A stretch of 64,000 bases of DNA from Bacteroidaceae bacterium. Lineage in GTDB: Bacteria > Bacteroidota > Bacteroidia > Bacteroidales > Bacteroidaceae. Below, one piece after another: positions 1 through 64,000 of this stretch. The stretch is taken from the NCBI GenBank assembly GCA_017427185.1, contig JAFRTJ010000056.1:1-64000 (forward strand), in the 5' to 3' direction. The notes below the pieces were generated by a model that worked only from the letters and a program-made list of their open reading frames with translations, had not been told where the DNA came from and made no database searches. Each line of letters begins with the position of its first letter. The stretch's first letter is position 1. Position numbers and translations under genes: made by a program.

Positions 1-1
1 C

Positions 2-577
2 GACAACGGTTCTACTCTGAGTGTTGAGGAAGTTTCCGCCGAGGATCTTGCTGCTGTTGAGGTTGGCTTCGACTGGGATCCCGCTCCTATCGAGCTGACG
101 GGTGACTATGAGATAGTATCTTCTCTGTCAGCCATCAACGGCACCTCAACAGCTGGTGCATTCAGTCTGGTTGGTACACCTAAGGTGACCGTCAAGAACT
201 TCAACACCAACGAGGAGATTCCTGCAACTATTACAGCAACTGGCAACGTATTGACTCTGTCCCTCTCTAAGGCAATTGAAGATCACGCAGTAGTATACAT
301 TACTATACCTGCAGGTTCTTTTGTCAGCGAATGGGGCAATACTAACAGCAAGCCTCTCCACCTGACCTACTTCGTAGGTTACAATTCTAAGGACGAAGCT
401 GCTCAGGATGCTAAGTTGTATCTGACCGACGGTATCGAGGGTATCATGGCCAGCGGTAACGGTGTGGATGTATTCAGTCTCTCTGGTGCTCAAATGAAGA
501 AGAATGCTACCGCATCTGACCTGAAGAGCCTGAAGGGTGTCTACATTGTAAACGGCAAGAAAGTATTATTGAAGTAA
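2..577 (+). CDS. C-terminal part of an exported protein with a T9SS-type sorting tail (5' end outside window)
   Basis: The frame is open from nucleotide 2 to a TAA at 577, giving 191 residues with no credible start; the ATG at 185 is internal. Most of the visible part is beta-rich, threonine- and valine-rich sequence of the kind seen in Ig-like or beta-sandwich domains of outer-surface proteins. The last 40 or so residues (FSLSGAQ... then KGVYIVNGKKVLLK) have the layout of a gingipain-type C-terminal sorting domain. Similar tails end the CotH-family protein (4211-8929) and the glutaminase-like protein (complement 21210-23972). The inference is a protein secreted by a type IX system and anchored at the cell surface. 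The catalytic or binding part lies upstream of the window, so no function can be given. Confidence 0.8.
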   Translation, partial: DNGSTLSVEEVSAEDLAAVEVGFDWDPAPIELTGDYEIVSSLSAINGTSTAGAFSLVGTPKVTVKNFNTNEEIPATITATGNVLTLSLSKAIEDHAVVYITIPAGSFVSEWGNTNSKPLHLTYFVGYNSKDEAAQDAKLYLTDGIEGIMASGNGVDVFSLSGAQMKKNATASDLKSLKGVYIVNGKKVLLK

Positions 578-598
578 TTCTCAATAGTTCAATTATAA

Positions 599-636
599 AA
601 AAGCCCAGAGTCCAAGTGACTTTGGGCTTTTTTTGT
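599..636 (+). terminator. Rho-independent terminator after the first CDS
   Basis: An 11-bp stem (601-611 with 619-629, one G-U pair) has a short loop and is followed by a run of seven T. It begins 22 bases after the stop codon at 577 and separates that gene from the GH30 operon. Confidence 0.85.
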
Positions 637-644
637 TATCTTTG
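637..644 (+). promoter_or_regulatory. -7 box of the GH30 operon promoter
   Basis: TATCTTTG matches the Bacteroidetes TAnnTTTG box exactly and lies 30 bases before the ATG at 675. No good TTTG is present at the usual -33 distance, where the T-tract of the preceding terminator lies. The box shows that the TTG at 633 cannot be the start codon. Confidence 0.55.
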
Positions 645-674
645 CCTTCGATAAGCAAATTAATAACGGATTTT

Positions 675-2114
675 ATGAGTCTCAATCGATTTATTTTAAT
701 ATTCTCTAGTGTTTTTCTATCTGTGACGAGTCCTCTATGGGCAAAATCTCACGTGAAGTCTGTTGTTAGCACATCTGATCGCGCATTAACATTTCATAGG
801 TCAAGTATCAAACTTAGTAAGAAGCCATCTTCAGCTAAAGTCATCACCATAGATCCTTTGGTTACCTATCAAAAGATGGATGGATTCGGCGCGGCTGTAA
901 CAGGTTCTACATGCTATAACTTGATGCAGATGTCAGAAAAGGATCGTCATGATTTTCTAGTAAAAACATATTCTCCCACAGAAGGGCTTGGTTTCAGTTA
1001 TGCTCGCATCTCTATTGGTTGTTCAGATTTCTCTATGAGTGAATACACCTGTTGCGATAAACCCGGCATTGAGAATTTTGCTTTGACTCCTGAGGAAACT
1101 GACTATGTGATTCCAATTCTAAAAGAGATTCTTGATATCAATCCAGAGATTAAGATTATGGGGTCCCCATGGACTTGTCCACGCTGGATGAAGGTGAATA
1201 ACTTGGAAGAACTGCAACCTTTTGAATCATGGACAAGTGGACAGCTCAATCCCAAATATTACGATGATTATGCCACGTATTTTGTGAAATGGATTCAGGC
1301 TTTTGAGATGAATGGAATTCCCATTTATTCGATAACTGTTCAGAATGAACCATTGAATCGTGGAAATTCCGCTTCCTTATTTATGGGATGGAAAGAACAA
1401 CAGAAGTTCATAGCAGATGCATTGGGGCCTGCTTTTCAAAAAGCTGAGATAACGACCAAAATTTATGCGTTTGATCACAATTATAACTATGACAGAATGC
1501 CTGAGCAACAACAATACCCTCTTCGAGTTTATGAGAATGAGAAGGCTGCCAGTTTTCTCTCAGGTGCAGCGTATCACAATTATGGAGGTAATCGTAGAGA
1601 GTTGCTACGAATAGGGCAGGAACGTCCTGATAAAGAACTTGTTTTTACGGAAACCTCTATAGGTATGTGGAATGATGGTCGCAATCTTAGTAAACGTTTG
1701 ATGGATGATATGCGCGAAACAGCACTTGGTACTGTCAATAATGGATGTCGTGCTGTAATTGTATGGAATCTGATGTTGGATAGTGATCGCGGTCCTAATC
1801 GTGATGGAGGTTGTCAAACGTGTTATGGTGCTGTCGATATTGATCGCAGCAATTATCACGATATAACATATAACTCACATTATTATATCATAGGACATCT
1901 CTCTTGTGTGGTGGATCCTTTTGCTGTTCGGCTTTCAACCAGTGAAACTGAAAACGGAATCATGTGTTCTGCTTTCCGTAATCCAGATGACTCCATTGCT
2001 TTTGTTATTATGAACGAGCATGAGACTGAAGAAAAGGTTTCTGTTCTGACGGTTGGTGGTAAATACATTAATTTGAGTCTTCTTCCACGTTCTGTTACAT
2101 CTCTTCGTTGGTAA
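675..2114 (+). CDS. Exported glycoside hydrolase family 30 (glucosylceramidase-type beta-glycosidase)
   Basis: A 479-residue protein that starts with a signal peptide (MSLNRFILIFSSVFLSV). The GH30 N-terminal signature MDGFGAAVTGS follows the signal. The TIM barrel carries SPWTCPRWMK, the acid/base motif TVQNEP (Glu about 225) and the nucleophile motif VFTETS (Glu about 326). A short C-terminal beta-sandwich completes it, as is usual in the family. GH30 enzymes retain configuration and cleave beta-glucosyl, beta-1,6-glucan or xylosyl linkages; subfamily and substrate cannot be fixed by eye. It is the first gene of a likely operon: the GH18-type gene begins 11 bases after its stop. The ATG at 675 is preferred over an upstream TTG because a -7 box lies at 637-644. 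Confidence 0.9.
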   Translation: MSLNRFILIFSSVFLSVTSPLWAKSHVKSVVSTSDRALTFHRSSIKLSKKPSSAKVITIDPLVTYQKMDGFGAAVTGSTCYNLMQMSEKDRHDFLVKTYSPTEGLGFSYARISIGCSDFSMSEYTCCDKPGIENFALTPEETDYVIPILKEILDINPEIKIMGSPWTCPRWMKVNNLEELQPFESWTSGQLNPKYYDDYATYFVKWIQAFEMNGIPIYSITVQNEPLNRGNSASLFMGWKEQQKFIADALGPAFQKAEITTKIYAFDHNYNYDRMPEQQQYPLRVYENEKAASFLSGAAYHNYGGNRRELLRIGQERPDKELVFTETSIGMWNDGRNLSKRLMDDMRETALGTVNNGCRAVIVWNLMLDSDRGPNRDGGCQTCYGAVDIDRSNYHDITYNSHYYIIGHLSCVVDPFAVRLSTSETENGIMCSAFRNPDDSIAFVIMNEHETEEKVSVLTVGGKYINLSLLPRSVTSLRW

Positions 2115-2125
2115 TTTTTATTCAC

Positions 2126-4168
2126 ATGAAAACTCGTACATTCTTTTATTTCATCTTTTGTGCTGCTATGTTGAGTACTCTCTCGATGGATGCAAAGAGG
2201 AAAACAGCATTAGGACAAGCAGATCCTGTCATCGTAGCTTATGTGACATCATGGAGTAGTGTTGTTCCAGATCCATTCACCATGACTCATATCAATTATG
2301 CTTTTGGTCATGTCACTGATTCATTTGATGGAGTTCGTGTTGATAATCCTGATCGTCTTCGCCAGATGGTTGACTTGAAACAAAGGAATTCTCGTTTAAA
2401 GGTACTCCTTAGTGTAGGAGGGTGGGGAAGTGGACGTTTCTCAGAAATGGTTACAGATCCAGCCTTGCGTCATGCTTTTGCCAAGGATTGCCGACGGGTG
2501 GTGGATGAGTATGGACTGGATGGCATTGATATAGATTGGGAGTATCCTACCAGCAATGCGGCAGGCATCTCCTCGGCTCCTACAGACAAGGACAATTACA
2601 CTCTCTTGATGCATGATATTCGTCAGGCAATCGGAGAGGATAAGGAACTGACTCTTGCCTCAGTTGCGTCGGCTGACTATATTGATTTCCCTGCAATCAA
2701 ACCATATATAGACTTTGTCAACATTATGGCATACGATATGGGAAATGCTCCTGTCCTTCATTCTGGACTTTTTCCTAGTGATCATACACGATGGATGACC
2801 AGCAGTCAGGCTGTAGATGCTCATATTGCTAAAGGGATTCCTGGGAATATGCTTGTGATGGGTATGCCTTTCTATGGGCGTGGAGGAAAGCGTTTCAAGG
2901 GGTATGGCGATTATAAAAATATTGAACCTGGCAATTTCGTTCAACGTTGGGATTCAATAGCGATGGTTCCCTATTTGGCAGATCCAGAAAATGGAGAGTT
3001 GGTTTTTGGTTATGACAATGCCCAATCACTTGCTATTAAGTGTCAGTATATCAAGCAACGTCATCTGCGTGGTGCTATGTATTGGGATTATTCGGGTGAT
3101 GATGAACAGGGGACATTGAGAAATACGGTGTATGCCAATATCATGAATGACGAGATATATCTTTTTGTAGGTAGTTATGCGCCTAAGGATCGAGAAGGGC
3201 TTCGTGTATATCGATTTAATCAACAGAAAGGAACATATGCATATCAGAATGGTATCATCGGCTTGTCAAATCCTAGTTTCCTATGTTTGAATAAGGAGGG
3301 TAATCGATTGTACTGTGTGGGAGAATCTTCAGGTGGTTCATCTGCCAGTTCTGTTTCTTTTGATCGATTGACAGGAGATCTCAGAATTCTTAACACACAG
3401 TTAACAAAAAGTGATGGGCCATGTCATATCACTCTTTCACCTGATGAGAAATATATTTATACGGCTAATTATTCAGGTGGTGCTGTTTCACGTATCTCTG
3501 TTCAATCTGATGGAACATTGGATAAAGTTGAGGTTATTCCTTTTACTGGTAGTAGTGTCAATCCAGAGCGCCAAACTAAGCCATATCTGCATGCTGTTTA
3601 TTTCTCACCCGATGGGAAATATATGATGGCTAATGATTTGGGGACAGATAAAGTTCATGTCTTCCGTAATGGAACTGTATTGAAAGCCGATAAGGACATT
3701 GTTGTGAATCCAGGTGCTGGTCCACGTCATCTCTGCTGGGCTCCTAATGGAAAATATGCATATCTGATAGGAGAATTATCTGGTGAGATATTCGCTATAA
3801 AATATAATGGAAAGAAGTTTAAAGTCATACAATCTGTAAGGGCTGACAGTTTGGATGCGGGAGGCAGTGCAGATATTCATTTAACTTCGGATGGCAAATT
3901 CGTTTATGCCAGTCATCGCTTGAGAGGAGATGGTATCTCCATTTATCGTGTTCAAAAGAATGGCACATTGAGCCGTGTAGGATATCAGCCGACGGGAACT
4001 CATCCCCGCAATTTTATTATTACCCCTAATGATCGATATGTTCTGGTAGCATGTCGTGATACCAATGAGATCCAGATTTTCTTCCGTAATGCTGAAACAG
4101 GCCTGTTGAGCGATACAGGGAATCGAATTGCAATGGATAGGCCTGTTTGCCTGAAATGGTTTTATTGA
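2126..4168 (+). CDS. Exported GH18 chitinase-type domain fused to a lactonase-like seven-bladed beta-propeller
   Basis: A 680-residue protein with a signal peptide (MKTRTFFYFIFCAAMLSTL). Residues about 35-340 form a GH18 TIM barrel: LLSVGGWG on strand 3, DGIDIDWEYP on strand 4 with the catalytic Glu near residue 139, MAYDMG, and YWDYSGDD near the end. From about residue 345 to the C-terminus the sequence changes to a propeller of the 6-phosphogluconolactonase/YbhE type: FVGSYA, repeated SPDGKY/TPNDRY blade motifs, and GPRHLCWAPNGKYAY. GH18 domains cleave chitin, chitooligosaccharides or N-glycan cores. The propeller could act on sugar lactones or serve as a binding module. It sits 11 bases after the GH30 gene and 42 bases before the CotH-type gene. 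The two halves are clear; the joint role is inference. Confidence 0.88.
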   Translation: MKTRTFFYFIFCAAMLSTLSMDAKRKTALGQADPVIVAYVTSWSSVVPDPFTMTHINYAFGHVTDSFDGVRVDNPDRLRQMVDLKQRNSRLKVLLSVGGWGSGRFSEMVTDPALRHAFAKDCRRVVDEYGLDGIDIDWEYPTSNAAGISSAPTDKDNYTLLMHDIRQAIGEDKELTLASVASADYIDFPAIKPYIDFVNIMAYDMGNAPVLHSGLFPSDHTRWMTSSQAVDAHIAKGIPGNMLVMGMPFYGRGGKRFKGYGDYKNIEPGNFVQRWDSIAMVPYLADPENGELVFGYDNAQSLAIKCQYIKQRHLRGAMYWDYSGDDEQGTLRNTVYANIMNDEIYLFVGSYAPKDREGLRVYRFNQQKGTYAYQNGIIGLSNPSFLCLNKEGNRLYCVGESSGGSSASSVSFDRLTGDLRILNTQLTKSDGPCHITLSPDEKYIYTANYSGGAVSRISVQSDGTLDKVEVIPFTGSSVNPERQTKPYLHAVYFSPDGKYMMANDLGTDKVHVFRNGTVLKADKDIVVNPGAGPRHLCWAPNGKYAYLIGELSGEIFAIKYNGKKFKVIQSVRADSLDAGGSADIHLTSDGKFVYASHRLRGDGISIYRVQKNGTLSRVGYQPTGTHPRNFIITPNDRYVLVACRDTNEIQIFFRNAETGLLSDTGNRIAMDRPVCLKWFY

Positions 4169-4210
4169 ATCTCGGCTTTGGAAGTGTCATTTGCCATATA
4201 GGAGGATGTG

Positions 4211-7200
4211 ATGCGTTTTCTTTTCTTATCGCTTATTTTATTATTGCCTTTGTATGTTTTTTCAGACGAGAAACTATCTGGAACTATCATAGGAACGGAG
4301 GCTAGTGTAGATTATTCTACGGGTTCAGTTTCTACTACTGTTAATAATCGAGAATGTGCATTTGATGGTGATTTTGATACTTTCTTTGCATCGTTTGCTC
4401 GGTCAAAGACTTGGATTGGACTTGATTTAGGTTCCCCTCATGTTATCTCTCGTGTAGGTTGGTCACCAAGAAACGATGCCACATATGGCCCTGCTCGTGT
4501 TCAGTTGGCTCTTTTTGAGGGGGCCAATAGGGAGGATTTCCGTGATGCTGTTCCTTTATATCTAATTGTCGAGCAGAGTTCGACAGGTAGAATGCATTAT
4601 GCTGACGTTCATGTGTCACGTGGTTTCCGATATGTGCGATATGTTGGTCCCAATGATGTAAGATGTAATATTGCGGAAGTGGAATTCTATGGTCATGAGG
4701 GTGAGGGAGATGACACACAATTTTATCAAGTGACGAATCTACCTACTATTACTATTCACACTGCAAACGCCCAAGACCCTTATGATAAAGTCAATGAGAT
4801 AGCTTCTAATATCACACTTATTTATCATGGGGGGACGATGATTCAGGAAAAGACAGGCACTTCTCGTCTTCGTGGTAATTCATCCCTTGGTTTTGAAAAG
4901 AAACCATATCGAATAAAATTTGATGAGAAGGTCCGTGTCTTGAAAGGATCTCCAGAGGAATCTCCCGCAAAAGCCAAGAAATGGACTTTAATTAACAATC
5001 ACGATGACAAGACACTTATGCGAAATATCTTGGCATTCGAGGTTAATCGTCGTTTCCAAGCAGACTATACTCCATATTGTCAAGCAGTTGATGTCATCAT
5101 GAATGGTGAGTACAAAGGATGTTATCAGTTGACTGACCAGATAACTGTGAATGATGATCGTGTTAATATCGCAGAGTTAAATTCAACTGGAAATGAAGAG
5201 CCAGAGATAACAGGCGGTTATCTACTCGAGATGGATGCGTTGGCTTATGGAGAGAAATCTATGTTTGTTTCTGAACATGGTATTCCTGTCACTATTCATT
5301 CTCCTGAAGATGATAAGATTACGCCTGAGCAGGCGGAATATATTGAAGGATATTTCAATTTGCTGGAGGAGCGCACTTATGGTCCTGATTATCAGGATGC
5401 TCAGAAGGGATACCGCTCTATGTTGGATATGGATAGCTTCCTGAAACATTTTCTCACAAACGAGTTTTGTGCCAACTCGGATATGTATTGGAGTGCATAT
5501 CTCTACAAAGATCGTGAGGATAATCTTTTCAAGATAGGTCCTGTATGGGATTTCAATCTGGGGTTCGATAATGATGGTCGCTCGTATCCTAATGTTTCAG
5601 CTCATGATTTCACGTATCGTTATGTGGTTTCTTATGCGGGAACCATCAAAAATTGGGTAGACCAAATAACTTATGATCCTGCTACAATGAAAGAGATGAT
5701 GCAGATGTGGAACGATGTACGTCAGTCAGGAGCTATCACAGAGGAGAGTCTACTTGCATATGTGGATTCAATGGCAACTGTCTTGGATGCTTCCCAGCGA
5801 TTAAATTTTATCCGTTGGCCAGTCTTGAATACATATATTTTCGCTAATCCTCAGGTTGCAGGTTCTTTTGAAGGGGAAGTGCAAGTCGTGAAGGATTTCA
5901 TTAAGGGTCGTATCATATGGTTGGACGATAAGCTAGAATATGGCGATCCTTATGGGCGTCAAACGACTCTCCAAATCAGTACACCAGAAGATCTGATAGC
6001 TTTTGCTGAATTGGTAAATAGTGGTCGGAAAAAGGCCGTCGGAGCTGTTCTGACGAAGGATATCGATTTTTCTGCCTATGATGTTTCTATTGGCACGTCA
6101 CAGAATCAATATTATGGTACTTTTGATGGTGCCGGTCATACGATAACGGTTGGCTATAATCGTAACCAAGATAATGCTGCTTTGTTTGGATATCTTAGTG
6201 GAGTGGTTCAAAATCTTTCCGTTTGCGGTAAAATTACCACATCAGGCAAGTTTGCTGCTGGAATAGCTGCTCATTCCTATGGAGGAACTGTACGAAATTG
6301 TGCCAGTTATGTTGATATCATCAGTTCCATTTGGGGTGATGGTACTCATGCAGGTATTATTGCTGTTACGGATGGTGGCGGTACACTTCAGAATTGTCTC
6401 TATGCAGGTTCCATGAAGGGAAGCAACACCAATTGTTGTGGTGGGCTTGTCGGCTGGGCTTCTACGACTACATATATCATCAATTGTCTTCAGATTGCTG
6501 AGATTTCCGTCAGTTCCAGCGGCAGTAATACTATCAGTCGCAATTATGGGAATGTTATTAGTACAAACAATTTTTATCTGCATCCTTTTGGTGAAGTGGG
6601 CGGTGAGAAATCTATATCAGAAACTGAATTGCATAGTGGAGAGATTTGTTATTTGATGAATGGGAAATCCAGTGGCTCTCCTTCATGGTATCAGAATCTG
6701 GATAATGGTCAAATTCGTGATTCACATCCTGTTCCATTTGATTCTCATGGTACTGTATATATAGGTCCATATGGGTTTACGAACTCTTCTACAATTGGTT
6801 CCTTTGTGTTGAAAGATGGTGAAGATATTTCAATTCCTTATGAATTCCAGATTTCTGATTTTCAATACAATCGTTCTTTCTCTGATACAGATTACGAACC
6901 ACTTTATATCCCTGTCCGTTTGCCTGTGTCCTGCTTTGCAGATGAAGATGTCGAAGTATACTATATCAATAGTTTCACTGCTTATGATACGGATGGCGAT
7001 CAGATTCCAGATGAACAAAGACTTGAGATTTTCCGTCTGCATGATGGAGATGTCCTTCCCAATGTTCCATATATCGTCCGTGCGAAAAATGTGGGAACTA
7101 AGCAGATCTTTGCTCACGATGTAACCTATGTTGGGGCGACTGAGAAATCTGTTGATTGCAATAGTATGACTTATAGCTATCAGTTTCAAGGGAAATATAA

Positions 7201-8929
7201 ATCTATGATGTCCTCTGAAGTTTCATTTCTAGGTGGCTATGTCTTGCAGGGGAATTCTCTTCATTATAACTTTTCCTCCGATTTGGTTGCGCAACGATGG
7301 TTTCTTGTGATCAAATCACTGGATCCTATGTACACTGAGATGCCTGCTGAAATAAAACTACAAGTAGCAACCGATGTTAATGCTCAGAACACGTATGTAA
7401 TTTCATCTGCAGAAGAACTATCTGAATTTGCTTCCTTAGTGAATGATGGTCAGACATCACTAAATGCATTGCTGAAGGCTGATATTGATTTCACAGGCTA
7501 CAGTCAGTCTATTGGTTCTTCATCTCGTCATTATGCTGGAATCTTCGATGGAGCAGGCCATACTGTGACTGTCTCATATAATCGTAATCGTGATGATGCC
7601 GCTTTGTTTGGATATCTTGGTGGAACTGTTAAAGATCTTACTGTTGCTGGCGAAATCAAGACAAGCGCTAAGTTTGCTGCAGGTATTGCCGCTCATGCTT
7701 ACGGTGCAACGATTGAACGTTGTACGAGTTTGGTGGATATACAAAGTACGATTAGTGGAGATGGAACCCATGCAGGTATTCTGGCTGTCTCAGAATCTGG
7801 GATTGTCAGTGTATGCAATTGTCTTTATGCCGGCAGTATGGAAGGCCATAATACCAATAGCTGTGGTGGCATAGTTGGATGGGCTTCTGCTTCCACTCAT
7901 ATTTCCAATTGTCTCATAATTGCAAATATGGATGTGTCTCCTGATAACAGTCACACCTTGTGTCGTAATTATAGTAATGTTACTTCGTTCAATAATTTCT
8001 ACCTTTTTCCTATAGGAGATACTGGTTCAGAGACTCATGTTTCTCAAGAACAATTGTCAAGTGGTGAAATCTGTTATCTGTTGAATCAAGGCAACAATGG
8101 GATTGATTATTGGTTTCAAACGCTTGGAGTAGATACATATCCTGTGTTAGACGAGTCACATGGAGAGGTGGCATACCAGAATTCTGAGTATTACAATAAA
8201 GAGCAAGAGATGGACTATTATGTGATTCGCGATGCAGCTGAGTTGACGAACAGACGTAAGTATCAAGTCCAGGAACTCCATTACCTCCGCAACTTCAGTG
8301 ACACGGATTATCAACCTCTCTACATTCCTGTTTCTATGCCAGTTTCCACTTTCAGTAATCAAGATGTCCAAGTATATTATCTTAATTCGGTTGATTCGTA
8401 TGATGTCGATAATGATGGTTTACCTGAGATTCAGCATCTGGAAATCATGCCGATTCTTTCTGGTAGATTGTTGCCGAATGTGCCATATTTGATACGTGCT
8501 GCAACCATAGGTGATCGTGATTTTGTAGCATATAATACGGAATTGTATCCTGCTGAAAGTCTCTCTCGTTCATGTTCTAGTATGTCCTTCCGTTATTCTT
8601 TCATAGGAGTATATTCTGAGGTATCACCCACATCTCTATCTTCCCAAGAATGTTTTTATTTCTTGTCAGGAAATGAACTTCTACCTGTAGGGCAGGATAC
8701 AGATAACCTTTGCCCTCAACGCTGGTATTTGCAAATCCAAAATCGTGATAGTGGTTTGGTTTCCACCAATCCATCTTCGCTTAGAATTGTGGTTCATGGC
8801 CAAGAAAATGCGATTCCTGAAATCCATTCCTCACATCAGTCCTCTTCTGTTTATGATCTGACAGGTCGACAAGTTCGTGTTCCAATGCACGGTATCTATA
8901 TTAGAGACGGAAAGAAGGTGGTTTATTGA
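4211..8929 (+). CDS. Very large exported CotH-family protein with discoidin-like domain, duplicated beta-helix modules and sorting tail
   Basis: About 1,572 residues. Signal peptide (MRFLFLSLILLLPLYVFS), then an F5/8-type-C-like domain (about 35-170: FDGDFDTFFAS, GLDLGSP, RYVRYVGP). A CotH kinase-like domain spans about 180-550 (RGNSSLGFEKKPYRIKFD, KKWTLINNHDDKTLMRN, GEYKGCYQLTDQI, GPVWDFNLGFDND). Then come two copies of a module of about 470 residues, beginning near 586 and 1060. Each copy has a GLUG-like beta-helix (DIDF, FDGAGHT, AALFGYL, FAAGIAAH, GGLVGWAS) and a second domain (NFSDTDYQPLYIPV, LPNVPY, QRWFLVI). The tail VYDLTGRQV...GIYIRDGKKVVY resembles a T9SS signal. CotH proteins elsewhere phosphorylate proteins; the target here is unknown. 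AGGAGG at 4200-4205 favours the ATG at 4211 over the GTG at 4208. Confidence 0.85.
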   Translation: MRFLFLSLILLLPLYVFSDEKLSGTIIGTEASVDYSTGSVSTTVNNRECAFDGDFDTFFASFARSKTWIGLDLGSPHVISRVGWSPRNDATYGPARVQLALFEGANREDFRDAVPLYLIVEQSSTGRMHYADVHVSRGFRYVRYVGPNDVRCNIAEVEFYGHEGEGDDTQFYQVTNLPTITIHTANAQDPYDKVNEIASNITLIYHGGTMIQEKTGTSRLRGNSSLGFEKKPYRIKFDEKVRVLKGSPEESPAKAKKWTLINNHDDKTLMRNILAFEVNRRFQADYTPYCQAVDVIMNGEYKGCYQLTDQITVNDDRVNIAELNSTGNEEPEITGGYLLEMDALAYGEKSMFVSEHGIPVTIHSPEDDKITPEQAEYIEGYFNLLEERTYGPDYQDAQKGYRSMLDMDSFLKHFLTNEFCANSDMYWSAYLYKDREDNLFKIGPVWDFNLGFDNDGRSYPNVSAHDFTYRYVVSYAGTIKNWVDQITYDPATMKEMMQMWNDVRQSGAITEESLLAYVDSMATVLDASQRLNFIRWPVLNTYIFANPQVAGSFEGEVQVVKDFIKGRIIWLDDKLEYGDPYGRQTTLQISTPEDLIAFAELVNSGRKKAVGAVLTKDIDFSAYDVSIGTSQNQYYGTFDGAGHTITVGYNRNQDNAALFGYLSGVVQNLSVCGKITTSGKFAAGIAAHSYGGTVRNCASYVDIISSIWGDGTHAGIIAVTDGGGTLQNCLYAGSMKGSNTNCCGGLVGWASTTTYIINCLQIAEISVSSSGSNTISRNYGNVISTNNFYLHPFGEVGGEKSISETELHSGEICYLMNGKSSGSPSWYQNLDNGQIRDSHPVPFDSHGTVYIGPYGFTNSSTIGSFVLKDGEDISIPYEFQISDFQYNRSFSDTDYEPLYIPVRLPVSCFADEDVEVYYINSFTAYDTDGDQIPDEQRLEIFRLHDGDVLPNVPYIVRAKNVGTKQIFAHDVTYVGATEKSVDCNSMTYSYQFQGKYKSMMSSEVSFLGGYVLQGNSLHYNFSSDLVAQRWFLVIKSLDPMYTEMPAEIKLQVATDVNAQNTYVISSAEELSEFASLVNDGQTSLNALLKADIDFTGYSQSIGSSSRHYAGIFDGAGHTVTVSYNRNRDDAALFGYLGGTVKDLTVAGEIKTSAKFAAGIAAHAYGATIERCTSLVDIQSTISGDGTHAGILAVSESGIVSVCNCLYAGSMEGHNTNSCGGIVGWASASTHISNCLIIANMDVSPDNSHTLCRNYSNVTSFNNFYLFPIGDTGSETHVSQEQLSSGEICYLLNQGNNGIDYWFQTLGVDTYPVLDESHGEVAYQNSEYYNKEQEMDYYVIRDAAELTNRRKYQVQELHYLRNFSDTDYQPLYIPVSMPVSTFSNQDVQVYYLNSVDSYDVDNDGLPEIQHLEIMPILSGRLLPNVPYLIRAATIGDRDFVAYNTELYPAESLSRSCSSMSFRYSFIGVYSEVSPTSLSSQECFYFLSGNELLPVGQDTDNLCPQRWYLQIQNRDSGLVSTNPSSLRIVVHGQENAIPEIHSSHQSSSVYDLTGRQVRVPMHGIYIRDGKKVVY

Positions 8930-8930
8930 T

Positions 8931-10946
<2,016 letters not shown>

Positions 10947-10957
10947 TTATATTGCTA

Positions 10958-10988
10958 CAAAGTTATGTAGAAAATTTCTGAGTGGCAA
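10958..10988 (-). promoter_or_regulatory. ligA promoter
   Basis: On the minus strand TAACTTTG (10965-10958) is preceded after 20 bases by TTG (10988-10986, in CTTG). It lies back-to-back with the dapA promoter. Confidence 0.65.
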
Positions 10989-11006
10989 GAAAATAGAGTC
11001 ATCTTT

Positions 11007-11038
11007 TTTGGCAATATACAAGAAATGTGTTATTTTTG
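11007..11038 (+). promoter_or_regulatory. dapA promoter
   Basis: TTTG (11007-11010), a 20-base spacer and TATTTTTG (11031-11038) give a full match to the Bacteroidetes promoter. Transcription should begin near 11045, which rules out the ORF start at 11027 and supports the ATG at 11072. Confidence 0.8.
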
Positions 11039-11071
11039 TACCCGAAAAAAGAAGGAAAGAAAGATTGTTAT

Positions 11072-11959
11072 ATGGCTATTAATAAATTCAGGGGACTTGG
11101 TGTTGCACTGATTACGCCTTTCAAGGAGGACGGCTCTATTGATTATGATGCTTTGAATCGTTTGGTGGAATACCAGATTCAGGGTGGGGTTGATTTCCTA
11201 TGTATAATGGGGACAACTGCAGAAACGCCGACATTGACCTTAGATGAGAAGCGTTCTCTCAAGGATTTCTTGACGGAGCGCGTGTCTGGTCGTGTCCCTA
11301 TATTGATGGGGTGTGGCGGCAATAGTACAGCTTTTGTTATTAAAGAGCTTCAAACTTTTGATTGGACTGGCATCGATGGAGTACTTAGTGTTTGTCCTTA
11401 TTACAACAAGCCATCCCAAGAAGGCCTATATCAGCATTTTACTGCGATTGCAAACGAAAGCCCTGTCCCTGTGGTCCTTTATAATGTGCCAGGTCGTACT
11501 GGTGTAAATATGACAGCTGAGACAACACTTCGTTTAGCACACGATCACGAGAACATTGTAGCCATTAAGGAGGCCAGTGGTAATATTACCCAAATGGATG
11601 ACATTATCAAGAATAAGCCTCAGAATTTTGATGTAATCAGTGGAGATGATGGCATCACTTTTCCCCTTATTACTTTGGGGGCAGTTGGAGTTATCAGTGT
11701 GATAGGCAATGCGCTGCCAGCAGAATTCAGTCGCATGGTTCGGTTGGCTTTGCGTGGTGAATATAACTCCTCATTGGTCATTCATCACAAATTTACAGAA
11801 CTCTTCAAGCTCCTTTTTGTGGATGGTAATCCGGCAGGTGTGAAAGCAATGCTTTCAGAAATGGGTATGATTGAGAATGTTCTTCGTCTTCCACTAGTTC
11901 CTACTCGTTTGACAACGATAGAGAAAATAAGTCAGATAGTCCGAGAACTGGGTTATTGA
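11072..11959 (+). CDS. dapA: 4-hydroxy-tetrahydrodipicolinate synthase DapA
   Basis: A 295-residue cytoplasmic aldolase-type enzyme that condenses pyruvate with aspartate semialdehyde, the first committed step toward meso-diaminopimelate and lysine. The Schiff-base Lys (about 166) is in VAIKEASGN and the catalytic Tyr (about 137) in LYNVPGRTG. The substrate motif reads GTTAETPTL, with Ala where many homologues have Gly. GDDGITFPL and NPAGVKAML are typical of the family. Length fits the usual 290-300 residues when the ATG at 11072 is used, which the promoter at 11007-11038 requires. It is convergent with the MaoC-like gene and appears to be transcribed alone. Confidence 0.96.
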   Translation: MAINKFRGLGVALITPFKEDGSIDYDALNRLVEYQIQGGVDFLCIMGTTAETPTLTLDEKRSLKDFLTERVSGRVPILMGCGGNSTAFVIKELQTFDWTGIDGVLSVCPYYNKPSQEGLYQHFTAIANESPVPVVLYNVPGRTGVNMTAETTLRLAHDHENIVAIKEASGNITQMDDIIKNKPQNFDVISGDDGITFPLITLGAVGVISVIGNALPAEFSRMVRLALRGEYNSSLVIHHKFTELFKLLFVDGNPAGVKAMLSEMGMIENVLRLPLVPTRLTTIEKISQIVRELGY

Positions 11960-12008
11960 GTATATAAGGATGAGCCGCCAACTAATTGATCTGCGGGTTC
12001 CTATTGCT

Positions 12009-12476
12009 TTACTTCTTGAAGTAATAAACGAAAGTTGCCAATCCTTCCAGAGCCTTTTTTCCTGTTTCTTGAATATCAATAGTGAACTTGATAGTGGTCT
12101 TGATTGCACCACGCAGGTTTGCCAGCTCCTCTAATTTTGTGTTCATACGGATATGTTGACCACTTAGTACAGGCTGTGCGAATTTCATTTTATCCATTCC
12201 ATAATTCATCATGCGTTCCAGATTATTCACTTCAATAATCTGATCCCATAGATATGGCAGCATGCTTAAAGTGAGATATCCATGAGCAATAGTCTGCCCG
12301 AATGGACTTTCTGTTTTTGCCTTTTCTACGTCTACATGAATCCACTGATGGTCCAGTGTCGCATCGGCAAATTGATTGATACGCTCTTGAGACAACTCAA
12401 CGAAATCACTGGAACCTAGTTCTTTATCTACGTATGGTAAGAAATCCTCGTAACTGTTAATAATTACTTTACTCAT
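12009..12476 (-). CDS. MaoC-like hot-dog-fold dehydratase
   Basis: A 155-residue single hot-dog domain. The catalytic Asp-His pair of R-specific enoyl-CoA hydratases is visible in DATLDHQWIHVD, followed by TIAHGYLTLSMLP, the usual family sequence. Such enzymes hydrate trans-2-enoyl-CoA or acyl thioesters; in Bacteroidales the exact substrate is unproven, so only the family is named. A lone gene with its own -7 box (12520-12513), divergent from kdsA. Confidence 0.87.
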   Translation of the reverse strand: MSKVIINSYEDFLPYVDKELGSSDFVELSQERINQFADATLDHQWIHVDVEKAKTESPFGQTIAHGYLTLSMLPYLWDQIIEVNNLERMMNYGMDKMKFAQPVLSGQHIRMNTKLEELANLRGAIKTTIKFTIDIQETGKKALEGLATFVYYFKK

Positions 12477-12512
12477 GTTCTGATTATATTAATTATGTTA
12501 TATTTTCTGCCA

Positions 12513-12520
12513 CAAAGTTA
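12513..12520 (-). promoter_or_regulatory. -7 box for the MaoC-like gene
   Basis: TAACTTTG on the minus strand, 37 bases before the start codon at 12476. The -33 region is poor. Confidence 0.45.
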
Positions 12521-12562
12521 GTGTTTTTATAGGATATATTCGGTATTTCACATAATTTTTTA

Positions 12563-12570
12563 TAATTTTG
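12563..12570 (+). promoter_or_regulatory. -7 box for kdsA-kdsD
   Basis: TAATTTTG, 26 bases before the kdsA ATG at 12596. No clear TTTG is present upstream, so this rests on the -7 match and position. Confidence 0.5.
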
Positions 12571-12595
12571 CCGACCAAGAACTAGTAGCTAACCT

Positions 12596-13348
12596 ATGGA
12601 GTCAGTATTTATTGCCGGTCCCTGTGTCATAGAATCTGCAGACATTCTTTCTGAGGTAGCTCAGGAATTGGTTCGCTTGCGTGAATTGTATGGCATTTCG
12701 ATTTATTTCAAGGCATCTTTTGATAAAGCAAATCGAACGAGTATAAGCTCATATCGTGGACCAGGACTTAAGTTGGGCCTCCAAATGCTTGCTGATGTAA
12801 AGGAGAAATTTGATCTGCCAATTTTAACGGATATCCATGAAAGTTGCCAAGCCCGACCTGTGAGTGAGGTGGCCGATGTTCTTCAGATTCCTGCCTTTCT
12901 TTGTCGTCAGACTGATTTGCTTGTCGCGGCCTCTCATACGGGATGTATCGTCAATATCAAAAAGGCTCAGTTCCTAAGTGGATTGGATATGCAGTATCCT
13001 GTTGAAAAGTGCCGCGAGAATGGAGCGAGTGAGATATGGTTGACAGAACGTGGCAATATATATGGCTACAATAATCTTGTGGTCGATTTTCGCAACCTTT
13101 CGGACATGAAACATTTTACTCCTCATGTTATAATGGACTGTACCCATTGTGTACAAAGGCCAGGAGCTGCAGGAGGGAAAACCGGAGGCAATCGGGAATT
13201 CATTCCAGCTATGGCTCTTGCTGGTAAGGCATTTGGAGCTACAGGATATTTTTTTGAAGTTCATCCTGATCCAGATCATGCTTTAAGTGATGGCCCCAAT
13301 ATGCTTCACTTGCAGGATTTGGAGGGTGTTGTTAAGTCTTTATTATGA
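12596..13348 (+). CDS. kdsA: 3-deoxy-8-phosphooctulonate (KDO-8-P) synthase
   Basis: A 250-residue TIM-barrel enzyme that joins phosphoenolpyruvate and D-arabinose 5-phosphate to make KDO-8-phosphate for lipopolysaccharide. Motifs: IAGPCVIES, FKASFDKANRTS, FRGPGL-like YRGPGLKLG, TDIHE, IPAFLCRQTDLL, NIKKAQFLSG, RGNIYGYNNLVVD, DCTHCVQRPG, FFEVHPDPD, ALSDGPNML. The Cys of AGPC together with the His of DCTH, the Glu of FEVH and the Asp of SDGPN is the set that binds the divalent metal in class II (metal-dependent) KdsA; E. coli-type enzymes have Asn at the Cys position. The stop overlaps the kdsD start by ATGA, so the two are translationally coupled. Confidence 0.95.
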   Translation: MESVFIAGPCVIESADILSEVAQELVRLRELYGISIYFKASFDKANRTSISSYRGPGLKLGLQMLADVKEKFDLPILTDIHESCQARPVSEVADVLQIPAFLCRQTDLLVAASHTGCIVNIKKAQFLSGLDMQYPVEKCRENGASEIWLTERGNIYGYNNLVVDFRNLSDMKHFTPHVIMDCTHCVQRPGAAGGKTGGNREFIPAMALAGKAFGATGYFFEVHPDPDHALSDGPNMLHLQDLEGVVKSLL

Positions 13349-14295
13349 GTCAATATACAGAAATTGCCATTCAGTGTTTGCGTGACGAGGCTCAGGCTGT
13401 GCTGGATTTGATACCACAACTTGATGACAACTTCGATAAGACCGTAGAACTGATTCGGAATTGTCGCGGAAAAGTTATTGTGACAGGTGTGGGCAAAAGT
13501 GGTCACATTGGGGCCAAGATAGCTGCTACCCTTAGCAGTACGGGCACTCCAGCTTTTTTCATCAATCCTCTTGATGTCTTTCATGGCGATTTGGGAGTAA
13601 TGACATCTGATGATGTGGTGATTGCTCTCAGCAATAGTGGGCAAACAGATGAGTTGCTTCGTTTTGTTCCTTATTTACAGAAACGCAATATCCCCTTGAT
13701 TGGTATTTCCAGCAATTCAGAGTCATTATTGGCCAAGAATTCTACCTACCATATACGTGTAAGTGTTCGTCAGGAAGCATGTCCTCTCAATCTTGCTCCT
13801 ACCAGTAGTACTACTGCTGCCTTAGCTATGGGTGATGCTCTTGCTTGTGCCCTCATCGAAGCTCGTCATTTTCGTGAGCGTGATTTTGCCAATTTTCATC
13901 CTGGTGGTTCCTTGGGTCGTCGTCTTTTGGTAACAGCTCGCGATGTGATGCGTACGGAAGATATGCCTCTCGTAACTCCTCAGATGCCTTTGGGCGAGGC
14001 CATAATCACGGTTAGTCGAGGTAAACTGGGGTTGGGAATAGCTGTTCAGGAGGATCGTATCGCTGGGTTGATTACTGACGGTGATGTTCGTCGTGCCACA
14101 GAGCGTCTTAGGGAACGATTCTTCAATGTGCCAGTTGAAGAGATAATGACTCGGACTCCAGTTTGTGTGCCACCTTCTATGAAGGTGAGTGACATCCTTA
14201 ATTTGCTTCATGAGCGTAAGATTCATGCTGTATTGGTTGTCAACGAAGAGCATCAGTTGCTGGGCGTGGTGGACAATTTCCGTTGTATGATTTAG
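13345..14295 (+). CDS. kdsD: D-arabinose-5-phosphate isomerase, KpsF/GutQ family
   Basis: A 316-residue enzyme that interconverts ribulose 5-phosphate and arabinose 5-phosphate, supplying the substrate of the preceding KdsA. An SIS sugar-isomerase domain occupies residues about 35-180 (VTGVGKSGHIGAK, STGTPAFF, HGDLGV, ALSNSGQTDEL). Two CBS domains follow at about 205-316 (DVMRTEDMP, LITDGDVRR, IMTRTPVCV, HAVLVV). The start codon overlaps the kdsA stop by 4 bases. The kdsA-kdsD pairing makes the assignment secure and indicates a shared transcript; kdsB and kdsC are not in the window. Confidence 0.95.
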   Translation: MSQYTEIAIQCLRDEAQAVLDLIPQLDDNFDKTVELIRNCRGKVIVTGVGKSGHIGAKIAATLSSTGTPAFFINPLDVFHGDLGVMTSDDVVIALSNSGQTDELLRFVPYLQKRNIPLIGISSNSESLLAKNSTYHIRVSVRQEACPLNLAPTSSTTAALAMGDALACALIEARHFRERDFANFHPGGSLGRRLLVTARDVMRTEDMPLVTPQMPLGEAIITVSRGKLGLGIAVQEDRIAGLITDGDVRRATERLRERFFNVPVEEIMTRTPVCVPPSMKVSDILNLLHERKIHAVLVVNEEHQLLGVVDNFRCMI

Positions 14296-14346
14296 GAGAT
14301 AGGTTCCTTCATTAATTCTTTGTCGTCATTTCCTTCCAAGAATAAC

Positions 14347-15597
14347 ATGATGAGATTCAAAGGTTTTCAGGTTTTCTTATTGGTTTTGATGGGACAAGTC
14401 CTATTGGCTTTTCCTGTCAAGTCTCAGGACTTGGATGAGATATCTCATCAGATGTTGGATGATTTTGGTATTCCTGTCTACGAAGGAAATCGAATCACAT
14501 TGTTGCCTAGTGGACGTGAGAAGTTTGATGATATGTTTGCATATCTGCGGAAGGCTGAATCATACATTCATCTTGAATACTTCAAACTCAAAGATGATAG
14601 CATAGGTCATGCTCTCTTTGAGATTCTTGCAGAGAAGGCTCGGCAAGGTGTTCGGGTGCGATTCGTTTTTGACAGTTATGCCAGCCGTAGTTTCACGGAT
14701 AAGAATACTTTTGATCCCTTTCTGGATAGTGCTCGAACTGCAGGCATAGATGTACGCGAGTTTGACAAGGTTAAGTTCCCCTATATCAATCATGCTTATC
14801 ATCGGGACCATCGAAAGATAGTTGTCATAGATGGCAAGTATGCCTATACAGGAGGGATGAATGTCGCAGACTACTATATCCACGGAACTGAGAAGGTGGG
14901 TGGATGGCGTGATATGCATATGCGGGTAGAGGGTCCGTCTGTAGCGGCATTTGAACACATCTTTGCCGTAATGTGGTATGCTGTTTCTGGTGAAGTGCTT
15001 GATTTGGATCCTCGTTATCATGTTTCTTCTGAGCCAGTAGGGGAATCACCTGTTGCGGTGGTCGATCGCTATCCTTATGAAGGCAGTTATCAGATGCGCA
15101 AGACATTGGCACGGGCTATTGATGCTGCACAGAATGACATTCAGATAGTGAATCCATATCCCACGAATGTGCGTACTGTACGCCGTGCCTTGAAGCGGGC
15201 ACTTAAGAGGGGTGTGAATGTTCAGATAATGGTTTCCACGAAGTTTGACACGAATATCACGCCTGATATCGTTGGACTGGAGATGAAGAAATTAGCTCGT
15301 CGTGGAGCTACTGTATGGTATTATGATGGCGGTTTCCATCATTCTAAGGTAATGACCATTGATCATCGTTTCTGTTCAGTTGGTACCACCAATTTGGATG
15401 GCCGTTCCTTGCTCTATGATTATGAGGTTAATGCTTTTATCTATGATCCTTCTGTCACGCATGAACTGGAAGAAATCTTCCAGCGCGATGTGACTAATAA
15501 TTGTCAAGTCTATACTTCAGCAGATTGGAAGAAACGTTTCTCGCTAAAGCATCGTTTCATCGGAAGGATAGGTTCTGTTGTCAAGACTTTCTTCTAA
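14347..15597 (+). CDS. Exported phospholipase D / cardiolipin synthase-like protein
   Basis: A 416-residue protein with two HKD motifs of the PLD superfamily, HRKIVVID with the following GGMN, and HSKVMTID with the following TTNLDGRS. These together form one active site for phosphodiester transfer. Cardiolipin synthases have this two-domain layout, but they usually carry two N-terminal membrane helices. Here there is one hydrophobic segment ending FPVKSQ, which looks like a cleavable signal peptide, so the catalytic part is probably periplasmic. The upstream TTG at 14320 is rejected; ATG at 14347 or 14350 fits. The 3' end overlaps the convergent TlpA-like gene by 54 bases. It follows kdsD by 51 bases and may share its transcript. 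Confidence 0.85.
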   Translation: MMRFKGFQVFLLVLMGQVLLAFPVKSQDLDEISHQMLDDFGIPVYEGNRITLLPSGREKFDDMFAYLRKAESYIHLEYFKLKDDSIGHALFEILAEKARQGVRVRFVFDSYASRSFTDKNTFDPFLDSARTAGIDVREFDKVKFPYINHAYHRDHRKIVVIDGKYAYTGGMNVADYYIHGTEKVGGWRDMHMRVEGPSVAAFEHIFAVMWYAVSGEVLDLDPRYHVSSEPVGESPVAVVDRYPYEGSYQMRKTLARAIDAAQNDIQIVNPYPTNVRTVRRALKRALKRGVNVQIMVSTKFDTNITPDIVGLEMKKLARRGATVWYYDGGFHHSKVMTIDHRFCSVGTTNLDGRSLLYDYEVNAFIYDPSVTHELEEIFQRDVTNNCQVYTSADWKKRFSLKHRFIGRIGSVVKTFF

Positions 15598-16125
15598 TCC
15601 TAGGGCCGTTCCTCCATACCATCGGATTTTCCCGTTTTCTCCCACATAAATGATATAAGGAATACCATGCAAAGGGACTGCATAATCCTCAGAGGCAGGA
15701 CCTCTCCAATTCCTTGCATCAAAGAGATGCGTCCCGTTAAGGTCATGTTCTTGGATATAGTTCTGCGCTTTCTGGGCTTCGTTATCAAAAGAGATGCTTA
15801 TCCACGGTATTTCTGGATACTTTTGTTGTATGGCAAGTAATCCAGGCATTTCACGTTGACAGTCGTCACACCACGAGGCCCAGAAGAGTAGTATATGTTC
15901 TTTGCGCTGTAGGGAGTCCAGATTTGTCTTGTCACCAGGAAATAGTTTGGGCAATTGGATGATAGGTGCATATCCTCCCACTTGAATGTGTCGGTCACTT
16001 TGTCTCCACAACTCCTCGTTGTCTATCTGTGAATGGTCAGTTTCTTGTTCCGTTAAAGGCATTTTCCTGGGTTGGGTACAGGAAATGACAAATAGTACCA
16101 AGAGTAGTAGGGGATTATACTTCAT
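15544..16125 (-). CDS. TlpA-like thioredoxin-fold lipoprotein
   Basis: A 193-residue protein with a lipoprotein signal (LLLLVLFVISC) and a thioredoxin domain with the redox motif WASWCDDC. LFDARNWRG and the cis-Pro region HGIPYIIYVGENGKI are as in TlpA/ResA proteins. The family reduces or relays electrons to extracytoplasmic disulfides. It is the last gene of a minus-strand run with a TPR protein and a substrate-binding-type lipoprotein; its ATG at 16125 overlaps the TPR stop by 11 bases, so the upstream ORF start at 16146 is unlikely. Its final 54 bases overlap the end of the convergent PLD-like gene. Confidence 0.87.
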   Translation of the reverse strand: MKYNPLLLLVLFVISCTQPRKMPLTEQETDHSQIDNEELWRQSDRHIQVGGYAPIIQLPKLFPGDKTNLDSLQRKEHILLFWASWCDDCQREMPGLLAIQQKYPEIPWISISFDNEAQKAQNYIQEHDLNGTHLFDARNWRGPASEDYAVPLHGIPYIIYVGENGKIRWYGGTALGLEESLDNRTYPSDETML

Positions 16126-18193
16126 TTTTGGAGAGTACGATATCACGCATCAGATTTATGTCTGCTATACTGATTTCGTGGTTCATCAGTTCATCTTTGT
16201 CGGCATCATAGGGAGCTATGCCACTTGTATGGTCATCTGGATGTTCTTTCTGATATATGGGGATGTAGGTTTTGTAACGTTCTTTTGCTAGATTCCAATT
16301 CCCTGCGATGAATGCAGTATGCCCCGCATTCAAGTAATCTTCCCATCGAGTCTTTTCGCCTAATTCCATCAATTTCCTGTAGTATCGGTCCGCAGTTTCC
16401 AATTTATTGAGCTTCAGAGAACACCAAGCGATGGAACGCATTGACATGTTCACGTGCTTGCCTTCATATTCCATTTGATAGAAGATTTTAAGGGCATCTT
16501 CGTATTTCCCTTGGTTCATGAAGCATAGAGCAAGTTCTGTTCGGTAGGTTTCTTGGTCAATTTCCATCAGCTTGGTCAGGTATTCTTCTTGATTTCTGTA
16601 TCGCTCTATAGCTTTGTAGCATAGAGCAATGTTGCTTAGAATTTCAACACTTCTCTCGTTCAGGATTTCTGCCTTTGTCAATTGTTCCAATGCCTTGTTG
16701 TAATTGCCTTGTCCAATATGGCATTTCCCCATGAGAGTTAAAGCTTCTTCAGAGGCGCCGTTTTTATGGATGAATTCGTCCAGATATATAAGTGGACGAT
16801 TGAAATATTCATGTTCTGCCAGGAACTTGCATAATTCCAACATCTGTTCGTCAGAGAAAAAGTCGCGAAGGTTTTCATAGTCTGGCATGTAGGGCGTCAT
16901 CTCGAAAGGATTTGTAAAGTTGGCTTTCCACGGAGACAGATAAAAGAATCGATAGAGGCATTGCATGATGTTGCGGTAGATCTCTTCTGGGGAAGGTTCT
17001 TTTTTCATATATGCGTTCACGATTTCAGGATCCATTTTCATCATTTTTATGCTCTCCATATTGCTTTGCAATAGGAAACAGATGGCGTATTTGTCAGTTT
17101 CACAGTGATTACCGGCTGTCATCAGGAATTTTAAATCCTCTCTCTGTTCACCCTTTTTGTCATACATGACCGACAAAGTTTCTGGACGTTTATCATCGAA
17201 AGGAGCAAACCAATGGGACAGTTGCTCGTAGAACTTATTTCTGCTCGCAAAGATGAAGTTGCGGTAGCTCAGGTCATATCCTGTAGTATTGAGTTTGTGT
17301 ATTTCTTTGAAAAGTTTTTGGGCCTTCTTGTCTTCTTTCCCTAATCCGAGTTTGAGACGTTCGTAGTCGTTACCGAAGATTTTCATCACATTAGGAAGTA
17401 GGTCCTTTTCCATCTTTTCATTGGCTTTCTCGCTTCGAATGCTCAGTATGAGATTCTTTTGGATCAGAATCATTTCCTTACCTGCCCGTTTGTTCAGTAA
17501 AGTTTGACCTTGCGAGGGAAAGAAACGTAATTCTTCCTTGTGTCTCATCATTGCCAGCGCATAGCCTGTCAAAGCTCTCGCACGTATGTATGGATCATCT
17601 GAGGCAGTCAGCATTGACATTAGGGTCATCTTCTCAGTATCCATGTATTCCCATAGAGATAGAGCAAGAGCTGAGATCCAATGTTGCTGGATTAATGTGT
17701 GCTGGGCGGTAATGAATTCATACATTTCTGCTGTCTGTGCAGGCGTAAAACTCTCACTGGTCCACAGGCAGTTGAAGATTTGATCCTCCACATCGTAGTG
17801 CATCGGGCTGTCCTTCATTTTGTTCCACAGCTTCTGCAGAATGATGTATGCATCTCTACCATGAACCTGTACCATCATGTTGTAAGTGGTCCCGTATTTG
17901 TCTAGATTTTGGTAGATGCGTATTGAGCGGTGAGCAGCATCAATGGTGCGTAGTCCTGTGCGGATAATGTTGTCTTGAATCTTGTTGTGCTGAGGATCCA
18001 CCCCTCCTCGTGCGATGAATCGCATCATGTTGGCATAGTCATCACAGAGTTGGTTGGCTTGGTGGTAGAGTTGCCTGTTGTCACATTCGATCATCAGGGC
18101 TGTCAGGAATTCCAGCCCTTCTGAGATTCGGTAATCCAGCAATGCTTTTTTACCCTCTTCTACCATATGTCCCAGTACCTTCAGATTAATCAT
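16115..18193 (-). CDS. Large cytoplasmic TPR-repeat protein
   Basis: A 692-residue protein without signal peptide or membrane segment. Its C-terminal third contains tetratricopeptide repeats (ALTLMGKCHIGQGNYNKALE, IALCYKAIERYRNQEEYL, LALCFMNQGKYEDALKIFY, AHTAFIAGNWNLAKERY); the rest is predicted alpha-helical and unfamiliar. TPR solenoids bind partner proteins. Its start overlaps the lipoprotein gene stop by 4 bases and its end overlaps the TlpA-like gene, so all three are made from one message. No enzymatic motif was seen; the role is unknown. Confidence 0.82.
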   Translation of the reverse strand: MINLKVLGHMVEEGKKALLDYRISEGLEFLTALMIECDNRQLYHQANQLCDDYANMMRFIARGGVDPQHNKIQDNIIRTGLRTIDAAHRSIRIYQNLDKYGTTYNMMVQVHGRDAYIILQKLWNKMKDSPMHYDVEDQIFNCLWTSESFTPAQTAEMYEFITAQHTLIQQHWISALALSLWEYMDTEKMTLMSMLTASDDPYIRARALTGYALAMMRHKEELRFFPSQGQTLLNKRAGKEMILIQKNLILSIRSEKANEKMEKDLLPNVMKIFGNDYERLKLGLGKEDKKAQKLFKEIHKLNTTGYDLSYRNFIFASRNKFYEQLSHWFAPFDDKRPETLSVMYDKKGEQREDLKFLMTAGNHCETDKYAICFLLQSNMESIKMMKMDPEIVNAYMKKEPSPEEIYRNIMQCLYRFFYLSPWKANFTNPFEMTPYMPDYENLRDFFSDEQMLELCKFLAEHEYFNRPLIYLDEFIHKNGASEEALTLMGKCHIGQGNYNKALEQLTKAEILNERSVEILSNIALCYKAIERYRNQEEYLTKLMEIDQETYRTELALCFMNQGKYEDALKIFYQMEYEGKHVNMSMRSIAWCSLKLNKLETADRYYRKLMELGEKTRWEDYLNAGHTAFIAGNWNLAKERYKTYIPIYQKEHPDDHTSGIAPYDADKDELMNHEISIADINLMRDIVLSKNEV

Positions 18194-19149
18194 TCCTTCG
18201 TGTATTTCGTTGTAACCAAATCATCCGTATTGATGCCTCGTGGCAGTCTGTTGCGAGTCTTGAGCCAGTCGGCAGCACGTCTCATGTCCTCTTGTTTTGG
18301 AGCTGTCGCATGATGGTATTCTGGCAATATCAGAGAGTCTGCTATTTCTGCAGGCACCTTATAAGTGTCTTTCAGGATGGCTTTCGTGCTGTCTGACAGG
18401 AGAGCGTGGTTGATGTTCTCTACTGCTTGGTTGTAGACTTTGACGAACAGCCGTATTTGTTTTTCTTCCTTTTCGCTGAGAGTGCTGTCGGAACGTAGAA
18501 TCCATGCTGTCATCTGTGGATCTTGATCTCTTGTCTGTTCTATTTTCAGGTGTCCCAATCTCAACATCCATGTTGCGTAGGGATCTGGATATATTCCTGC
18601 ATCTATCAGATTGGAGCGCAACATGTCGGTTCTCAGTTGCACGTCATTCACTTGAGGACGGTATGCATCTTCATTGCTCATCCTCAGACTGTCGATGAAT
18701 GCATCACACCAGTAGTCTGTTACTGACAGGCGGCACATTGCTATCATTCTCTCTTTGAGTTGGTTTTCCTTTTTCACTCGTTTGCCTTTCTGTGAGATCA
18801 GGGTCAAACGTTCCTGACCTGCCATAAAGGCATGCAGGTTATTCACAGTTGGCATTAATCGAATGGCACGTATCAGATCCGAGTATACTACATCTGCATG
18901 TCCCTTCTGCAGAGTCGTGTCGATGTCCATTTGCGCCATATATGTCTCGATATGGGCATTCAGGTTCATCTCCTTCATCAGTCCTGTCCGTTGGGCATAG
19001 TAGATAGGCAGACAGTCCATTACAGGCATCACAGCGATGCGCAGAGTCAGGCTGTCAGTCTGTGCCTCCTCCTCGGAAGAAAGCATGGCCTCCTGCTTGC
19101 TTGTACAGGAGGCCATTAATAATATTATTATCAGCGAATAATATCTCAT
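18190..19149 (-). CDS. Substrate-binding-like lipoprotein (NMT1/THI5-like fold)
   Basis: A 319-residue lipoprotein (MRYYSLIIILLMASC). The mature part begins LTLRIAVMPVMDCLPIYYAQRTGLMKEM, the strand-helix pattern of NMT1/SsuA-type periplasmic binding proteins, which load ABC importers. HADVVYSDLIRAIRL, AWILRSDSTLSEKE and FVKVYNQAVENIN also fit that fold. No ABC permease or ATPase gene is adjacent, which is unusual for a transporter component, so a sensing or scaffold role cannot be excluded. The ORF opens at 19185, but the lipoprotein start at 19149 gives a proper signal. It lies 48 bases after pgk and may be read through from it. Confidence 0.75.
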   Translation of the reverse strand: MRYYSLIIILLMASCTSKQEAMLSSEEEAQTDSLTLRIAVMPVMDCLPIYYAQRTGLMKEMNLNAHIETYMAQMDIDTTLQKGHADVVYSDLIRAIRLMPTVNNLHAFMAGQERLTLISQKGKRVKKENQLKERMIAMCRLSVTDYWCDAFIDSLRMSNEDAYRPQVNDVQLRTDMLRSNLIDAGIYPDPYATWMLRLGHLKIEQTRDQDPQMTAWILRSDSTLSEKEEKQIRLFVKVYNQAVENINHALLSDSTKAILKDTYKVPAEIADSLILPEYHHATAPKQEDMRRAADWLKTRNRLPRGINTDDLVTTKYTKE

Positions 19150-19197
19150 TGTTTTAATGCAGAGCGACAGGTCGCCCCGTATCATTCATCGCTTGGA

Positions 19198-20466
19198 TTA
19201 TCCCTTGATGGCAGCGACACCAGGCAGTTCCTTGCCTTCGATGGCCTCCAGCAGAGCGCCACCACCTGTGGAGATGTAGGACACCTTGTCTGCCAAACCG
19301 AACTTGTTGACACAGGCAACGGAGTCACCACCACCGATGAGCGAGAAGGCTCCTTCGGCAGTTGCCTTTGCTACAGCATCGCCTATGGCACGAGAACCAG
19401 CTGTGAACTCGTCACACTCGAAGCATCCAGCAGGACCGTTCCACAAGATGGTCTTTGCACCTTCGATGGCCTTAGCGAATTTTGCCTGACTCTTGGGGCC
19501 TACGTCCAGGCCGTCCCAACCCTCTTCGATAGCATTGCTGGGGAAGGTCTTGATTTGAGCACCTGGCTTCACGCTGAAAGTTCCGAAGTCATAACCTGTA
19601 CAGCATACACTGTCTTCAGCCAGTACCAGCTCAACGCCATTCTTCTTGGCCATTTCTTCTACGCCAAGAGCCACATCCAGCTTATCCAGTTCCACGATAG
19701 AGTTACCTATCTCACCTCCGTGAGCCTTCACAAAGGTGTAGGTCATGCCGCCACACAGAATTAGTTTGTCTACCTTGCCCAAAAGGTTCTCGATGATGCC
19801 AATCTTAGTGCTGACCTTAGAGCCACCCATGATGGCAACGAAAGGACGCTTGATGTTGCTCAACACGTTGTCTACTGCCTGTACTTCCTTTCCCATCAAA
19901 TAGCCCAGCATTTTGTTGTCCTGATCGAAATAGTCAGCGATTACAGCGGTGCTGGCATGTTTGCGGTGAGCGGTGCCGAATGCATCCATTACGTAGCAGT
20001 CAGCATAGCTGGCCAATTTCTTAGCGAAGTCTTTCTGCTTGGCTTTCATCTCTTTCTTTGCAGTGTCGTAAGCGGGATCCTCCTTGTCGATGCCTACGGG
20101 CTTGCCTTCTTCTTCAGGATAGAAACGCAGGTTCTCCAGCATCAGAGCCTCACCTGGCTTCAGGGCTGCTACCTCAGCGTCAGCATTGGCGCAGTCAGCT
20201 GCGAATGCAACGGGAACGCCAAGTGCCTTCTCCACAGCCTCGCGGATTTGGCTCAAAGAGAGTTTGGGGTTCACTTTACCTTTGGGTTTACCCATGTGGC
20301 TCATGATGATGACAGCACCGCCATCAGCAACAATCTTCTTCAGGGTAGGCAGAGCACCACGGATACGGGTGTCGTCAGTAATGTTTCCATTCTCATCCAG
20401 GGGCACGTTAAAGTCCACACGAACAATAGCCTTTTTGCCGGCAAATTTGTACTCGTTAATTGTCAT
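19198..20466 (-). CDS. pgk: Phosphoglycerate kinase
   Basis: A 422-residue cytoplasmic glycolytic enzyme that transfers phosphate from 1,3-bisphosphoglycerate to ADP. N-domain motifs: [56 protein letters not shown]-domain motifs: [38 protein letters not shown]. Length matches Bacteroidetes pgk. A strong promoter at 20517-20548 overlaps the end of nth. Codon choice is heavily biased (GCC/AAG/GTC-rich compared with neighbours), as expected of a highly expressed gene. Confidence 0.98.
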
Positions 20467-20516
20467 AATGTCTTGTTATTTAATAATATGTTAGGATAGT
20501 CTCTTTTAATCGACTG

Positions 20517-20548
20517 CAAAATTACTGCTTTTTGCTTAATTAAGCAAA
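20517..20548 (-). promoter_or_regulatory. pgk promoter, overlapping the nth stop codon
   Basis: TTTG (20548-20545), exactly 20 bases, then TAATTTTG (20524-20517) on the minus strand: a full Bacteroidetes promoter. The -33 box lies within the last codons of nth, whose stop is at 20542-20540. Start of transcription is expected near 20510, giving a leader of about 45 bases. Confidence 0.8.
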
Positions 20549-21175
20549 TTTGCGGGCACAAATTTCCAGCAGACCGCATTGTTCACATTTTGGCTTGAGG
20601 GCGGTGCATACATATCGTCCGTGCAGGATAAGCCAGTGATGAGCATCGCGAATTGTCTCGTTGGGCAGATACTTCACCAGCATGCGTTCCACACTGAGTG
20701 GGGTTGTGCAGGATTTGGGGACGAGTCCGATGCGGTGACTTACCCTGAAGACATGGGTATCAACCGCCATCGCTGCCTGATGGAATACTACGCTCAGTAC
20801 CACATTGGCTGTTTTGCGTCCCACACCAGGCAGTTTTGTCAGTTCCTCCATCGTGTGTGGGACTTCTCCATTGAAATCCTTTTGCAGCATTTGAGCCATC
20901 GCGACCAGATGTTTCGCCTTGCTGTTGGGGTATGAGACAGATTTGATGTACTCATATATAACCTCTGGAGCGGCCAGCGACATGGATTCAGCGTTGGGAT
21001 AATCCTCAAAGAGGCGGGGTGTCACTTGATTGATCCGCTTGTCTGTGCATTGAGCGCTGAGCATCACTGCCACCAATAGTTCGAACGGGTCTTGATATTG
21101 CAGTTCCGTCCTCACCACAGGCATAGCTTTCTGGAAGTATTCCACTACTCGGTCGTACAGGTCTTGTCTTCTCAC
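20540..21175 (-). CDS. nth: Endonuclease III (DNA glycosylase/AP lyase)
   Basis: A 211-residue base-excision-repair enzyme that removes oxidised pyrimidines. The helix-hairpin-helix LPGVGRKTANVVL contains the catalytic Lys, and VDTHVFRVSHR contains the catalytic Asp. The C-terminus carries the four-Cys iron-sulfur motif C-x6-C-x2-C-x5-C (CTALKPKCEQCGLLEIC). It starts 34 bases after the glutaminase-like gene and ends inside the pgk promoter. Confidence 0.97.
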   Translation of the reverse strand: MRRQDLYDRVVEYFQKAMPVVRTELQYQDPFELLVAVMLSAQCTDKRINQVTPRLFEDYPNAESMSLAAPEVIYEYIKSVSYPNSKAKHLVAMAQMLQKDFNGEVPHTMEELTKLPGVGRKTANVVLSVVFHQAAMAVDTHVFRVSHRIGLVPKSCTTPLSVERMLVKYLPNETIRDAHHWLILHGRYVCTALKPKCEQCGLLEICARKFA

Positions 21176-21209
21176 GTTTCTTCTATCTGCAGGGTTTATG
21201 CTAAATGCT

Positions 21210-23972
21210 CTACTTGATCAGCACTTTCCTTGAGGTTCCATCAGAGTACCTCACGATTTGGATGCCTTTCTCGCCTTTCTTTGTCTGCTGACCGCTCAGA
21301 TTGTATCTGCCCAATTCAGTCTTAGCATTGCTGCGTGACACACCTTCCTGAATTCCTTCTATTCCGTCAGGCAGGTTTCCTGCATTCTTTTCCACCAGCA
21401 CTTTTGCCCATAATCCACCGATTACAGAACGGCCTCGGAAAGCTACTGCTGATGCATTTTCTGTCTGGTGCCAGTCACTTAGCGGCCATCGTGATGTGGT
21501 CTCGTTGGCGAATCTCCACTCAGTATCCATGATGGCGTTGAAGTCGGCCTCTTTAGTCGTCATAGCAGCCACCCAAGCGTTCCAGTCAGATTTGCAAGAG
21601 TTGTCGCGGCTGTCGAGAGGAAGTCCATATTTCTTTATCTTTTTCAGGTAAAAAGGAATTTCCACTCCCATCACGTCGCCGGTGTAGTCATCATTGAAGA
21701 TGTTCCATCCCCAAAGCTTATCCCAAAGCATGTTGTATTTCAGGCCCCAGTGAGTCGAATTCTGGAACTCCATGTAGTACCACGTTCCGTCCTTCGAGCG
21801 GTCCATATCCACCCAGTAGTGGGCATACTCTCGAGCGGTAGCCATATGTTTTTCGTAGAGGTCATCGTAACCCAGCATCTTGCACATCTCAGCGAAAGAG
21901 GCGATGCCCATGATGGCTTTCACTGCCAGGTTTGCATTGCGCTTGCTGGAGCCCTTGAAGTCATCTGTACAGAGCTGGTTGCCAGGTTCCTTGCCATTGT
22001 CAACGAGGAACTGATTCCACGAAGTCAGTACTTTCCAGTATTTCCTCAGGTAATCCAGATCGCCGTCCTTTTTGGCGATGTAGGCAGCCAGCGTGATGAT
22101 GTTGGCGCTTTCCTCCAATGGCATAGTGGATCCGTCGTTGGCTCGCGGGTTGCCATACACGTTTCCATTGGCGTGGGGATAGGTTCCCAAGTCGTGGGCG
22201 GCAAAGTTGTAGGGCCATCGTCCAGAGTAGCAGTAATCAAGGATACTGGTAATCATCGCCTTTTGAAGTGCTGGATTGTAGCTCAGGAAGAGTGGCGAGG
22301 AGGGATAGGTCAGGTCGACAGTATTCACGCAGCCGTTGGAATTGTTCTCTTTAGAGAAGTAGAGCAGGTTTCCGTCCCTATCCTGGAAGAGTTTGTGTGC
22401 AGCCAGCACATGCCGATAGGTGCCTGAAAGCAGTTCAGCATATTTCTTGCTGTGAGTGGCATTGTAGGCATCGTCATAAATCATCCTGTCCATATCGCGG
22501 CTGCGATTCATATAATAGGTATATTTGCTGTCCATCTCCTCGAAAGCCTCGTAGATGGTCTTCTTGTCGCGTGCCCAGTAGCCAGGATAGTTGACTCCAA
22601 AATACTTGATATCGTAGCGTTCGTCGTAGCCTACCATCAGGTAGCCAGATGCTTTCGTTCCTTTCCCCAAATCCTTGATGAAGGTTATCATGGGGTAAAG
22701 GGACGAGTTGGCAGAACGGTATACGGCTTCCTTGACTGTGGAAATCTTGCCGTCTGAGGCAAACTCTCTCTCCGCATCGTTGTAGTCAGCCACGCAGACA
22801 TCCCCACCATCCACGGCAGGGAGATAGATGTATCCCCAGTCGATGGTGATCATGTCACCAACGCGACTCAGGATGCTTTGAGCCTGGGTACCTGCATTCA
22901 CGTATTTTCTGCCATCCTTCTCATGCGTTCGATGAACAGTGGCTTGCGTACCGTTGTAGACGGTCATCTCGGAAGTGAATCCATAATAGAACTGCACGTC
23001 ATGCTCCTGGCCGTCATTCGAGGTCACGCGGTAGCTGATGTAGTTGATGGGAGTGGAGATGGACTCCAGGTCGTCGATGATCATGGGAGCTGTGAATACC
23101 ACGTCCAGATTGACAGGTCCACATCTGAAATTGTAGAAGGTATTGCAAGCCAACACGTCCACGTTTCGTTGGATGGCAATCTCCTGGTCAGGATTGTTCA
23201 CCTTCAGGTTCTCGTAGAGACCAAAGTCGCAATATGCGCCTCCCGTCTGGTTCTGGCAGCGGACAGCTATCACGTTGTCGCCCTCGTGGAGGTAAGCCAT
23301 TATCTCAGGTTTCAGTTTGAAGACCACATTGGGAGCCCAGTTGTAGCCGGAATTGATGACGAGTCTGCCATTGATGAAGAGATAGAAGTAATCATCGTGG
23401 GAATACTTCACATAGAGTTCCTTCTCGAGATCCTCGGCTTTCAGATTCACATGCCGGCGGACGTAGACACTCGTCCCTTCCTTATACCATTCTGTTCCCA
23501 CGTTGGTGTGCCAGTCATCCGGACAGTTGGTGCTTCCGTGATAGGGACAGCCGAAGGCTCCCCTCATGGTTTCCCATCCTGAGTCGTCGAAGTCCTCGCG
23601 TGCCCAAGTAATGCCTGTAGCAGGAGGCGTGGAACCTATGTATGCCTTTGCTGACCAGCCTCTGTCGGAGGTCATGGGAAGCAAAGCATTACCCAGAATG
23701 TAGGTCTGTTGTTGCCCCATCCATCGGTATACCTTACCATCTACGCGCAGCAAGCCATCCATCGGCTTCTTGATGTTCGACCAATGGCGAGTGGTGCCGT
23801 CAGTCAGTTTGTCGTAGGGTGACCAAAAAGAGATATAAGGGTCGTTCACGATGAGGGGTACGGCAGGAAGGCGCAGGTCGATGTTCTTGTAAGGTTCGAA
23901 AAAAGCGTCCTCCTGAGCGGATGCGGTCAAGGCAAGCATCAGGGATGCAACCACGGTGTAAAATCTATTCAT
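21210..23972 (-). CDS. Exported glutaminase-like protein (GtaA family) with jelly-roll insert and sorting tail
   Basis: A 920-residue protein with signal peptide (MNRFYTVVASLMLALTASA). The opening RLPAVPLIVNDPYISFWSP and HWSNIKKPMDGLLRVDGK are typical of the DUF4964/DUF5127/DUF4965/DUF1793 glutaminase-like family of Bacteroidetes and fungi. Residues about 115-255 form an insert resembling a galactose-binding jelly roll (WAREDFDDSGWE, YVRRHVNL, LFINGRLV, GDNVIAVRCQN). An all-helical catalytic-type domain follows (TYRHVLAAHKLF, FAAHDLGTYPHANG, MPLEESANIITLAAYI, STHWGLKYNMLWDKLWGWN). The last 40 residues (GRYNLSGQQTKKGEKG...RKVLIK) resemble a T9SS sorting signal. L-glutamine hydrolysis is shown only for fungal members, so the substrate here is uncertain. 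Confidence 0.82.
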   Translation of the reverse strand: MNRFYTVVASLMLALTASAQEDAFFEPYKNIDLRLPAVPLIVNDPYISFWSPYDKLTDGTTRHWSNIKKPMDGLLRVDGKVYRWMGQQQTYILGNALLPMTSDRGWSAKAYIGSTPPATGITWAREDFDDSGWETMRGAFGCPYHGSTNCPDDWHTNVGTEWYKEGTSVYVRRHVNLKAEDLEKELYVKYSHDDYFYLFINGRLVINSGYNWAPNVVFKLKPEIMAYLHEGDNVIAVRCQNQTGGAYCDFGLYENLKVNNPDQEIAIQRNVDVLACNTFYNFRCGPVNLDVVFTAPMIIDDLESISTPINYISYRVTSNDGQEHDVQFYYGFTSEMTVYNGTQATVHRTHEKDGRKYVNAGTQAQSILSRVGDMITIDWGYIYLPAVDGGDVCVADYNDAEREFASDGKISTVKEAVYRSANSSLYPMITFIKDLGKGTKASGYLMVGYDERYDIKYFGVNYPGYWARDKKTIYEAFEEMDSKYTYYMNRSRDMDRMIYDDAYNATHSKKYAELLSGTYRHVLAAHKLFQDRDGNLLYFSKENNSNGCVNTVDLTYPSSPLFLSYNPALQKAMITSILDYCYSGRWPYNFAAHDLGTYPHANGNVYGNPRANDGSTMPLEESANIITLAAYIAKKDGDLDYLRKYWKVLTSWNQFLVDNGKEPGNQLCTDDFKGSSKRNANLAVKAIMGIASFAEMCKMLGYDDLYEKHMATAREYAHYWVDMDRSKDGTWYYMEFQNSTHWGLKYNMLWDKLWGWNIFNDDYTGDVMGVEIPFYLKKIKKYGLPLDSRDNSCKSDWNAWVAAMTTKEADFNAIMDTEWRFANETTSRWPLSDWHQTENASAVAFRGRSVIGGLWAKVLVEKNAGNLPDGIEGIQEGVSRSNAKTELGRYNLSGQQTKKGEKGIQIVRYSDGTSRKVLIK

Positions 23973-24068
23973 CTTGTTCTTTGGGTTTTATATGAAAACA
24001 TTCTTTGTATCAATCTTTTACCTTCCAATTTGCCAATGATTCAACGGGAAAGGTTCTTCTTTACGCTA

Positions 24069-24100
24069 CAAAGGTATGCTTTTTTTTTCATATCTCCAAC
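24069..24100 (-). promoter_or_regulatory. Promoter of the glutaminase-like gene
   Basis: On the minus strand TTG (24099-24097, in GTTG) is followed after 20 bases by TACCTTTG (24076-24069). It would give a 5' leader of about 90 bases. Confidence 0.65.
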
Positions 24101-24171
24101 ACCTTTTTCTTTTTACTGTTCAAATTCTGCATCGTTATCCTCTCCATCCCCTCACGAATCGAAAAACAAAA

Positions 24172-24265
24172 CTCAACACGTTGATCTTGCCAACACGACA
24201 CGTTGTGTTTGAGGTATCAACGTGATGAATCTGAAGAGAGGAGTCTATGTATGTGCGTACCCTAA
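24172..24265. repeat. Intergenic near-palindrome array A (two full copies, one degenerate) with conserved flank
   Basis: Two ACACGTTG cores (24176-24183 and 24198-24205) have ACGT centres 22 bp apart; a degenerate third copy, CAACGTGA, is centred 20 bp further on (24218-24225). About 45 bp after the second core, 24245-24265 closely resembles the sequence after array B (37229-37247), sharing ATGTATGT and CCTAA. The array lies between the divergent glutaminase-like and M64 peptidase genes, about 150 bp upstream of the M64 promoter. It is non-coding on both strands as far as can be seen. The remainder of 23973-24406 holds the two divergent promoters and pyrimidine-rich sequence with no other feature seen. 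Confidence 0.75.
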
Positions 24266-24322
24266 ATGGATGGACGATTTGTTGCTGTTGCAGAAGTCGC
24301 AGCCAAGTTTTTTGACTGTTTT

Positions 24323-24354
24323 TTTGCTTATGCTACTAATTATTCGTATCTTTG
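24323..24354 (+). promoter_or_regulatory. Promoter of the M64 peptidase gene
   Basis: TTTG (24323-24326), 20-base spacer, TATCTTTG (24347-24354): a full consensus promoter with a leader of about 45 bases to the ATG at 24407. Confidence 0.78.
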
Positions 24355-24406
24355 TGTTGAATAATGAGATGAACTGGAGAGTTGAATCATTTTCTAGAAT
24401 TGGTAT

Positions 24407-25696
24407 ATGAGAAATATTCGTATCTTTTTTTCTGTGGCATCCATTCTGTTGGGCTTGGCAGTTCATGCTGATGGGTTCAGTGAGTTTTTTCAAGACAAAA
24501 CTCTACGTCTGGATTACACATTCAGTGGCAACAATCGGGAGCAGCGAATTTATTTGGATGAGATGAAGGTGTCAGATGGATGGTATGGGCGTCGCGTGAA
24601 TATGGATAGCCTGTTGCTGCAGGGTAATGGCCAGATAACTGTCACTGATACGCTGGGAGTGAAGGTGCTTTACCGCCATTCGTTCAGCACACTCTTTCAG
24701 GAATGGCAAACGACGGAGGAAGCTACCAGAGTGGAGAAGTCCTTCGAGAATATTTTCCTGGTGCCTATGCCTCTGATGCCTGTGGACGTGACCGTCACGC
24801 TGACGGACACTCATAACCAAGTGAAATCGACCCTAACGCATCGCGTGGACCCTAAGGACATCCTGATTCGTCCTATCGGAAGATTGGCTGCTAGTCCCTG
24901 GAAATATTTGGTAAAAAATGGTGACAGCAGGGAGAAGATAGACATAACCTTCGTTGCTGAAGGATACCAGTCGGTTGAGATGAATGTTTTCGAGAGGGAT
25001 TGTCGCGATGCGGTAGATGCAATCTTGTCGCACGAGCCCTTCAAGAGCATGAAAGAAAGGTTCAACTTTGTCGCCGTAATGTCGCCATCTGAGGAGAGTG
25101 GGGTGAGCATCCCTCATAAGGGAGAATGGAAGTCAACGGCTCTGGGCAGTAACTATGACACGTTCTACAGTGATCGCTATCTGACCACTCTGCATTTGAA
25201 GCAACTCCACGATGTGCTGGCTGGTGTTCCTTATGAGCATATTGTGATACTTGCCAATACGGAGAATTATGGAGGCGGAGGGATTTACAACAGTTACCTG
25301 ATGAGCGCAGCGCACAATGAGAAGACACGGCCTGTGGTGGTGCATGAGTTTGGTCATAGTTTCGCAGGTCTTGCTGATGAGTATTACTATGACGACCAAT
25401 ACGAGACTCAGTATCCAGCTGATACGGAACCTTGGGAACCCAATCTGACCACCTTGGTGGACTTCGACAGGAAATGGAAGGATATGCTGCCTCGAGGGAC
25501 GAAGATCCCCACAAAGCCTAGCAAGAAGAATCTTTATACAGAAGTAGGCGTTTACGAGGGTGGAGGATACCAGTCAAAGGGCGTGTACAGACCAGCGCAA
25601 GAATGCCGCATGAAAATCAATGAGGCTCCTGTGTTCTGCCCTGTCTGTGAAAGAGCTATCCGGCGTGTAATTAATTATTACACTTCAGGGGAGTAA
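24407..25696 (+). CDS. Exported zinc metallopeptidase, family M64 (IgA peptidase-like)
   Basis: A 429-residue protein with a signal peptide (MRNIRIFFSVASILLGLAVHA). The N-terminal beta-rich region (about 22-160) matches the M64 N-terminal domain (LRLDYTFSGN, RRVNMDSLLLQG). The catalytic domain follows, with KIDITFVAEGY and the extended zinc motif HEFGHSFAGLADEY near residues 312-325, giving two His ligands, a general-base Glu and a downstream acidic ligand. The founding member is the Clostridium ramosum IgA protease; for Bacteroidales homologues the substrate is not established. It is monocistronic, with its own promoter, and convergent with the small holin-like gene set. Confidence 0.88.
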   Translation: MRNIRIFFSVASILLGLAVHADGFSEFFQDKTLRLDYTFSGNNREQRIYLDEMKVSDGWYGRRVNMDSLLLQGNGQITVTDTLGVKVLYRHSFSTLFQEWQTTEEATRVEKSFENIFLVPMPLMPVDVTVTLTDTHNQVKSTLTHRVDPKDILIRPIGRLAASPWKYLVKNGDSREKIDITFVAEGYQSVEMNVFERDCRDAVDAILSHEPFKSMKERFNFVAVMSPSEESGVSIPHKGEWKSTALGSNYDTFYSDRYLTTLHLKQLHDVLAGVPYEHIVILANTENYGGGGIYNSYLMSAAHNEKTRPVVVHEFGHSFAGLADEYYYDDQYETQYPADTEPWEPNLTTLVDFDRKWKDMLPRGTKIPTKPSKKNLYTEVGVYEGGGYQSKGVYRPAQECRMKINEAPVFCPVCERAIRRVINYYTSGE

Positions 25697-25727
25697 TGGT
25701 TAAAGGGGAAAGGGGTAAGTAAGGGAT

Positions 25728-26003
25728 TTACCTCCAGCGTCTTTTGCCACCAAAGAAATTGCGCACAGCCGAGATGAGACCCATACCGATTCGTACGCCT
25801 TCCCAAATGGCTATACCATTGCTGACAAATTGACTTACTCCTTGTGCTTTCGTTTTGGCTCGAGGCACAGGAGCAAAGATTTGGTGGGTTGTGCCAGACA
25901 TCCTGTTGCTGCTCTTTCGTAGCTTCTTGCGTATAGCATCCTTCTCTTGGCGCAGGGAGGCAAGGATGTCAGGGCTGTTGATTATCTGGTCATACTTGGT
26001 CAT
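25728..26003 (-). CDS. Small basic protein of the YtxH/holin-like gene set
   Basis: A 91-residue protein beginning MTKYDQIINSPDILASL. The first half is charged helix (RQEKDAIRKKLRK); the C-terminal part contains a weakly hydrophobic stretch (GVRIGMGLISAVRNFFGG) and a basic end (KRRWR). No known domain was recognised. Its ATG at 26003 overlaps the preceding holin-like gene by 14 bases, so the longer ORF opening at 26135 is rejected. Bacteroidales commonly have such a gene after a YtxH protein and a holin-like protein, and the set is probably a stress- or envelope-related operon. Confidence 0.7.
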   Translation of the reverse strand: MTKYDQIINSPDILASLRQEKDAIRKKLRKSSNRMSGTTHQIFAPVPRAKTKAQGVSQFVSNGIAIWEGVRIGMGLISAVRNFFGGKRRWR

Positions 26004-26382
26004 CGGCTGTTTCCTCCTCTTCTTCGTCTTCTTTATCAATAAAGATGCTGACCATGAGGCGGGCGATAGGACGCAGAATCCATTTGCCTCGATTCCGATA
26101 GAGAACAAGCAGGCCAATGAAGAGCACACCGGCAATGGTCAGGAATCCGATAGGCTGGCTGTTGGCCAAATCACCTATCCATTGTGCTAATGCAAAAGTT
26201 GCGAAGAACAGAATCATGGATCCCACCAGAATGCAAATGGAAACTACGGAAACAGCAGACAAGAGTACCGTCAGCTTGTCTGCTGCATCCATAGAGACAT
26301 ATTTCTTTTGCAGACCCAGATAGGTCTTCAGTTCCTGCAGCAGCTCCTGGAAATTCTCTGTATATTTCCTGGTTGTCAGCAT
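25990..26382 (-). CDS. Holin-X-like integral membrane protein (phage-holin superfamily, chromosomal type)
   Basis: A 130-residue protein with a short amphipathic N-terminus (NFQELLQELKTYLGLQKKY) and two hydrophobic helices (LSAVSVVSICILVGSMILFFATFAL and FLTIAGVLFIGLLVLY separated by a short loop; each quoted only in part for the motif). The tail is strongly acidic (DKEDEEEEET). This is the layout of PF07332-like Holin-X proteins, which in Bacteroidetes are ordinary chromosomal genes rather than phage lysis genes. It lies 17 bases after ytxH and overlaps the following small gene. Confidence 0.78.
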   Translation of the reverse strand: MLTTRKYTENFQELLQELKTYLGLQKKYVSMDAADKLTVLLSAVSVVSICILVGSMILFFATFALAQWIGDLANSQPIGFLTIAGVLFIGLLVLYRNRGKWILRPIARLMVSIFIDKEDEEEEETADDQV

Positions 26383-26399
26383 GGGCTGGCTATCGTCTT

Positions 26400-26615
26400 T
26401 TATTCGTCTTTGTCGCCTGCAGATTGGATTTCCTCAGCAATCTCGTCAACGAGGTCTTCCATGTCCTTGCGGTTCAGTTTGATAGCACGCTTGCGCAGAA
26501 TCTCAGCAATTCTGTCGCGAAGGTCGCTTCCCTTCTCAGGAGCAAGCAACAAACCACATGCTGTGCCAATAGCAGCACCACTTATGAATGCAACAAAATA
26601 ATTAAAGGCTTTCAT
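26400..26615 (-). CDS. YtxH-domain small membrane-anchored protein
   Basis: A 71-residue protein: one N-terminal hydrophobic glycine-rich helix (FVAFISGAAIGTACGLLLAPEKG), then a charged amphipathic tail (DLRDRIAEIL, MEDLVDEIAEEI). GLLLAP with a following basic/acidic helix is the YtxH signature. It is the first gene of a three-gene operon with its own promoter (26648-26680). The ORF extends upstream to 26690, but that part lies before the predicted transcription start. Confidence 0.85.
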   Translation of the reverse strand: MKAFNYFVAFISGAAIGTACGLLLAPEKGSDLRDRIAEILRKRAIKLNRKDMEDLVDEIAEEIQSAGDKDE

Positions 26616-26647
26616 GTTTTTAATCCGTTTTTTGTTAGTAGTTGATG

Positions 26648-26680
26648 CAAATATAGTGTTTTTTCTGCATATCATTCCAA
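26648..26680 (-). promoter_or_regulatory. Promoter of the ytxH operon
   Basis: TATATTTG (26655-26648) on the minus strand, with TTG (26680-26678) upstream after a spacer of about 22 bases. It is divergent from the SPOR lipoprotein promoter. Confidence 0.55.
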
Positions 26681-26728
26681 GGAAATGCAAATTTAATGCG
26701 TCTTTTAACGTTTTTTTTCTGCTTTACC

Positions 26729-26759
26729 TTTGTTATTAATGGGAAAAATGCTAACTTTG
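26729..26759 (+). promoter_or_regulatory. Promoter of the SPOR lipoprotein gene
   Basis: TTTG (26729-26732), 19-base spacer, TAACTTTG (26752-26759): full consensus, with a leader of about 58 bases that is very A-rich before the ATG. Confidence 0.78.
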
Positions 26760-26823
26760 CAGTGATATAAACAAATAAGGCATATAAATCTAAATTCAAA
26801 CATAAAAAATTAACAAAAGTCGT

Positions 26824-27309
26824 ATGAAGAAGTTTTTACTGATGGGCACAGCCCTGTGTATGGTGTTTGCAATGAGTTCTTGTAAGAGTAAGGAAAGTGC
26901 TTATAAGAAAGCTTATGAGAAAGCTAAGGCTCAACAGGAAGTAACCACTACTACTACTCAGCAAACCAATCCCGTTGCTGTTACTCCTGTAACCACTACT
27001 ACCACTACTCCTGCTACTGACTACAGCAATGTCAGTGTTCGTTCTGAGAGTGTTTCTCTGGTTTCTGGTCCTGCTTTGAAGGCATATAGCGTCGTTGTAG
27101 GTAGTTTCGGTGTGAAGAGCAATGCTACTGGTTTGGCCAGCACACTCTCTGGTAAGGGTTATACTCCTCGCGTAGTTCAGGCCTCTACCACTCAAGGCAC
27201 CATGTATCGTGTGATTGCCACCAGCTATGACACGAAGGCAGAGGCTGCTCAGAGCCGCAACAGTCTGGAAGGTCAGTATCCCGGCGCTTGGTTGCTGTAT
27301 CAGAAATAA
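26824..27309 (+). CDS. SPOR-domain lipoprotein
   Basis: A 161-residue protein with a lipobox (FAMSSC, Cys about 20), a charged helical stretch (KESAYKKAYEKAKAQQ), a low-complexity Thr-rich linker (residues about 40-62, encoded by ACT/ACC repeats) and a C-terminal SPOR domain (YSVVVGSFGVKSNATGLASTL, GTMYRVIATSYDTKAEA). SPOR domains bind denuded peptidoglycan at division sites, so the protein is probably anchored in the outer membrane and touches septal murein. It is followed 24 bases later by ruvX and is probably cotranscribed with it. Confidence 0.87.
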   Translation: MKKFLLMGTALCMVFAMSSCKSKESAYKKAYEKAKAQQEVTTTTTQQTNPVAVTPVTTTTTTPATDYSNVSVRSESVSLVSGPALKAYSVVVGSFGVKSNATGLASTLSGKGYTPRVVQASTTQGTMYRVIATSYDTKAEAAQSRNSLEGQYPGAWLLYQK

Positions 27310-27333
27310 TACTCCTTACCTTATCTATATAAG

Positions 27334-27753
27334 GTGAGTAGAGTCCTATGTATAGACTACGGGGTCCGTCGCACAGGTATTGCTGTGACGGACCCTTTGC
27401 AGATAATAGCGAATGGTCTGACCACTGTGGAGACGCAAAAGCTGATGAAGTTTCTGCAAGACTACGTGGCACAAGAAAAGGTGGAACGCTTTGTGGTGGG
27501 ACTACCGAAGCAGACCAACGGGCGAGACAGTGACAATCTGCCTCGAGTGAAAACCTTTGTAGAGCAATTGGAGAAAGCAATACCAAACATACCTGTGGAG
27601 ATGTGGGACGAACGCTACACCAGTGTGTTGGCTCACCAGGCGATGCTGCAAGGCGGACTGAGGAAGAAGGCGCGTCAGGACAAAGCTTTGGTAGACGAGA
27701 TAAGTGCGTGCATCATCCTGCAAGGATGGATGGAGGGACATCGGAATTGTTAA
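27334..27753 (+). CDS. ruvX: RuvX/YqgF putative Holliday junction resolvase / pre-rRNA nuclease
   Basis: A 139-residue RNase H-fold protein. The first catalytic Asp is in VLCIDYGVRRTGIAV, the Glu follows in VGLPKQTNGRD... VEMWDERYTS, and the last Asp in KALVDEISACIILQ. YqgF proteins process the 5' end of 16S rRNA in E. coli and resemble RuvC. The start codon is GTG at 27334; the nearest ATG is out of frame and the GTG gives the usual family N-terminus. It lies in a run SPOR lipoprotein - ruvX - def - TPR. Confidence 0.93.
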   Translation: MSRVLCIDYGVRRTGIAVTDPLQIIANGLTTVETQKLMKFLQDYVAQEKVERFVVGLPKQTNGRDSDNLPRVKTFVEQLEKAIPNIPVEMWDERYTSVLAHQAMLQGGLRKKARQDKALVDEISACIILQGWMEGHRNC

Positions 27754-27793
27754 ACAGAAACGAACAAAGTAGGAAAGATATAACCGCGAGAAC

Positions 27794-28351
27794 ATGATTT
27801 TGCCAATATACACCTATGGTCAGCCTGTCCTGCGCAAGGTGGCTGAGGATATCGATGAGAACTATCCTGATTTGGAGAACTTGATAAAAAACATGTATGA
27901 CACGCTGGCTCACAGTGAAGGCATCGGTTTGGCTGCTCCCCAGATAGGACTCAGTATCCGACTGGTGGTAATCAATTTGGACCTTATCAGCGAGGATTTT
28001 CCAGAGTACAAAGGTTTCATCCATACTTTCATCAATCCGCATATTGATGAATTGGATGATACAGAAATGGATACAATGGAGGAAGGGTGCCTGTCGATTC
28101 CAGGTATCCACGAGTCGGTGAAGCGACCCACACGCATTCATGTGACCTATCTGGACGAGAATTTCCAGTCTCACGATGAGTGGGTAAGTGGTTATCTGGC
28201 ACGAGTGATGCAGCATGAGTTTGATCATTTGGACGGTAAGGTCTTCACGGATCATCTGACAGGTCTCCGCAAACAGCTTACCCGTTCGAAACTGCTGGCT
28301 ATTTCAAAAGGGAAATTCACCTGCAACTACAAGGTGAAGGTAAAAAGGTAA
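27794..28351 (+). CDS. def: Peptide deformylase
   Basis: A 185-residue metalloenzyme that removes the formyl group from nascent proteins. All three signature motifs are present: GIGLAAPQIG, EEGCLSIPG (metal-ligand Cys) and QHEFDHLDG (two His ligands and the catalytic Glu). It is separated from ruvX by 40 bases, a pairing common in Bacteroidetes, and is followed 49 bases later by a TPR gene. Confidence 0.97.
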   Translation: MILPIYTYGQPVLRKVAEDIDENYPDLENLIKNMYDTLAHSEGIGLAAPQIGLSIRLVVINLDLISEDFPEYKGFIHTFINPHIDELDDTEMDTMEEGCLSIPGIHESVKRPTRIHVTYLDENFQSHDEWVSGYLARVMQHEFDHLDGKVFTDHLTGLRKQLTRSKLLAISKGKFTCNYKVKVKR

Positions 28352-28400
28352 GTTTGCACTTTCTTCGTTGTAACCCGCAACGGTAATAAGATTGGAAAAG

Positions 28401-30416
28401 ATGGAATCCTTACTGCCCAGCCATTTTATTCGTACTTCCCTTTTAGTAAGGAAGTGGGCGAGGATGTTGTTTCTTTTTACCCTTTTCATATTTTCCTCCT
28501 TTCATCTCCACGCTCAGATCAATACCGACCGAGTGATGCTGATGGGCCGAAATGCCCTATATTACGAAGATTATGTGTTGGCAATCCAGCGTTTCAATAT
28601 GGTCATCAATGCTAAACCTTGGTTGGGTGAACCTTACTTCTATCGTGGTTTGGCAAAGTTTTATCTGGAAGATTATTCGGGTTCTGAGATCGATTGCAGC
28701 AGTGCGCTTGAGAAGAATCCCTATATGGCGAATTATTACGAGTTGAGAGCTTTGTGCTGCATCAATCAGAACAAATATCAGTTGGCAGAGGAGGATTACA
28801 AGAAAGCCATTGGGATCACGCCTATGGATCGTAATTGTTGGCACAATATGGTCTTATGTCAATTGGAACTGAAAGAATATGCTCAGGCAGATTCTTCGCT
28901 AGACTACATGATAAAATACTGGCCTAAAGAAGCTATACACTACACGTTGAAGGCTCAGGTTGCTTTTGCTGAGCAGGATACGTTGCAAGGGGAGAAATGG
29001 GTGGATCGTGCATTGGAAGTGAATCCTTATGAGGGTCCCGCTTGGAGTATGAAAGCTATGGTATGCTCGCAACGAGGCGAGTACAAGCAGGCGGAGGAGG
29101 CTTTGGACAAGGCCATCGTACAGCAACCACGTGTGGCCGGACTTTATATCAACAGAGCTTTGGCTCGTTACAACCAGGATAATCTGCGAGGAGCCATGTC
29201 GGACTATGATACAGCGCTTGAAATGGAGCCTGGTAACTATCTTGGGCACTTCAACCGCGCATTGTTGCGTGCCAGCGTAGGCGAAGACAACCTGGCTATC
29301 GAGGATTTCAATTTCGTACTTGAACGGGAACCGGACAACATGATTGCCCTTTACAACCGTGCCCTCCTGCTTGACAACACAGGAGACTATAATGGAGCTA
29401 TCCGCGACATCAGCGCTGTGATTAATGAATATCCACAGTTTTGGGCAGGTTATCAGAAGCGTGCTTCCATTCGCCGAAAAATAGGAGACATTTATGGAGC
29501 GGAACGAGATGAGTTTAAAATCATGCAGGCACAGTTGGCCGTCACATTAGGAACCTACAAGTCCACAGGAAAGACACGAAAGAAGAGCGAGAAGAATATA
29601 GAGGATTACGACAAGCTGGTGGAAGAAGACACTCACGAAGAGGAGAACGAATATGCCACTGAGTATCGTGGACGTGTTCAAAACCGGCAGACAGAGCTGA
29701 AGCCCCAGCATCTTTATGTGCTGAGTTATTATCGGCAGGAGAAATCGATAAGTCATTATGTGGCTTTCTCGAAATGGGTTGATCTTCTGAATGCTCAGAA
29801 GAAACTTCCTGGAGTGTTGTATCTGACTGATACAGAAGGAAATCTGACTGAGACAATGATTCAGACTCATTTCGACCATATTGCTGAGGCAACAGAGAAA
29901 CTGGAGAAGATGCCCAATGATTCAATCCTGTTGCTGCAGCGTGCGCTCGATTATTATCACGTGCGTGACTTCGAGAATGCAATAGCCGACCTTAACAACC
30001 TGCTCACTTTCCAGACCGACAATGTGCTTGCTCTCTTCCTGCGGGCTCAGGTCCGTTGTGCTGAGTTGGAAGCATCAGGAACAGCAATGCAGGCTCAGGA
30101 TGTTCGACTTGGTTACCTGATGGCTCTGCAGGATTTGACACGTTGCACTGAACTGGCTCCCGATTTCGTCTACGCCCACTATAATCGGGGAGGAGTTCAG
30201 ATTCTGTTGGCGGATTATCCAGCTGCCATCGAATCTTATACGGAGACACTTCGCTTGGACAATCAATTCCCCGCTGCATATTTCAATCGTGGTGTAGCCC
30301 ATCTGATGTCTGACAAATCTGATGAAGGGCTTTCTGACCTCAGTCAAGCTGGTGAATATGGGTTGTATTCAGCCTATAATTTGATAAAACGATACTCAAC
30401 AAAGAAGCAGAAGTGA
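28401..30416 (+). CDS. Exported TPR-repeat protein
   Basis: About 671 residues. A hydrophobic segment (MLFLFTLFIFSSFHLHAQ) ends in a plausible signal-peptidase site; the true start could be ATG 28401, which gives a long basic n-region, or ATG 28464. At least eight tetratricopeptide repeats follow (YYEDYVLAIQRFNMVI, FYRGLAKFYLEDYSGSEID, YINRALARYNQDNLRGAMSD, HFNRALLRASVGEDNLAIED, ALYNRALLLDNTGDYNGAIR, AYFNRGVAHLMSDKSDEGLSD). A charged linker (KTRKKSEKNIEDYDKL) divides two TPR blocks near residue 395. It is probably a periplasmic scaffold. It follows def in the SPOR-ruvX-def run; no enzymatic domain was seen. Confidence 0.85.
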   Translation: MESLLPSHFIRTSLLVRKWARMLFLFTLFIFSSFHLHAQINTDRVMLMGRNALYYEDYVLAIQRFNMVINAKPWLGEPYFYRGLAKFYLEDYSGSEIDCSSALEKNPYMANYYELRALCCINQNKYQLAEEDYKKAIGITPMDRNCWHNMVLCQLELKEYAQADSSLDYMIKYWPKEAIHYTLKAQVAFAEQDTLQGEKWVDRALEVNPYEGPAWSMKAMVCSQRGEYKQAEEALDKAIVQQPRVAGLYINRALARYNQDNLRGAMSDYDTALEMEPGNYLGHFNRALLRASVGEDNLAIEDFNFVLEREPDNMIALYNRALLLDNTGDYNGAIRDISAVINEYPQFWAGYQKRASIRRKIGDIYGAERDEFKIMQAQLAVTLGTYKSTGKTRKKSEKNIEDYDKLVEEDTHEEENEYATEYRGRVQNRQTELKPQHLYVLSYYRQEKSISHYVAFSKWVDLLNAQKKLPGVLYLTDTEGNLTETMIQTHFDHIAEATEKLEKMPNDSILLLQRALDYYHVRDFENAIADLNNLLTFQTDNVLALFLRAQVRCAELEASGTAMQAQDVRLGYLMALQDLTRCTELAPDFVYAHYNRGGVQILLADYPAAIESYTETLRLDNQFPAAYFNRGVAHLMSDKSDEGLSDLSQAGEYGLYSAYNLIKRYSTKKQK

Positions 30417-30457
30417 CTTTTTTTGCATAAAGAGGTTCGTAATTGACTAAAAATATG

Positions 30458-30465
30458 TATCTTTG
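30458..30465 (+). promoter_or_regulatory. -7 box of the thrS operon promoter
   Basis: TATCTTTG, 35 bases before the thrS ATG at 30501. The -33 region has only weak TTCG/TTG matches. The leader would be under 30 bases, too short for a T-box-like or pseudo-anticodon control region. Confidence 0.55.
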
Positions 30466-30500
30466 TACCCTTGAAAATTAGAATATTAATAAAATGCGAT

Positions 30501-32444
30501 ATGATAAAAATAACTTTTCCCGATGGCTCGGTTCGTGAATACGAAGCTGGAGTGACCGGTTATCAGATAGCTGAAAGCATCTCGCCCCGTTTGGCTCAGG
30601 ATGTTTTGGCTTGTGGCGTGAATGGTGAGACAGTTGAGTTGAATCGTCCTATTTGCGAGGATTCCAGTATTGTTCTTTATAAGTGGGATGACAAAGAAGG
30701 CAAGCATGCTTTCTGGCACACCAGTGCCCACCTGATGGCAGAAGCTCTACAGGAACTCTATCCTGGGATCCAGTTCGGTATTGGTCCTGCTATCGAAAAT
30801 GGTTTTTATTACGACGTAATGCCTCCCGAAGGAGTCGTGATTCGTGAAGGTGACTTCGTCACTATCGAGAAGAAAATGGCTGATCTGATTCAGAAGAAGG
30901 AAGAACTGGTTCGGCGTGACATTTCCAAGGCTGATGCGCTGAAGTTCTTTGGCGATCATGGCCAGACCTACAAGAATGAACTAATCAATGACCTGGAGGA
31001 TGGTCATATCACGACTTATACTCAAGGTGCTTTCACCGACCTATGTCGTGGCCCTCATCTGCTGAGTACAGCTCCCATCAAGGCTTGTAAGGTACTGGCT
31101 GTAAGTTCTGCTTACTGGCGTGGTGACGAGAAACGTCCCATGATGACACGTCTGTATGGTATCACCTTCCCTAAGAAGAAGTTGCTCGATGAGTATCTGG
31201 TTCTTTTGGAGGAGGCAAAAAAACGTGACCATCGCAAGATAGGCAAGGAAATGGAGCTCTTCATGTTCTCTGATATGGTTGGTAAGGGATTGCCTATCTG
31301 GTTGCCCAAAGGTACAGCATTGCGTTTGCGTCTGGAGGATTTCCTCAAAAAGATTCAGAAACGATATGGTTACCAACAGGTGATCACTCCCCACATCGGA
31401 AGCAAGGCTCTCTATGTGACGAGTGGGCACTGGGATCATTACGGCAAAGACAGTTTCCAGCCTATTCATACACCCGAAGAAGGCGAGGAGTATTTGTTGA
31501 AACCTATGAACTGCCCTCATCATTGTCAGATATATGCTTCTAAACCTCATAGTTACAAGGAATTGCCTTTCCGCTGTGCAGAGTTTGGTACGGTTTACCG
31601 TTATGAGCAGAGTGGCGAGTTGCACGGACTCACACGTGTTCGTTCGTTCACTCAGGATGATGCTCATATTTTCTGTCGTCCTGATCAGGTAAAGGATGAA
31701 TTCATCCGTGTGATGGAAATCATTCAAATTATTTTCGGGGCACTTGATTTTAACAACTTCGAGGCACAGATTTCATTGCGTGATCCCAACGATAAGGAGA
31801 AGTATATAGGTTCCGATGAGGTATGGGAAGCTGCCGAGAAGGCTATCATTGAAGCATGTGCTGAGAAGGGTATGAACACAACTACTGAGCTTGGCGAGGC
31901 TGCTTTCTATGGTCCCAAGTTGGACTTTATGGTAAAGGATGCTTTGGGACGTCGTTGGCAGTTGGGTACCATTCAGGTAGATTATAACTTGCCAGAGCGT
32001 TTTAATCTGGAGTATGTGGGTGAGGATAATCAGAAGCATCGTCCTGTGATGATTCATCGTGCTCCTTTCGGGAGTATGGAGCGATTCACTGCGGTGCTGA
32101 TTGAGCATACAGCTGGTCACTTCCCCTTGTGGTTGAGTCCTGATCAGGTTGCCATTCTTCCTGTTAGTGAGAAGTATAATGACTATGCCAGAAAGTTGCA
32201 GGAGTACTATGACAGCGTAGAGGTTCGCGCCTATGTAGATGACCGCAACGAGAAGATTGGTCGCAAGATTCGTGACAATGAGATGAAGCGTGTCCCCTAC
32301 ATGCTTATTGTGGGTCAAAACGAAGAGTCAGAAGGTACAGTTAGTTTCCGTCAGCAGGGTGGAGGCGAGCAAGGAAGCATGAAATATGAAGATTTTGGAA
32401 AGAAAATTCTTGATGAAGTGCGGAAAATGACAGAAAAGTATTAA
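30501..32444 (+). CDS. thrS: Threonyl-tRNA synthetase
   Basis: A 647-residue class II synthetase of normal length. Domains in order: TGS ([17 protein letters not shown]), the N2 editing domain ([20 protein letters not shown]-like DLCRGPHL), the catalytic core (motif 1 [17 protein letters not shown], motif 2 [35 protein letters not shown], quoted in part, and motif 3 [11 protein letters not shown] with the MNCPHHC zinc site) and the anticodon-binding domain ([30 protein letters not shown]). The TTG at 30471 in the same frame is rejected. It heads the classical thrS-infC-rpmI-rplT cluster. Confidence 0.98.
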
Positions 32445-32449
32445 TTTTG
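32442..32449 (+). promoter_or_regulatory. -7 box for infC, embracing the thrS stop codon
   Basis: TAATTTTG fits TAnnTTTG; its first three bases are the thrS stop codon (32442-32444). It is followed by a CACCC start-like region and lies 21 bases before the infC ATG. No clear -33 box, so infC may also rely on thrS read-through. Confidence 0.45.
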
Positions 32450-32470
32450 CACCCGATTTTAAAATAATTA

Positions 32471-33130
32471 ATGAAGAAAGACAACTTAAAGCAGCAGTAT
32501 CGCGTCAACGATCAGATCCACGTTCACGAGGTTCGCGTCGTAGGTGATGATATAGAGTCAACGGTACTTCCTACCTATAAGGCCCTTCAGCTAGCAGAGC
32601 AGAAAGGAGTGGACTTGGTAGAGATTTCTCCAAATGCCCAGCCTCCTGTATGCCGTCTGATTGATTACAGCAAATTCCTGTATCAGCAGAAGAAACACCA
32701 GAAGGAGATGAAGGCCAAGCAGACCAAAATCGAGATCAAGGAGATTCGTTTTGGACCACAGACGGATGATCACGACTACAACTTCAAGTTGAAGCATGCT
32801 CAGAGTTTCCTTCAGGAGGGTGACAAAGTAAAGGCTTATGTGTTCTTCAAAGGGCGCAGCATCCTCTTCAAGGAGCAGGGTGAGGTTCTTCTTTTGCGCT
32901 TCGCAGCTGATTTGGAAGACTACGGAAAGGTGGAACAGATGCCTCAGCTGGAGGGTAAACGCATGATCATGTTCATCGCACCCAAGAAGCAAGTTGGTGG
33001 CAAGAAGACAGAAACTGCAACTGCAGGAGTTGTCCAAGTAGAGAGTCCTCGCGAGAAGAAGGCACCACAGCAGAAAGCTCGCAAAGAGTACACAGGACCC
33101 AAAGTAGAGGGGGAGGACTTCGACGATTAA
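32471..33130 (+). CDS. infC: Translation initiation factor IF-3
   Basis: A 219-residue protein. The N-domain ([50 protein letters not shown], quoted in part) and C-domain ([38 protein letters not shown], in part) are complete. After about residue 177 it carries a lysine-, alanine- and acidic-rich extension of about 40 residues ([30 protein letters not shown]), a Bacteroidetes trait. The start codon is ATG; E. coli uses AUU at this gene for feedback, so that mechanism is absent here. IF-3 acts on the 30S subunit to ensure start-codon fidelity. Confidence 0.96.
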
Positions 33131-33151
33131 AAAATAAAGAAAAGAACGATA

Positions 33152-33181
33152 GTGCGTAACGCTTGGTATATGCGTTGCCAC
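33152..33181 (+). promoter_or_regulatory. Leader hairpin upstream of rpmI
   Basis: GTG(33152-33154), a bulged C, then GTAACGC (33156-33162) pair with GCGTTGC (33172-33178) and CAC (33179-33181): ten pairs including one G-U, with a nine-base loop. There is no T-run after it, so it is not an intrinsic terminator. It lies 39 bases before the rpmI ATG and is a candidate ribosomal-protein autoregulatory site. Confidence 0.5.
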
Positions 33182-33219
33182 ATCATTATTAATAATTATA
33201 AATATTTAAACAAACAATT

Positions 33220-33417
33220 ATGCCAAAAGTAAAGACTAATTCCGGCGCAAAGAAGAGATTCACGCTAACCGGTACTGGCAAGGTAAAGCGTCACCACGCA
33301 TACCACAGCCACATCTTGACGAAGAAGACAAAGAAACAAAAGAGAAATCTGGACCACAGCGCAATCGTTGTACACGAGAACCTGAAGCAAGTTCGTGATC
33401 TTCTGTGTTTACGTTAA
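33220..33417 (+). CDS. rpmI: 50S ribosomal protein L35
   Basis: A 65-residue, very basic protein with the family pattern [40 protein letters not shown]. Bound to the large subunit near the polypeptide exit region. Second-last gene of thrS-infC-rpmI-rplT, with hairpins both before it and between it and rplT. Confidence 0.98.
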
Positions 33418-33460
33418 TCTTCCAAATTCAAGACACAGTTTTTAACTTAAGTTGTTAACC

Positions 33461-33507
33461 GAATGTTTAGCATAAAGTTCGTCTATGGATAGGCGGCGCT
33501 AACGTTC
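33461..33507 (+). promoter_or_regulatory. Structured spacer between rpmI and rplT (candidate L20 regulatory RNA)
   Basis: An outer stem pairs 33461-33471 with 33498-33507 (ten pairs, one bulged T, one G-U). Inside it a second stem pairs 33481-33485 with 33490-33494 around a TGGA loop. The structure ends 15 bases before the rplT ATG, over which there is only an A-rich stretch. In E. coli and Bacillus L20 represses its own operon by binding a leader RNA that imitates its 23S rRNA site; here a similar role is inferred from position and structure alone. Confidence 0.5.
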
Positions 33508-33522
33508 AAAAAGAAAAAAATT

Positions 33523-33867
33523 ATGCCAAGATCAGTAAATCATGTAGCTTCAAGAGCTAAAAGAAAGAAAATCCTGAAACTCACCAGAGGTTATTTTGGT
33601 GCTCGTAAGAATGTTTGGACTGTTGCCAAGAATGCTTGGGAGAAAGGTCTTACCTATGCTTACCGCGATCGTCGTACGAAGAAGCGCAACTTCCGTGCTT
33701 TGTGGATTCAGCGTATCAATGCTGCTGCTCGTCTGGAAGGTATGAGCTATTCTCAGTTGATGGGACTTCTGCACAAAGGTGGTATCGAGATCAACCGTAA
33801 GGTTCTCGCCGACCTGGCAGTAAATCATCCTGAGGCTTTCAAGGCTATCGTTGCTAAGGTTAAGTAA
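33523..33867 (+). CDS. rplT: 50S ribosomal protein L20
   Basis: A 114-residue basic protein ([56 protein letters not shown]), all conserved family sequence. It is needed early in 50S assembly and in other bacteria represses its own operon. Last gene of the thrS cluster, followed by an intrinsic terminator and a convergent structured RNA gene. Confidence 0.98.
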
Positions 33868-33897
33868 TCGGTCTATTTCTGGATTTGATTTACAGAA

Positions 33898-33934
33898 AAA
33901 GCGTGCTCCTGTATTGGGATGCACGCTTTCTTTG
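33898..33934 (+). terminator. Terminator of the thrS-infC-rpmI-rplT operon
   Basis: A perfect nine-base stem, AAAGCGTGC (33898-33906) with GCACGCTTT (33921-33929), has a 14-base loop and is followed by a T-rich stretch. It starts 31 bases after the rplT stop. Confidence 0.85.
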
Positions 33935-33936
33935 TA

Positions 33937-34139
33937 TAAAAAGCCACGCTGATGATGTGATGAAACTCCGAACACAAAAAGTTTTGAGATGTTCGTTACC
34001 TTTGTAATCCACCGACTATGTGTTACTCCTATCGGAGCGTGGCCCGCCATTAGTAACGAAACTATTCTCGGTTTCATTAAATTATTGATGAGATTCCCAG
34101 TCAAACCAGCGCGGCTAAGTCTTTTACTCATCTCTTTTC
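33937..34139 (-). ncRNA. Candidate Bacteroidales-1 / 6S-like structured RNA
   Basis: A perfect minus-strand promoter (34145-34176) predicts a transcript starting near 34139 that runs toward rplT and ends in a T-run (33942-33938) immediately after GCGTGGC. Within it, AGCGTGGC at the 3' end can pair with GCCACGCT in the middle (plus-strand 33943-33950 and 34036-34043). A local hairpin is present (plus-strand CGAACA 33968-33973 with TGTTCG 33989-33994). An RNA family called Bacteroidales-1 is known from comparative work to lie downstream of the L20 gene, with a Bacteroidetes promoter at its 5' end and a terminator at its 3' end, and I recall it being regarded as the 6S RNA of this group. Position, orientation, length of about 200 bases and promoter all fit. 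No covariance model was run. Confidence 0.6.
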
Positions 34140-34144
34140 ATTTG

Positions 34145-34176
34145 CAAATATAATTTTTTTTGGACGTTCTAACAAA
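34145..34176 (-). promoter_or_regulatory. Promoter of the minus-strand structured RNA
   Basis: TTTG (34176-34173), exactly 20 bases, then TATATTTG (34152-34145) on the minus strand: a full consensus promoter with no protein gene convincingly downstream. Confidence 0.78.
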
Positions 34177-34225
34177 TTTATCTCCTTTTTTTTGAGTGAT
34201 ATCCTGCTTTTTCTTGTTTTTTTGC

Positions 34226-34233
34226 TATATTTG
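34226..34233 (+). promoter_or_regulatory. -7 box of the malQ promoter
   Basis: TATATTTG, 38 bases before the malQ ATG at 34272. The upstream -33 region is T-rich without a well-spaced TTTG. No other feature was seen between it and the structured-RNA promoter. Confidence 0.5.
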
Positions 34234-34271
34234 TCAGTAAGTTTTGTAATTTAGCAAGAAAATACACGTTT

Positions 34272-36953
34272 ATGAAACTGCAATTTTCACTGGAATATCG
34301 GACTCAGTGGGGGCAATCTGTAGCTGTGGAACTCACTTTGTACCGTCATCAGGGAATTCGAGTGAATTCTCGGATATCTTTGGATACTTCGGATGGACTG
34401 CAATGGAGTGGAGATGTTCAGGTAATCGAGCGGGATGTTTCCTCGTTTGAGTATCGGTATGTGATTGTAGAGAATGACCAAATCGTGCGGCGTGAATGGA
34501 ATGCTGTGCCTCGTCGTTTCCCTGCGGATTCCACGCGTACATTTATATTTCCTGATTATTGGAGAGATATCCCTCAGTTGAATCACCTCTACAGTTCAGC
34601 ATACATTCATGCTGTTTCACATTTTGAGGCGAAGGATCCCAATTTCGTCTATTACGAGCAGACTTTGGTATTCCGTGTCCAGGCTCCTCAGTTGCACGAA
34701 GGGCAGGCGCTAGCACTCTTGGGCAGTCAGCCACCTTTAGGAGCATGGGACCCACTTCGTGCCTTGCGTATGGAGCGTGCTGGCATCAATGAGTGGGTTG
34801 TCAGTCTGAGTGCTGCCTATCTGTATCTGCCTTTTGAGTACAAATATGTCATTGTTGATGAAGCGACAGGCAATTTGATTCAATGGGAGGAAGGTGACAA
34901 TCGCTTGAGTCCCTCTGGTTCCATCCCTCAGAATCATGTAGTGGTTATCTATGACGAGATTGTCCATGTTGCTGATGAGCATTGGAAAGCCGCAGGTATC
35001 GTGATTCCCCTGTTCTCCCTTCGCAGTACGATGAGTCAGGGCATAGGTGATTTTGGGGATTTGAAGCGTATGGTCGATTGGGCAAACCTGGCAGGAATGA
35101 CTGTTATTCAGTTGCTTCCCATCAATGATACCACACAGACACATACATGGACTGACAGTTATCCCTACAACTGCATTTCCATTTATGCCCTCCATCCGAT
35201 GTATATCGATTTGCAGCAGCTGCCTCCTGTCAATGATGCAGCTTTCATGTTGGAATACGAAAAGAAACGTCGTGAGCTGAATGCCTTAAAGCAGGTTGAC
35301 TATGAGCAGGTGAATATATTGAAACAGGACTATCTGCAGCGTTTGTTTAAGCAGGAGGGCCAACGTGTTCTGAAATCTGCTGAGTATGAGGAGTTCTATC
35401 AGAAGAACCAGGAATGGCTTGTTCCCTATACGGCTTTCTGCATGCTGCGCGATAAATATGACACCAGTGACTTCCATAGATGGCCACACTTCAAGACCTA
35501 TAAAGCTGAGGACATCTATGCTTTGGTTGAAAAGAAAGTCAAGGGGACCAGTTTTTATGCTTTCCAGCAGTACATCTTGGACAAACAGCTGAGCGAAACT
35601 ACCGCTTATGCCCGTTCAAAGGGAGTTGTTCTTAAGGGGGATGTGCCTATCGGTATCAGTCGCTACAGTGTGGAAGCCTGGAAGGAACCTTTCTATTTCC
35701 ACATGAATGGCCAGGCAGGTGCGCCGCCCGATGATTTCAGCGTGAATGGCCAGAATTGGGGGTTCCCCACTTATGACTGGGACCGTATGGCTCAAGACGG
35801 TTATCGCTGGTGGATTCGTCGTTTCCGCAAGATGGCTGAGTATTTCGATGCTTTCCGTATCGATCATGTGCTTGGTTTCTTCCGCATTTGGGAGATTCCC
35901 TTGCACAGCGTCCATGGGTTGCTCGGACAGTTCTCACCAGCTCTGCCCATGAGTGCCGATGAGATAGAGGGCTTTGGACTACATTTCCAGAAAGAGCTCT
36001 TTACGCAACCTTATATAACTGATCAGGTGCTCAATTCCATCTTTGGAGGTATGGCCGATCATGTCCGTACTGCCTATCTGACCAAGATTGACGATACTCG
36101 TTATGCGATGCGACCCGAGTATGCAACTCAGCGACAGGTGGAGGCTGCTTTTCAAGACATGTCGGACGACTCGTCCCTTGCCCTGCGTGATGGGTTGTAC
36201 TCGCTGATAAGCGACGTTCTCTTTGTGCCCGACATCCACAATCCAGAGCTCTACCATCCACGTATCTCTGCCACAGAGGATCACATTTTCCGTAACCTTT
36301 CATGGCATGATCAGGAAGCATTCCGATGCCTCTATGAACACTACTTCTACCATCGGCACAATGATTTCTGGTACGATCAGGCAATGAAGAAGCTTCCATC
36401 GCTGGTTGAATCCACTCAGATGTTGGCCTGTGGTGAGGATTTGGGGATGGTTCCTGCATGCGTGGGCCCTGTGATGGAAAGACTGCGTATGCTCAGCCTC
36501 GAGATTCAGGCGATGCCCAAGAAGCCTGGGTTGCTCTTTGGTCACTTGGGGGACAACCCTTATCGCAGCGTGAGCACCATCTTTACTCACGATATGGTCA
36601 CCCTGCGTGCCTGGTGGGAGGAAGATTATGACAGGACGCAACGATACTATAATGAAATCCTGCATCACGATGGATCTGCGCCTCGCGTCATGCCTGGATG
36701 GCTGGCAGAGGAGGTTGTCTCGCGTCATCTCTATTGTCCCAGCATGTTGTGCCTGATCAGTTTCCAGGATTGGATTTCCATGGACGAGAAGTTGCGCTAT
36801 CCCTATCCTGATGATGAGCGCATCAATATCCCATCCATTCCTCGCCACCAGTGGCGTTATCGCATGCATCTCACAATCGAGGACCTGATGCAGGCTAGTG
36901 ATTTCAACAGTCATGTGCGCTTGCTCATCCAGCGTGGAGGACGTCTCAACTGA
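34272..36953 (+). CDS. malQ: 4-alpha-glucanotransferase (amylomaltase) with two N-terminal starch-binding domains
   Basis: An 893-residue GH77 enzyme. Residues about 1-105 and 122-230 are two CBM20-like starch-binding domains (the second with LGSQPPLGAWDP, LPFEYKYVIVD, WEEGDNR). The GH77 barrel follows (PLFSLRSTMSQGIGDFGDL, SYPYNCISIYALHP, FDAFRIDHVLGFFRIWEIP, CGEDLGMVPACV, THDMVTLRAWWEED); the catalytic Asp, Glu and Asp lie in RIDH, GEDLG and HDMVT. This is the long type related to plant DPE2, usual in Bacteroidetes. It moves maltosyl/glucosyl units between alpha-1,4-glucans in the cytoplasm, where no signal peptide is needed and none is seen. Monocistronic, ending in a clear terminator. Confidence 0.95.
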   Translation: MKLQFSLEYRTQWGQSVAVELTLYRHQGIRVNSRISLDTSDGLQWSGDVQVIERDVSSFEYRYVIVENDQIVRREWNAVPRRFPADSTRTFIFPDYWRDIPQLNHLYSSAYIHAVSHFEAKDPNFVYYEQTLVFRVQAPQLHEGQALALLGSQPPLGAWDPLRALRMERAGINEWVVSLSAAYLYLPFEYKYVIVDEATGNLIQWEEGDNRLSPSGSIPQNHVVVIYDEIVHVADEHWKAAGIVIPLFSLRSTMSQGIGDFGDLKRMVDWANLAGMTVIQLLPINDTTQTHTWTDSYPYNCISIYALHPMYIDLQQLPPVNDAAFMLEYEKKRRELNALKQVDYEQVNILKQDYLQRLFKQEGQRVLKSAEYEEFYQKNQEWLVPYTAFCMLRDKYDTSDFHRWPHFKTYKAEDIYALVEKKVKGTSFYAFQQYILDKQLSETTAYARSKGVVLKGDVPIGISRYSVEAWKEPFYFHMNGQAGAPPDDFSVNGQNWGFPTYDWDRMAQDGYRWWIRRFRKMAEYFDAFRIDHVLGFFRIWEIPLHSVHGLLGQFSPALPMSADEIEGFGLHFQKELFTQPYITDQVLNSIFGGMADHVRTAYLTKIDDTRYAMRPEYATQRQVEAAFQDMSDDSSLALRDGLYSLISDVLFVPDIHNPELYHPRISATEDHIFRNLSWHDQEAFRCLYEHYFYHRHNDFWYDQAMKKLPSLVESTQMLACGEDLGMVPACVGPVMERLRMLSLEIQAMPKKPGLLFGHLGDNPYRSVSTIFTHDMVTLRAWWEEDYDRTQRYYNEILHHDGSAPRVMPGWLAEEVVSRHLYCPSMLCLISFQDWISMDEKLRYPYPDDERINIPSIPRHQWRYRMHLTIEDLMQASDFNSHVRLLIQRGGRLN

Positions 36954-36980
36954 TAAATGACAAAATTCTCTCTTTAAGAA

Positions 36981-37022
36981 ATGTTCACCGGCTGGTATTA
37001 CGCCATATGGTGAATATTTTTT
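36981..37022 (+). terminator. malQ terminator
   Basis: Nine pairs with one G-U (36981-36989 with 37009-37017) close a 19-base loop and are followed by TTTTT. It starts 28 bases after the malQ stop. Confidence 0.75.
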
Positions 37023-37114
37023 GATTATTCAACCCAATGTTTGTGGGCAAACACTTTTCCAGCAGAGGGATAGCCAATGGCTTTATCAGCCCCCCAAAAA
37101 TAATTTTGCAGACG

Positions 37115-37247
37115 CGACACGTTGAAATCGTAAAGACAACACGTTGAGTTGCCCGAAACGACACGTTGATTTGGGGAACATAACACGTTGTGTCTGGATG
37201 TTTGACGTAGGTGTCAGAAGAGCATAATCCATGTATGTATATCCTAA
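37115..37247. repeat. Intergenic near-palindrome array B (four perfect-core copies plus one degenerate) with conserved flank
   Basis: ACACGTTG occurs at 37117-37124, 37139-37146, 37161-37168 and 37183-37190, each exactly 22 bp from the next; a degenerate GACGT copy is centred 20 bp further on (37204-37208). The 22-bp units share RACACGTTG and then diverge. 37229-37247 resembles the flank of array A. A TAATTTTG promoter-like box lies just before the array (37101-37108). The array lies between the ends of malQ and the 885-residue lipoprotein. The minus-strand frame across it reads every copy in a different phase, so the repetition is not at protein level. Elsewhere in 36957-37432 only the two terminators were seen. 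Confidence 0.85.
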
Positions 37248-37354
37248 TAACTTTTTCATGAACTTTTTGGAGTGTCTTTTGTTTTCTATGCTTCGTGGTG
37301 AAGAATGAAAGCACATTTTCCATATGTTGTCATGGGAATTTGGTGAAGACCGAG

Positions 37355-37393
37355 TAAAAAGATACCCCAGCAAGATTCTTCTTGCTGGGGTAT
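37355..37393 (-). terminator. Terminator of the BACON-type lipoprotein gene
   Basis: A perfect 14-bp stem (37362-37375 with 37380-37393) has a four-base loop; on the minus strand it is followed by TTTTT (37360-37356). It lies 40 bases after the lipoprotein stop and is one of the strongest hairpins in the window. Confidence 0.88.
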
Positions 37394-37432
37394 GTGTTAT
37401 GGGGGTTAGGAGTTTTCTTTGTATTTCAGTGT

Positions 37433-40090
37433 TTAGTAAAAACGTCTGAAATAAATATCCATAATGACTTTATTGTTTGCGTTCTCCTCGTAAACATAAT
37501 TATTGCTGTGAGTATTCCCATTATCATAGATAGAGTACTCCTTAGCACTCCAACTGTTGAACACAATGCCATCACCAAGTTTTGCATTGACTACCATCTC
37601 ATACTTGTCAGCTTCGTTAACAGGTATGTTGGTTACATCAGCGTTGACTTCCCTCGTGACCTTACTCTTATCATAGTTTTCCTCTGAAATGTAATGCCAT
37701 TTCATGTTTATGATTTTGAGGTCGTCGCTCGAAAGGTCTTTGTAGTTCTGGATGTCAAACGATAGGGTTGCATCCTGTGTTTGCCATGAATACTCAATTT
37801 TTCCTATGCATTCAACATGCAGGTTGCGTCCCTGTTCAACGCAAGTTATTGTTGCGTTTTCCGTGTCTTCAAAGTCGAAGTTTGTGCCGTAGTCTACCTT
37901 ACTTCCTCTATCAACTTCTATGCCACTTGACCCCAAGTAGAAATTCACTTCGAAAATTGGGGATTTTTTCTCTCCCTTTTCCTGCTTTACCAGTACTGTG
38001 GTATAGACAACTTTTTCTTTGCCAGGTTTGACTCCGTTGTAGAACACATCATCGAGTGCCTGCTGGCTCACAGCTGCATAGAAGGTGATGGTGCCTGAGC
38101 GTTCTTCGTCTGTGTTGTTGGGGTTGACACTGATGACATAGCCGTCCAAGGTAGGCTGCACGTCTGCCCAGCCGATGATGTCGTCGCTCGGGTCGGCACC
38201 AAGATAGTTGTAGGATGAGGTGTAAGAAAGCGAGATAAGCTGTTCTCCCCCCTTTGCATCCATTATTACTTCTGAAGGATAGGCTGTGATAAATGGTTCA
38301 TTATCTTCGGGTATGTATGGCTTCTGCGTCACATCGAGCGTAATGGTCTTCAGCACCTTGCCTGCCTTATTGGTTGCCATCACAAGTACTTTTCCTGTGC
38401 GTTCCGCTGGCTTGCTGTTCTTGTCGTTGGGGTTCTGTGGTTTGTCATTCTTTGTCACTTTCACGTACATGTAGTTGGCATCGGTTGCTATGTTGGCTGA
38501 AATCCAGTCGCTCTCAGTCTTGCACTTGTAGTAGAGGTAATTGGTCACGATAGTGAAGCGCATCGACACTGCTTCGCCGCTCTCTTCTGTCCATTTCGCG
38601 CCAGGGTATAGACTCAGGTCTCCGTTTTCAGGCTCTTCTTCAAGCAGGTCTTCGTCGAATTCGAGGTCTGTCTCAATGATTGTCTCCTTGTCCTTGTTTA
38701 TGTCCACTTCCTTGGTGATTCGTTTGCCAGTATGACGGTTCACCACAGTGATGGTCTTTTTACCTGGGTTTTCTCCTGGGAACATCACTATGTTGCCTTC
38801 AGCGTCCTTCATGAATCCGAGGCGTATCCTGCCTGTCTCTTTGTCGACGAGATAGACGAAAGATATTTCCTGTCCGTTCACCTCCTTTACAATCACCTTG
38901 GTATCGAGTCCCAGCTTTTTACCATGATCATCGAACGCTTCCATCAGATTGTCGCTGAACATCGTTTCGTTGGCTGTGAAGTCGTATGCTCCCTTGAACA
39001 CGTTGTCTATCCACCAGTCCTTTCCTTCGTCCCAGTTCATATAGTATGCCGAATTAAAGCCCGACTCCACCTTGTCCATGAATTTCTCGTAGTCGCGGCC
39101 GTAGTTCACGACGTTGTGTCCCCACTGCTTTGCAAATTCCTTCAAAACATCGACGTTTACTCCATCGTAGGACACTGTGCCGTCCTCGTTCGCCTTAAAT
39201 TGAAACGTGTTGGTCAACACATTCATCGTTGCATTCGATGTGTTGTAGATGTCGATACCGGTGCTCAGGTTGATGGGGCAGGCATCTACAATGAGGTTCA
39301 TGCCAGCTTCTGCCATTTTTTGAGTGATGGTTGCCATGTTCATCTCTGGCGTGATGCCTATGTCACGACATGTGTCGTAGAACTCCTGCACGTCTGGGTC
39401 ATCGCTCGTAGAGTAGAGGTTCTTGAAAATCTGGTTAGAGCGGTCGTCCAGTTTGCCTGTGCTGAAATCCTTCCAGAAAGAAAGAGCATTGCTGTAGCCA
39501 CGACGGTTTCCTTCTGGAATCTGCTTGTACAGTTTCTCCATCATTTGATAGTTAGTCGACCATCCCTTTGCCCTGATAATCGTCATAACGGCCTGACGTC
39601 CCATCGCAGCTGACGACTTTGCAGCTATGCCGAAACTAAAGAAGTCGCTCAGAAAGCCACGGGTGACAGCCCCTTCGGGTAGAATGCCGTTCACTTCCAT
39701 GTTCTCGAGTGCTTCAGTGTAGGTGTCAAGGTTGTTGTAGAGGTAGGTCAGCATCTCCAAATACTCGTCCGCCAGTTTGGGCTGGTTCTTGCCAAGCTCT
39801 TCAGGCGAAACCGTGAAGAAGTCCTCCGGTCTTTTCAGTCCGTCGGATGCCATCATCCAGTAGTTCCAGTTCATTGCCTTCATCACGAAAGCCAGCTGAT
39901 TCACAGCGTCCATGTCACTCTTGAACTGTGAACTCTTCTCATAGTGCATCGCCTTCTGCGGGTTCTCTACATATTCGGGCATCTCAATATCGGGTTCTTC
40001 GACAAGGTCGTCCGAACCACTGCAGCCCATTAAAGCAGCGCATGTCAATACCATTGACAGCGCAAGCCAATACATGCATTTTGCCTTCAT
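37433..40090 (-). CDS. Large surface lipoprotein with BACON-like domains, function unknown
   Basis: An 885-residue protein with a lipobox (ALMGCSGSDD; the acidic residues after Cys suit outer-membrane or surface export in Bacteroidetes). Residues about 40-300 are alpha-helical (QLAFVMKAMNWNYWMM, LADEYLEMLTYLYNNL) and resemble no family I recognise. About 490-590 and 597-705 are two beta-sandwich segments like BACON domains (SDWISANIATDANYMYVKV, FITAYPSEVIMDAKGGEQLISLSY in part), domains usually found in carbohydrate- or mucin-binding lipoproteins. The C-terminus is also beta-rich. It is transcribed alone, convergent with malQ across repeat array B. A surface-binding role is inference; the helical part could be an enzyme of unknown type. 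Confidence 0.78.
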   Translation of the reverse strand: MKAKCMYWLALSMVLTCAALMGCSGSDDLVEEPDIEMPEYVENPQKAMHYEKSSQFKSDMDAVNQLAFVMKAMNWNYWMMASDGLKRPEDFFTVSPEELGKNQPKLADEYLEMLTYLYNNLDTYTEALENMEVNGILPEGAVTRGFLSDFFSFGIAAKSSAAMGRQAVMTIIRAKGWSTNYQMMEKLYKQIPEGNRRGYSNALSFWKDFSTGKLDDRSNQIFKNLYSTSDDPDVQEFYDTCRDIGITPEMNMATITQKMAEAGMNLIVDACPINLSTGIDIYNTSNATMNVLTNTFQFKANEDGTVSYDGVNVDVLKEFAKQWGHNVVNYGRDYEKFMDKVESGFNSAYYMNWDEGKDWWIDNVFKGAYDFTANETMFSDNLMEAFDDHGKKLGLDTKVIVKEVNGQEISFVYLVDKETGRIRLGFMKDAEGNIVMFPGENPGKKTITVVNRHTGKRITKEVDINKDKETIIETDLEFDEDLLEEEPENGDLSLYPGAKWTEESGEAVSMRFTIVTNYLYYKCKTESDWISANIATDANYMYVKVTKNDKPQNPNDKNSKPAERTGKVLVMATNKAGKVLKTITLDVTQKPYIPEDNEPFITAYPSEVIMDAKGGEQLISLSYTSSYNYLGADPSDDIIGWADVQPTLDGYVISVNPNNTDEERSGTITFYAAVSQQALDDVFYNGVKPGKEKVVYTTVLVKQEKGEKKSPIFEVNFYLGSSGIEVDRGSKVDYGTNFDFEDTENATITCVEQGRNLHVECIGKIEYSWQTQDATLSFDIQNYKDLSSDDLKIINMKWHYISEENYDKSKVTREVNADVTNIPVNEADKYEMVVNAKLGDGIVFNSWSAKEYSIYDNGNTHSNNYVYEENANNKVIMDIYFRRFY

Positions 40091-40300
40091 TTCTATTGCT
40101 TTATATTTGTTAATTAATATAGATTTCTATCCCTGTTTGCAAATATCGTAAGAATAACCAACATTCACAAATATCTGGTAGATAAATTGTCTGTATCGTT
40201 CGCGTTTTTACTTTTTTGTATTCCCTGTATGTAAATGATAATGTAAAAACATACTAACTACATGTGAAAAGGAACAAGCGAAACTTTTCCTCTTTATCCT

Positions 40301-41797
40301 TTATGGTCTGTTGTTTATGTCATAGAAGCGGGAACGGATTTCCTCGATGGTTCCAATGGTCACATACACATCATACTGAATGACGTCGCCCTTCGCGATA
40401 TCAAATTGTCGGATAGGAGCGAAATAGGAGCAATCTGACCCTCTTTCGCCTGGGGAATTCCCATTGCCGAAGCGATAGGCGGTGGTGTTGAAAGTGCCTG
40501 GGGTGTAGACTCCAATTCCGTAGTCAGCATTGTTCACGTAAGCCGACCATTCTTCTGTACGGTTGTGGGACTCATTGGGCCATCCTGGTACTACATCTGT
40601 CAGTTCATCGTTGGTCCAGGGTTTGTTTCCCTTGTAATATTTCATGTGTGCATAGTTGTAATCGATGAATACGGCGGGCATCTCTTGAGAGTTGTATGGA
40701 TGGTCCGTTGCATCTTGGCTGTCATTCCGGAAGATGTAATGGATATGGGCCACATCGCCCTCAAGTGTGATGAGTTCCTCCATTTCCAGTTCTGGCATCA
40801 GATAGCTGTAAGCCCAATGGACAGGGATGGATACCACATGGATGCTGGTCTCCGTGATCTCGCTGCTGCGAACCTGAGAAGTCGTGCCGTTGCAGCCGCC
40901 ACCCTGAATGGGATTCCATCTCCAGGCTTGACCGTTCCACCTACTTCCGTCCACCTCTCCATAATATGATTGCTGGATGAAGCGTCCCTCATCGAAATGG
41001 TTGAGCAGGTTCTTTTGGTCTTTAGAAAGAGCAAAGTAGAAGACACTTCCGCCGTGTTTCATGTCTACACCCAGACGCACTTTTCCATTGTCAATGTATT
41101 GTTTGGAGGCAAGGATATCTTCTCGTTCAGCCAATTCTTTCTCATTGGGACTGCGGAAGTACATGAATCTGATTTCCAAGGTGATGCCAGCAATTTCTCC
41201 AGGGTCGAGACGCAGATAATTGCCTGTTTTCCCCCATTCAAGTTCTTCGCGCTCCATAAAGACGTCGAAACTGGCTTGTTTCCACAAGTTCGTAGGCTCC
41301 AAATCTCCCAGGATCTTAGAACGCGACTCTGAAATGGGATCTGCGAAATAGGCTTTCAGTTTGATAGGCTGATCACTTATTAAACGGTACTCGAAAGTGA
41401 AAACGCTGGAATCGGCAGGGAGCGAGCGGGACAGGCTATTGGTAAAGAGGAAAGGATCTGTCCCGCTGGTTTTGATGCGAAAGCTGTGGGAATTTGAACC
41501 CATCGAGATGACTGTCAGTTGATTGGACTTGGAGGTGTTGAAATCGATGACTGTTTTGGGAGCTTTGGGACTGGTAGCAGATAGGGTGATGCTGTCTATC
41601 TTGCTCACTGGGAAACTTTCGCCATTGATGTTGAGTACTTTCCCATTAACGCTGAAGGTTGCTTCTGTCAGATTGACTCTGGTGAAGATGCCTTTGCTCC
41701 ATAGGAAAAAGGGTTTTGTGGTGGCTGCCGTAGCTATAAGCGTTACAAATACGGCCGATGCAATCAATATCTTGCGCAAGTTTTCAGGTATTCTCAT
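40301..41797 (-). CDS. Exported protein of unknown function
   Basis: A 498-residue protein with a signal peptide or anchor (KILIASAVFVTLIATAATT). An N-terminal beta-rich region (FSVNGKVLNINGESFPVSKIDSITL) is followed by segments rich in Tyr, Trp and Asn (QQSYYGEVDGSRWNGQAWRWN, NPIQGGGCNG, HPYNSQEMPAVFIDYNY, YVNNADYGIGVYTPG). The composition and the WNP-QGG patch suggest a carbohydrate-active or sugar-binding beta-sandwich protein, but no family could be named and no catalytic residues can be assigned. It is alone, with a -7 box (TAAATTTG, minus 41830-41823) 25 bases upstream, 210 bases beyond the neighbouring lipoprotein gene. Confidence 0.72.
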   Translation of the reverse strand: MRIPENLRKILIASAVFVTLIATAATTKPFFLWSKGIFTRVNLTEATFSVNGKVLNINGESFPVSKIDSITLSATSPKAPKTVIDFNTSKSNQLTVISMGSNSHSFRIKTSGTDPFLFTNSLSRSLPADSSVFTFEYRLISDQPIKLKAYFADPISESRSKILGDLEPTNLWKQASFDVFMEREELEWGKTGNYLRLDPGEIAGITLEIRFMYFRSPNEKELAEREDILASKQYIDNGKVRLGVDMKHGGSVFYFALSKDQKNLLNHFDEGRFIQQSYYGEVDGSRWNGQAWRWNPIQGGGCNGTTSQVRSSEITETSIHVVSIPVHWAYSYLMPELEMEELITLEGDVAHIHYIFRNDSQDATDHPYNSQEMPAVFIDYNYAHMKYYKGNKPWTNDELTDVVPGWPNESHNRTEEWSAYVNNADYGIGVYTPGTFNTTAYRFGNGNSPGERGSDCSYFAPIRQFDIAKGDVIQYDVYVTIGTIEEIRSRFYDINNRP

Positions 41798-42127
41798 GAT
41801 GTTAATTCGTTCGTTTAGTATGCAAATTTACAAAAAAACCTCTTCCAATTGTTCTCGTCGGTCAGAAATCTGCAATTGAATTCTTAATATGATGTCAATT
41901 CTTCATCCTTCTTCCGTTCTGATTAGCGAGAATACTTGTTTCGTAATGCTAGAACTGGAATTATGTGATATTTCCTTTCGTAGTCTTAAATTTCTGAAAA
42001 TTCGACTCGTGAATTCAAATTTTCTTGTTCGTTTCGAGGGGAGGAATCTTCTTTTTGCGTACATTTGCCTTGCAAAAACAAGCAAAGAAGTTAACTCTAT
42101 TTCAAAAACATTAATTCATATTACATC
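41798..42127. other. Intergenic region between divergent genes
   Basis: It holds a minus-strand -7 box for the upstream gene (TAAATTTG, 41830-41823) and a plus-strand one for the SIMPL gene (TACATTTG, 42060-42067), without well-spaced -33 boxes. A plus-strand ORF of 80 codons (41889-42131) has no recognisable features and overlaps the promoter; I regard it as chance. Nothing else was seen. Confidence 0.5.
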
Positions 42128-42835
42128 ATGAAGGAAAATAAAATGCTTCTCTCAGCAGCTATCATTGCTGTAGGTATGATTGTAATGGGTTTCACTCTCC
42201 GCAGTGGAATTTTGGGTTTCAAAGATCACGATCGCAGGGTCTGTGTCAAGGGACTTGCAGAGCGTGAAGTAAAGGCAGACAAGGTGATTTGGCCTTTGGT
42301 TTACAAGGAGATAGGCAATGACCCAGCCTTGATGTACGAGAATATTGAGCAGAAGAATAAGGCACTGATTTCTTTCCTGAAGTCAGGCGGCATCAAGGAG
42401 GATGAAATCAGTGTGAATTCCCCTACCATTACCGATCGTCAAGCTGACAACTATGGGAATGAGATCATGAACTATCGCTACAAGGCCAAAAGTGTCATCA
42501 CCGTTACCAGCAGTGATGTGGATCGAGTGCGTAGCCTGATGCGTCGCCAGTCGGAATTGATGAAGACGGGCATTGCCGTAACTGGTGATGAGTATGGCGA
42601 AAATCGTGTGGACTACCAATTCACTGGTTTGAACCAGATTAAACCTGAGATGGTGGAAGAGGCTACAAAGAATGCTCGAGCCACAGCAGAGAAATTTGCT
42701 GAGGATTCTGACAGCAAATTGGGGCGTATCTTTTCAGCTTCTCAGGGTCAGTTCTCGATTGACGACCGTGATGCCAACACTCCATATATCAAGAAGATAC
42801 GTGTAGTAAATACTGTGGAATACTCGTTGGAGTAA
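42128..42835 (+). CDS. SIMPL-domain (DUF541) protein with N-terminal membrane anchor
   Basis: A 235-residue protein with one hydrophobic N-terminal helix (MLLSAAIIAVGMIVMGFTL) and a SIMPL domain (VCVKGLAEREVKADKVIWPLVY in part, ISFLKSGGIKEDEISVNSP, YRYKAKSVITVTSSDVDRV, TKNARATAEKFAEDSDSKLG). SIMPL proteins form ring-like oligomers in the periplasm or envelope; some act in oxidative-stress tolerance, and no enzymatic activity is agreed. It is transcribed alone, ending at a long dyad (42875-42924). Confidence 0.9.
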   Translation: MKENKMLLSAAIIAVGMIVMGFTLRSGILGFKDHDRRVCVKGLAEREVKADKVIWPLVYKEIGNDPALMYENIEQKNKALISFLKSGGIKEDEISVNSPTITDRQADNYGNEIMNYRYKAKSVITVTSSDVDRVRSLMRRQSELMKTGIAVTGDEYGENRVDYQFTGLNQIKPEMVEEATKNARATAEKFAEDSDSKLGRIFSASQGQFSIDDRDANTPYIKKIRVVNTVEYSLE

Positions 42836-42874
42836 CTTTTCCTATGGGAGCAGGAAGGATTTCCGACAACCTCC

Positions 42875-42924
42875 CAAATGCAACATGTCCCCTGACGTAA
42901 AACCAGGGGGCATGTTGCTATTTG
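42875..42924. terminator. Long dyad between convergent SIMPL and flavodoxin genes
   Basis: Fifteen pairs with one G-U (42880-42894 with 42904-42918) close a nine-base loop, and flanking CAAAT/ATTTG extends the stem with one bulge to about 20 pairs. Neither strand has a proper T-run after the stem, so it may work as a bidirectional terminator with a weak U-tract, or as an RNA 3'-end stabiliser. Confidence 0.55.
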
Positions 42925-42956
42925 AGTAGGTTCTTGAACCTGGATTCTGTTGGTTG

Positions 42957-43790
42957 TTACCTGACCACTTGAGTGAATTCAGGTACTGCACCTTCCTCAT
43001 CGTCCAAAGTAACATAGATTCTCGATGTGTTCTCCGATCCATCAGGTCCATTTGATTTCACGTTAAATAGAAAGTCAGTGCCACTGGGAGTCTTGCGAAG
43101 TCCTACGGTGACAGGTGTGCCCAGGGGGAACTGATAGTTGCCACAGGCCGCATCGAAGATTTTCACATCTTCTTCAGTTACAGGCATCTGCTCTGAGTAA
43201 TCGGGTAGAGGATCCACTTCACCCTCAATGTAACCGTTTTCTTTCAGGAAGCGCTCAATCTCAGCAGGGGCTTTCTCCACTCGTGCGGTGCGTACGCCGT
43301 ATCCTGGAAGAATCTCAGCGTCTGGTTGCTCGCTCTCCAGATCCTGGATGCTGGAATAGAGCCCGCCACTTCCAAAGGTGCAGAAAGGTACGACTTTTTT
43401 CCCTCCCAGATTAATCTCTTTCAGAAGAGTCTTGATGGGAGTCGCATACGTGCCAAACCAGATAGGATAGCCTAGGAAGATCACGTCGTAATCGTCTAGG
43501 TTTGCCTGCAGGGGATTCAAAGTAGGAAGTTCGCCTGTCTCACGTTCCTTCTGGCAGCGGTCGATGGTTGCTTGGAAGTCGCTAGGGTAGTCGTTCTCTA
43601 GTGAGATAGCCTCAATGTCGGCTCCCAGCATCTTCTGAAATTCTTCAGCTACAGCTTTCGTTGTGCCTGTTTGAGAATAATACAGCACCAGAATCTTCTG
43701 AGGCGTAGTCTCCTCTGTTTCATTCTTTCTTTGTGGATTGCATGCCATTAAGCCCAGCATGACAGCACAAAACAACATAGTCTTTTTCAT
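42957..43790 (-). CDS. Flavodoxin-fold lipoprotein
   Basis: A 277-residue protein with a lipobox (GLMACNP). The flavodoxin domain (about 30-185) has the FMN phosphate loop YYSQTGTTKAVA, the substrate-side motifs FLGYPIWFGTYATPIKTLL and FCTFGSGGLYSS. A C-terminal extension of about 90 residues (beta-rich, VTVGLRKTPSGTDFLFNV) is unfamiliar. Membrane-anchored exported flavodoxins are common in gut Bacteroidales but their partners are not known. It lies four bases after aat, so it is probably the last gene of the clpS-clpA-aat operon. Confidence 0.86.
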   Translation of the reverse strand: MKKTMLFCAVMLGLMACNPQRKNETEETTPQKILVLYYSQTGTTKAVAEEFQKMLGADIEAISLENDYPSDFQATIDRCQKERETGELPTLNPLQANLDDYDVIFLGYPIWFGTYATPIKTLLKEINLGGKKVVPFCTFGSGGLYSSIQDLESEQPDAEILPGYGVRTARVEKAPAEIERFLKENGYIEGEVDPLPDYSEQMPVTEEDVKIFDAACGNYQFPLGTPVTVGLRKTPSGTDFLFNVKSNGPDGSENTSRIYVTLDDEEGAVPEFTQVVR

Positions 43791-43794
43791 CTCT

Positions 43795-44442
43795 TTACCT
43801 ATTTATATTAATATATCTCATGTATTCGTCATAAGTGATGTGTCGTCCACCCATCGACTTCAGGTGAGCAGTCTCGAACTGGCAGTCTATCATGACTCCC
43901 CCTATAGCTTCCATCACGTGAGCCAAATGGATCAAGGCTATCTTGCTTCCGCTGGGAACCTGAGAGAACATGCTTTCTCCGAAGAAACACTGCCTCAGTG
44001 TCACGCCGTAGAGTCCGCCCACCAATTCTCTTTCGTCTTCCCATACCTCCACACTCACTGCATAGCCCTGTTTGTGGAGTCGGGTGTATGCCTCCATCAT
44101 ATCAGGTCCTAGCCAAGCACCTTTCTCATCGATCCGTAGTTTACTACAGTTCTCTATCACCTGCTCGAAAGCAGTATTGATGGAACATTTGTATTTTCTC
44201 TTATTGAGCAATGTTCGCATTGAGTGAGACACGTGAATCTCACTGGGGAAAATAACGAATCGATCCATCGGACACCACCATTGTATCAGCCCTTCGCGAA
44301 AAGAGTACCATGGAAAGATGCCGTGGGAATAAGCCAGCAGCAATCGCTCTGTACTGAGGTCCCCATTGATTGCAAGTAAGCCATCAGGGTCACCTAAGCG
44401 AGGATTTGGAAAGTTAATTTCTTCATTCAGGTTGAATATCAT
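43795..44442 (-). CDS. aat: Leucyl/phenylalanyl-tRNA-protein transferase
   Basis: A 215-residue cytoplasmic enzyme that transfers Leu or Phe from tRNA to proteins whose N-terminus is Lys or Arg, creating an N-degron. Conserved sequence: FPNPRLGDPDGLLAINGDL, LLLAYSHGIFPWYS, WWCPMDRFVIFP, GAWLGPDMMEAYTRLH, SVEVWEDERELVGGLYGV in part, FFGESMF, IDCQFETAHLKSMGGRHI. It starts two bases after clpA in an operon with clpS and clpA; together these make the complete tag-recognise-unfold chain of the bacterial N-degron pathway, lacking only clpP. Confidence 0.97.
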   Translation of the reverse strand: MIFNLNEEINFPNPRLGDPDGLLAINGDLSTERLLLAYSHGIFPWYSFREGLIQWWCPMDRFVIFPSEIHVSHSMRTLLNKRKYKCSINTAFEQVIENCSKLRIDEKGAWLGPDMMEAYTRLHKQGYAVSVEVWEDERELVGGLYGVTLRQCFFGESMFSQVPSGSKIALIHLAHVMEAIGGVMIDCQFETAHLKSMGGRHITYDEYMRYININR

Positions 44443-44444
44443 AA

Positions 44445-46667
44445 TTACTTTATCACCAAGATATTATCCTTTAGGTCAATCGTAACATTTCCACCTTCCC
44501 TGAGAGATCCGTACAGGATCTCATTCATTAGTAGCGGAGAGAGTAGTCGTCGTATTACGCGATCCATTTCTCGAGCACCATATTGACGGGTGAAACCTTT
44601 CTCGAGGAGGAAGTCGTGGGCTCGAGGCTTGAGTTTCATCTGAACGTTTTTTGCCTTCAGTTTTGTTTTCAGTTGATTGAGTTTCTTGTCCAGAATCAGG
44701 TTGGCCATAGTGCGGTCCATGTCATTGAAAACCACTGTGCCCGAGAGACGGTTTATGAATTCAGGTTTGAATGTTTTCTTCACTTGCTGCAGCATTGCCT
44801 CGCCAGCGCTTATCCCTTTTCCGAAGCCTACTGATGCCTGACCAGCGAACTGAGCTCCAGCATTGCTCGTCATGATCACAATCACGTTCTTGAAATCCGC
44901 CTTGTTGCCTCGATTGTCGGTCAGTCGCGCATAGTCCATCACCTGCAGCAGGATGTTGTAGATATCGCTGTGGGCTTTCTCAATCTCGTCAAGCAGAAGC
45001 ACACAATTGGGGTTCTTGCGGATAGCATCAGTTAGCAGCCCTCCGTCCTCATATCCCACATATCCTGCTGGAGAGCCAATCAGTTTTGCCACAGTGTGTT
45101 TCTCAGTGTATTCGCTCATGTCGAACCGCACCAGTTCAATGCCTAGTTCCTTGGCCAACACTCTCGCCACCTCTGTCTTCCCAACACCCGTTGGACCCAC
45201 GAAAAGCAGCGATGCCAGGGGTTTGTCCTCGTCCAGTAATCCAGCTTTAGACATCTCCACGCTAGCCACCACCTGCCGTATGGCTTCTTCTTGGCCATAG
45301 ATTTGTTTCATCATGCGCTTGGTCAGGTTCTGCAGTTTGCTGTTATCATCGCTCTTCAGAGCTTCTGCATTAATCTTGCATATCTTGGTCAGTACATCCG
45401 AGATTTCCTTCTTGCCGATGATGGAGGGTTTGCTCGCACGTTTATGTTTGGTCTTCAGTTCGGCCATTGCTCCAGCCTCGTCAATCAGGTCTATTGCTTT
45501 GTCAGGCAGATAGCGGTCACTGATGAACTTTGAACTCATATCCACAGCGTATTCCATCACTCCATCCTCGTATTTCACATGATGATATTTCTCGTATTTC
45601 TTCTGGAGCCCTTCCAGGATTTTTACCGCCTCTTCTTTCGAAGGCTCGAGAATGTCTATCTGCTGGAATCGTCGCATCAGGCCTCGTTGCTTGCCCATGT
45701 ATCGGTTCATCTCCTGATAGGTAGTGCTTCCAATGAATCGGATGTCACCGTCCTCCATGTAGGGTCGCAGCATCTGGGTCGCATCCATAGCCCCTTCGCC
45801 GTTTTGTCCTGCCCCCACTAGGTTGTGTATCTCATCAATGTATACGATGGCGTTCCCCTCTCGTTGAATACCTTCCATGATGGCCTTCAGGCGTTTCTCA
45901 AAATCTCCACGGAACTGCGCGCCTGCAATCAGACTCCCCAAGTCCATCTCGTAGATGCGGAAGCCTTTCAGCCTTTCGGGCACTTTTCCGCTCTCCAGCA
46001 GGGCTGCCAGCCCCCACACAATAGCAGTCTTTCCCACTCCGGATTCCCCTACGTGGAGCGGGTTGTTTTTCCCCCGCCGGCAGAGTACTTGTATGGTTCG
46101 TTCCAACTCTTCCTGTCGTCCGATGAGGGGATTGTGCTCTTCCAGGTGGTCATTCATACAGAGCACGAATTGTCGCCAAGGTTCTTGTCCAGTCTCTTCG
46201 TGGTCAAACATTTCATCCATATCGGCCTCCCATTCGTAAGCCTCCGTCAGGGAACTGATCAACTCGCCATTGCTGCACTGGATGGTCTTCTCTATCAGGT
46301 TGTGGGCCATACTATCCTCTAGCCTTAGCATTGCATTTACTACGTGAGGAACATCCAATTGCTCTACTTCTGCTCCGATGGCACATTCCAGAGCGGTGCT
46401 CATCATTCGATTCATCTGGCTCGATAGCATCAGCTCGTACTGGATATTATTTGGTACACGTTCCATGTGGGCCAAATAGGCGTAGAGGGATTCTGTGAAG
46501 ACTTTCTCGTCAGCTCCTGATTCATAGAAAAGCGCGTGCTTGAATGGATCTTGCATCATCAGTCCCACCAGCAGGTGTTCTGGGCATACGAATTCCACGC
46601 GGTCAGACTTGGCCTGCAGTATGGCCTGATTTATAGCATCTTGCAAATATTTGGTTTGTTCCATCAT
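44445..46667 (-). CDS. clpA: Clp protease ATP-binding subunit ClpA
   Basis: A 740-residue AAA+ unfoldase. The N-domain (about 1-145) binds ClpS. The first AAA+ module has Walker [12 protein letters not shown] and Walker [15 protein letters not shown]; the second has [15 protein letters not shown] and [11 protein letters not shown]. The loop VGF in ASVGFGKG is the ClpP-binding tripeptide position, so it should dock to ClpP. No long M-domain coiled coil is present, which separates it from ClpB and ClpC. The start overlaps the clpS stop by ATGA, indicating translational coupling. Confidence 0.96.
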
Positions 46668-46978
46668 ACTTCTTCTGGTTCACATGTCAGTCTGAGCGGA
46701 AAGTTCGATTCCCTGGCCAAGCGTGTGGCCTTTTGTATCTTGCTCATGGCAATGTCTCTAGGGTAGATGCCTGCCACTGCTTTCCCCTTCTTATGAACCT
46801 CCAACATCAGTGTCTCTGCCTCCACTTCGTTCTTGAAAAAAATGTTCTTCAGGATCATCACGACGAAGTCCATCGTAGTGAAATCATCGTTGTGAATGAT
46901 GACGCGGAAGCGGCGCGGTTCATCCAGCCTGATTCGTGTACGTTCCTTTATATGAGTGTTGGTTTGTTGTTTCTCCAT
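46664..46978 (-). CDS. clpS: ClpS adaptor for N-degron substrates
   Basis: A 104-residue protein whose core RFRVIIHNDDFTTMDFVVMIL, in part, contains the conserved NDD/T region that binds N-terminal Leu, Phe, Tyr or Trp, followed by LEVHKKGKAVAGIYPRDIA with the conserved HxxG. The N-terminal tail (residues 1-20) is the part that controls delivery to ClpA in E. coli. It is the first gene of the operon, 40 bases downstream of a -7 box at 47008-47015. Confidence 0.97.
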   Translation of the reverse strand: MEKQQTNTHIKERTRIRLDEPRRFRVIIHNDDFTTMDFVVMILKNIFFKNEVEAETLMLEVHKKGKAVAGIYPRDIAMSKIQKATRLARESNFPLRLTCEPEEV

Positions 46979-47007
46979 TTTGGTTGGGTGAGTCTCTGAA
47001 TCGAAGA

Positions 47008-47015
47008 CAAAGTTA
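47008..47015 (-). promoter_or_regulatory. -7 box of the clpS operon
   Basis: TAACTTTG on the minus strand, 30 bases before the clpS start. No clear -33 box. It lies close to the divergent promoter at 47054-47085. Confidence 0.5.
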
Positions 47016-47053
47016 GTGATAATTCAGTAAAATCGTATTTCTTCCTGCCAAAA

Positions 47054-47085
47054 TTTGTCACTTTGGAGAAAAATGTTTATTTTTG
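47054..47085 (+). promoter_or_regulatory. Promoter of the exported oxidoreductase cassette
   Basis: TTTG (47054-47057), exactly 20 bases, then TATTTTTG (47078-47085). Transcription should start near 47092, which makes ATG 47118 the start of the first gene and excludes both the ORF start at 47055 and the ATG at 47088. Confidence 0.8.
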
Positions 47086-47117
47086 GCATGAAAAATCCAT
47101 ATAAAACACAAAACAAT

Positions 47118-48638
47118 ATGAGCGAAAACATATCAAGACGGAGTTTCATTAAAGCAAGTGGAGCCGCCACGTTGGGCATGATGATTGTCCCTAGTACAGT
47201 ACTTGGAAGACGCTTTGGCCACGTGCCACCAAGCGACAAATTGAACATTGCCGGAGTGGGAATCGGTGGAGTAGGGCGTCGCAATCTGCACAATATGGCC
47301 ACAGAGAACATTGTGGCTCTTTGCGATGTGGATTGGAAGTATGCCGAAAAGACATTCAAGGACTATCCTAATGCTCGCAAATTTAAGGATTGGCGTGTGA
47401 TGTTTGATCAGATGGGTAAGGAGATTGATGCCATTCTTGTGGCTACTCCCGACCATACGCATGCTGGTGTGGCAGCCCATGCAATGACGTTGGGCAAGCA
47501 TGTTTATTGCCAGAAGCCTTTGACCCATTCTGTCTACGAGGCGCGATTGCTTGCCAAGTTGGCTAAGAAATACAAGGTGGCAACCCAGATGGGCAATCAG
47601 GGTAATTCCTTCGATTGGTGCCGCCGTATCTCGGAATGGATTTGGTCAGGGGTAATCGGCGAGGTCAAGGAGGTTCATTGCTGGACCGACCGTCCCATCT
47701 GGCCTCAGGGATTGAATCTGCCTACTGAGGAAGTGGCTGTGCCTGACACTTTGGATTGGGATCTATGGTTAGGTCCTGCTGTGAAGCGTCCCTACAATCC
47801 TGTCTATTTGCCTTGGAACTGGCGCGGATGGTATGATTTCGGAACGGGTGCATTGGGTGATATGGCTTGCCATATCATGGATCCTGTCTGCTGGGCGCTC
47901 GATTTGGGTTATCCTACCGATGTCATTGCCAGCTCCACCCTGAGCAACCTCTATTCGGCTCCTTATGCCGAGATGATTACTTATACTTTCCCTGCTCGTG
48001 CTCCAAAGGGGAAAGTGAAGATGCCTGAAGTGAAGGTCACATGGTACGATGGTGGTCTGATGCCTCCTCGTCCTGATGAGTTGGGAGACGGCGAGATGAT
48101 GGGAGACGAGAACGGCGGATTGCTTTTCATTGGTACAAAGGGGAAGATCCTGACCGGCTGTTATGGTATGGAACCAACCTTGCTGCCCAAACAGCGTATG
48201 GAGGGCTGGAAGGAACCGACTCCAACCCTGCGTCGTGTGCCAGGCGGTACTGGCAACATCTGGGACACCAATGCCCACGAGCAGGACTGGATACGTGCCT
48301 GCAAGGAAAGTCCTGAGAATCGCGTCGAGTCTTCTTCTAATTTCCAGTTCTCAGGTCCCTTCACTGAAATGGTCGACTTGGGTGTCATAGCCGTTCGTTT
48401 GGCTGGTCTTTATGGTCTCCATAGGAAACTTCAGTGGGACGGCAAGAACATGCGCTTCACCAATATTTCTGAGAACGATAAGATTAAGATTGTCAACTAC
48501 GATGCATTCAGCGTGATAGACGGTGATCCACGTTTCGACCGTCGTTTTGCCGATTTCAATGCTCGTGAGATGGCAGAGGAATGGGTTAAGCATACCTACC
48601 ACAATGGTTTCACTTTGCCTGATATGCCGAAAGATTAA
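47118..48638 (+). CDS. Tat-exported Gfo/Idh/MocA-family oxidoreductase
   Basis: A 506-residue protein that begins with a twin-arginine signal (ISRRSFIKASGAATLGMM). The Rossmann domain has GVGIGGVGRRN (dinucleotide binding), VALCDVDWKYA, ILVATPDHTHA and the CQKPLTH motif equivalent to the family EKP. The C-terminal half (LDWDLWLGPAVKRPYNP, WNWRGWYDFGTGALGDM, CHIMDPVCWAL) belongs to the C2-type domain of exported members in Bacteroidetes and Planctomycetes. Such proteins usually carry tightly bound NAD and oxidise a sugar hydroxyl. It does not have the GH109 arrangement as far as I can judge. It is followed after 31 bases by an exported TIM-barrel protein, so both are likely to act on one sugar outside the cytoplasm. 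Confidence 0.88.
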   Translation: MSENISRRSFIKASGAATLGMMIVPSTVLGRRFGHVPPSDKLNIAGVGIGGVGRRNLHNMATENIVALCDVDWKYAEKTFKDYPNARKFKDWRVMFDQMGKEIDAILVATPDHTHAGVAAHAMTLGKHVYCQKPLTHSVYEARLLAKLAKKYKVATQMGNQGNSFDWCRRISEWIWSGVIGEVKEVHCWTDRPIWPQGLNLPTEEVAVPDTLDWDLWLGPAVKRPYNPVYLPWNWRGWYDFGTGALGDMACHIMDPVCWALDLGYPTDVIASSTLSNLYSAPYAEMITYTFPARAPKGKVKMPEVKVTWYDGGLMPPRPDELGDGEMMGDENGGLLFIGTKGKILTGCYGMEPTLLPKQRMEGWKEPTPTLRRVPGGTGNIWDTNAHEQDWIRACKESPENRVESSSNFQFSGPFTEMVDLGVIAVRLAGLYGLHRKLQWDGKNMRFTNISENDKIKIVNYDAFSVIDGDPRFDRRFADFNAREMAEEWVKHTYHNGFTLPDMPKD

Positions 48639-48669
48639 TATTCCCATAACCTAAAAAGATTTACTGCTT

Positions 48670-49521
48670 ATGTTGAAGAAATTGTTTTTATTGTGCGGTC
48701 TGATGATGTTCGTCGCTACAGGGCTGCAAGCCAAGACGAAAGCCGAGAAGGCTGGATGGAAAATAGCCATGCAGTCCTACACGTTCCACATGTTTTCCGT
48801 CCTGGAAGCATTTGATAAATGTCAGGAACTGGGCATCAAGTACATCGAGATCTATCCTGGCCACAAGTTGGGAGAGGGATATGGAGACCTTTCCTTCGGA
48901 CCCGATCTGGATGCTCAGACGCTGAAGAAAATCCAGCGTGAGGCATCGAGCCGAGGCTTGAAGATTGTAGGTTCAGGCGTCTACGTATCCGACAGCAAGG
49001 AGGATTGGAACCGTTTCTTCCAGATGGCGAAAGCCCTGAGGATGGACTATGTGACCTGCGAGCCGAATCCTGATCTTTGGGACCACGTGGAGGCCCTGTC
49101 GAAGAAATACGGCATCCAGGTGGCTGTCCACAATCATCCGCGCCCTTCCACTTATTGGAATCCGGATGCCCTCCTACAGCATATTCAAGGCAGAGCAAAG
49201 GGAATAGGCAGCTGTGCCGACATCGGCCACTGGAATCGTCAAGGGTTGGATGAGATGGAGTGCCTGCGTAAGTTGGGCAGCCGCCTTATCACTTTCCATT
49301 TCAAGGACATCGCTCCCAAGCGCTCAGGCGAGGCAGAGCAGTCGGATGTCATCTGGGGCACAGGCTGTCTCCAACTGAAGCAGATCCTGACCTATCTGCG
49401 TGACATGAAATGGAAGGGTTATCTGGCAGTGGAATATGAAGCCAACTGGATGAACTCTGTGCCTGATATCCGCAAGTGTCTCCAGTATTTCGACACACTT
49501 TCCTGCGAAGTGCTCCAGTAG
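48670..49521 (+). CDS. Exported sugar phosphate isomerase/epimerase-like TIM-barrel protein
   Basis: A 283-residue protein with signal peptide (LKKLFLLCGLMMFVATGLQA). The barrel is of the xylose-isomerase-like type (KIAMQSYTFHMFSVLEAFDK, GIKYIEIYPGHKLGEG, VAVHNHPRPSTYWNP, GSCADIGHWNRQGLDEM, FHFKDIAPK, LAVEYEAN), with metal-ligand Glu, Asp, His and Glu in EIYP, ADIGHW, TFHFKD and VEYEAN. Exported members paired with Gfo/Idh/MocA oxidoreductases have been linked to keto-sugar glycoside cleavage in Bacteroides; here that is inference from the pairing. Second gene of the cassette. Confidence 0.87.
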   Translation: MLKKLFLLCGLMMFVATGLQAKTKAEKAGWKIAMQSYTFHMFSVLEAFDKCQELGIKYIEIYPGHKLGEGYGDLSFGPDLDAQTLKKIQREASSRGLKIVGSGVYVSDSKEDWNRFFQMAKALRMDYVTCEPNPDLWDHVEALSKKYGIQVAVHNHPRPSTYWNPDALLQHIQGRAKGIGSCADIGHWNRQGLDEMECLRKLGSRLITFHFKDIAPKRSGEAEQSDVIWGTGCLQLKQILTYLRDMKWKGYLAVEYEANWMNSVPDIRKCLQYFDTLSCEVLQ

Positions 49522-49641
49522 GAGAGGCTTCATTCCTTTCCTTTACAAACTTCTCACCATGCTTCTCTTCTCCCATCTCTCAGGGGAAAGGAAGGAGGGG
49601 AGAATGTGAACAGAAAAGGATAACCATAAAAACATGACATA

Positions 49642-50595
49642 ATGAACAGACGAACTTTCCTTGGCGGCTTGGCCGCTATCGGCCTGCAAGGTTCTATGCT
49701 GAACGTCAGCGCCTCTCCTTTGGCCCGCATGATGAGTCCTAAGAGAAAGAAGAAGGTATCTGGCCGTTTCGACGAAGATACGGTCATTCTTATCAGCGAC
49801 ATGCATGTCCTGCCCAATGGGCACACGCCAGGCTATCTGACACGTGTGGTGAACGAGATTCTTGCTATGAGTCCCTTGCCGCGCAACGTCATTGGTTTGG
49901 GCGATTTGGCCAACCTTTATGGACACGTAGAGGACTACGAGTGCGCACGCCAGTTATTTGCTCCTTTAGAGGAGGCTGGCATCAACCTCACGCTGGGGAT
50001 GGGCAATCATGACCGCAGAGAGAACTTCGCCCGTGTGTTCCCTGAGAAGGCTGTAACCACACGTCTCTTCGATCGGATGGTTTTCATTGTCAAGACCCCT
50101 CGCGCTGACTTCATCGTGCTCGACTCCCTTCAGGAATCGCCCGACCTTGGGAAGTGGATAACCCCAGGTGCCATCAGTCAGGAGCAGATGGATTGGTTGC
50201 GCGATACCCTGCGCGGCTATCAGAAGCCTGTCTTCGTTGCCGCCCATCACTCTCTCGATGAGACCAAGGTGTTGCCCCTGCTGCGCGACTGTCCTTCCTG
50301 TTGTGGCTATCTCTTCGGACACGAACACCGTTGGCGTACTGACAGCCCCGTCTTCCAATGGGGTAAGCGTGGCATCCTGCGCACCATGTGCCTGCCTTCT
50401 ACAGGTTATTGGGGTGATATAGGTTACGTCCAACTTCATCTTGACGAGGATCGTGCGGTTGCCACTCTGCATCAGAGCGAGTACTTCTTCAACTATCCCC
50501 TGAAAGAGGGCGAGGAGAGACCTCTTCAATGGGCACTTAACGCACAGGACAACGATGGTTCTCATTGCTCATTCTCCTATCAGCGGCCAGGATAA
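49642..50595 (+). CDS. Tat-exported calcineurin-like phosphoesterase
   Basis: A 317-residue protein with a twin-arginine signal (MNRRTFLGGLAAIGL). Metal-binding motifs of the calcineurin-like family are all present: LISDMHV, GLGDLANLYG, GNHDRR, AAHHSLDE and GHEHRWR. These enzymes hydrolyse phosphomonoesters or diesters with a two-metal centre. It lies 120 bases after the TIM-barrel gene; the spacer contains a nine-base inverted repeat (TTCCTTTCC at 49534-49542 with GGAAAGGAA near 49586) but no terminator, so cotranscription is likely. The substrate is unknown. Confidence 0.88.
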   Translation: MNRRTFLGGLAAIGLQGSMLNVSASPLARMMSPKRKKKVSGRFDEDTVILISDMHVLPNGHTPGYLTRVVNEILAMSPLPRNVIGLGDLANLYGHVEDYECARQLFAPLEEAGINLTLGMGNHDRRENFARVFPEKAVTTRLFDRMVFIVKTPRADFIVLDSLQESPDLGKWITPGAISQEQMDWLRDTLRGYQKPVFVAAHHSLDETKVLPLLRDCPSCCGYLFGHEHRWRTDSPVFQWGKRGILRTMCLPSTGYWGDIGYVQLHLDEDRAVATLHQSEYFFNYPLKEGEERPLQWALNAQDNDGSHCSFSYQRPG

Positions 50596-50690
50596 GACAA
50601 ATTAACATTTTGACGAAGACGAAGAATCGACGAGGCACAAACGTTCCATTGTCCCATTTTGGCGTCAAATGAATTAAGTGGGTTGGCAAG

Positions 50691-50770
50691 AGAGAACGTG
50701 TTGACTCGGTAATTTCAACGTGTTGAGTCTAGACTTTCAACGTGTTGATTTCCTCTTTCTGACACGTTGC
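50691..50770. repeat. Intergenic near-palindrome array C (four copies)
   Basis: Cores AACGTGTTGA (50695-50704), CAACGTGTTGA (50716-50726) and CAACGTGTTGA (50738-50748) have ACGT centres exactly 22 bp apart; a fourth, ACACGTTG (50762-50769), is centred 24 bp on, and reads in the opposite orientation. The first three are reversed relative to arrays A and B. The array lies about 130 bp upstream of the promoter of the YjbQ-family gene and 95 bp after the phosphoesterase stop. The A/B flank (ATGTATGT...CCTAA) is not present. Nothing else was seen in 50596-50898. Confidence 0.8.
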
Positions 50771-50898
50771 ATAGTCTCGAAGAACTGGTTGGCCGCAGAT
50801 GAGAAGCAAATACAAAGGTCCTCTAACTCGCGACGAAGTTCAACGGCGATGTCTATCCTGCCACATCTTATTCTTATTAATGAGATGGATAGAAAGTA

Positions 50899-50928
50899 TT
50901 TGATATTGCTGTTTTTTTTGTAATTTTG
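50899..50928 (+). promoter_or_regulatory. Promoter of the yjbQ-family gene
   Basis: TTTG (50899-50902), 18-base spacer, TAATTTTG (50921-50928). It predicts a leader of about 95 bases to the ATG at 51029. Confidence 0.6.
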
Positions 50929-51028
50929 CCCTCCCAATCAACAAAAATTGAATCTCGTAAAACGACTCTGCCCATCGTGCAAACTTGTCAGACGAGGAAA
51001 CAAAGCCAGGATTTATTCCAACAGAAAG

Positions 51029-51442
51029 ATGATTCAGCAGATAGAGATAACACTTAGTCCAAAGTCGAGAGGCTTTCATTTGGTGACTGGCGAGATAATG
51101 CGCCAGTTGCCTCAATTGCCACAAAGAGGCATCGTCCATATTTTCTGCAAGCATACCAGTTGCGGACTCACTATCAACGAAAATGCTGACCCTGATGTGC
51201 GTTTGGATATGGAAACCGTTTTCAACAGGCTTGTTCCTGAGAACTGCCGTGAGTATGAGCACACCCTGGAGGGAGTCGACGATATGCCCGCCCATGCGAA
51301 GTCAACCCTGAGCGGTGTGAGTCTGACGATACCCATTACAGACGGACACCTGAACATGGGAATCTGGCAGGGCATCTATTTCTGCGAGTTCCGCAATTTT
51401 GGCGGTGCAAGAGGGCTGGTGGTAACGATCATGGGAGAATGA
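51029..51442 (+). CDS. yjbQ: YjbQ family (UPF0047) protein, secondary thiamine-phosphate synthase type
   Basis: A 137-residue protein; the usual length is about 135-140 when the ATG at 51029 is chosen rather than the TTG at 50948. Family motifs: GFHLVTGEI, GIVHIFCKHTSCGLTINENADPDV in part, DMPAHAKSTLSGVSLTIP, GIWQGIYFCEFR, RGLVVTIMGE. The conserved His and Cys residues surround a probable metal site. E. coli YjbQ can replace ThiE weakly, and the physiological role is unproven. Convergent with DUF4954, 21 bases apart. Confidence 0.92.
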   Translation: MIQQIEITLSPKSRGFHLVTGEIMRQLPQLPQRGIVHIFCKHTSCGLTINENADPDVRLDMETVFNRLVPENCREYEHTLEGVDDMPAHAKSTLSGVSLTIPITDGHLNMGIWQGIYFCEFRNFGGARGLVVTIMGE

Positions 51443-51463
51443 TATCAATACATATCCTTCTGC

Positions 51464-53416
51464 TCAGGATAATTTTCTGATCCATTCTTCTCCTAATGCC
51501 GACTTCACTCGTATGTGCTCTTGGATAGCTGTTACAAAGGGATTGCTATCAAATTGCCCTCGAACTTCAGCAAAATCAGCTTCTGCTGTGGAGGTGTTTC
51601 CATCGAATCCGAATCCTGTCTTTGTGCTGAGTGAGAATTCTTTCTGTGCATCCTTGTAAAGCATCTTGTCGAGCCCTACGACAGCCTCTTTCCATCGGCG
51701 TATGATGTCAATGAGCACCTCGTTGTGCTCCAGATCCTGTTCTGTCAGATGATAGAAGCGCAGCAGCAACTTGTAAGCCCATGACCACTCCAAATCGTAG
51801 TAGTGCTGTTGGATGTCGCACAGTCTCTGATTCATTTCTTGCTGGCTGCCGACATGTCGCTGCTCGATGTCATTCATTAGTTGAGTAATGAGCGAGTGGG
51901 GAGTGATGAGACCAGCCAGATCGAGCCAGTCACCTTCGCCCGTATCTGACTCAGGCCGCAGTTGGCGCGTCTTCTCCAGTCTGGAAATGAGGGAATTGCC
52001 GAGGAACTTCTCGATAGCCATGCGATAGAGCTGTATGCCGCGTTCCAGGGCGGAATGGGTGATTTTGGCGCTTTGGTAGGTATAGGTGTCGCTGGTGGCG
52101 CCTGAAAGGGATTTCAGCTGTTCCAGCACGTTCAATCCCTGCACCATCTTGTCGATGGTATAAGGCGAGAGGAGGTTAAAGTTCACCAGATCAAGTTGTC
52201 CATCCTTCGCACGCAGGTCACGTTTTGGCCACTTTTGTGCATCGCGTATGGTGCCTACTGAGCGCAGGTTCACAGCTGGTGCGAGCCACGTTTCGCCCTG
52301 TTTCTCGATGAGATAGGAGAAAGGTAGGGTAGAGGTGTCGGGGTTGGTCGAATGGCGCCCCATCACGAGCGAGAAGGCTCCAATACGGGCAGGCCACAGG
52401 ATGTAGCTGTCTGAGGTTGTCTTGGCTCCGCGCTCCATAGCTCCTTGATGGATGGGCCCCAGTTTATACATGTGATTGCTCTGATTCGAACCTGATCCAG
52501 CATTCATGAACGAGAACATGCCTGCTATGAGCAGGGTGGATTTGTGGTGAGTGACGGTGAATGGGCCAGCGAAGATGGCACACGCTTCACCGTTCTCCTC
52601 CTGACAGTTGCAGAAGAAGAGCGAGTTGCTGGCCGAATAGCCGTGCCCCAGGACGCATGCCTGTCCCACGTAGACCTGGCTGATGGTGGTGCAATCCTCA
52701 ATCTGACTGCCGTCCTGCACGATGAAGTCTTCGGCTATCACCCCATAGCCAATGTGTACGGGTGACTCCTTGCGGCTCATGAGCGAACCATTTTTCAGTT
52801 TGCCAGCACCTTCAATCTTGCTCCAGGGGCCTATGTAAAGATTCTTGATGTACCCTGTGTCCACAATGGTAGAATTGTGGCCAATCCGTCCGCGGCTTGA
52901 TTCGTTGTTGACTGCGATTTCGTCGGCGAATTCCTTGAGTCTATCGATGAGGATAGGTCGATGGCGATACATGGCCTGCATGTAGGCATCCTGCGCAGAG
53001 AGCTGGTTGTGGATGGTCACTTCTCGCCCCCCAGTCTCGTTGAGTACCGACACTTCTACTCCGTTGCCGAATCGCGTGGGGCCATCCACCAGGATGATGT
53101 CGACATTCTCGATGAAACAATCTGACTCAATGTCGTAGTTGGCTATGTAGTTCTTGATGTTCTCTACACAACAGTTGTCGCCGATGGACACGTTGTGCAG
53201 CGTAACGTGGAACAGACCAGAGTGCTTGTGAATGCCTCCAGGCAGGGTAAATGACTTCTGGAACTGTCCTATGCGGCATTCTCCTGAAAAACGCACGTGA
53301 CGCATGTATTTCAAATTCAACTGGGGATGTACGCTGACCATTGACCAGTCCTCGGCTGTGCAGCCCTGTTCTTCCAATTGGGCAACATCGACCTGAGAAA
53401 GATTCCGATATTCCAT
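51464..53416 (-). CDS. DUF4954 family protein with left-handed beta-helix segments
   Basis: About 650 residues, beginning MEYRNLSQVDVAQLEEQG. The centre (about 70-330) contains hexapeptide-like repeats (HVRFSGECRIGQF, VSIGDNCCVENIKNYI, NLYIGPWSKIEGAGKLKNGSL in part, VHIGYGVIAEDFIVQDGS, VYVGQACVLGHG) as in UDP-sugar acyltransferases and nucleotidyltransferases. MFSFMNAGSGSNQSNHMYKLGPIHQG in part is typical of this Bacteroidetes family. The C-terminal third is helical. The function is unknown; a cytoplasmic sugar-related role is inferred only from the fold. The start could also be ATG 53458; the ORF opening at 53533 lies upstream of the -7 box at 53529-53522 and is excluded. Confidence 0.88.
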   Translation of the reverse strand: MEYRNLSQVDVAQLEEQGCTAEDWSMVSVHPQLNLKYMRHVRFSGECRIGQFQKSFTLPGGIHKHSGLFHVTLHNVSIGDNCCVENIKNYIANYDIESDCFIENVDIILVDGPTRFGNGVEVSVLNETGGREVTIHNQLSAQDAYMQAMYRHRPILIDRLKEFADEIAVNNESSRGRIGHNSTIVDTGYIKNLYIGPWSKIEGAGKLKNGSLMSRKESPVHIGYGVIAEDFIVQDGSQIEDCTTISQVYVGQACVLGHGYSASNSLFFCNCQEENGEACAIFAGPFTVTHHKSTLLIAGMFSFMNAGSGSNQSNHMYKLGPIHQGAMERGAKTTSDSYILWPARIGAFSLVMGRHSTNPDTSTLPFSYLIEKQGETWLAPAVNLRSVGTIRDAQKWPKRDLRAKDGQLDLVNFNLLSPYTIDKMVQGLNVLEQLKSLSGATSDTYTYQSAKITHSALERGIQLYRMAIEKFLGNSLISRLEKTRQLRPESDTGEGDWLDLAGLITPHSLITQLMNDIEQRHVGSQQEMNQRLCDIQQHYYDLEWSWAYKLLLRFYHLTEQDLEHNEVLIDIIRRWKEAVVGLDKMLYKDAQKEFSLSTKTGFGFDGNTSTAEADFAEVRGQFDSNPFVTAIQEHIRVKSALGEEWIRKLS

Positions 53417-53521
53417 AATAATCCTGAAAACTTTTTTTCTTGTCTTGTAGTATAGCATAGGTGCCTCTTGCATGGCACCCTTCGCTGTTAATGTTATCCT
53501 TTGTTTGAGTAATCTGGGGTG

Positions 53522-53529
53522 CAAATGTA
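53522..53529 (-). promoter_or_regulatory. -7 box for the DUF4954 gene
   Basis: TACATTTG on the minus strand, about 105 bases before the chosen start. The leader contains a six-base stem (GGTGCC with GGCACC, plus-strand 53460-53479). No clear -33 box. Confidence 0.5.
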
Positions 53530-53616
53530 GCAATAATCTGCCAGAAAAGGGTGATGGAATTTTGATTTTTCAGAAATATTGTGTTATTTTGCCTGAGAAA
53601 AATGCATGAAAGACAA

Positions 53617-54510
53617 ATGAACAGACGGAATTTCATTGCTTCCTCTGCTACAGCATTGGTGGCAAGTGGGCTGAAGGCAAATCCCCTGTCTTCGTATAAT
53701 GAAGATGCAGAAAAGGGGCTCAGGTTGCGGTTTCTGGGGACTGGAGCTGCAGATTGGAACGGCAAGGATGAACGAGGCGAACTTCGTCGACTTTCGAGTG
53801 TATTGCTGGACAACCGCATCCTAATAGACTTTACCAATACTGTGATGGATATGTTACCAGAAGGACGGAAACCAGAAACCATCTTCTATACCCATTCCCA
53901 TGGAGACCACTTCAATGCCGAGGCAGCCTTGACGCTGGGTATCCGCACAGCTTATGTAAGCGAAACATGGTGGAATCAGGCAGAGAAGAGTTTCCATGCT
54001 GCATCGAAAACTCTTGGGAAAGAGATGCCATTGCTGATACCAATCTGCACGGGCCAGCCTATCCCTTTGGGCGACATCACATTCACTCCCTTGCCTGCCA
54101 ATCATGCTACCAGTTATCTGCGCGAGCAAGCTTTGATTTATCTGGTGGAGAAGGGAAACGTTCGGATGCTCTATGCCACTGATACTGGCGGGCTGCCTGC
54201 TGTAGCCGCACGCATGGCTGGTATTGATGCCCATGTGCCAGGGAAGGGTATCACAGCGTTGGTAATGGAAGCCACCATGGGAATTGATTACGAAGAGGAC
54301 TATCGACTGTACACCCACAGCAGCGTTGCATTGGTAAAGAGAACGGTCGATGTATTGATTTCAACCAAGAGATACATTCCACAAGAGAATCAGCCTGTAT
54401 ATCTGACACATATGGCACGAACACTGCATGGAACTCAAGCGGAGTTGGACACTAGTCTGCCTGCTCCACTCAAGGCTGCATACGATGGACTTGAAGTCAT
54501 GCTGAAATAG
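53617..54510 (+). CDS. Exported metallo-beta-lactamase-fold hydrolase
   Basis: A 297-residue protein whose N-terminus MNRRNFIASSATALVASGL looks like a twin-arginine signal. The MBL core has LRLRFLGTGAAD, the zinc motif THSHGDHF, LPANHATS, and LYATDTGGLP with the bridging Asp; the last His is probably in LTHMARTLHGTQ. The layout is like PhnP/RNase Z-type phosphodiesterases (GTGAADWNG, TGGLP). It is therefore a candidate exported phosphodiesterase or lactonase, without a known substrate. ATG 53617 is preferred over ATG 53602 because it puts the RR motif at the N-terminus. Confidence 0.85.
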   Translation: MNRRNFIASSATALVASGLKANPLSSYNEDAEKGLRLRFLGTGAADWNGKDERGELRRLSSVLLDNRILIDFTNTVMDMLPEGRKPETIFYTHSHGDHFNAEAALTLGIRTAYVSETWWNQAEKSFHAASKTLGKEMPLLIPICTGQPIPLGDITFTPLPANHATSYLREQALIYLVEKGNVRMLYATDTGGLPAVAARMAGIDAHVPGKGITALVMEATMGIDYEEDYRLYTHSSVALVKRTVDVLISTKRYIPQENQPVYLTHMARTLHGTQAELDTSLPAPLKAAYDGLEVMLK

Positions 54511-54549
54511 GTGATGCAAAACGTGTACTTTGTAGTAAAAAAGAGGAAT

Positions 54550-55050
54550 TCAATACGTTTCTTTGACGAACCGTAGGAAGTGCTCTAATGCCTGTGTCGT
54601 GGCATGAGCAGTGTTCAGTTCTCTCCCCTCATCATGTGTGAGGCAAATGGAATGAACCTCTTGAGCTGAACCCCATCCAATCCAGATAGTTCCTGAAGGA
54701 ACATCATTCTCTCCCGTTCCAGCGTATCCAGTGGAAGCAATCGCATAGTCTGTTTGGAAGAGGCGGCATGCTCCCTGTACCATCTGTTCCACCACTGGTT
54801 GGCTGACCACATCATACGTGTTGATATCCTCTTGTCGTACATCCAGATAACGAACCTTCAGATGGTCTTGATAGGCTATCAATCCCCCCTGAAAGTAATC
54901 GGAAGCCCCAGGTACCTGAGTCAAAGTGGCAGCAATGCGTCCACTGGTGCAACTCTCGGCGGTGGATAATGTTTTCCCAGTCTCTACCATACGAGTCCGT
55001 ATTTCTTGTGCCAAAAGGAAATTATCGGTCAACTTTTCCATAAAATTCAT
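54550..55050 (-). CDS. pncC: Nicotinamide-nucleotide amidase (CinA C-terminal domain only)
   Basis: A 166-residue protein made only of the CinA C-terminal domain: LSTAESCTSGRIAATLTQVPGASDYFQGG, in part, YDVVSQPVVEQMVQG, and ASTGYAGTGENDVPSGTIWIG, in part. Family members deamidate NMN to nicotinate mononucleotide for pyridine nucleotide recycling. The N-terminal molybdopterin-like domain of full CinA is absent, as in E. coli PncC. The promoter at 55061-55092 leaves only a few bases before ATG 55050, so ATG 55041 may be the true start. Confidence 0.93.
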   Translation of the reverse strand: MNFMEKLTDNFLLAQEIRTRMVETGKTLSTAESCTSGRIAATLTQVPGASDYFQGGLIAYQDHLKVRYLDVRQEDINTYDVVSQPVVEQMVQGACRLFQTDYAIASTGYAGTGENDVPSGTIWIGWGSAQEVHSICLTHDEGRELNTAHATTQALEHFLRFVKETY

Positions 55051-55060
55051 CTTTTTGGTA

Positions 55061-55092
55061 CAAAGTTATGCAAAAACTTTGGATTATATCAA
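55061..55092 (-). promoter_or_regulatory. pncC promoter, overlapping the opposite promoter
   Basis: On the minus strand TTG (55092-55090), 21 bases, TAACTTTG (55068-55061). It shares bases 55078-55092 with the plus-strand promoter of the discoidin-like gene, so the two RNA polymerases cannot bind together. Confidence 0.7.
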
Positions 55093-55109
55093 TCAGAATT
55101 GTAACTTTG
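55078..55109 (+). promoter_or_regulatory. Promoter of the discoidin-like gene
   Basis: TTTG (55078-55081), exactly 20 bases, then TAACTTTG (55102-55109): full consensus. The transcript start falls near 55116, after the ATG at 55112. Confidence 0.75.
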
Positions 55110-55123
55110 CGATGGAAAATAAA

Positions 55124-55654
55124 ATGAGAAAGGACATGAAAGGAATGATGAGAATCTTGATTGCAGGTATGGCAGCGGCAATGGTTTCAACGAGTGCAAT
55201 GGCTCAATCTGAAGAAAAGAAGGCATATACGTTGGAGAAAATACGACTGGTAGAAGGTCCGACCAGTATCGACAAAGAGTCGGCCGAGATGCTGACTGAT
55301 GGACATTTCTACACGAAATGGTGCTACGATAACGCCAGCGACATGCCCTACACGGTGATTGTCTCTACCCAAGAGCCTATCCGTCTGGGGCAGTACGGAC
55401 TGGTAACTGCTGAGGACACATACTACTATCCTGGAAGAAATCCTTTGGATTGGCGCATCTCAGGCAGCAATGACCAGAAGAACTGGACGAAGTTGGATGA
55501 GCGGAAATTCAATTGGACCATGCGTGACGAGAATGAGCAGGAATACACGTTCGAGGTGAAAGGCGCTGCAAGCTTCCGCTATTACAAATTCGAGTTTGTG
55601 AAGGTACAGAAAGAGACTAGAATCCAGCTGGCTGAAATACGCCTGTACAAATAG
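55124..55654 (+). CDS. Small exported F5/8-type-C (discoidin-like) protein
   Basis: About 176 residues. A signal peptide (MMRILIAGMAAAMVSTSAMAQ) follows one of several possible ATGs (55124, 55136, 55145); ATG 55112 lies too close to the -7 box to be translated. The mature part is one beta-sandwich of the F5/8-C/galactose-binding type: DGHFYTKWCYDNASDMPYTV, GLVTAEDTYYYPGRNPLDW, RISGSNDQKNWTKLDE, FRYYKFEFVKVQ, IQLAEIRLY. Such domains bind sugars or cell surfaces and usually accompany an enzyme; here the domain stands alone, next to alpha-galactosidase genes. Confidence 0.85.
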   Translation: MRKDMKGMMRILIAGMAAAMVSTSAMAQSEEKKAYTLEKIRLVEGPTSIDKESAEMLTDGHFYTKWCYDNASDMPYTVIVSTQEPIRLGQYGLVTAEDTYYYPGRNPLDWRISGSNDQKNWTKLDERKFNWTMRDENEQEYTFEVKGAASFRYYKFEFVKVQKETRIQLAEIRLYK

Positions 55655-55673
55655 CCCAATCCAATATCTTTAA

Positions 55674-57734
55674 TTATCGAACAATCTTATACAGTCTGGC
55701 ATCCATTGCAGGAACGTCATAAGTCAAAATTTCTGTGCTGGATGCCAATTTTGTCTGTGTCCATAGTTCACGCACTTCTGATACAGATCTTATCCCTAGA
55801 AGTGTCAAAGGCAGAGTTCCATGAAGGGGCTGTTTGCTGTAATTGAAGATGGCCACATAAGAGCATTCATTGGTGTCGAGCTGAAAGAAACTCTCGGCTC
55901 CCTCATGCTTGCCTTGAAACTCCTGATAACCATAGATAGGACGGAACGTGCGGCCCAATCGTCCAACGGCATTCACTTCAGGATTCATCATCACCTTTGG
56001 AGCACGCTCAAGCGAGAGACGGGCGTTACCCCTACCAGACTTGTCCTCCAAATCGAAATTATCGCATACGAGAGCCATTCCTGCACACATCAAGTTGGTG
56101 ATTCGAGCACGATTCTCGCTCAGCGTGGTCTGCAAGGCATCATCATTGCCGATGAGAGGGCAGTGGTCAGGGTCATTGTACTGATATAGCAGACCTGTCC
56201 ACCAGCCACCACTGATGGCATTCATGCTGTATTCCGTGTGTTTGATGCGTCCCCAAGTGTCGCAAGCTATTCGGCGTGAGTTTCCATACTGATAAGGGAA
56301 TATGGGAGCGATGGAAAGGGCAATGTAAAGGGGAGTTCCCTCGTCGGCTCTCTGGCAGAAATGGGTGAATCCTTCATTGTAGGCCTCTACACCCGTGTGG
56401 ACGTTAGGATTGTAGTATGAATCAGCCTGTATCATTCCGTTGTCAGTGAAATCTACCTTAAGATATTCGAATCCATGCGCTTTGATCTTGCGTATCTCTG
56501 AGTCAATCCATGCCTTCACACCAGGGTGGGTAGGATCCAAGCAATAGGCGCCATCATATTTCAAATACTTACCATCTGCTTTCAGGATGCATTCATGAGC
56601 CATGTATTTGTCTTGCCCAGGAAGTTTGTTGTTCATGATGCGTCGAGCATCCCACCAGAGGCAGAAGGGAGTCCAGTAGGTACCAGGAATCTGATGATTA
56701 GCCTTACATATCTTGCATAGTTCATCCTTTTGTGTGTCGTTGAGATTGTCCCATGCATCGATGCTCATCACAATCTTACCCTGTTCATTGCAGAAGCCAT
56801 TCGGTTGCAGTGTTTTGTGGAAGTAATTGCTGACAGCAACATCTACTTGGAAAGAATTCTTGTCTGACATTACCCCCCAACTTTGCCATCCGAACGGAGT
56901 TCCTTGCGTCCAATTGTGTCTTCCAGGTACTACCTTCAGACATGCTTTCGCAAATTGCTCCATCCCTTCTCGCCAATCAGATGCGAATGTGATGAAGAAT
57001 CGAGCCGAACGTATTTCTTTTCCTTGGAGTGAACCATGAGGAATCACATCGCGAGTTTCCTTGTGAGACATGCCCGAAAACACACGAAGCCGCTCCATAT
57101 CGCCCTGTTGGGAAGTCCGTGCTACAAGACCGCTTTTCCAATGATCGTGGTCCACTGAGCCAATGATGAGTCCTTCTCTGGACTCGCCTTGGTAGAAGGC
57201 TCCTACCTCGAAAGAGGTCATTTCGTTGCCAAAGGGATATTGATGGTATCGTACGAAGTCATTGTTGTCGAAAGGAACTTTCAGCATGCGATTCGACTCA
57301 CTGGCAGAAAACAGGCGATAGGGTTGGTTGATGCAGATGGGAGCCAGATAGTTGCTCTTCAGTAGCGTGGGGGAAGTCAGTTGGGCATCACACAGCAAAT
57401 AATCGTCAACCAATTGAAAACTGATAGCGAATTGTACGTCTGTGCTTTCTCTGAAACTGACAGAAATGATTCCTTTTCCTTTCTTAAGAGTCGGAGCAGG
57501 TAGTGTTGCGGAACTGATATAGCAGGTTTTTCCTGATGCATCCTGATAGGTGGCTTCAGGACAGACATTGTCCAAAACTATCTGAGTCCCACAGGCAATA
57601 CTTAACGAATGTTTTGCTTCATTGTAGGAGATGGTCCATTTGCCCAATCGGGCATTGGGGTCAGCAGCCTTTAAAGGAGATAACAGACAAAGGCTAAGCA
57701 AAAAGAGAGAGAGACGTTTCATGCCATTCATCAT
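55674..57734 (-). CDS. Exported clan GH-D glycosidase (alpha-galactosidase-like, GH36-type)
   Basis: A 686-residue protein with signal peptide (MKRLSLFLLSLCLLSPLKA). An N-terminal beta-sandwich (about 30-265) is followed by a TIM barrel: TPFGWQSWGVMSD, MSIDAWDN, GTYWTPFCLWWD, DPTHPGVKAWIDSEI, and the nucleophile segment GFEYLKVDFTDNG. CDTWGRIKHTEYSMNAISGG probably carries the acid/base. A C-terminal beta-domain ends in MDARLYKIV. The arrangement is that of clan GH-D enzymes, which mostly cleave alpha-galactosides. It is divergent in sequence from the neighbouring GH36 enzyme, and another specificity (for example alpha-N-acetylgalactosamine) is possible. Its own -7 box lies at 57818-57811. Confidence 0.78.
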   Translation of the reverse strand: MMNGMKRLSLFLLSLCLLSPLKAADPNARLGKWTISYNEAKHSLSIACGTQIVLDNVCPEATYQDASGKTCYISSATLPAPTLKKGKGIISVSFRESTDVQFAISFQLVDDYLLCDAQLTSPTLLKSNYLAPICINQPYRLFSASESNRMLKVPFDNNDFVRYHQYPFGNEMTSFEVGAFYQGESREGLIIGSVDHDHWKSGLVARTSQQGDMERLRVFSGMSHKETRDVIPHGSLQGKEIRSARFFITFASDWREGMEQFAKACLKVVPGRHNWTQGTPFGWQSWGVMSDKNSFQVDVAVSNYFHKTLQPNGFCNEQGKIVMSIDAWDNLNDTQKDELCKICKANHQIPGTYWTPFCLWWDARRIMNNKLPGQDKYMAHECILKADGKYLKYDGAYCLDPTHPGVKAWIDSEIRKIKAHGFEYLKVDFTDNGMIQADSYYNPNVHTGVEAYNEGFTHFCQRADEGTPLYIALSIAPIFPYQYGNSRRIACDTWGRIKHTEYSMNAISGGWWTGLLYQYNDPDHCPLIGNDDALQTTLSENRARITNLMCAGMALVCDNFDLEDKSGRGNARLSLERAPKVMMNPEVNAVGRLGRTFRPIYGYQEFQGKHEGAESFFQLDTNECSYVAIFNYSKQPLHGTLPLTLLGIRSVSEVRELWTQTKLASSTEILTYDVPAMDARLYKIVR

Positions 57735-57810
57735 TTTGATTCTTGCGGTTTTTTGTGTGATTTGTATCCAGATGCAGTAGTAAAATAGCTATGAGATATA
57801 CTTTCTGCTG

Positions 57811-57818
57811 CAAATTTA
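57811..57818 (-). promoter_or_regulatory. -7 box for the clan GH-D glycosidase gene
   Basis: TAAATTTG on the minus strand, about 77 bases before the start at 57734. It lies 11 bases from the plus-strand promoter of the second galactosidase. Confidence 0.5.
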
Positions 57819-57828
57819 TAGAAATAAT

Positions 57829-57859
57829 TTTGCATTATGAAGTTTTTTCCTTATCTTTG
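57829..57859 (+). promoter_or_regulatory. Promoter of the GH36 alpha-galactosidase gene
   Basis: TTTG (57829-57832), 19-base spacer, TATCTTTG (57852-57859). The predicted transcript start near 57866 excludes the ATG at 57862 and supports ATG 57901. Confidence 0.75.
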
Positions 57860-57900
57860 CTATGCAAACCATAAAATTAAGAAATAATACCTCAAATCTG

Positions 57901-60051
57901 ATGAATCTAAGAAATCTTTTCGTAGCTGCCTTATGCATTGTGGCTTCTCTCGTGAATGCCGCTGAAATTATTCGTATAAGCACCCACGAGACGGACCTCG
58001 TCTTTAGAGTGGGGAACGATGGTCGCCTGTATCAGGCTTATTTGGGCAAGCATCTTAAGTTCGAGAGTGATCTGCAGCATCTTCCCAATGGCAAGGAAGC
58101 CTATTTGACGCATGGCATGGAGGATTACTTCGAGCCAGCACTCGATGTGCGACATGTTGATGGGAATGCCTCTACGCTTCTGAAATATGTTTCCCACACG
58201 TCGAACAAAACCCTCGACGGTGCCACTGAGACCATCATCACTCTGCGTGATCCTGTCTATCAGACAACTGCGGTGATGCATTTTGTGGCCTATCCAGAAG
58301 TGAATATCATCAAGACTTATACAGAAATCACCAACGCAGAGAAGAAACCTGTCAAGCTGGCCAAATATGCCAGTAGTCTGCTTCATCTGGACGCAAAGAA
58401 GTATTACCTGACTGAATTCAGCGGCAACTGGGCAAAGGAGGCCAAGATGAGTAGCACACCTCTCAACTTTGGGAAGAAGGTGCTCGATACAAAGCTGGGT
58501 ACTCGTGCCAACCTTTTTACTCCTCCCATGTTCATCCTTTCGTTGGATCAGGAACCTACCGAAGATGAAGGACAAGTGCTACTGGGGCAACTTGGATGGA
58601 CGGGTAATTTCCGTTTCACCTTTGAGGTGGACGAAGATGGACGCCTGCGTATCATATCAGGTATCAATCCCTACTTCTCGGAGTACGAATTGGGTGCAGG
58701 AGAGACCTTTACTACTCCAGAGTTCTTTTTCACACTAAGCCAGCAGGGAACCCAGCATGCCTCGCTTTGCTTCCACGATTGGGCTCGCCAGTATCAGTTG
58801 CGCGATGGAGACAAGGACCGCATGACGTTGCTCAATAACTGGGAAGCCACCTATTTTGATTTCAACGAAGAGAAACTCTGTAACCTGATGGATGATGCTG
58901 TGAAGTTAGGTGTTGATATGTTCTTGCTCGATGATGGATGGTTTGGCAACAAGTATCCTCGCAGCTCTGACAATGCTGGTTTGGGAGATTGGGAAGAGAC
59001 GAAGGACAAGTTGCCAGGCAAGGTAACCAAACTGGTGGACGAAGCTACAAAACGTGGCATCAAGTTTGGTATCTGGATTGAGCCAGAAATGGTGAACCCC
59101 AAGAGTGAGCTCTACGAGAAGCACAAGGACTGGGTCATCACGCTTCCCAACCGTGATGAATACTATTTCCGCAATCAGTTGGTATTGGATCTTTCGAATC
59201 CCAAGGTTCAGGATTTCGTATTTGGCATCGTGGACCGTCTGATGACAGACTATCCAGGAATCGCATATTTTAAGTGGGACTGCAACAGCCCTATCACCAA
59301 CATATATTCTCCTTACCTGAAGGACAAACAGCAGCATCTCTATGTGGACTATGTGCGTGGTCTCTATAGCGTGTTGGAGCGCGTGAAGGCAAAATATCCT
59401 AATCTGCCCATGATGATGTGTTCAGGAGGTAGCGGACGCATTGACTACAAAGGACTTAGCTATTTCACCGAATTCTGGGCGAGTGACAACACTGATCCCT
59501 TGGAACGTCTCTTTATCCAATATGGCTATAGCTTCTTCTATCCAGCTAAAGCTACTTGCGCACACGTGACAACTTGGAACAGTACCACCAGCGTGAAATT
59601 CCGTACGGATGTGGCCATGATGGGCAAAATGGGATTCGATATCAAGTTGAGCGACATGAGTGCTGATGACTTGACGTATGCCCAGGGAGCCATAAAAAAC
59701 TGGAAACGGTTGCGTCCAGCGATTCTAGAGGGGGACATGTATCGTCTCTTCTCTCCCTACGATGGTGCTCATGCTAGTACGGGGTTTGTCAGCAAAGATA
59801 AATCGCAGGCAGTAGTCTTTGTCTTCGACACTTACCCTCGTTATGGGGAAACCACCAGGAACCTTGTGTTGAAAGGACTCAATGAGGATGCACGCTATCG
59901 CGTGAAGGAAATCAATCTGGAACCCAATAAGCAAAGTCGTCTGCGCTGCAACAACAAGGTCTATAGCGGTCAATATTTGATGACGGTCGGCATCCAAGCT
60001 TTCTCGGCCAATAAGTTGACTAGCCACGTTCTTGAGTTGACAAAAGAGTAA
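57901..60051 (+). CDS. Exported alpha-galactosidase, family GH36
   Basis: A 716-residue enzyme with signal peptide (MNLRNLFVAALCIVASLVNA). The N-terminal beta-supersandwich (about 25-310) is followed by the barrel: NNWEATYFDFNEEKL, LGVDMFLLDDGWFGNKYPRSSD in part, FGIWIEPEMVNPKSELY, the nucleophile motif YFKWDCNSP, CSGGSGRIDY, and the acid/base region EFWASDNTDPLERL. These are the classical GH36 (AgaR-type) motifs for raffinose-family and galactomannan side chains. aqpZ follows after 73 bases. Divergent from a second clan GH-D gene. Confidence 0.95.
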   Translation: MNLRNLFVAALCIVASLVNAAEIIRISTHETDLVFRVGNDGRLYQAYLGKHLKFESDLQHLPNGKEAYLTHGMEDYFEPALDVRHVDGNASTLLKYVSHTSNKTLDGATETIITLRDPVYQTTAVMHFVAYPEVNIIKTYTEITNAEKKPVKLAKYASSLLHLDAKKYYLTEFSGNWAKEAKMSSTPLNFGKKVLDTKLGTRANLFTPPMFILSLDQEPTEDEGQVLLGQLGWTGNFRFTFEVDEDGRLRIISGINPYFSEYELGAGETFTTPEFFFTLSQQGTQHASLCFHDWARQYQLRDGDKDRMTLLNNWEATYFDFNEEKLCNLMDDAVKLGVDMFLLDDGWFGNKYPRSSDNAGLGDWEETKDKLPGKVTKLVDEATKRGIKFGIWIEPEMVNPKSELYEKHKDWVITLPNRDEYYFRNQLVLDLSNPKVQDFVFGIVDRLMTDYPGIAYFKWDCNSPITNIYSPYLKDKQQHLYVDYVRGLYSVLERVKAKYPNLPMMMCSGGSGRIDYKGLSYFTEFWASDNTDPLERLFIQYGYSFFYPAKATCAHVTTWNSTTSVKFRTDVAMMGKMGFDIKLSDMSADDLTYAQGAIKNWKRLRPAILEGDMYRLFSPYDGAHASTGFVSKDKSQAVVFVFDTYPRYGETTRNLVLKGLNEDARYRVKEINLEPNKQSRLRCNNKVYSGQYLMTVGIQAFSANKLTSHVLELTKE

Positions 60052-60124
60052 AAACAATCTTGCCCAGACTTGGAAAGGAAGGGCAGAGAAATTAATAACC
60101 ACGTTTTATTAACCAACAAATTCA

Positions 60125-60799
60125 ATGCAAATGAAAAAGTATTTAGCTGAAATGGTGGGTACAGCAGTGCTGGTACTCATGGGTTGCGGCGTAGCCGTTA
60201 GTTTGAGTTGTGGTACAGATACAGCGTCCGTTGTAGGTACCGCTATGGCTTTTGGTCTAGCTGTTGTAGCTATGGCTTACACCATTGGTGGTGTGAGTGG
60301 CTGCCACATCAATCCTGCCATTACGCTTGGTGTGTATCTGAGCAAGCGAATGAGTGGAAAGGATGCTCTCTATTACATTATTTTCCAGTGCATCGGTGCC
60401 TTTATCGGCAGTGCTCTGTTGTATGCACTGACCACCAATGCTGGTTTGGATGGAACAGGTGCTAATGACCTGCAGGAAGGCGTTTCCATGTGTGGAGGTC
60501 TCTTGGCAGAGATTATCTTCACCTGTGTATTTGTATTGGTAGTATTGGGTACAACAGATGCGAAGAAGGGTGCTGGTAACTTTGCTGGTCTGGCAATCGG
60601 TCTTAGCTTGGTTCTGGTACACTTGGTTTGCATCCGCTATACAGGTACCAGTGTTAACCCTGCTCGCTCGTTAGCACCTGCTGTATTCCAAGGTGGCACA
60701 GCACTGACGAATTTGTGGATCTTTATTGTAGGTCCTTTCGTGGGCGGTGCTTTGGCTGCCTGTATTTGGGCACTGATTGGTGTTGAGAAGGAGAAATAA
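60125..60799 (+). CDS. aqpZ: Aquaporin Z
   Basis: A 224-residue six-helix channel. The two pore loops are SGCHINPAIT and TGTSVNPARS. The residues HLVCIRYTGTSVNPARS supply the His and Arg of the narrow water-selective filter, so a water channel is more likely than a glycerol facilitator, which would have Gly instead of His. ATG 60131 is an equally good start. It lies 73 bases after the alpha-galactosidase without a visible terminator between, and its stop is five bases from that of the convergent esterase gene. Confidence 0.95.
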   Translation: MQMKKYLAEMVGTAVLVLMGCGVAVSLSCGTDTASVVGTAMAFGLAVVAMAYTIGGVSGCHINPAITLGVYLSKRMSGKDALYYIIFQCIGAFIGSALLYALTTNAGLDGTGANDLQEGVSMCGGLLAEIIFTCVFVLVVLGTTDAKKGAGNFAGLAIGLSLVLVHLVCIRYTGTSVNPARSLAPAVFQGGTALTNLWIFIVGPFVGGALAACIWALIGVEKEK

Positions 60800-60804
60800 T
60801 CTGA

Positions 60805-61941
60805 TTAGTTCTTGCATCCGCATGTGTTGATTTCAACCTGTGCGGGGAAACAATAAGCGGGATCTTGCCTTTCTTGGATAGACTGGCGTAGGTTCCGCTC
60901 ATTTCTTTCCAGTTTCCCTTTGAAGACTGTCCTGCCTGACGATTTTACCTTGATCTTCTTATCAAGATCCACCAATTCATCATTCAGCCATAGTCGAATA
61001 TGTTTATAGTCTGAATGATTGATAGTGATTACATTTCCTTTAATGCTGATATCCAGCAAATATCCACGGTCTTCCTGAGGAACCTCTATCCAATAGAATT
61101 GTTGCTTACCCACTTCTTCCTGTTGCCATATGACGTGTTTGGGATAAGGTTGCCGTTTGTATTTCGCCATCCATGAGATAGCTACGGTATCCATGCGGTC
61201 CATCCAGTGTCCTTTTCCTTGTATGATATGCGTCTCATGGATGTATCCATCAAGATGGGCATGTTGCAGCGAGTCCATCTGCGCTCCGCGTACAGCAGCC
61301 AGTTTGTTGCGATCATAGGCAGCATCATTGCTTCCCATCCATATCATGAAGGGGGTATTGAGCAGATTTTCCAATCTCACATCGCCTGGATGTCCAGCCA
61401 TCATGCTGGTGGCTGCCCAGTAATCGGCCAAACGAGGAGCCAATCGCCAAACTCCATCCCCGCCTGCTGAGTATCCCAGCAGATACACTTTATTTGGATT
61501 CACGTCATAATTGGCCACCATCAGTCGGATCAGGTCGCTATACATTCCATCAATGGGCCTTTGAAACCACATGTCCCATGCATCCCATGGAGCCCGAGGG
61601 GCTACATAGACTCCTTCAGTAGGACGATACAAGCGTTTCTGGTTCTCCCATTGTTGATTGTTGATTTCCGTGGTAGTGCCTCCGCCGCCATGCAACGAAA
61701 TCCACATGCTACGTCCATCTGCAGGCTTTTCACCGAAGATCTGAGCATCGAATTTCATCTGCAACGAATCCTTGCGAATAGTGAATTCCTGTTGCGCTTC
61801 AGCCAATTCTCTTCTTACTGATGATTTCCACTCTTCTACTATCTGAGCACGAAGCATGCTGGCATCCTCACGGCTCAAACCTTGGGCAAACATCTGGTTT
61901 GTCCAATATCCTAATACACATAGACAGATTATTTTTCTCAT
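60805..61941 (-). CDS. Exported alpha/beta-hydrolase (esterase/PHB-depolymerase-like)
   Basis: A 378-residue protein with signal peptide (MRKIICLCVLGYWTNQMFAQ). An N-terminal helical stretch (AEAQQEFTIRKDSLQMKFDA) precedes the hydrolase domain: LHGGGGTT (oxyanion region), YLLGYSAGGDGVWRLAPRL with the nucleophile Ser in GYSAGG, FMIWMGSNDAAYDRN and GKGHWMDRMD supplying candidate Asp and His. A beta-rich end (about 265-378) may bind a carrier or glycan; it ends in a Cys-rich CGCKN. The family includes feruloyl and PHB-type esterases; the substrate cannot be told. Convergent with aqpZ. Confidence 0.83.
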   Translation of the reverse strand: MRKIICLCVLGYWTNQMFAQGLSREDASMLRAQIVEEWKSSVRRELAEAQQEFTIRKDSLQMKFDAQIFGEKPADGRSMWISLHGGGGTTTEINNQQWENQKRLYRPTEGVYVAPRAPWDAWDMWFQRPIDGMYSDLIRLMVANYDVNPNKVYLLGYSAGGDGVWRLAPRLADYWAATSMMAGHPGDVRLENLLNTPFMIWMGSNDAAYDRNKLAAVRGAQMDSLQHAHLDGYIHETHIIQGKGHWMDRMDTVAISWMAKYKRQPYPKHVIWQQEEVGKQQFYWIEVPQEDRGYLLDISIKGNVITINHSDYKHIRLWLNDELVDLDKKIKVKSSGRTVFKGKLERNERNLRQSIQERQDPAYCFPAQVEINTCGCKN

Positions 61942-61970
61942 TTCCAATCGCATGATGAAATTAATAGACG

Positions 61971-61978
61971 CAAAGATA
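61971..61978 (-). promoter_or_regulatory. -7 box of the esterase gene
   Basis: TATCTTTG on the minus strand, 30 bases before the start at 61941. A TTG lies 18 bases further upstream (61999-61997). Confidence 0.55.
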
Positions 61979-62032
61979 GGTGTTTTTTTAATAAAACAAG
62001 GACAATAGGAGCATAAATTGGAGAAGATTTGC

Positions 62033-62040
62033 TAAATTTG
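62033..62040 (+). promoter_or_regulatory. -7 box of the amidase gene
   Basis: TAAATTTG, 33 bases before the ATG at 62073. No well-spaced TTTG upstream. Confidence 0.5.
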
Positions 62041-62072
62041 CAATTCAAACTAAATATCAAATTCCATTTAAT

Positions 62073-64000
62073 ATGATGAAGACATACAAACTCGTGGCAT
62101 TATCTCTCGTGTCACTCTTTTCTTTTCCATTAATGGCGCAGATACTGTCAGATGAGACAAGGAAACAAATCAATGAACGATTGAATGTTGAACGCCAGCA
62201 GCAGAGACTCAGCATTGGACGTCCTGAGGTGGATTCTGTAGCATTGGAGAAGAAGACCTTACAGCTTTTCACTAATGGCCAGGTGGGATATTTCTCTTTT
62301 CGCGAGAGTAATGTGGAGTCGCTTTATAAAGATATACGTTCCATATTGCCCCCTGAGTTGCAGAAGAACAAACTCCAAATCTACACAAACGGTCGGCTGA
62401 TAGAGGATCTTATTCCAGCATATTATAGGACAAAGAAGGTAAAGACAAAAGTCTGGGCACCTCGAGTGGATGCCCCCTTGATTACTCCTGTAGATCGTCC
62501 CTACCAGTTGACCTCTGGACTTCAAGATCGCCATATTGCGATGTGGCAGAGTCATGGCTATTATTTTGAGCCGAAACTCAATCGCTGGGAATGGCAGCGT
62601 GCTCGCATCTTCCAGACAGTCGAGGACCTCTACACACAGAGTTATGTCCTGCCTTTTTTAGTTCCCATGTTGGAGAATGCTGGGGCCAACGTATTGTTAC
62701 CTCGCGAGAGGGATACGCAACGTGAGGAATTGATCGTTGACAATGATGGTATGTTGCATGAAGATGGAGCCTATCAAGAAAAGAATGGCCGAGAATCGTG
62801 GAAGGCTGGCGATGGAACAGGTTTTGCCCATCGGCAGGATGTCTATACAGGTTTTGACAATCCTTTCAAAGATGGTACATATCGGCAAGTAAAGACCATT
62901 AAAGACGGTCAGGGAAGTGTTGCTGTATGGACTCCACGTATTCCCAAGAAAGGTGAATATGGTGTCTATGTATCCTATAAATCCTTACCAAGCAGTACTA
63001 CGGATGCGCTGTACACCGTTCATCATTTGGGTGGTGAGACCCATTTTCGGGTCAATCAGCAGATGGGAGGCGGAACATGGATATATCTGGGTTCGTTCCT
63101 CTTCGCAGAAGGTCAGAGTGATAAAGGATGCGTCACACTGAGCAACCTTTCTCGGAAGTCTGGCAGAGTACTCAGTGCTGATGGCGTGAAGATTGGTGGT
63201 GGAATGGGAAATGTGGCACGTTGCGTGGAGGCAAACAACAATCCCGATTTCAAGCCTGATTACCAATTGAGTGGTTACCCACGTTTTACGGAAGGGGCGC
63301 GGTACTGGTTGCAATGGGCTGGGGCTCCTGACAGTGTATACAGCGAGAGTCATGGTGTTAATGATTATACAGACGATTACAAGTGTCGAGGTCTATGGGT
63401 CAATTGGTTGGCTGGTGGTTCAGATGTATTGCCGCATCGCGAAGGATTGCATATCCCCTTCGATATCAGTATGGCCTTCCATAGTGATGCGGGCACTACA
63501 CTCAATGACACAATTATCGGCACTCTATTGATTTACGAGACGATTACTGAAGGACGTGATACGTATGCTAATGGCGCATCACGTTATCTGGCAGCTGATT
63601 TGGCTGATTTGATTCAATCGCAAATCGTCGATGATGTGAGAGCCTTGCATGCCCCAGAGTGGCATCGCAGAGGAAAGTGGAATTCTTCTTATTACGAGGC
63701 TCGAGTACCAGAGGTGCCAGCTATCTTGTTGGAATTGCTTTCACATCAGAATTTTGCTGATATGCGTTATGGATTGGACCCACGTTTCCGTTTCAGCGTA
63801 TGTCGAGCCATATATAAAGGAATGCTTAAATTCATCAGTTCCCAGCGAGGAACGCCCTATGTGGTGCAGCCTCTTCCTGTCAATCATTTTCGCGTAGCTT
63901 TGCAGACGGGTAATACGGCTGTTCTCAATTGGCAACCTGTGGATGACCCTTTGGAGGCTACAGCCCAACCGACTTACTATCTCGTATATACTCGTATAGA
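62073..64000 (+). CDS. Exported N-acetylmuramoyl-L-alanine amidase-like protein with inserted golvesin-type domain (3' end outside window)
   Basis: The frame is open from ATG 62073 to the window end: 642 residues with no stop. Signal peptide MKTYKLVALSLVSLFSFPLMAQ. The amidase_3-like fold is split: ENAGANVLLPRERDTQ (about 197-212) belongs to the first half, and SMAFHSDAG (about 466-474) and VPEVPAILLELLSHQNFADM (about 545-564) to the second. Between them, residues about 256-380 form a golvesin/xanthan-lyase-type beta domain (VAVWTPRIPKKGEYGVYVSY, TDALYTVHHLGGETHFRVNQ, GTWIYLGSF, VLSADGVKIGGG). A fibronectin type III domain begins near 600 and is cut. Homologues in databases are often labelled xanthan lyase; peptidoglycan hydrolysis is the more likely activity. 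Confidence 0.85.
   Translation, partial: MMKTYKLVALSLVSLFSFPLMAQILSDETRKQINERLNVERQQQRLSIGRPEVDSVALEKKTLQLFTNGQVGYFSFRESNVESLYKDIRSILPPELQKNKLQIYTNGRLIEDLIPAYYRTKKVKTKVWAPRVDAPLITPVDRPYQLTSGLQDRHIAMWQSHGYYFEPKLNRWEWQRARIFQTVEDLYTQSYVLPFLVPMLENAGANVLLPRERDTQREELIVDNDGMLHEDGAYQEKNGRESWKAGDGTGFAHRQDVYTGFDNPFKDGTYRQVKTIKDGQGSVAVWTPRIPKKGEYGVYVSYKSLPSSTTDALYTVHHLGGETHFRVNQQMGGGTWIYLGSFLFAEGQSDKGCVTLSNLSRKSGRVLSADGVKIGGGMGNVARCVEANNNPDFKPDYQLSGYPRFTEGARYWLQWAGAPDSVYSESHGVNDYTDDYKCRGLWVNWLAGGSDVLPHREGLHIPFDISMAFHSDAGTTLNDTIIGTLLIYETITEGRDTYANGASRYLAADLADLIQSQIVDDVRALHAPEWHRRGKWNSSYYEARVPEVPAILLELLSHQNFADMRYGLDPRFRFSVCRAIYKGMLKFISSQRGTPYVVQPLPVNHFRVALQTGNTAVLNWQPVDDPLEATAQPTYYLVYTRI

Follow-up and report, generated by a model that had tools for sequence, protein, structure and literature searches.

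The genome examined here (G000) carries dispersed arrays in which a 10-bp site, CAAC(AC|GT)GTTG, alternates with a variable 12-bp spacer at an exact 22-bp pitch. The sites are constrained in sequence, the arrays lie mostly behind genes and at even chromosomal intervals, and other members of the genus keep the same geometry with species-specific sites. From this pattern we infer that the arrays are cooperative binding-site clusters of a sequence-specific, chromosome-organizing protein, a reading to which we give slightly less than an even chance.

Array geometry in the window and across the genome

The window, meaning the whole stretch of 64,000 nucleotides that was analyzed, belongs to contig C17 of G000, a 3.58-Mb, 97% complete assembly, and holds three arrays about 13 kb from each other. 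Array A (24174-24227, plus strand) consists of three sites at a pitch of 22 bp: CAACACGTTG at 24174-24183 and CGACACGTTG at 24196-24205, both on the plus strand, followed by CAACGTGATG at 24218-24227, which is inverted and has one mismatch. It is adjoined by two divergent genes, encoding a glutaminase A-like protein with GtaA_6_Hairpin, DUF5127 and DUF4964 (21210-23972, minus strand) and a protein of the M64 peptidase family (24407-25696, plus strand). Array B (37115-37190, plus strand) has four sites with the same pitch, at 37115, 37137, 37159 and 37181, and lies between convergent genes. One of these encodes a 4-alpha-glucanotransferase of family GH77 with CBM20 (34272-36953, plus strand), whose stop codon is 161 bp before B, and the other a BACON-domain protein (37433-40090, minus strand). 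The sequence ACACGTTGTGT is common to A (24198) and B (37183). Array C (50694-50769, minus strand) adjoins a metallophosphoesterase gene (49642-50595, plus strand) whose stop codon is 98 bp before it. Its sites at 50694, 50716 and 50738 are of the CAACACGTTG type on the minus strand, and a degenerate site, TGACACGTTG, stands on the plus strand at 50760.

A first-pass annotation of the window had described A and B, and both were re-found at their site coordinates, with neighboring gene calls that confirm the divergent setting of A and the convergent setting of B. Array C was missing from that account, and the "degenerate fifth copy" it proposed for B (37203, TGACGTAGGT) is not credible as a site. 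Between the convergent genes around B, positions 37364-37396 form a near-perfect inverted repeat, ACCCCAGCAAGA..TCTTGCTGGGGT, that looks like a bidirectional intrinsic terminator; with this repeat beside it, array B is probably not the terminator at that spot.

Genome-scale statistics were drawn from 1.09 Mb, or about 30% of G000; this and the other assemblies are metagenomic. The sample contains 63 arrays with two to nine sites each, in both orientations, and extrapolation gives a whole-genome total of about 200. Distances between sites are 22 bp (165 cases), 44 bp (106), 66 bp (52) and onward, other values being essentially absent, and a relaxed scan returned 67 array clusters at a pitch of 22 and none at 17, 19, 20, 23 or 25. 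Two ACACGTTG cores in the same orientation, one repeat apart, occur 234 times genome-wide, compared with zero occurrences of the reversed control pattern.

Within the 10-bp site, constraint extends to the center. Sites with exact arms have AC or GT there 178 times in the 1.09 Mb, AT never and GC twice, which means that the perfect palindromes are nearly absent, and positions 3-8 (ACACGT) are almost invariant. The 12-bp spacer holds a weak dyad of its own, WNWYNGCNRWNW, so that, together with the dyad of the site, dyads alternate every 11 bp. Neighboring sites are co-oriented in 120 of 165 pairs. A de novo search for other motif families in G000 gave only CAACACGTTG. The array at C68:110046-110231 has nine sites, seven adjacent copies of which are an asymmetric variant, CAACACGTTC, likely a recent local expansion.

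CRISPR arrays are made of identical repeats of 24-48 bp separated by unrelated, foreign-derived spacers. That identity was ruled out here, since the site is 10 bp long and the spacers conform to one consensus and are found again at other loci.

The first-pass annotation had further proposed that A and B are copies of a roughly 100-bp element that has its own flanks, pointing to a match between their downstream flanks (24230-24265 and 37212-37247, plus strand) that reads GAAGAG...TCYATGTATGT...CCTAA. We judge this match to be a chance one. Formal alignment of the two flanks gives a score of 21, with p 0.009-0.02 against shuffles of that pair, but among 7812 pairings of flanks from unrelated arrays 2.8% reach such a score. 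A search of the genome for a third copy of the TCYATGTATGT...CCTAA block found none, and the A/B pair is absent from the matches obtained when the flanks of the 63 arrays (300 bp) were compared all against all. The latter comparison, which the annotation had suggested as a way to define the ends of the element, gave no common flank, and most arrays have nothing in common outside their sites. Flank comparison and genome search thus rule out a shared-flank element; the flank has no further copies and a similarity at the level of chance, an outcome that the annotation had itself named as counting against its proposal.

The all-against-all comparison did return a few pairs with long common flanks, which arose through block duplication. 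Three arrays of G000 (C38:56843, C36:83999 and C38:75437) have about 100 bp of flank in common, including GAACTGGTGGAYAGTYTC, which suggests that the array was duplicated as a block together with its surroundings. Related words of the form GAACTGGTKG are found near other arrays, among them array C (50782). Separately, several arrays of G000 (at C36:36624, C77:101982, C4:30631 and C28:18050) are adjoined by a MITE-like element, TGAACTCAAAAGT...ACTTTTGAGTTCA, which is about 170 bp long, contains internal CCTACACYCTACACC repeats and sometimes lies inside a block that is common over 234 bp.

Chromosomal placement, conservation and turnover

According to gene calls that are approximate, being produced by our own codon-usage script, 58 arrays are intergenic. 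A stop codon is the nearest gene boundary for 74% of arrays, as against 47.5% (sd 5.8) at random intergenic positions. Where the neighboring genes are in tandem, the upstream stop is the closer boundary in 24 of 30 cases; its median distance is 124 bp, compared with 344 bp for the downstream start. Fifteen arrays lie between convergent genes.

The arrays are also more evenly spaced than expected. Gaps between them in G000 average 15.3 kb with a coefficient of variation (CV) of 0.55, whereas random placement yields 0.86-0.90 and placement within 3'-end intergenic intervals only yields 0.83-0.88 (P at most 0.0002). This evenness survives length-, count- and 3'-end-restricted nulls, and the null confined to 3'-end intergenic intervals rules out an artefact of gene layout. 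Three gaps are shorter than 5 kb, where 12-14 would be expected, a deficit which indicates that arrays repel each other on the chromosome.

Comparison with related genomes, whose coding regions are about 80-85% identical to those of G000, separates the parts of the array. In orthologous arrays the arms are 95% (gapped) or 94% (ungapped register) identical, the spacers 69% or 55% by the same two measures, and the flanks 78%; the alignment program puts gaps into some diverged spacers. Arrays aligned in register keep their 22-bp site steps, and the flanks are rich in indels. Orthologous sites agree in their center in 20 cases; in six the center has flipped between AC and GT, and in two it has changed in another way. 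The flips indicate that orientation is free and that the asymmetric center is retained.

Individual arrays turn over. Three of 15 have no counterpart at the orthologous position of a related species, although one of them (L157), when its alignment is read by eye, is better called a degenerate array. In distant species, a tblastx search with the flanks recovered few array-to-array correspondences, which shows that array placement turns over and rules out conservation of the arrays across such distances. Given the losses among related species and the rarity of correspondence among distant ones, no single array seems essential. We also observed that 8 kb of G009 (L195) is 98.65% identical to G000:C77:65180-73179, which suggests either a recent exchange or contamination of one of the two assemblies.

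Site dialects across the genus

In samples from three further species, self-matches are most frequent at a distance of 22 bp. Array-like clusters at 22 bp are conspicuous in most of the nine other members of the genus that were sampled, but not in genomes of other families. The signal is weak in G128, G082 and G062, from each of which 50-80 kb were sampled. Most named records that carry the paired sites of G000 are assemblies of Bacteroidaceae and Prevotellaceae from the rumen; two of them match, by position, the related genomes G073 (JAFZWK, RGIG8159) and G009 (CAMKMK).

The sites themselves differ between species. In G133 and G053 they read CAACCGGTTG, and G114 holds 368 pairs of CCGC(AC|GT)GCGG, a pairing found zero times in 12 other genus members; about 190 other family genomes together yielded a single stray example. 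Arrays of TAAC(AC|GT)GTTA and of ATACATGTAT are additionally present in G114, where two motif families adjoin at L132:10086-10229 (contig C2), ATACATGTAT being followed by TTAACGTGTTAA-like sites. In different species or families, then, the AC|GT center is flanked by the arms CAAC, CCGC or TAAC. The spacer dyad of G114 reads WYNGCNRW, as in G000, and with spacer core and center in common only the arms have been replaced.

Placement in G114 follows the pattern of G000. With all families pooled, the mean gap between arrays is 7.5 kb (CV 0.45 vs 0.75, P<0.00025), and a stop codon is the nearest boundary for 78% vs 46%. G126 has nine arrays, too few to show even spacing. A phage origin was ruled out, with no CAACACGTTG pair and only two CCGCGTGCGG pairs among 2.9 million viral contigs. 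In the open papers searched, such arrays are undescribed.

Possible readings and known systems

A two-turn pitch, two dyads per repeat, free orientation and kept arms correspond to the needs of a cooperative dimeric DNA-binding protein. A putative protein, probably dimeric, would assemble cooperatively along one face of the DNA, with 22 bp amounting to about two helical turns and each repeat presenting two dyads 11 bp apart. Arrays bound in this way may punctuate the chromosome every 7-15 kb or so, for example as bends, bridges or supercoil barriers that follow transcription units. Even spacing behind genes, combined with the mixed functions of the neighbors, agrees better with a role in chromosome architecture or supercoiling than with a regulon. 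Each species would retain its own site dialect as the recognition surface of the protein co-evolves with the sites.

More tentatively, and as a possibility that we rate at about one in three, the arrays may belong to a genus-wide system new to description. In such a system one or more fast-evolving DNA-binding proteins would coat the 22-bp-phased arrays, which follow genes at more or less regular distances, as helical filaments, and the recognition surface and hundreds of sites would switch dialect together with the lattice geometry fixed; several such proteins might be present in one cell. A second protein of the ParB/Noc type is an improbable reader. ParB_N detected one conserved chromosomal ParB, single-copy in 9 of 9 genomes tested, and no additional paralogue of the Noc kind.

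If the arrays do organize the chromosome, they would constitute domain-like marks in bacteria that are evenly spaced, helically phased and readable from sequence. Because hundreds of sites change from one species to the next with geometry unchanged, the co-evolution of a global DNA-binding protein and its sites is directly testable. The arrays also provide a sequence signature to seek in abundant, largely uncultured rumen bacteria.

The strongest rival, which we consider unlikely, is a selfish or mobile MITE-like minisatellite, in which a putative enzyme would copy the arrays to new places, slippage would make them grow, and target immunity or the purging of close copies would keep them at a distance, so that even spacing could instead come from insertion interference. 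Gain and loss of arrays between related species agree with this, as do the co-orientation of adjacent sites, as from tandem duplication, and the few arrays with long common flanks in block duplications; moreover, tandem repeats of 23 nt are found in the BrickBuilt MITEs of Porphyromonas gingivalis, which likewise belongs to the Bacteroidales (PMC4596501). However, three presence/absence alignments contain no target duplication or clean boundaries, and no terminal inverted repeats or defined ends were seen in the few such alignments examined. The Y1 transposase family (PF01797) has no match in G000, G009, G073 or G114, and elsewhere its matches are weak or unrelated; this absence from the four genomes also rules out a REP/RAYT system. 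Furthermore, arms are kept and spacers decayed, whereas decaying copies would differ, and an extra assumption is needed for the even spacing and the stop-codon bias.

The first-pass annotation had itself favored a minisatellite-like dispersed element. Dispersal and variable site number stand, with two to nine sites per array in the 1.09 Mb and three of 15 arrays absent at the orthologous place. Even chromosomal spacing, stop-codon bias and species-specific sites at a constant 22-bp pitch point to selected binding sites rather than to plain slipping.

It is improbable that the arrays act as DNA-uptake or self-recognition sequences in the manner of the Neisseriaceae DUS and the Pasteurellaceae USS. 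DUS dialects have been described (PMC3630211) and are often terminator-associated, and uptake sequences resemble the arrays in their dialects with a retained core, in reported even spacing and, for certain species, in an association with the ends of genes (PMC3630211, PMC1939737, the spacing being cited in the latter). Species dialects on a common core are indeed what we find in the genus, and a ComEC-like channel is encoded in four of five genus genomes tested. Uptake sequences, however, are single, non-palindromic words, often intragenic and without phased arrays, whereas the sites described here are palindromic, phased, grouped in numbers and almost only intergenic, and G126 (94% complete) has arrays without a ComEC match. 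To our knowledge, no uptake sequence is known in Bacteroidota.

RNA-level 3' elements, serving as stem-loop terminators, mRNA-end stabilizers or attenuators, have a similarly small chance of being the explanation. The arrays are located behind stop codons and fold better as RNA than shuffles do (median z -2.25), a value that the palindromic arms alone would also yield. Against this, the strand of the array relative to the upstream gene shows no bias (93 vs 110, p=0.26), site orientation flips between orthologues, mostly co-oriented neighbors would produce mismatched stems, and stems need neither an exact 22-nt pitch nor even chromosomal spacing.

Less probable still are operators of one transcription regulator at about 200 promoters: phased tandem palindromic sites are typical of operators, array A lies between divergent genes and one array is 6 bp ahead of a start codon (C68:210007), but most arrays are nearest a stop codon or lie between convergent genes, even spacing is not expected of a regulon, and the genes that begin close to an array, on inspection of their sequences, mix housekeeping and surface functions with no obvious regulon, which speaks against a promoter regulon and agrees with the first-pass view that a simple promoter operator cannot explain the arrays.

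Among known systems, the REP/BIME sequences of enterobacteria and pseudomonads, with their RAYT transposases (PMC2817692, PMC3733652), are likewise dispersed extragenic palindromes with more than 100 copies per genome, arranged in mixed-orientation groups and with class sequences differing between species. The arrays resemble them in being extragenic, of high copy number (63 arrays in 1.09 Mb) and enriched behind genes (74% nearest a stop codon). In contrast, the REP unit is a stem-loop of 20-40 nt whose terminal tetranucleotide, GTAG or CGTC, is conserved, whereas the unit here is a palindrome of 10 bp, asymmetric in its two central bases, and has no such stem-loop or tag, and the arrays have an exact 22-bp pitch and even chromosomal spacing.

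BrickBuilt of P. gingivalis is alike in belonging to the Bacteroidales and in consisting of dispersed, variable-number tandem repeats whose period (23 nt) almost equals that of the arrays; it is a MITE with a leader, a tail and ISPg-like terminal inverted repeats, present in about 19 copies per genome (PMC4596501). In the arrays, about 200 in number, the short sites alone repeat, the spacers have diverged and common ends are absent, the all-against-all comparison of flanks having revealed no shared leader or tail and no terminal inverted repeats.

The parS/ParB, NBS/Noc and matS/MatP systems combine palindromic dispersed sites with a dimeric reader protein and an organizing role, and their sites are single, domain-restricted and conserved over wide taxonomic ranges. 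The arrays are like them in having palindromic dispersed sites and differ from them in being helix-phased, in occurring throughout the contigs sampled and in having a sequence specific to each species.
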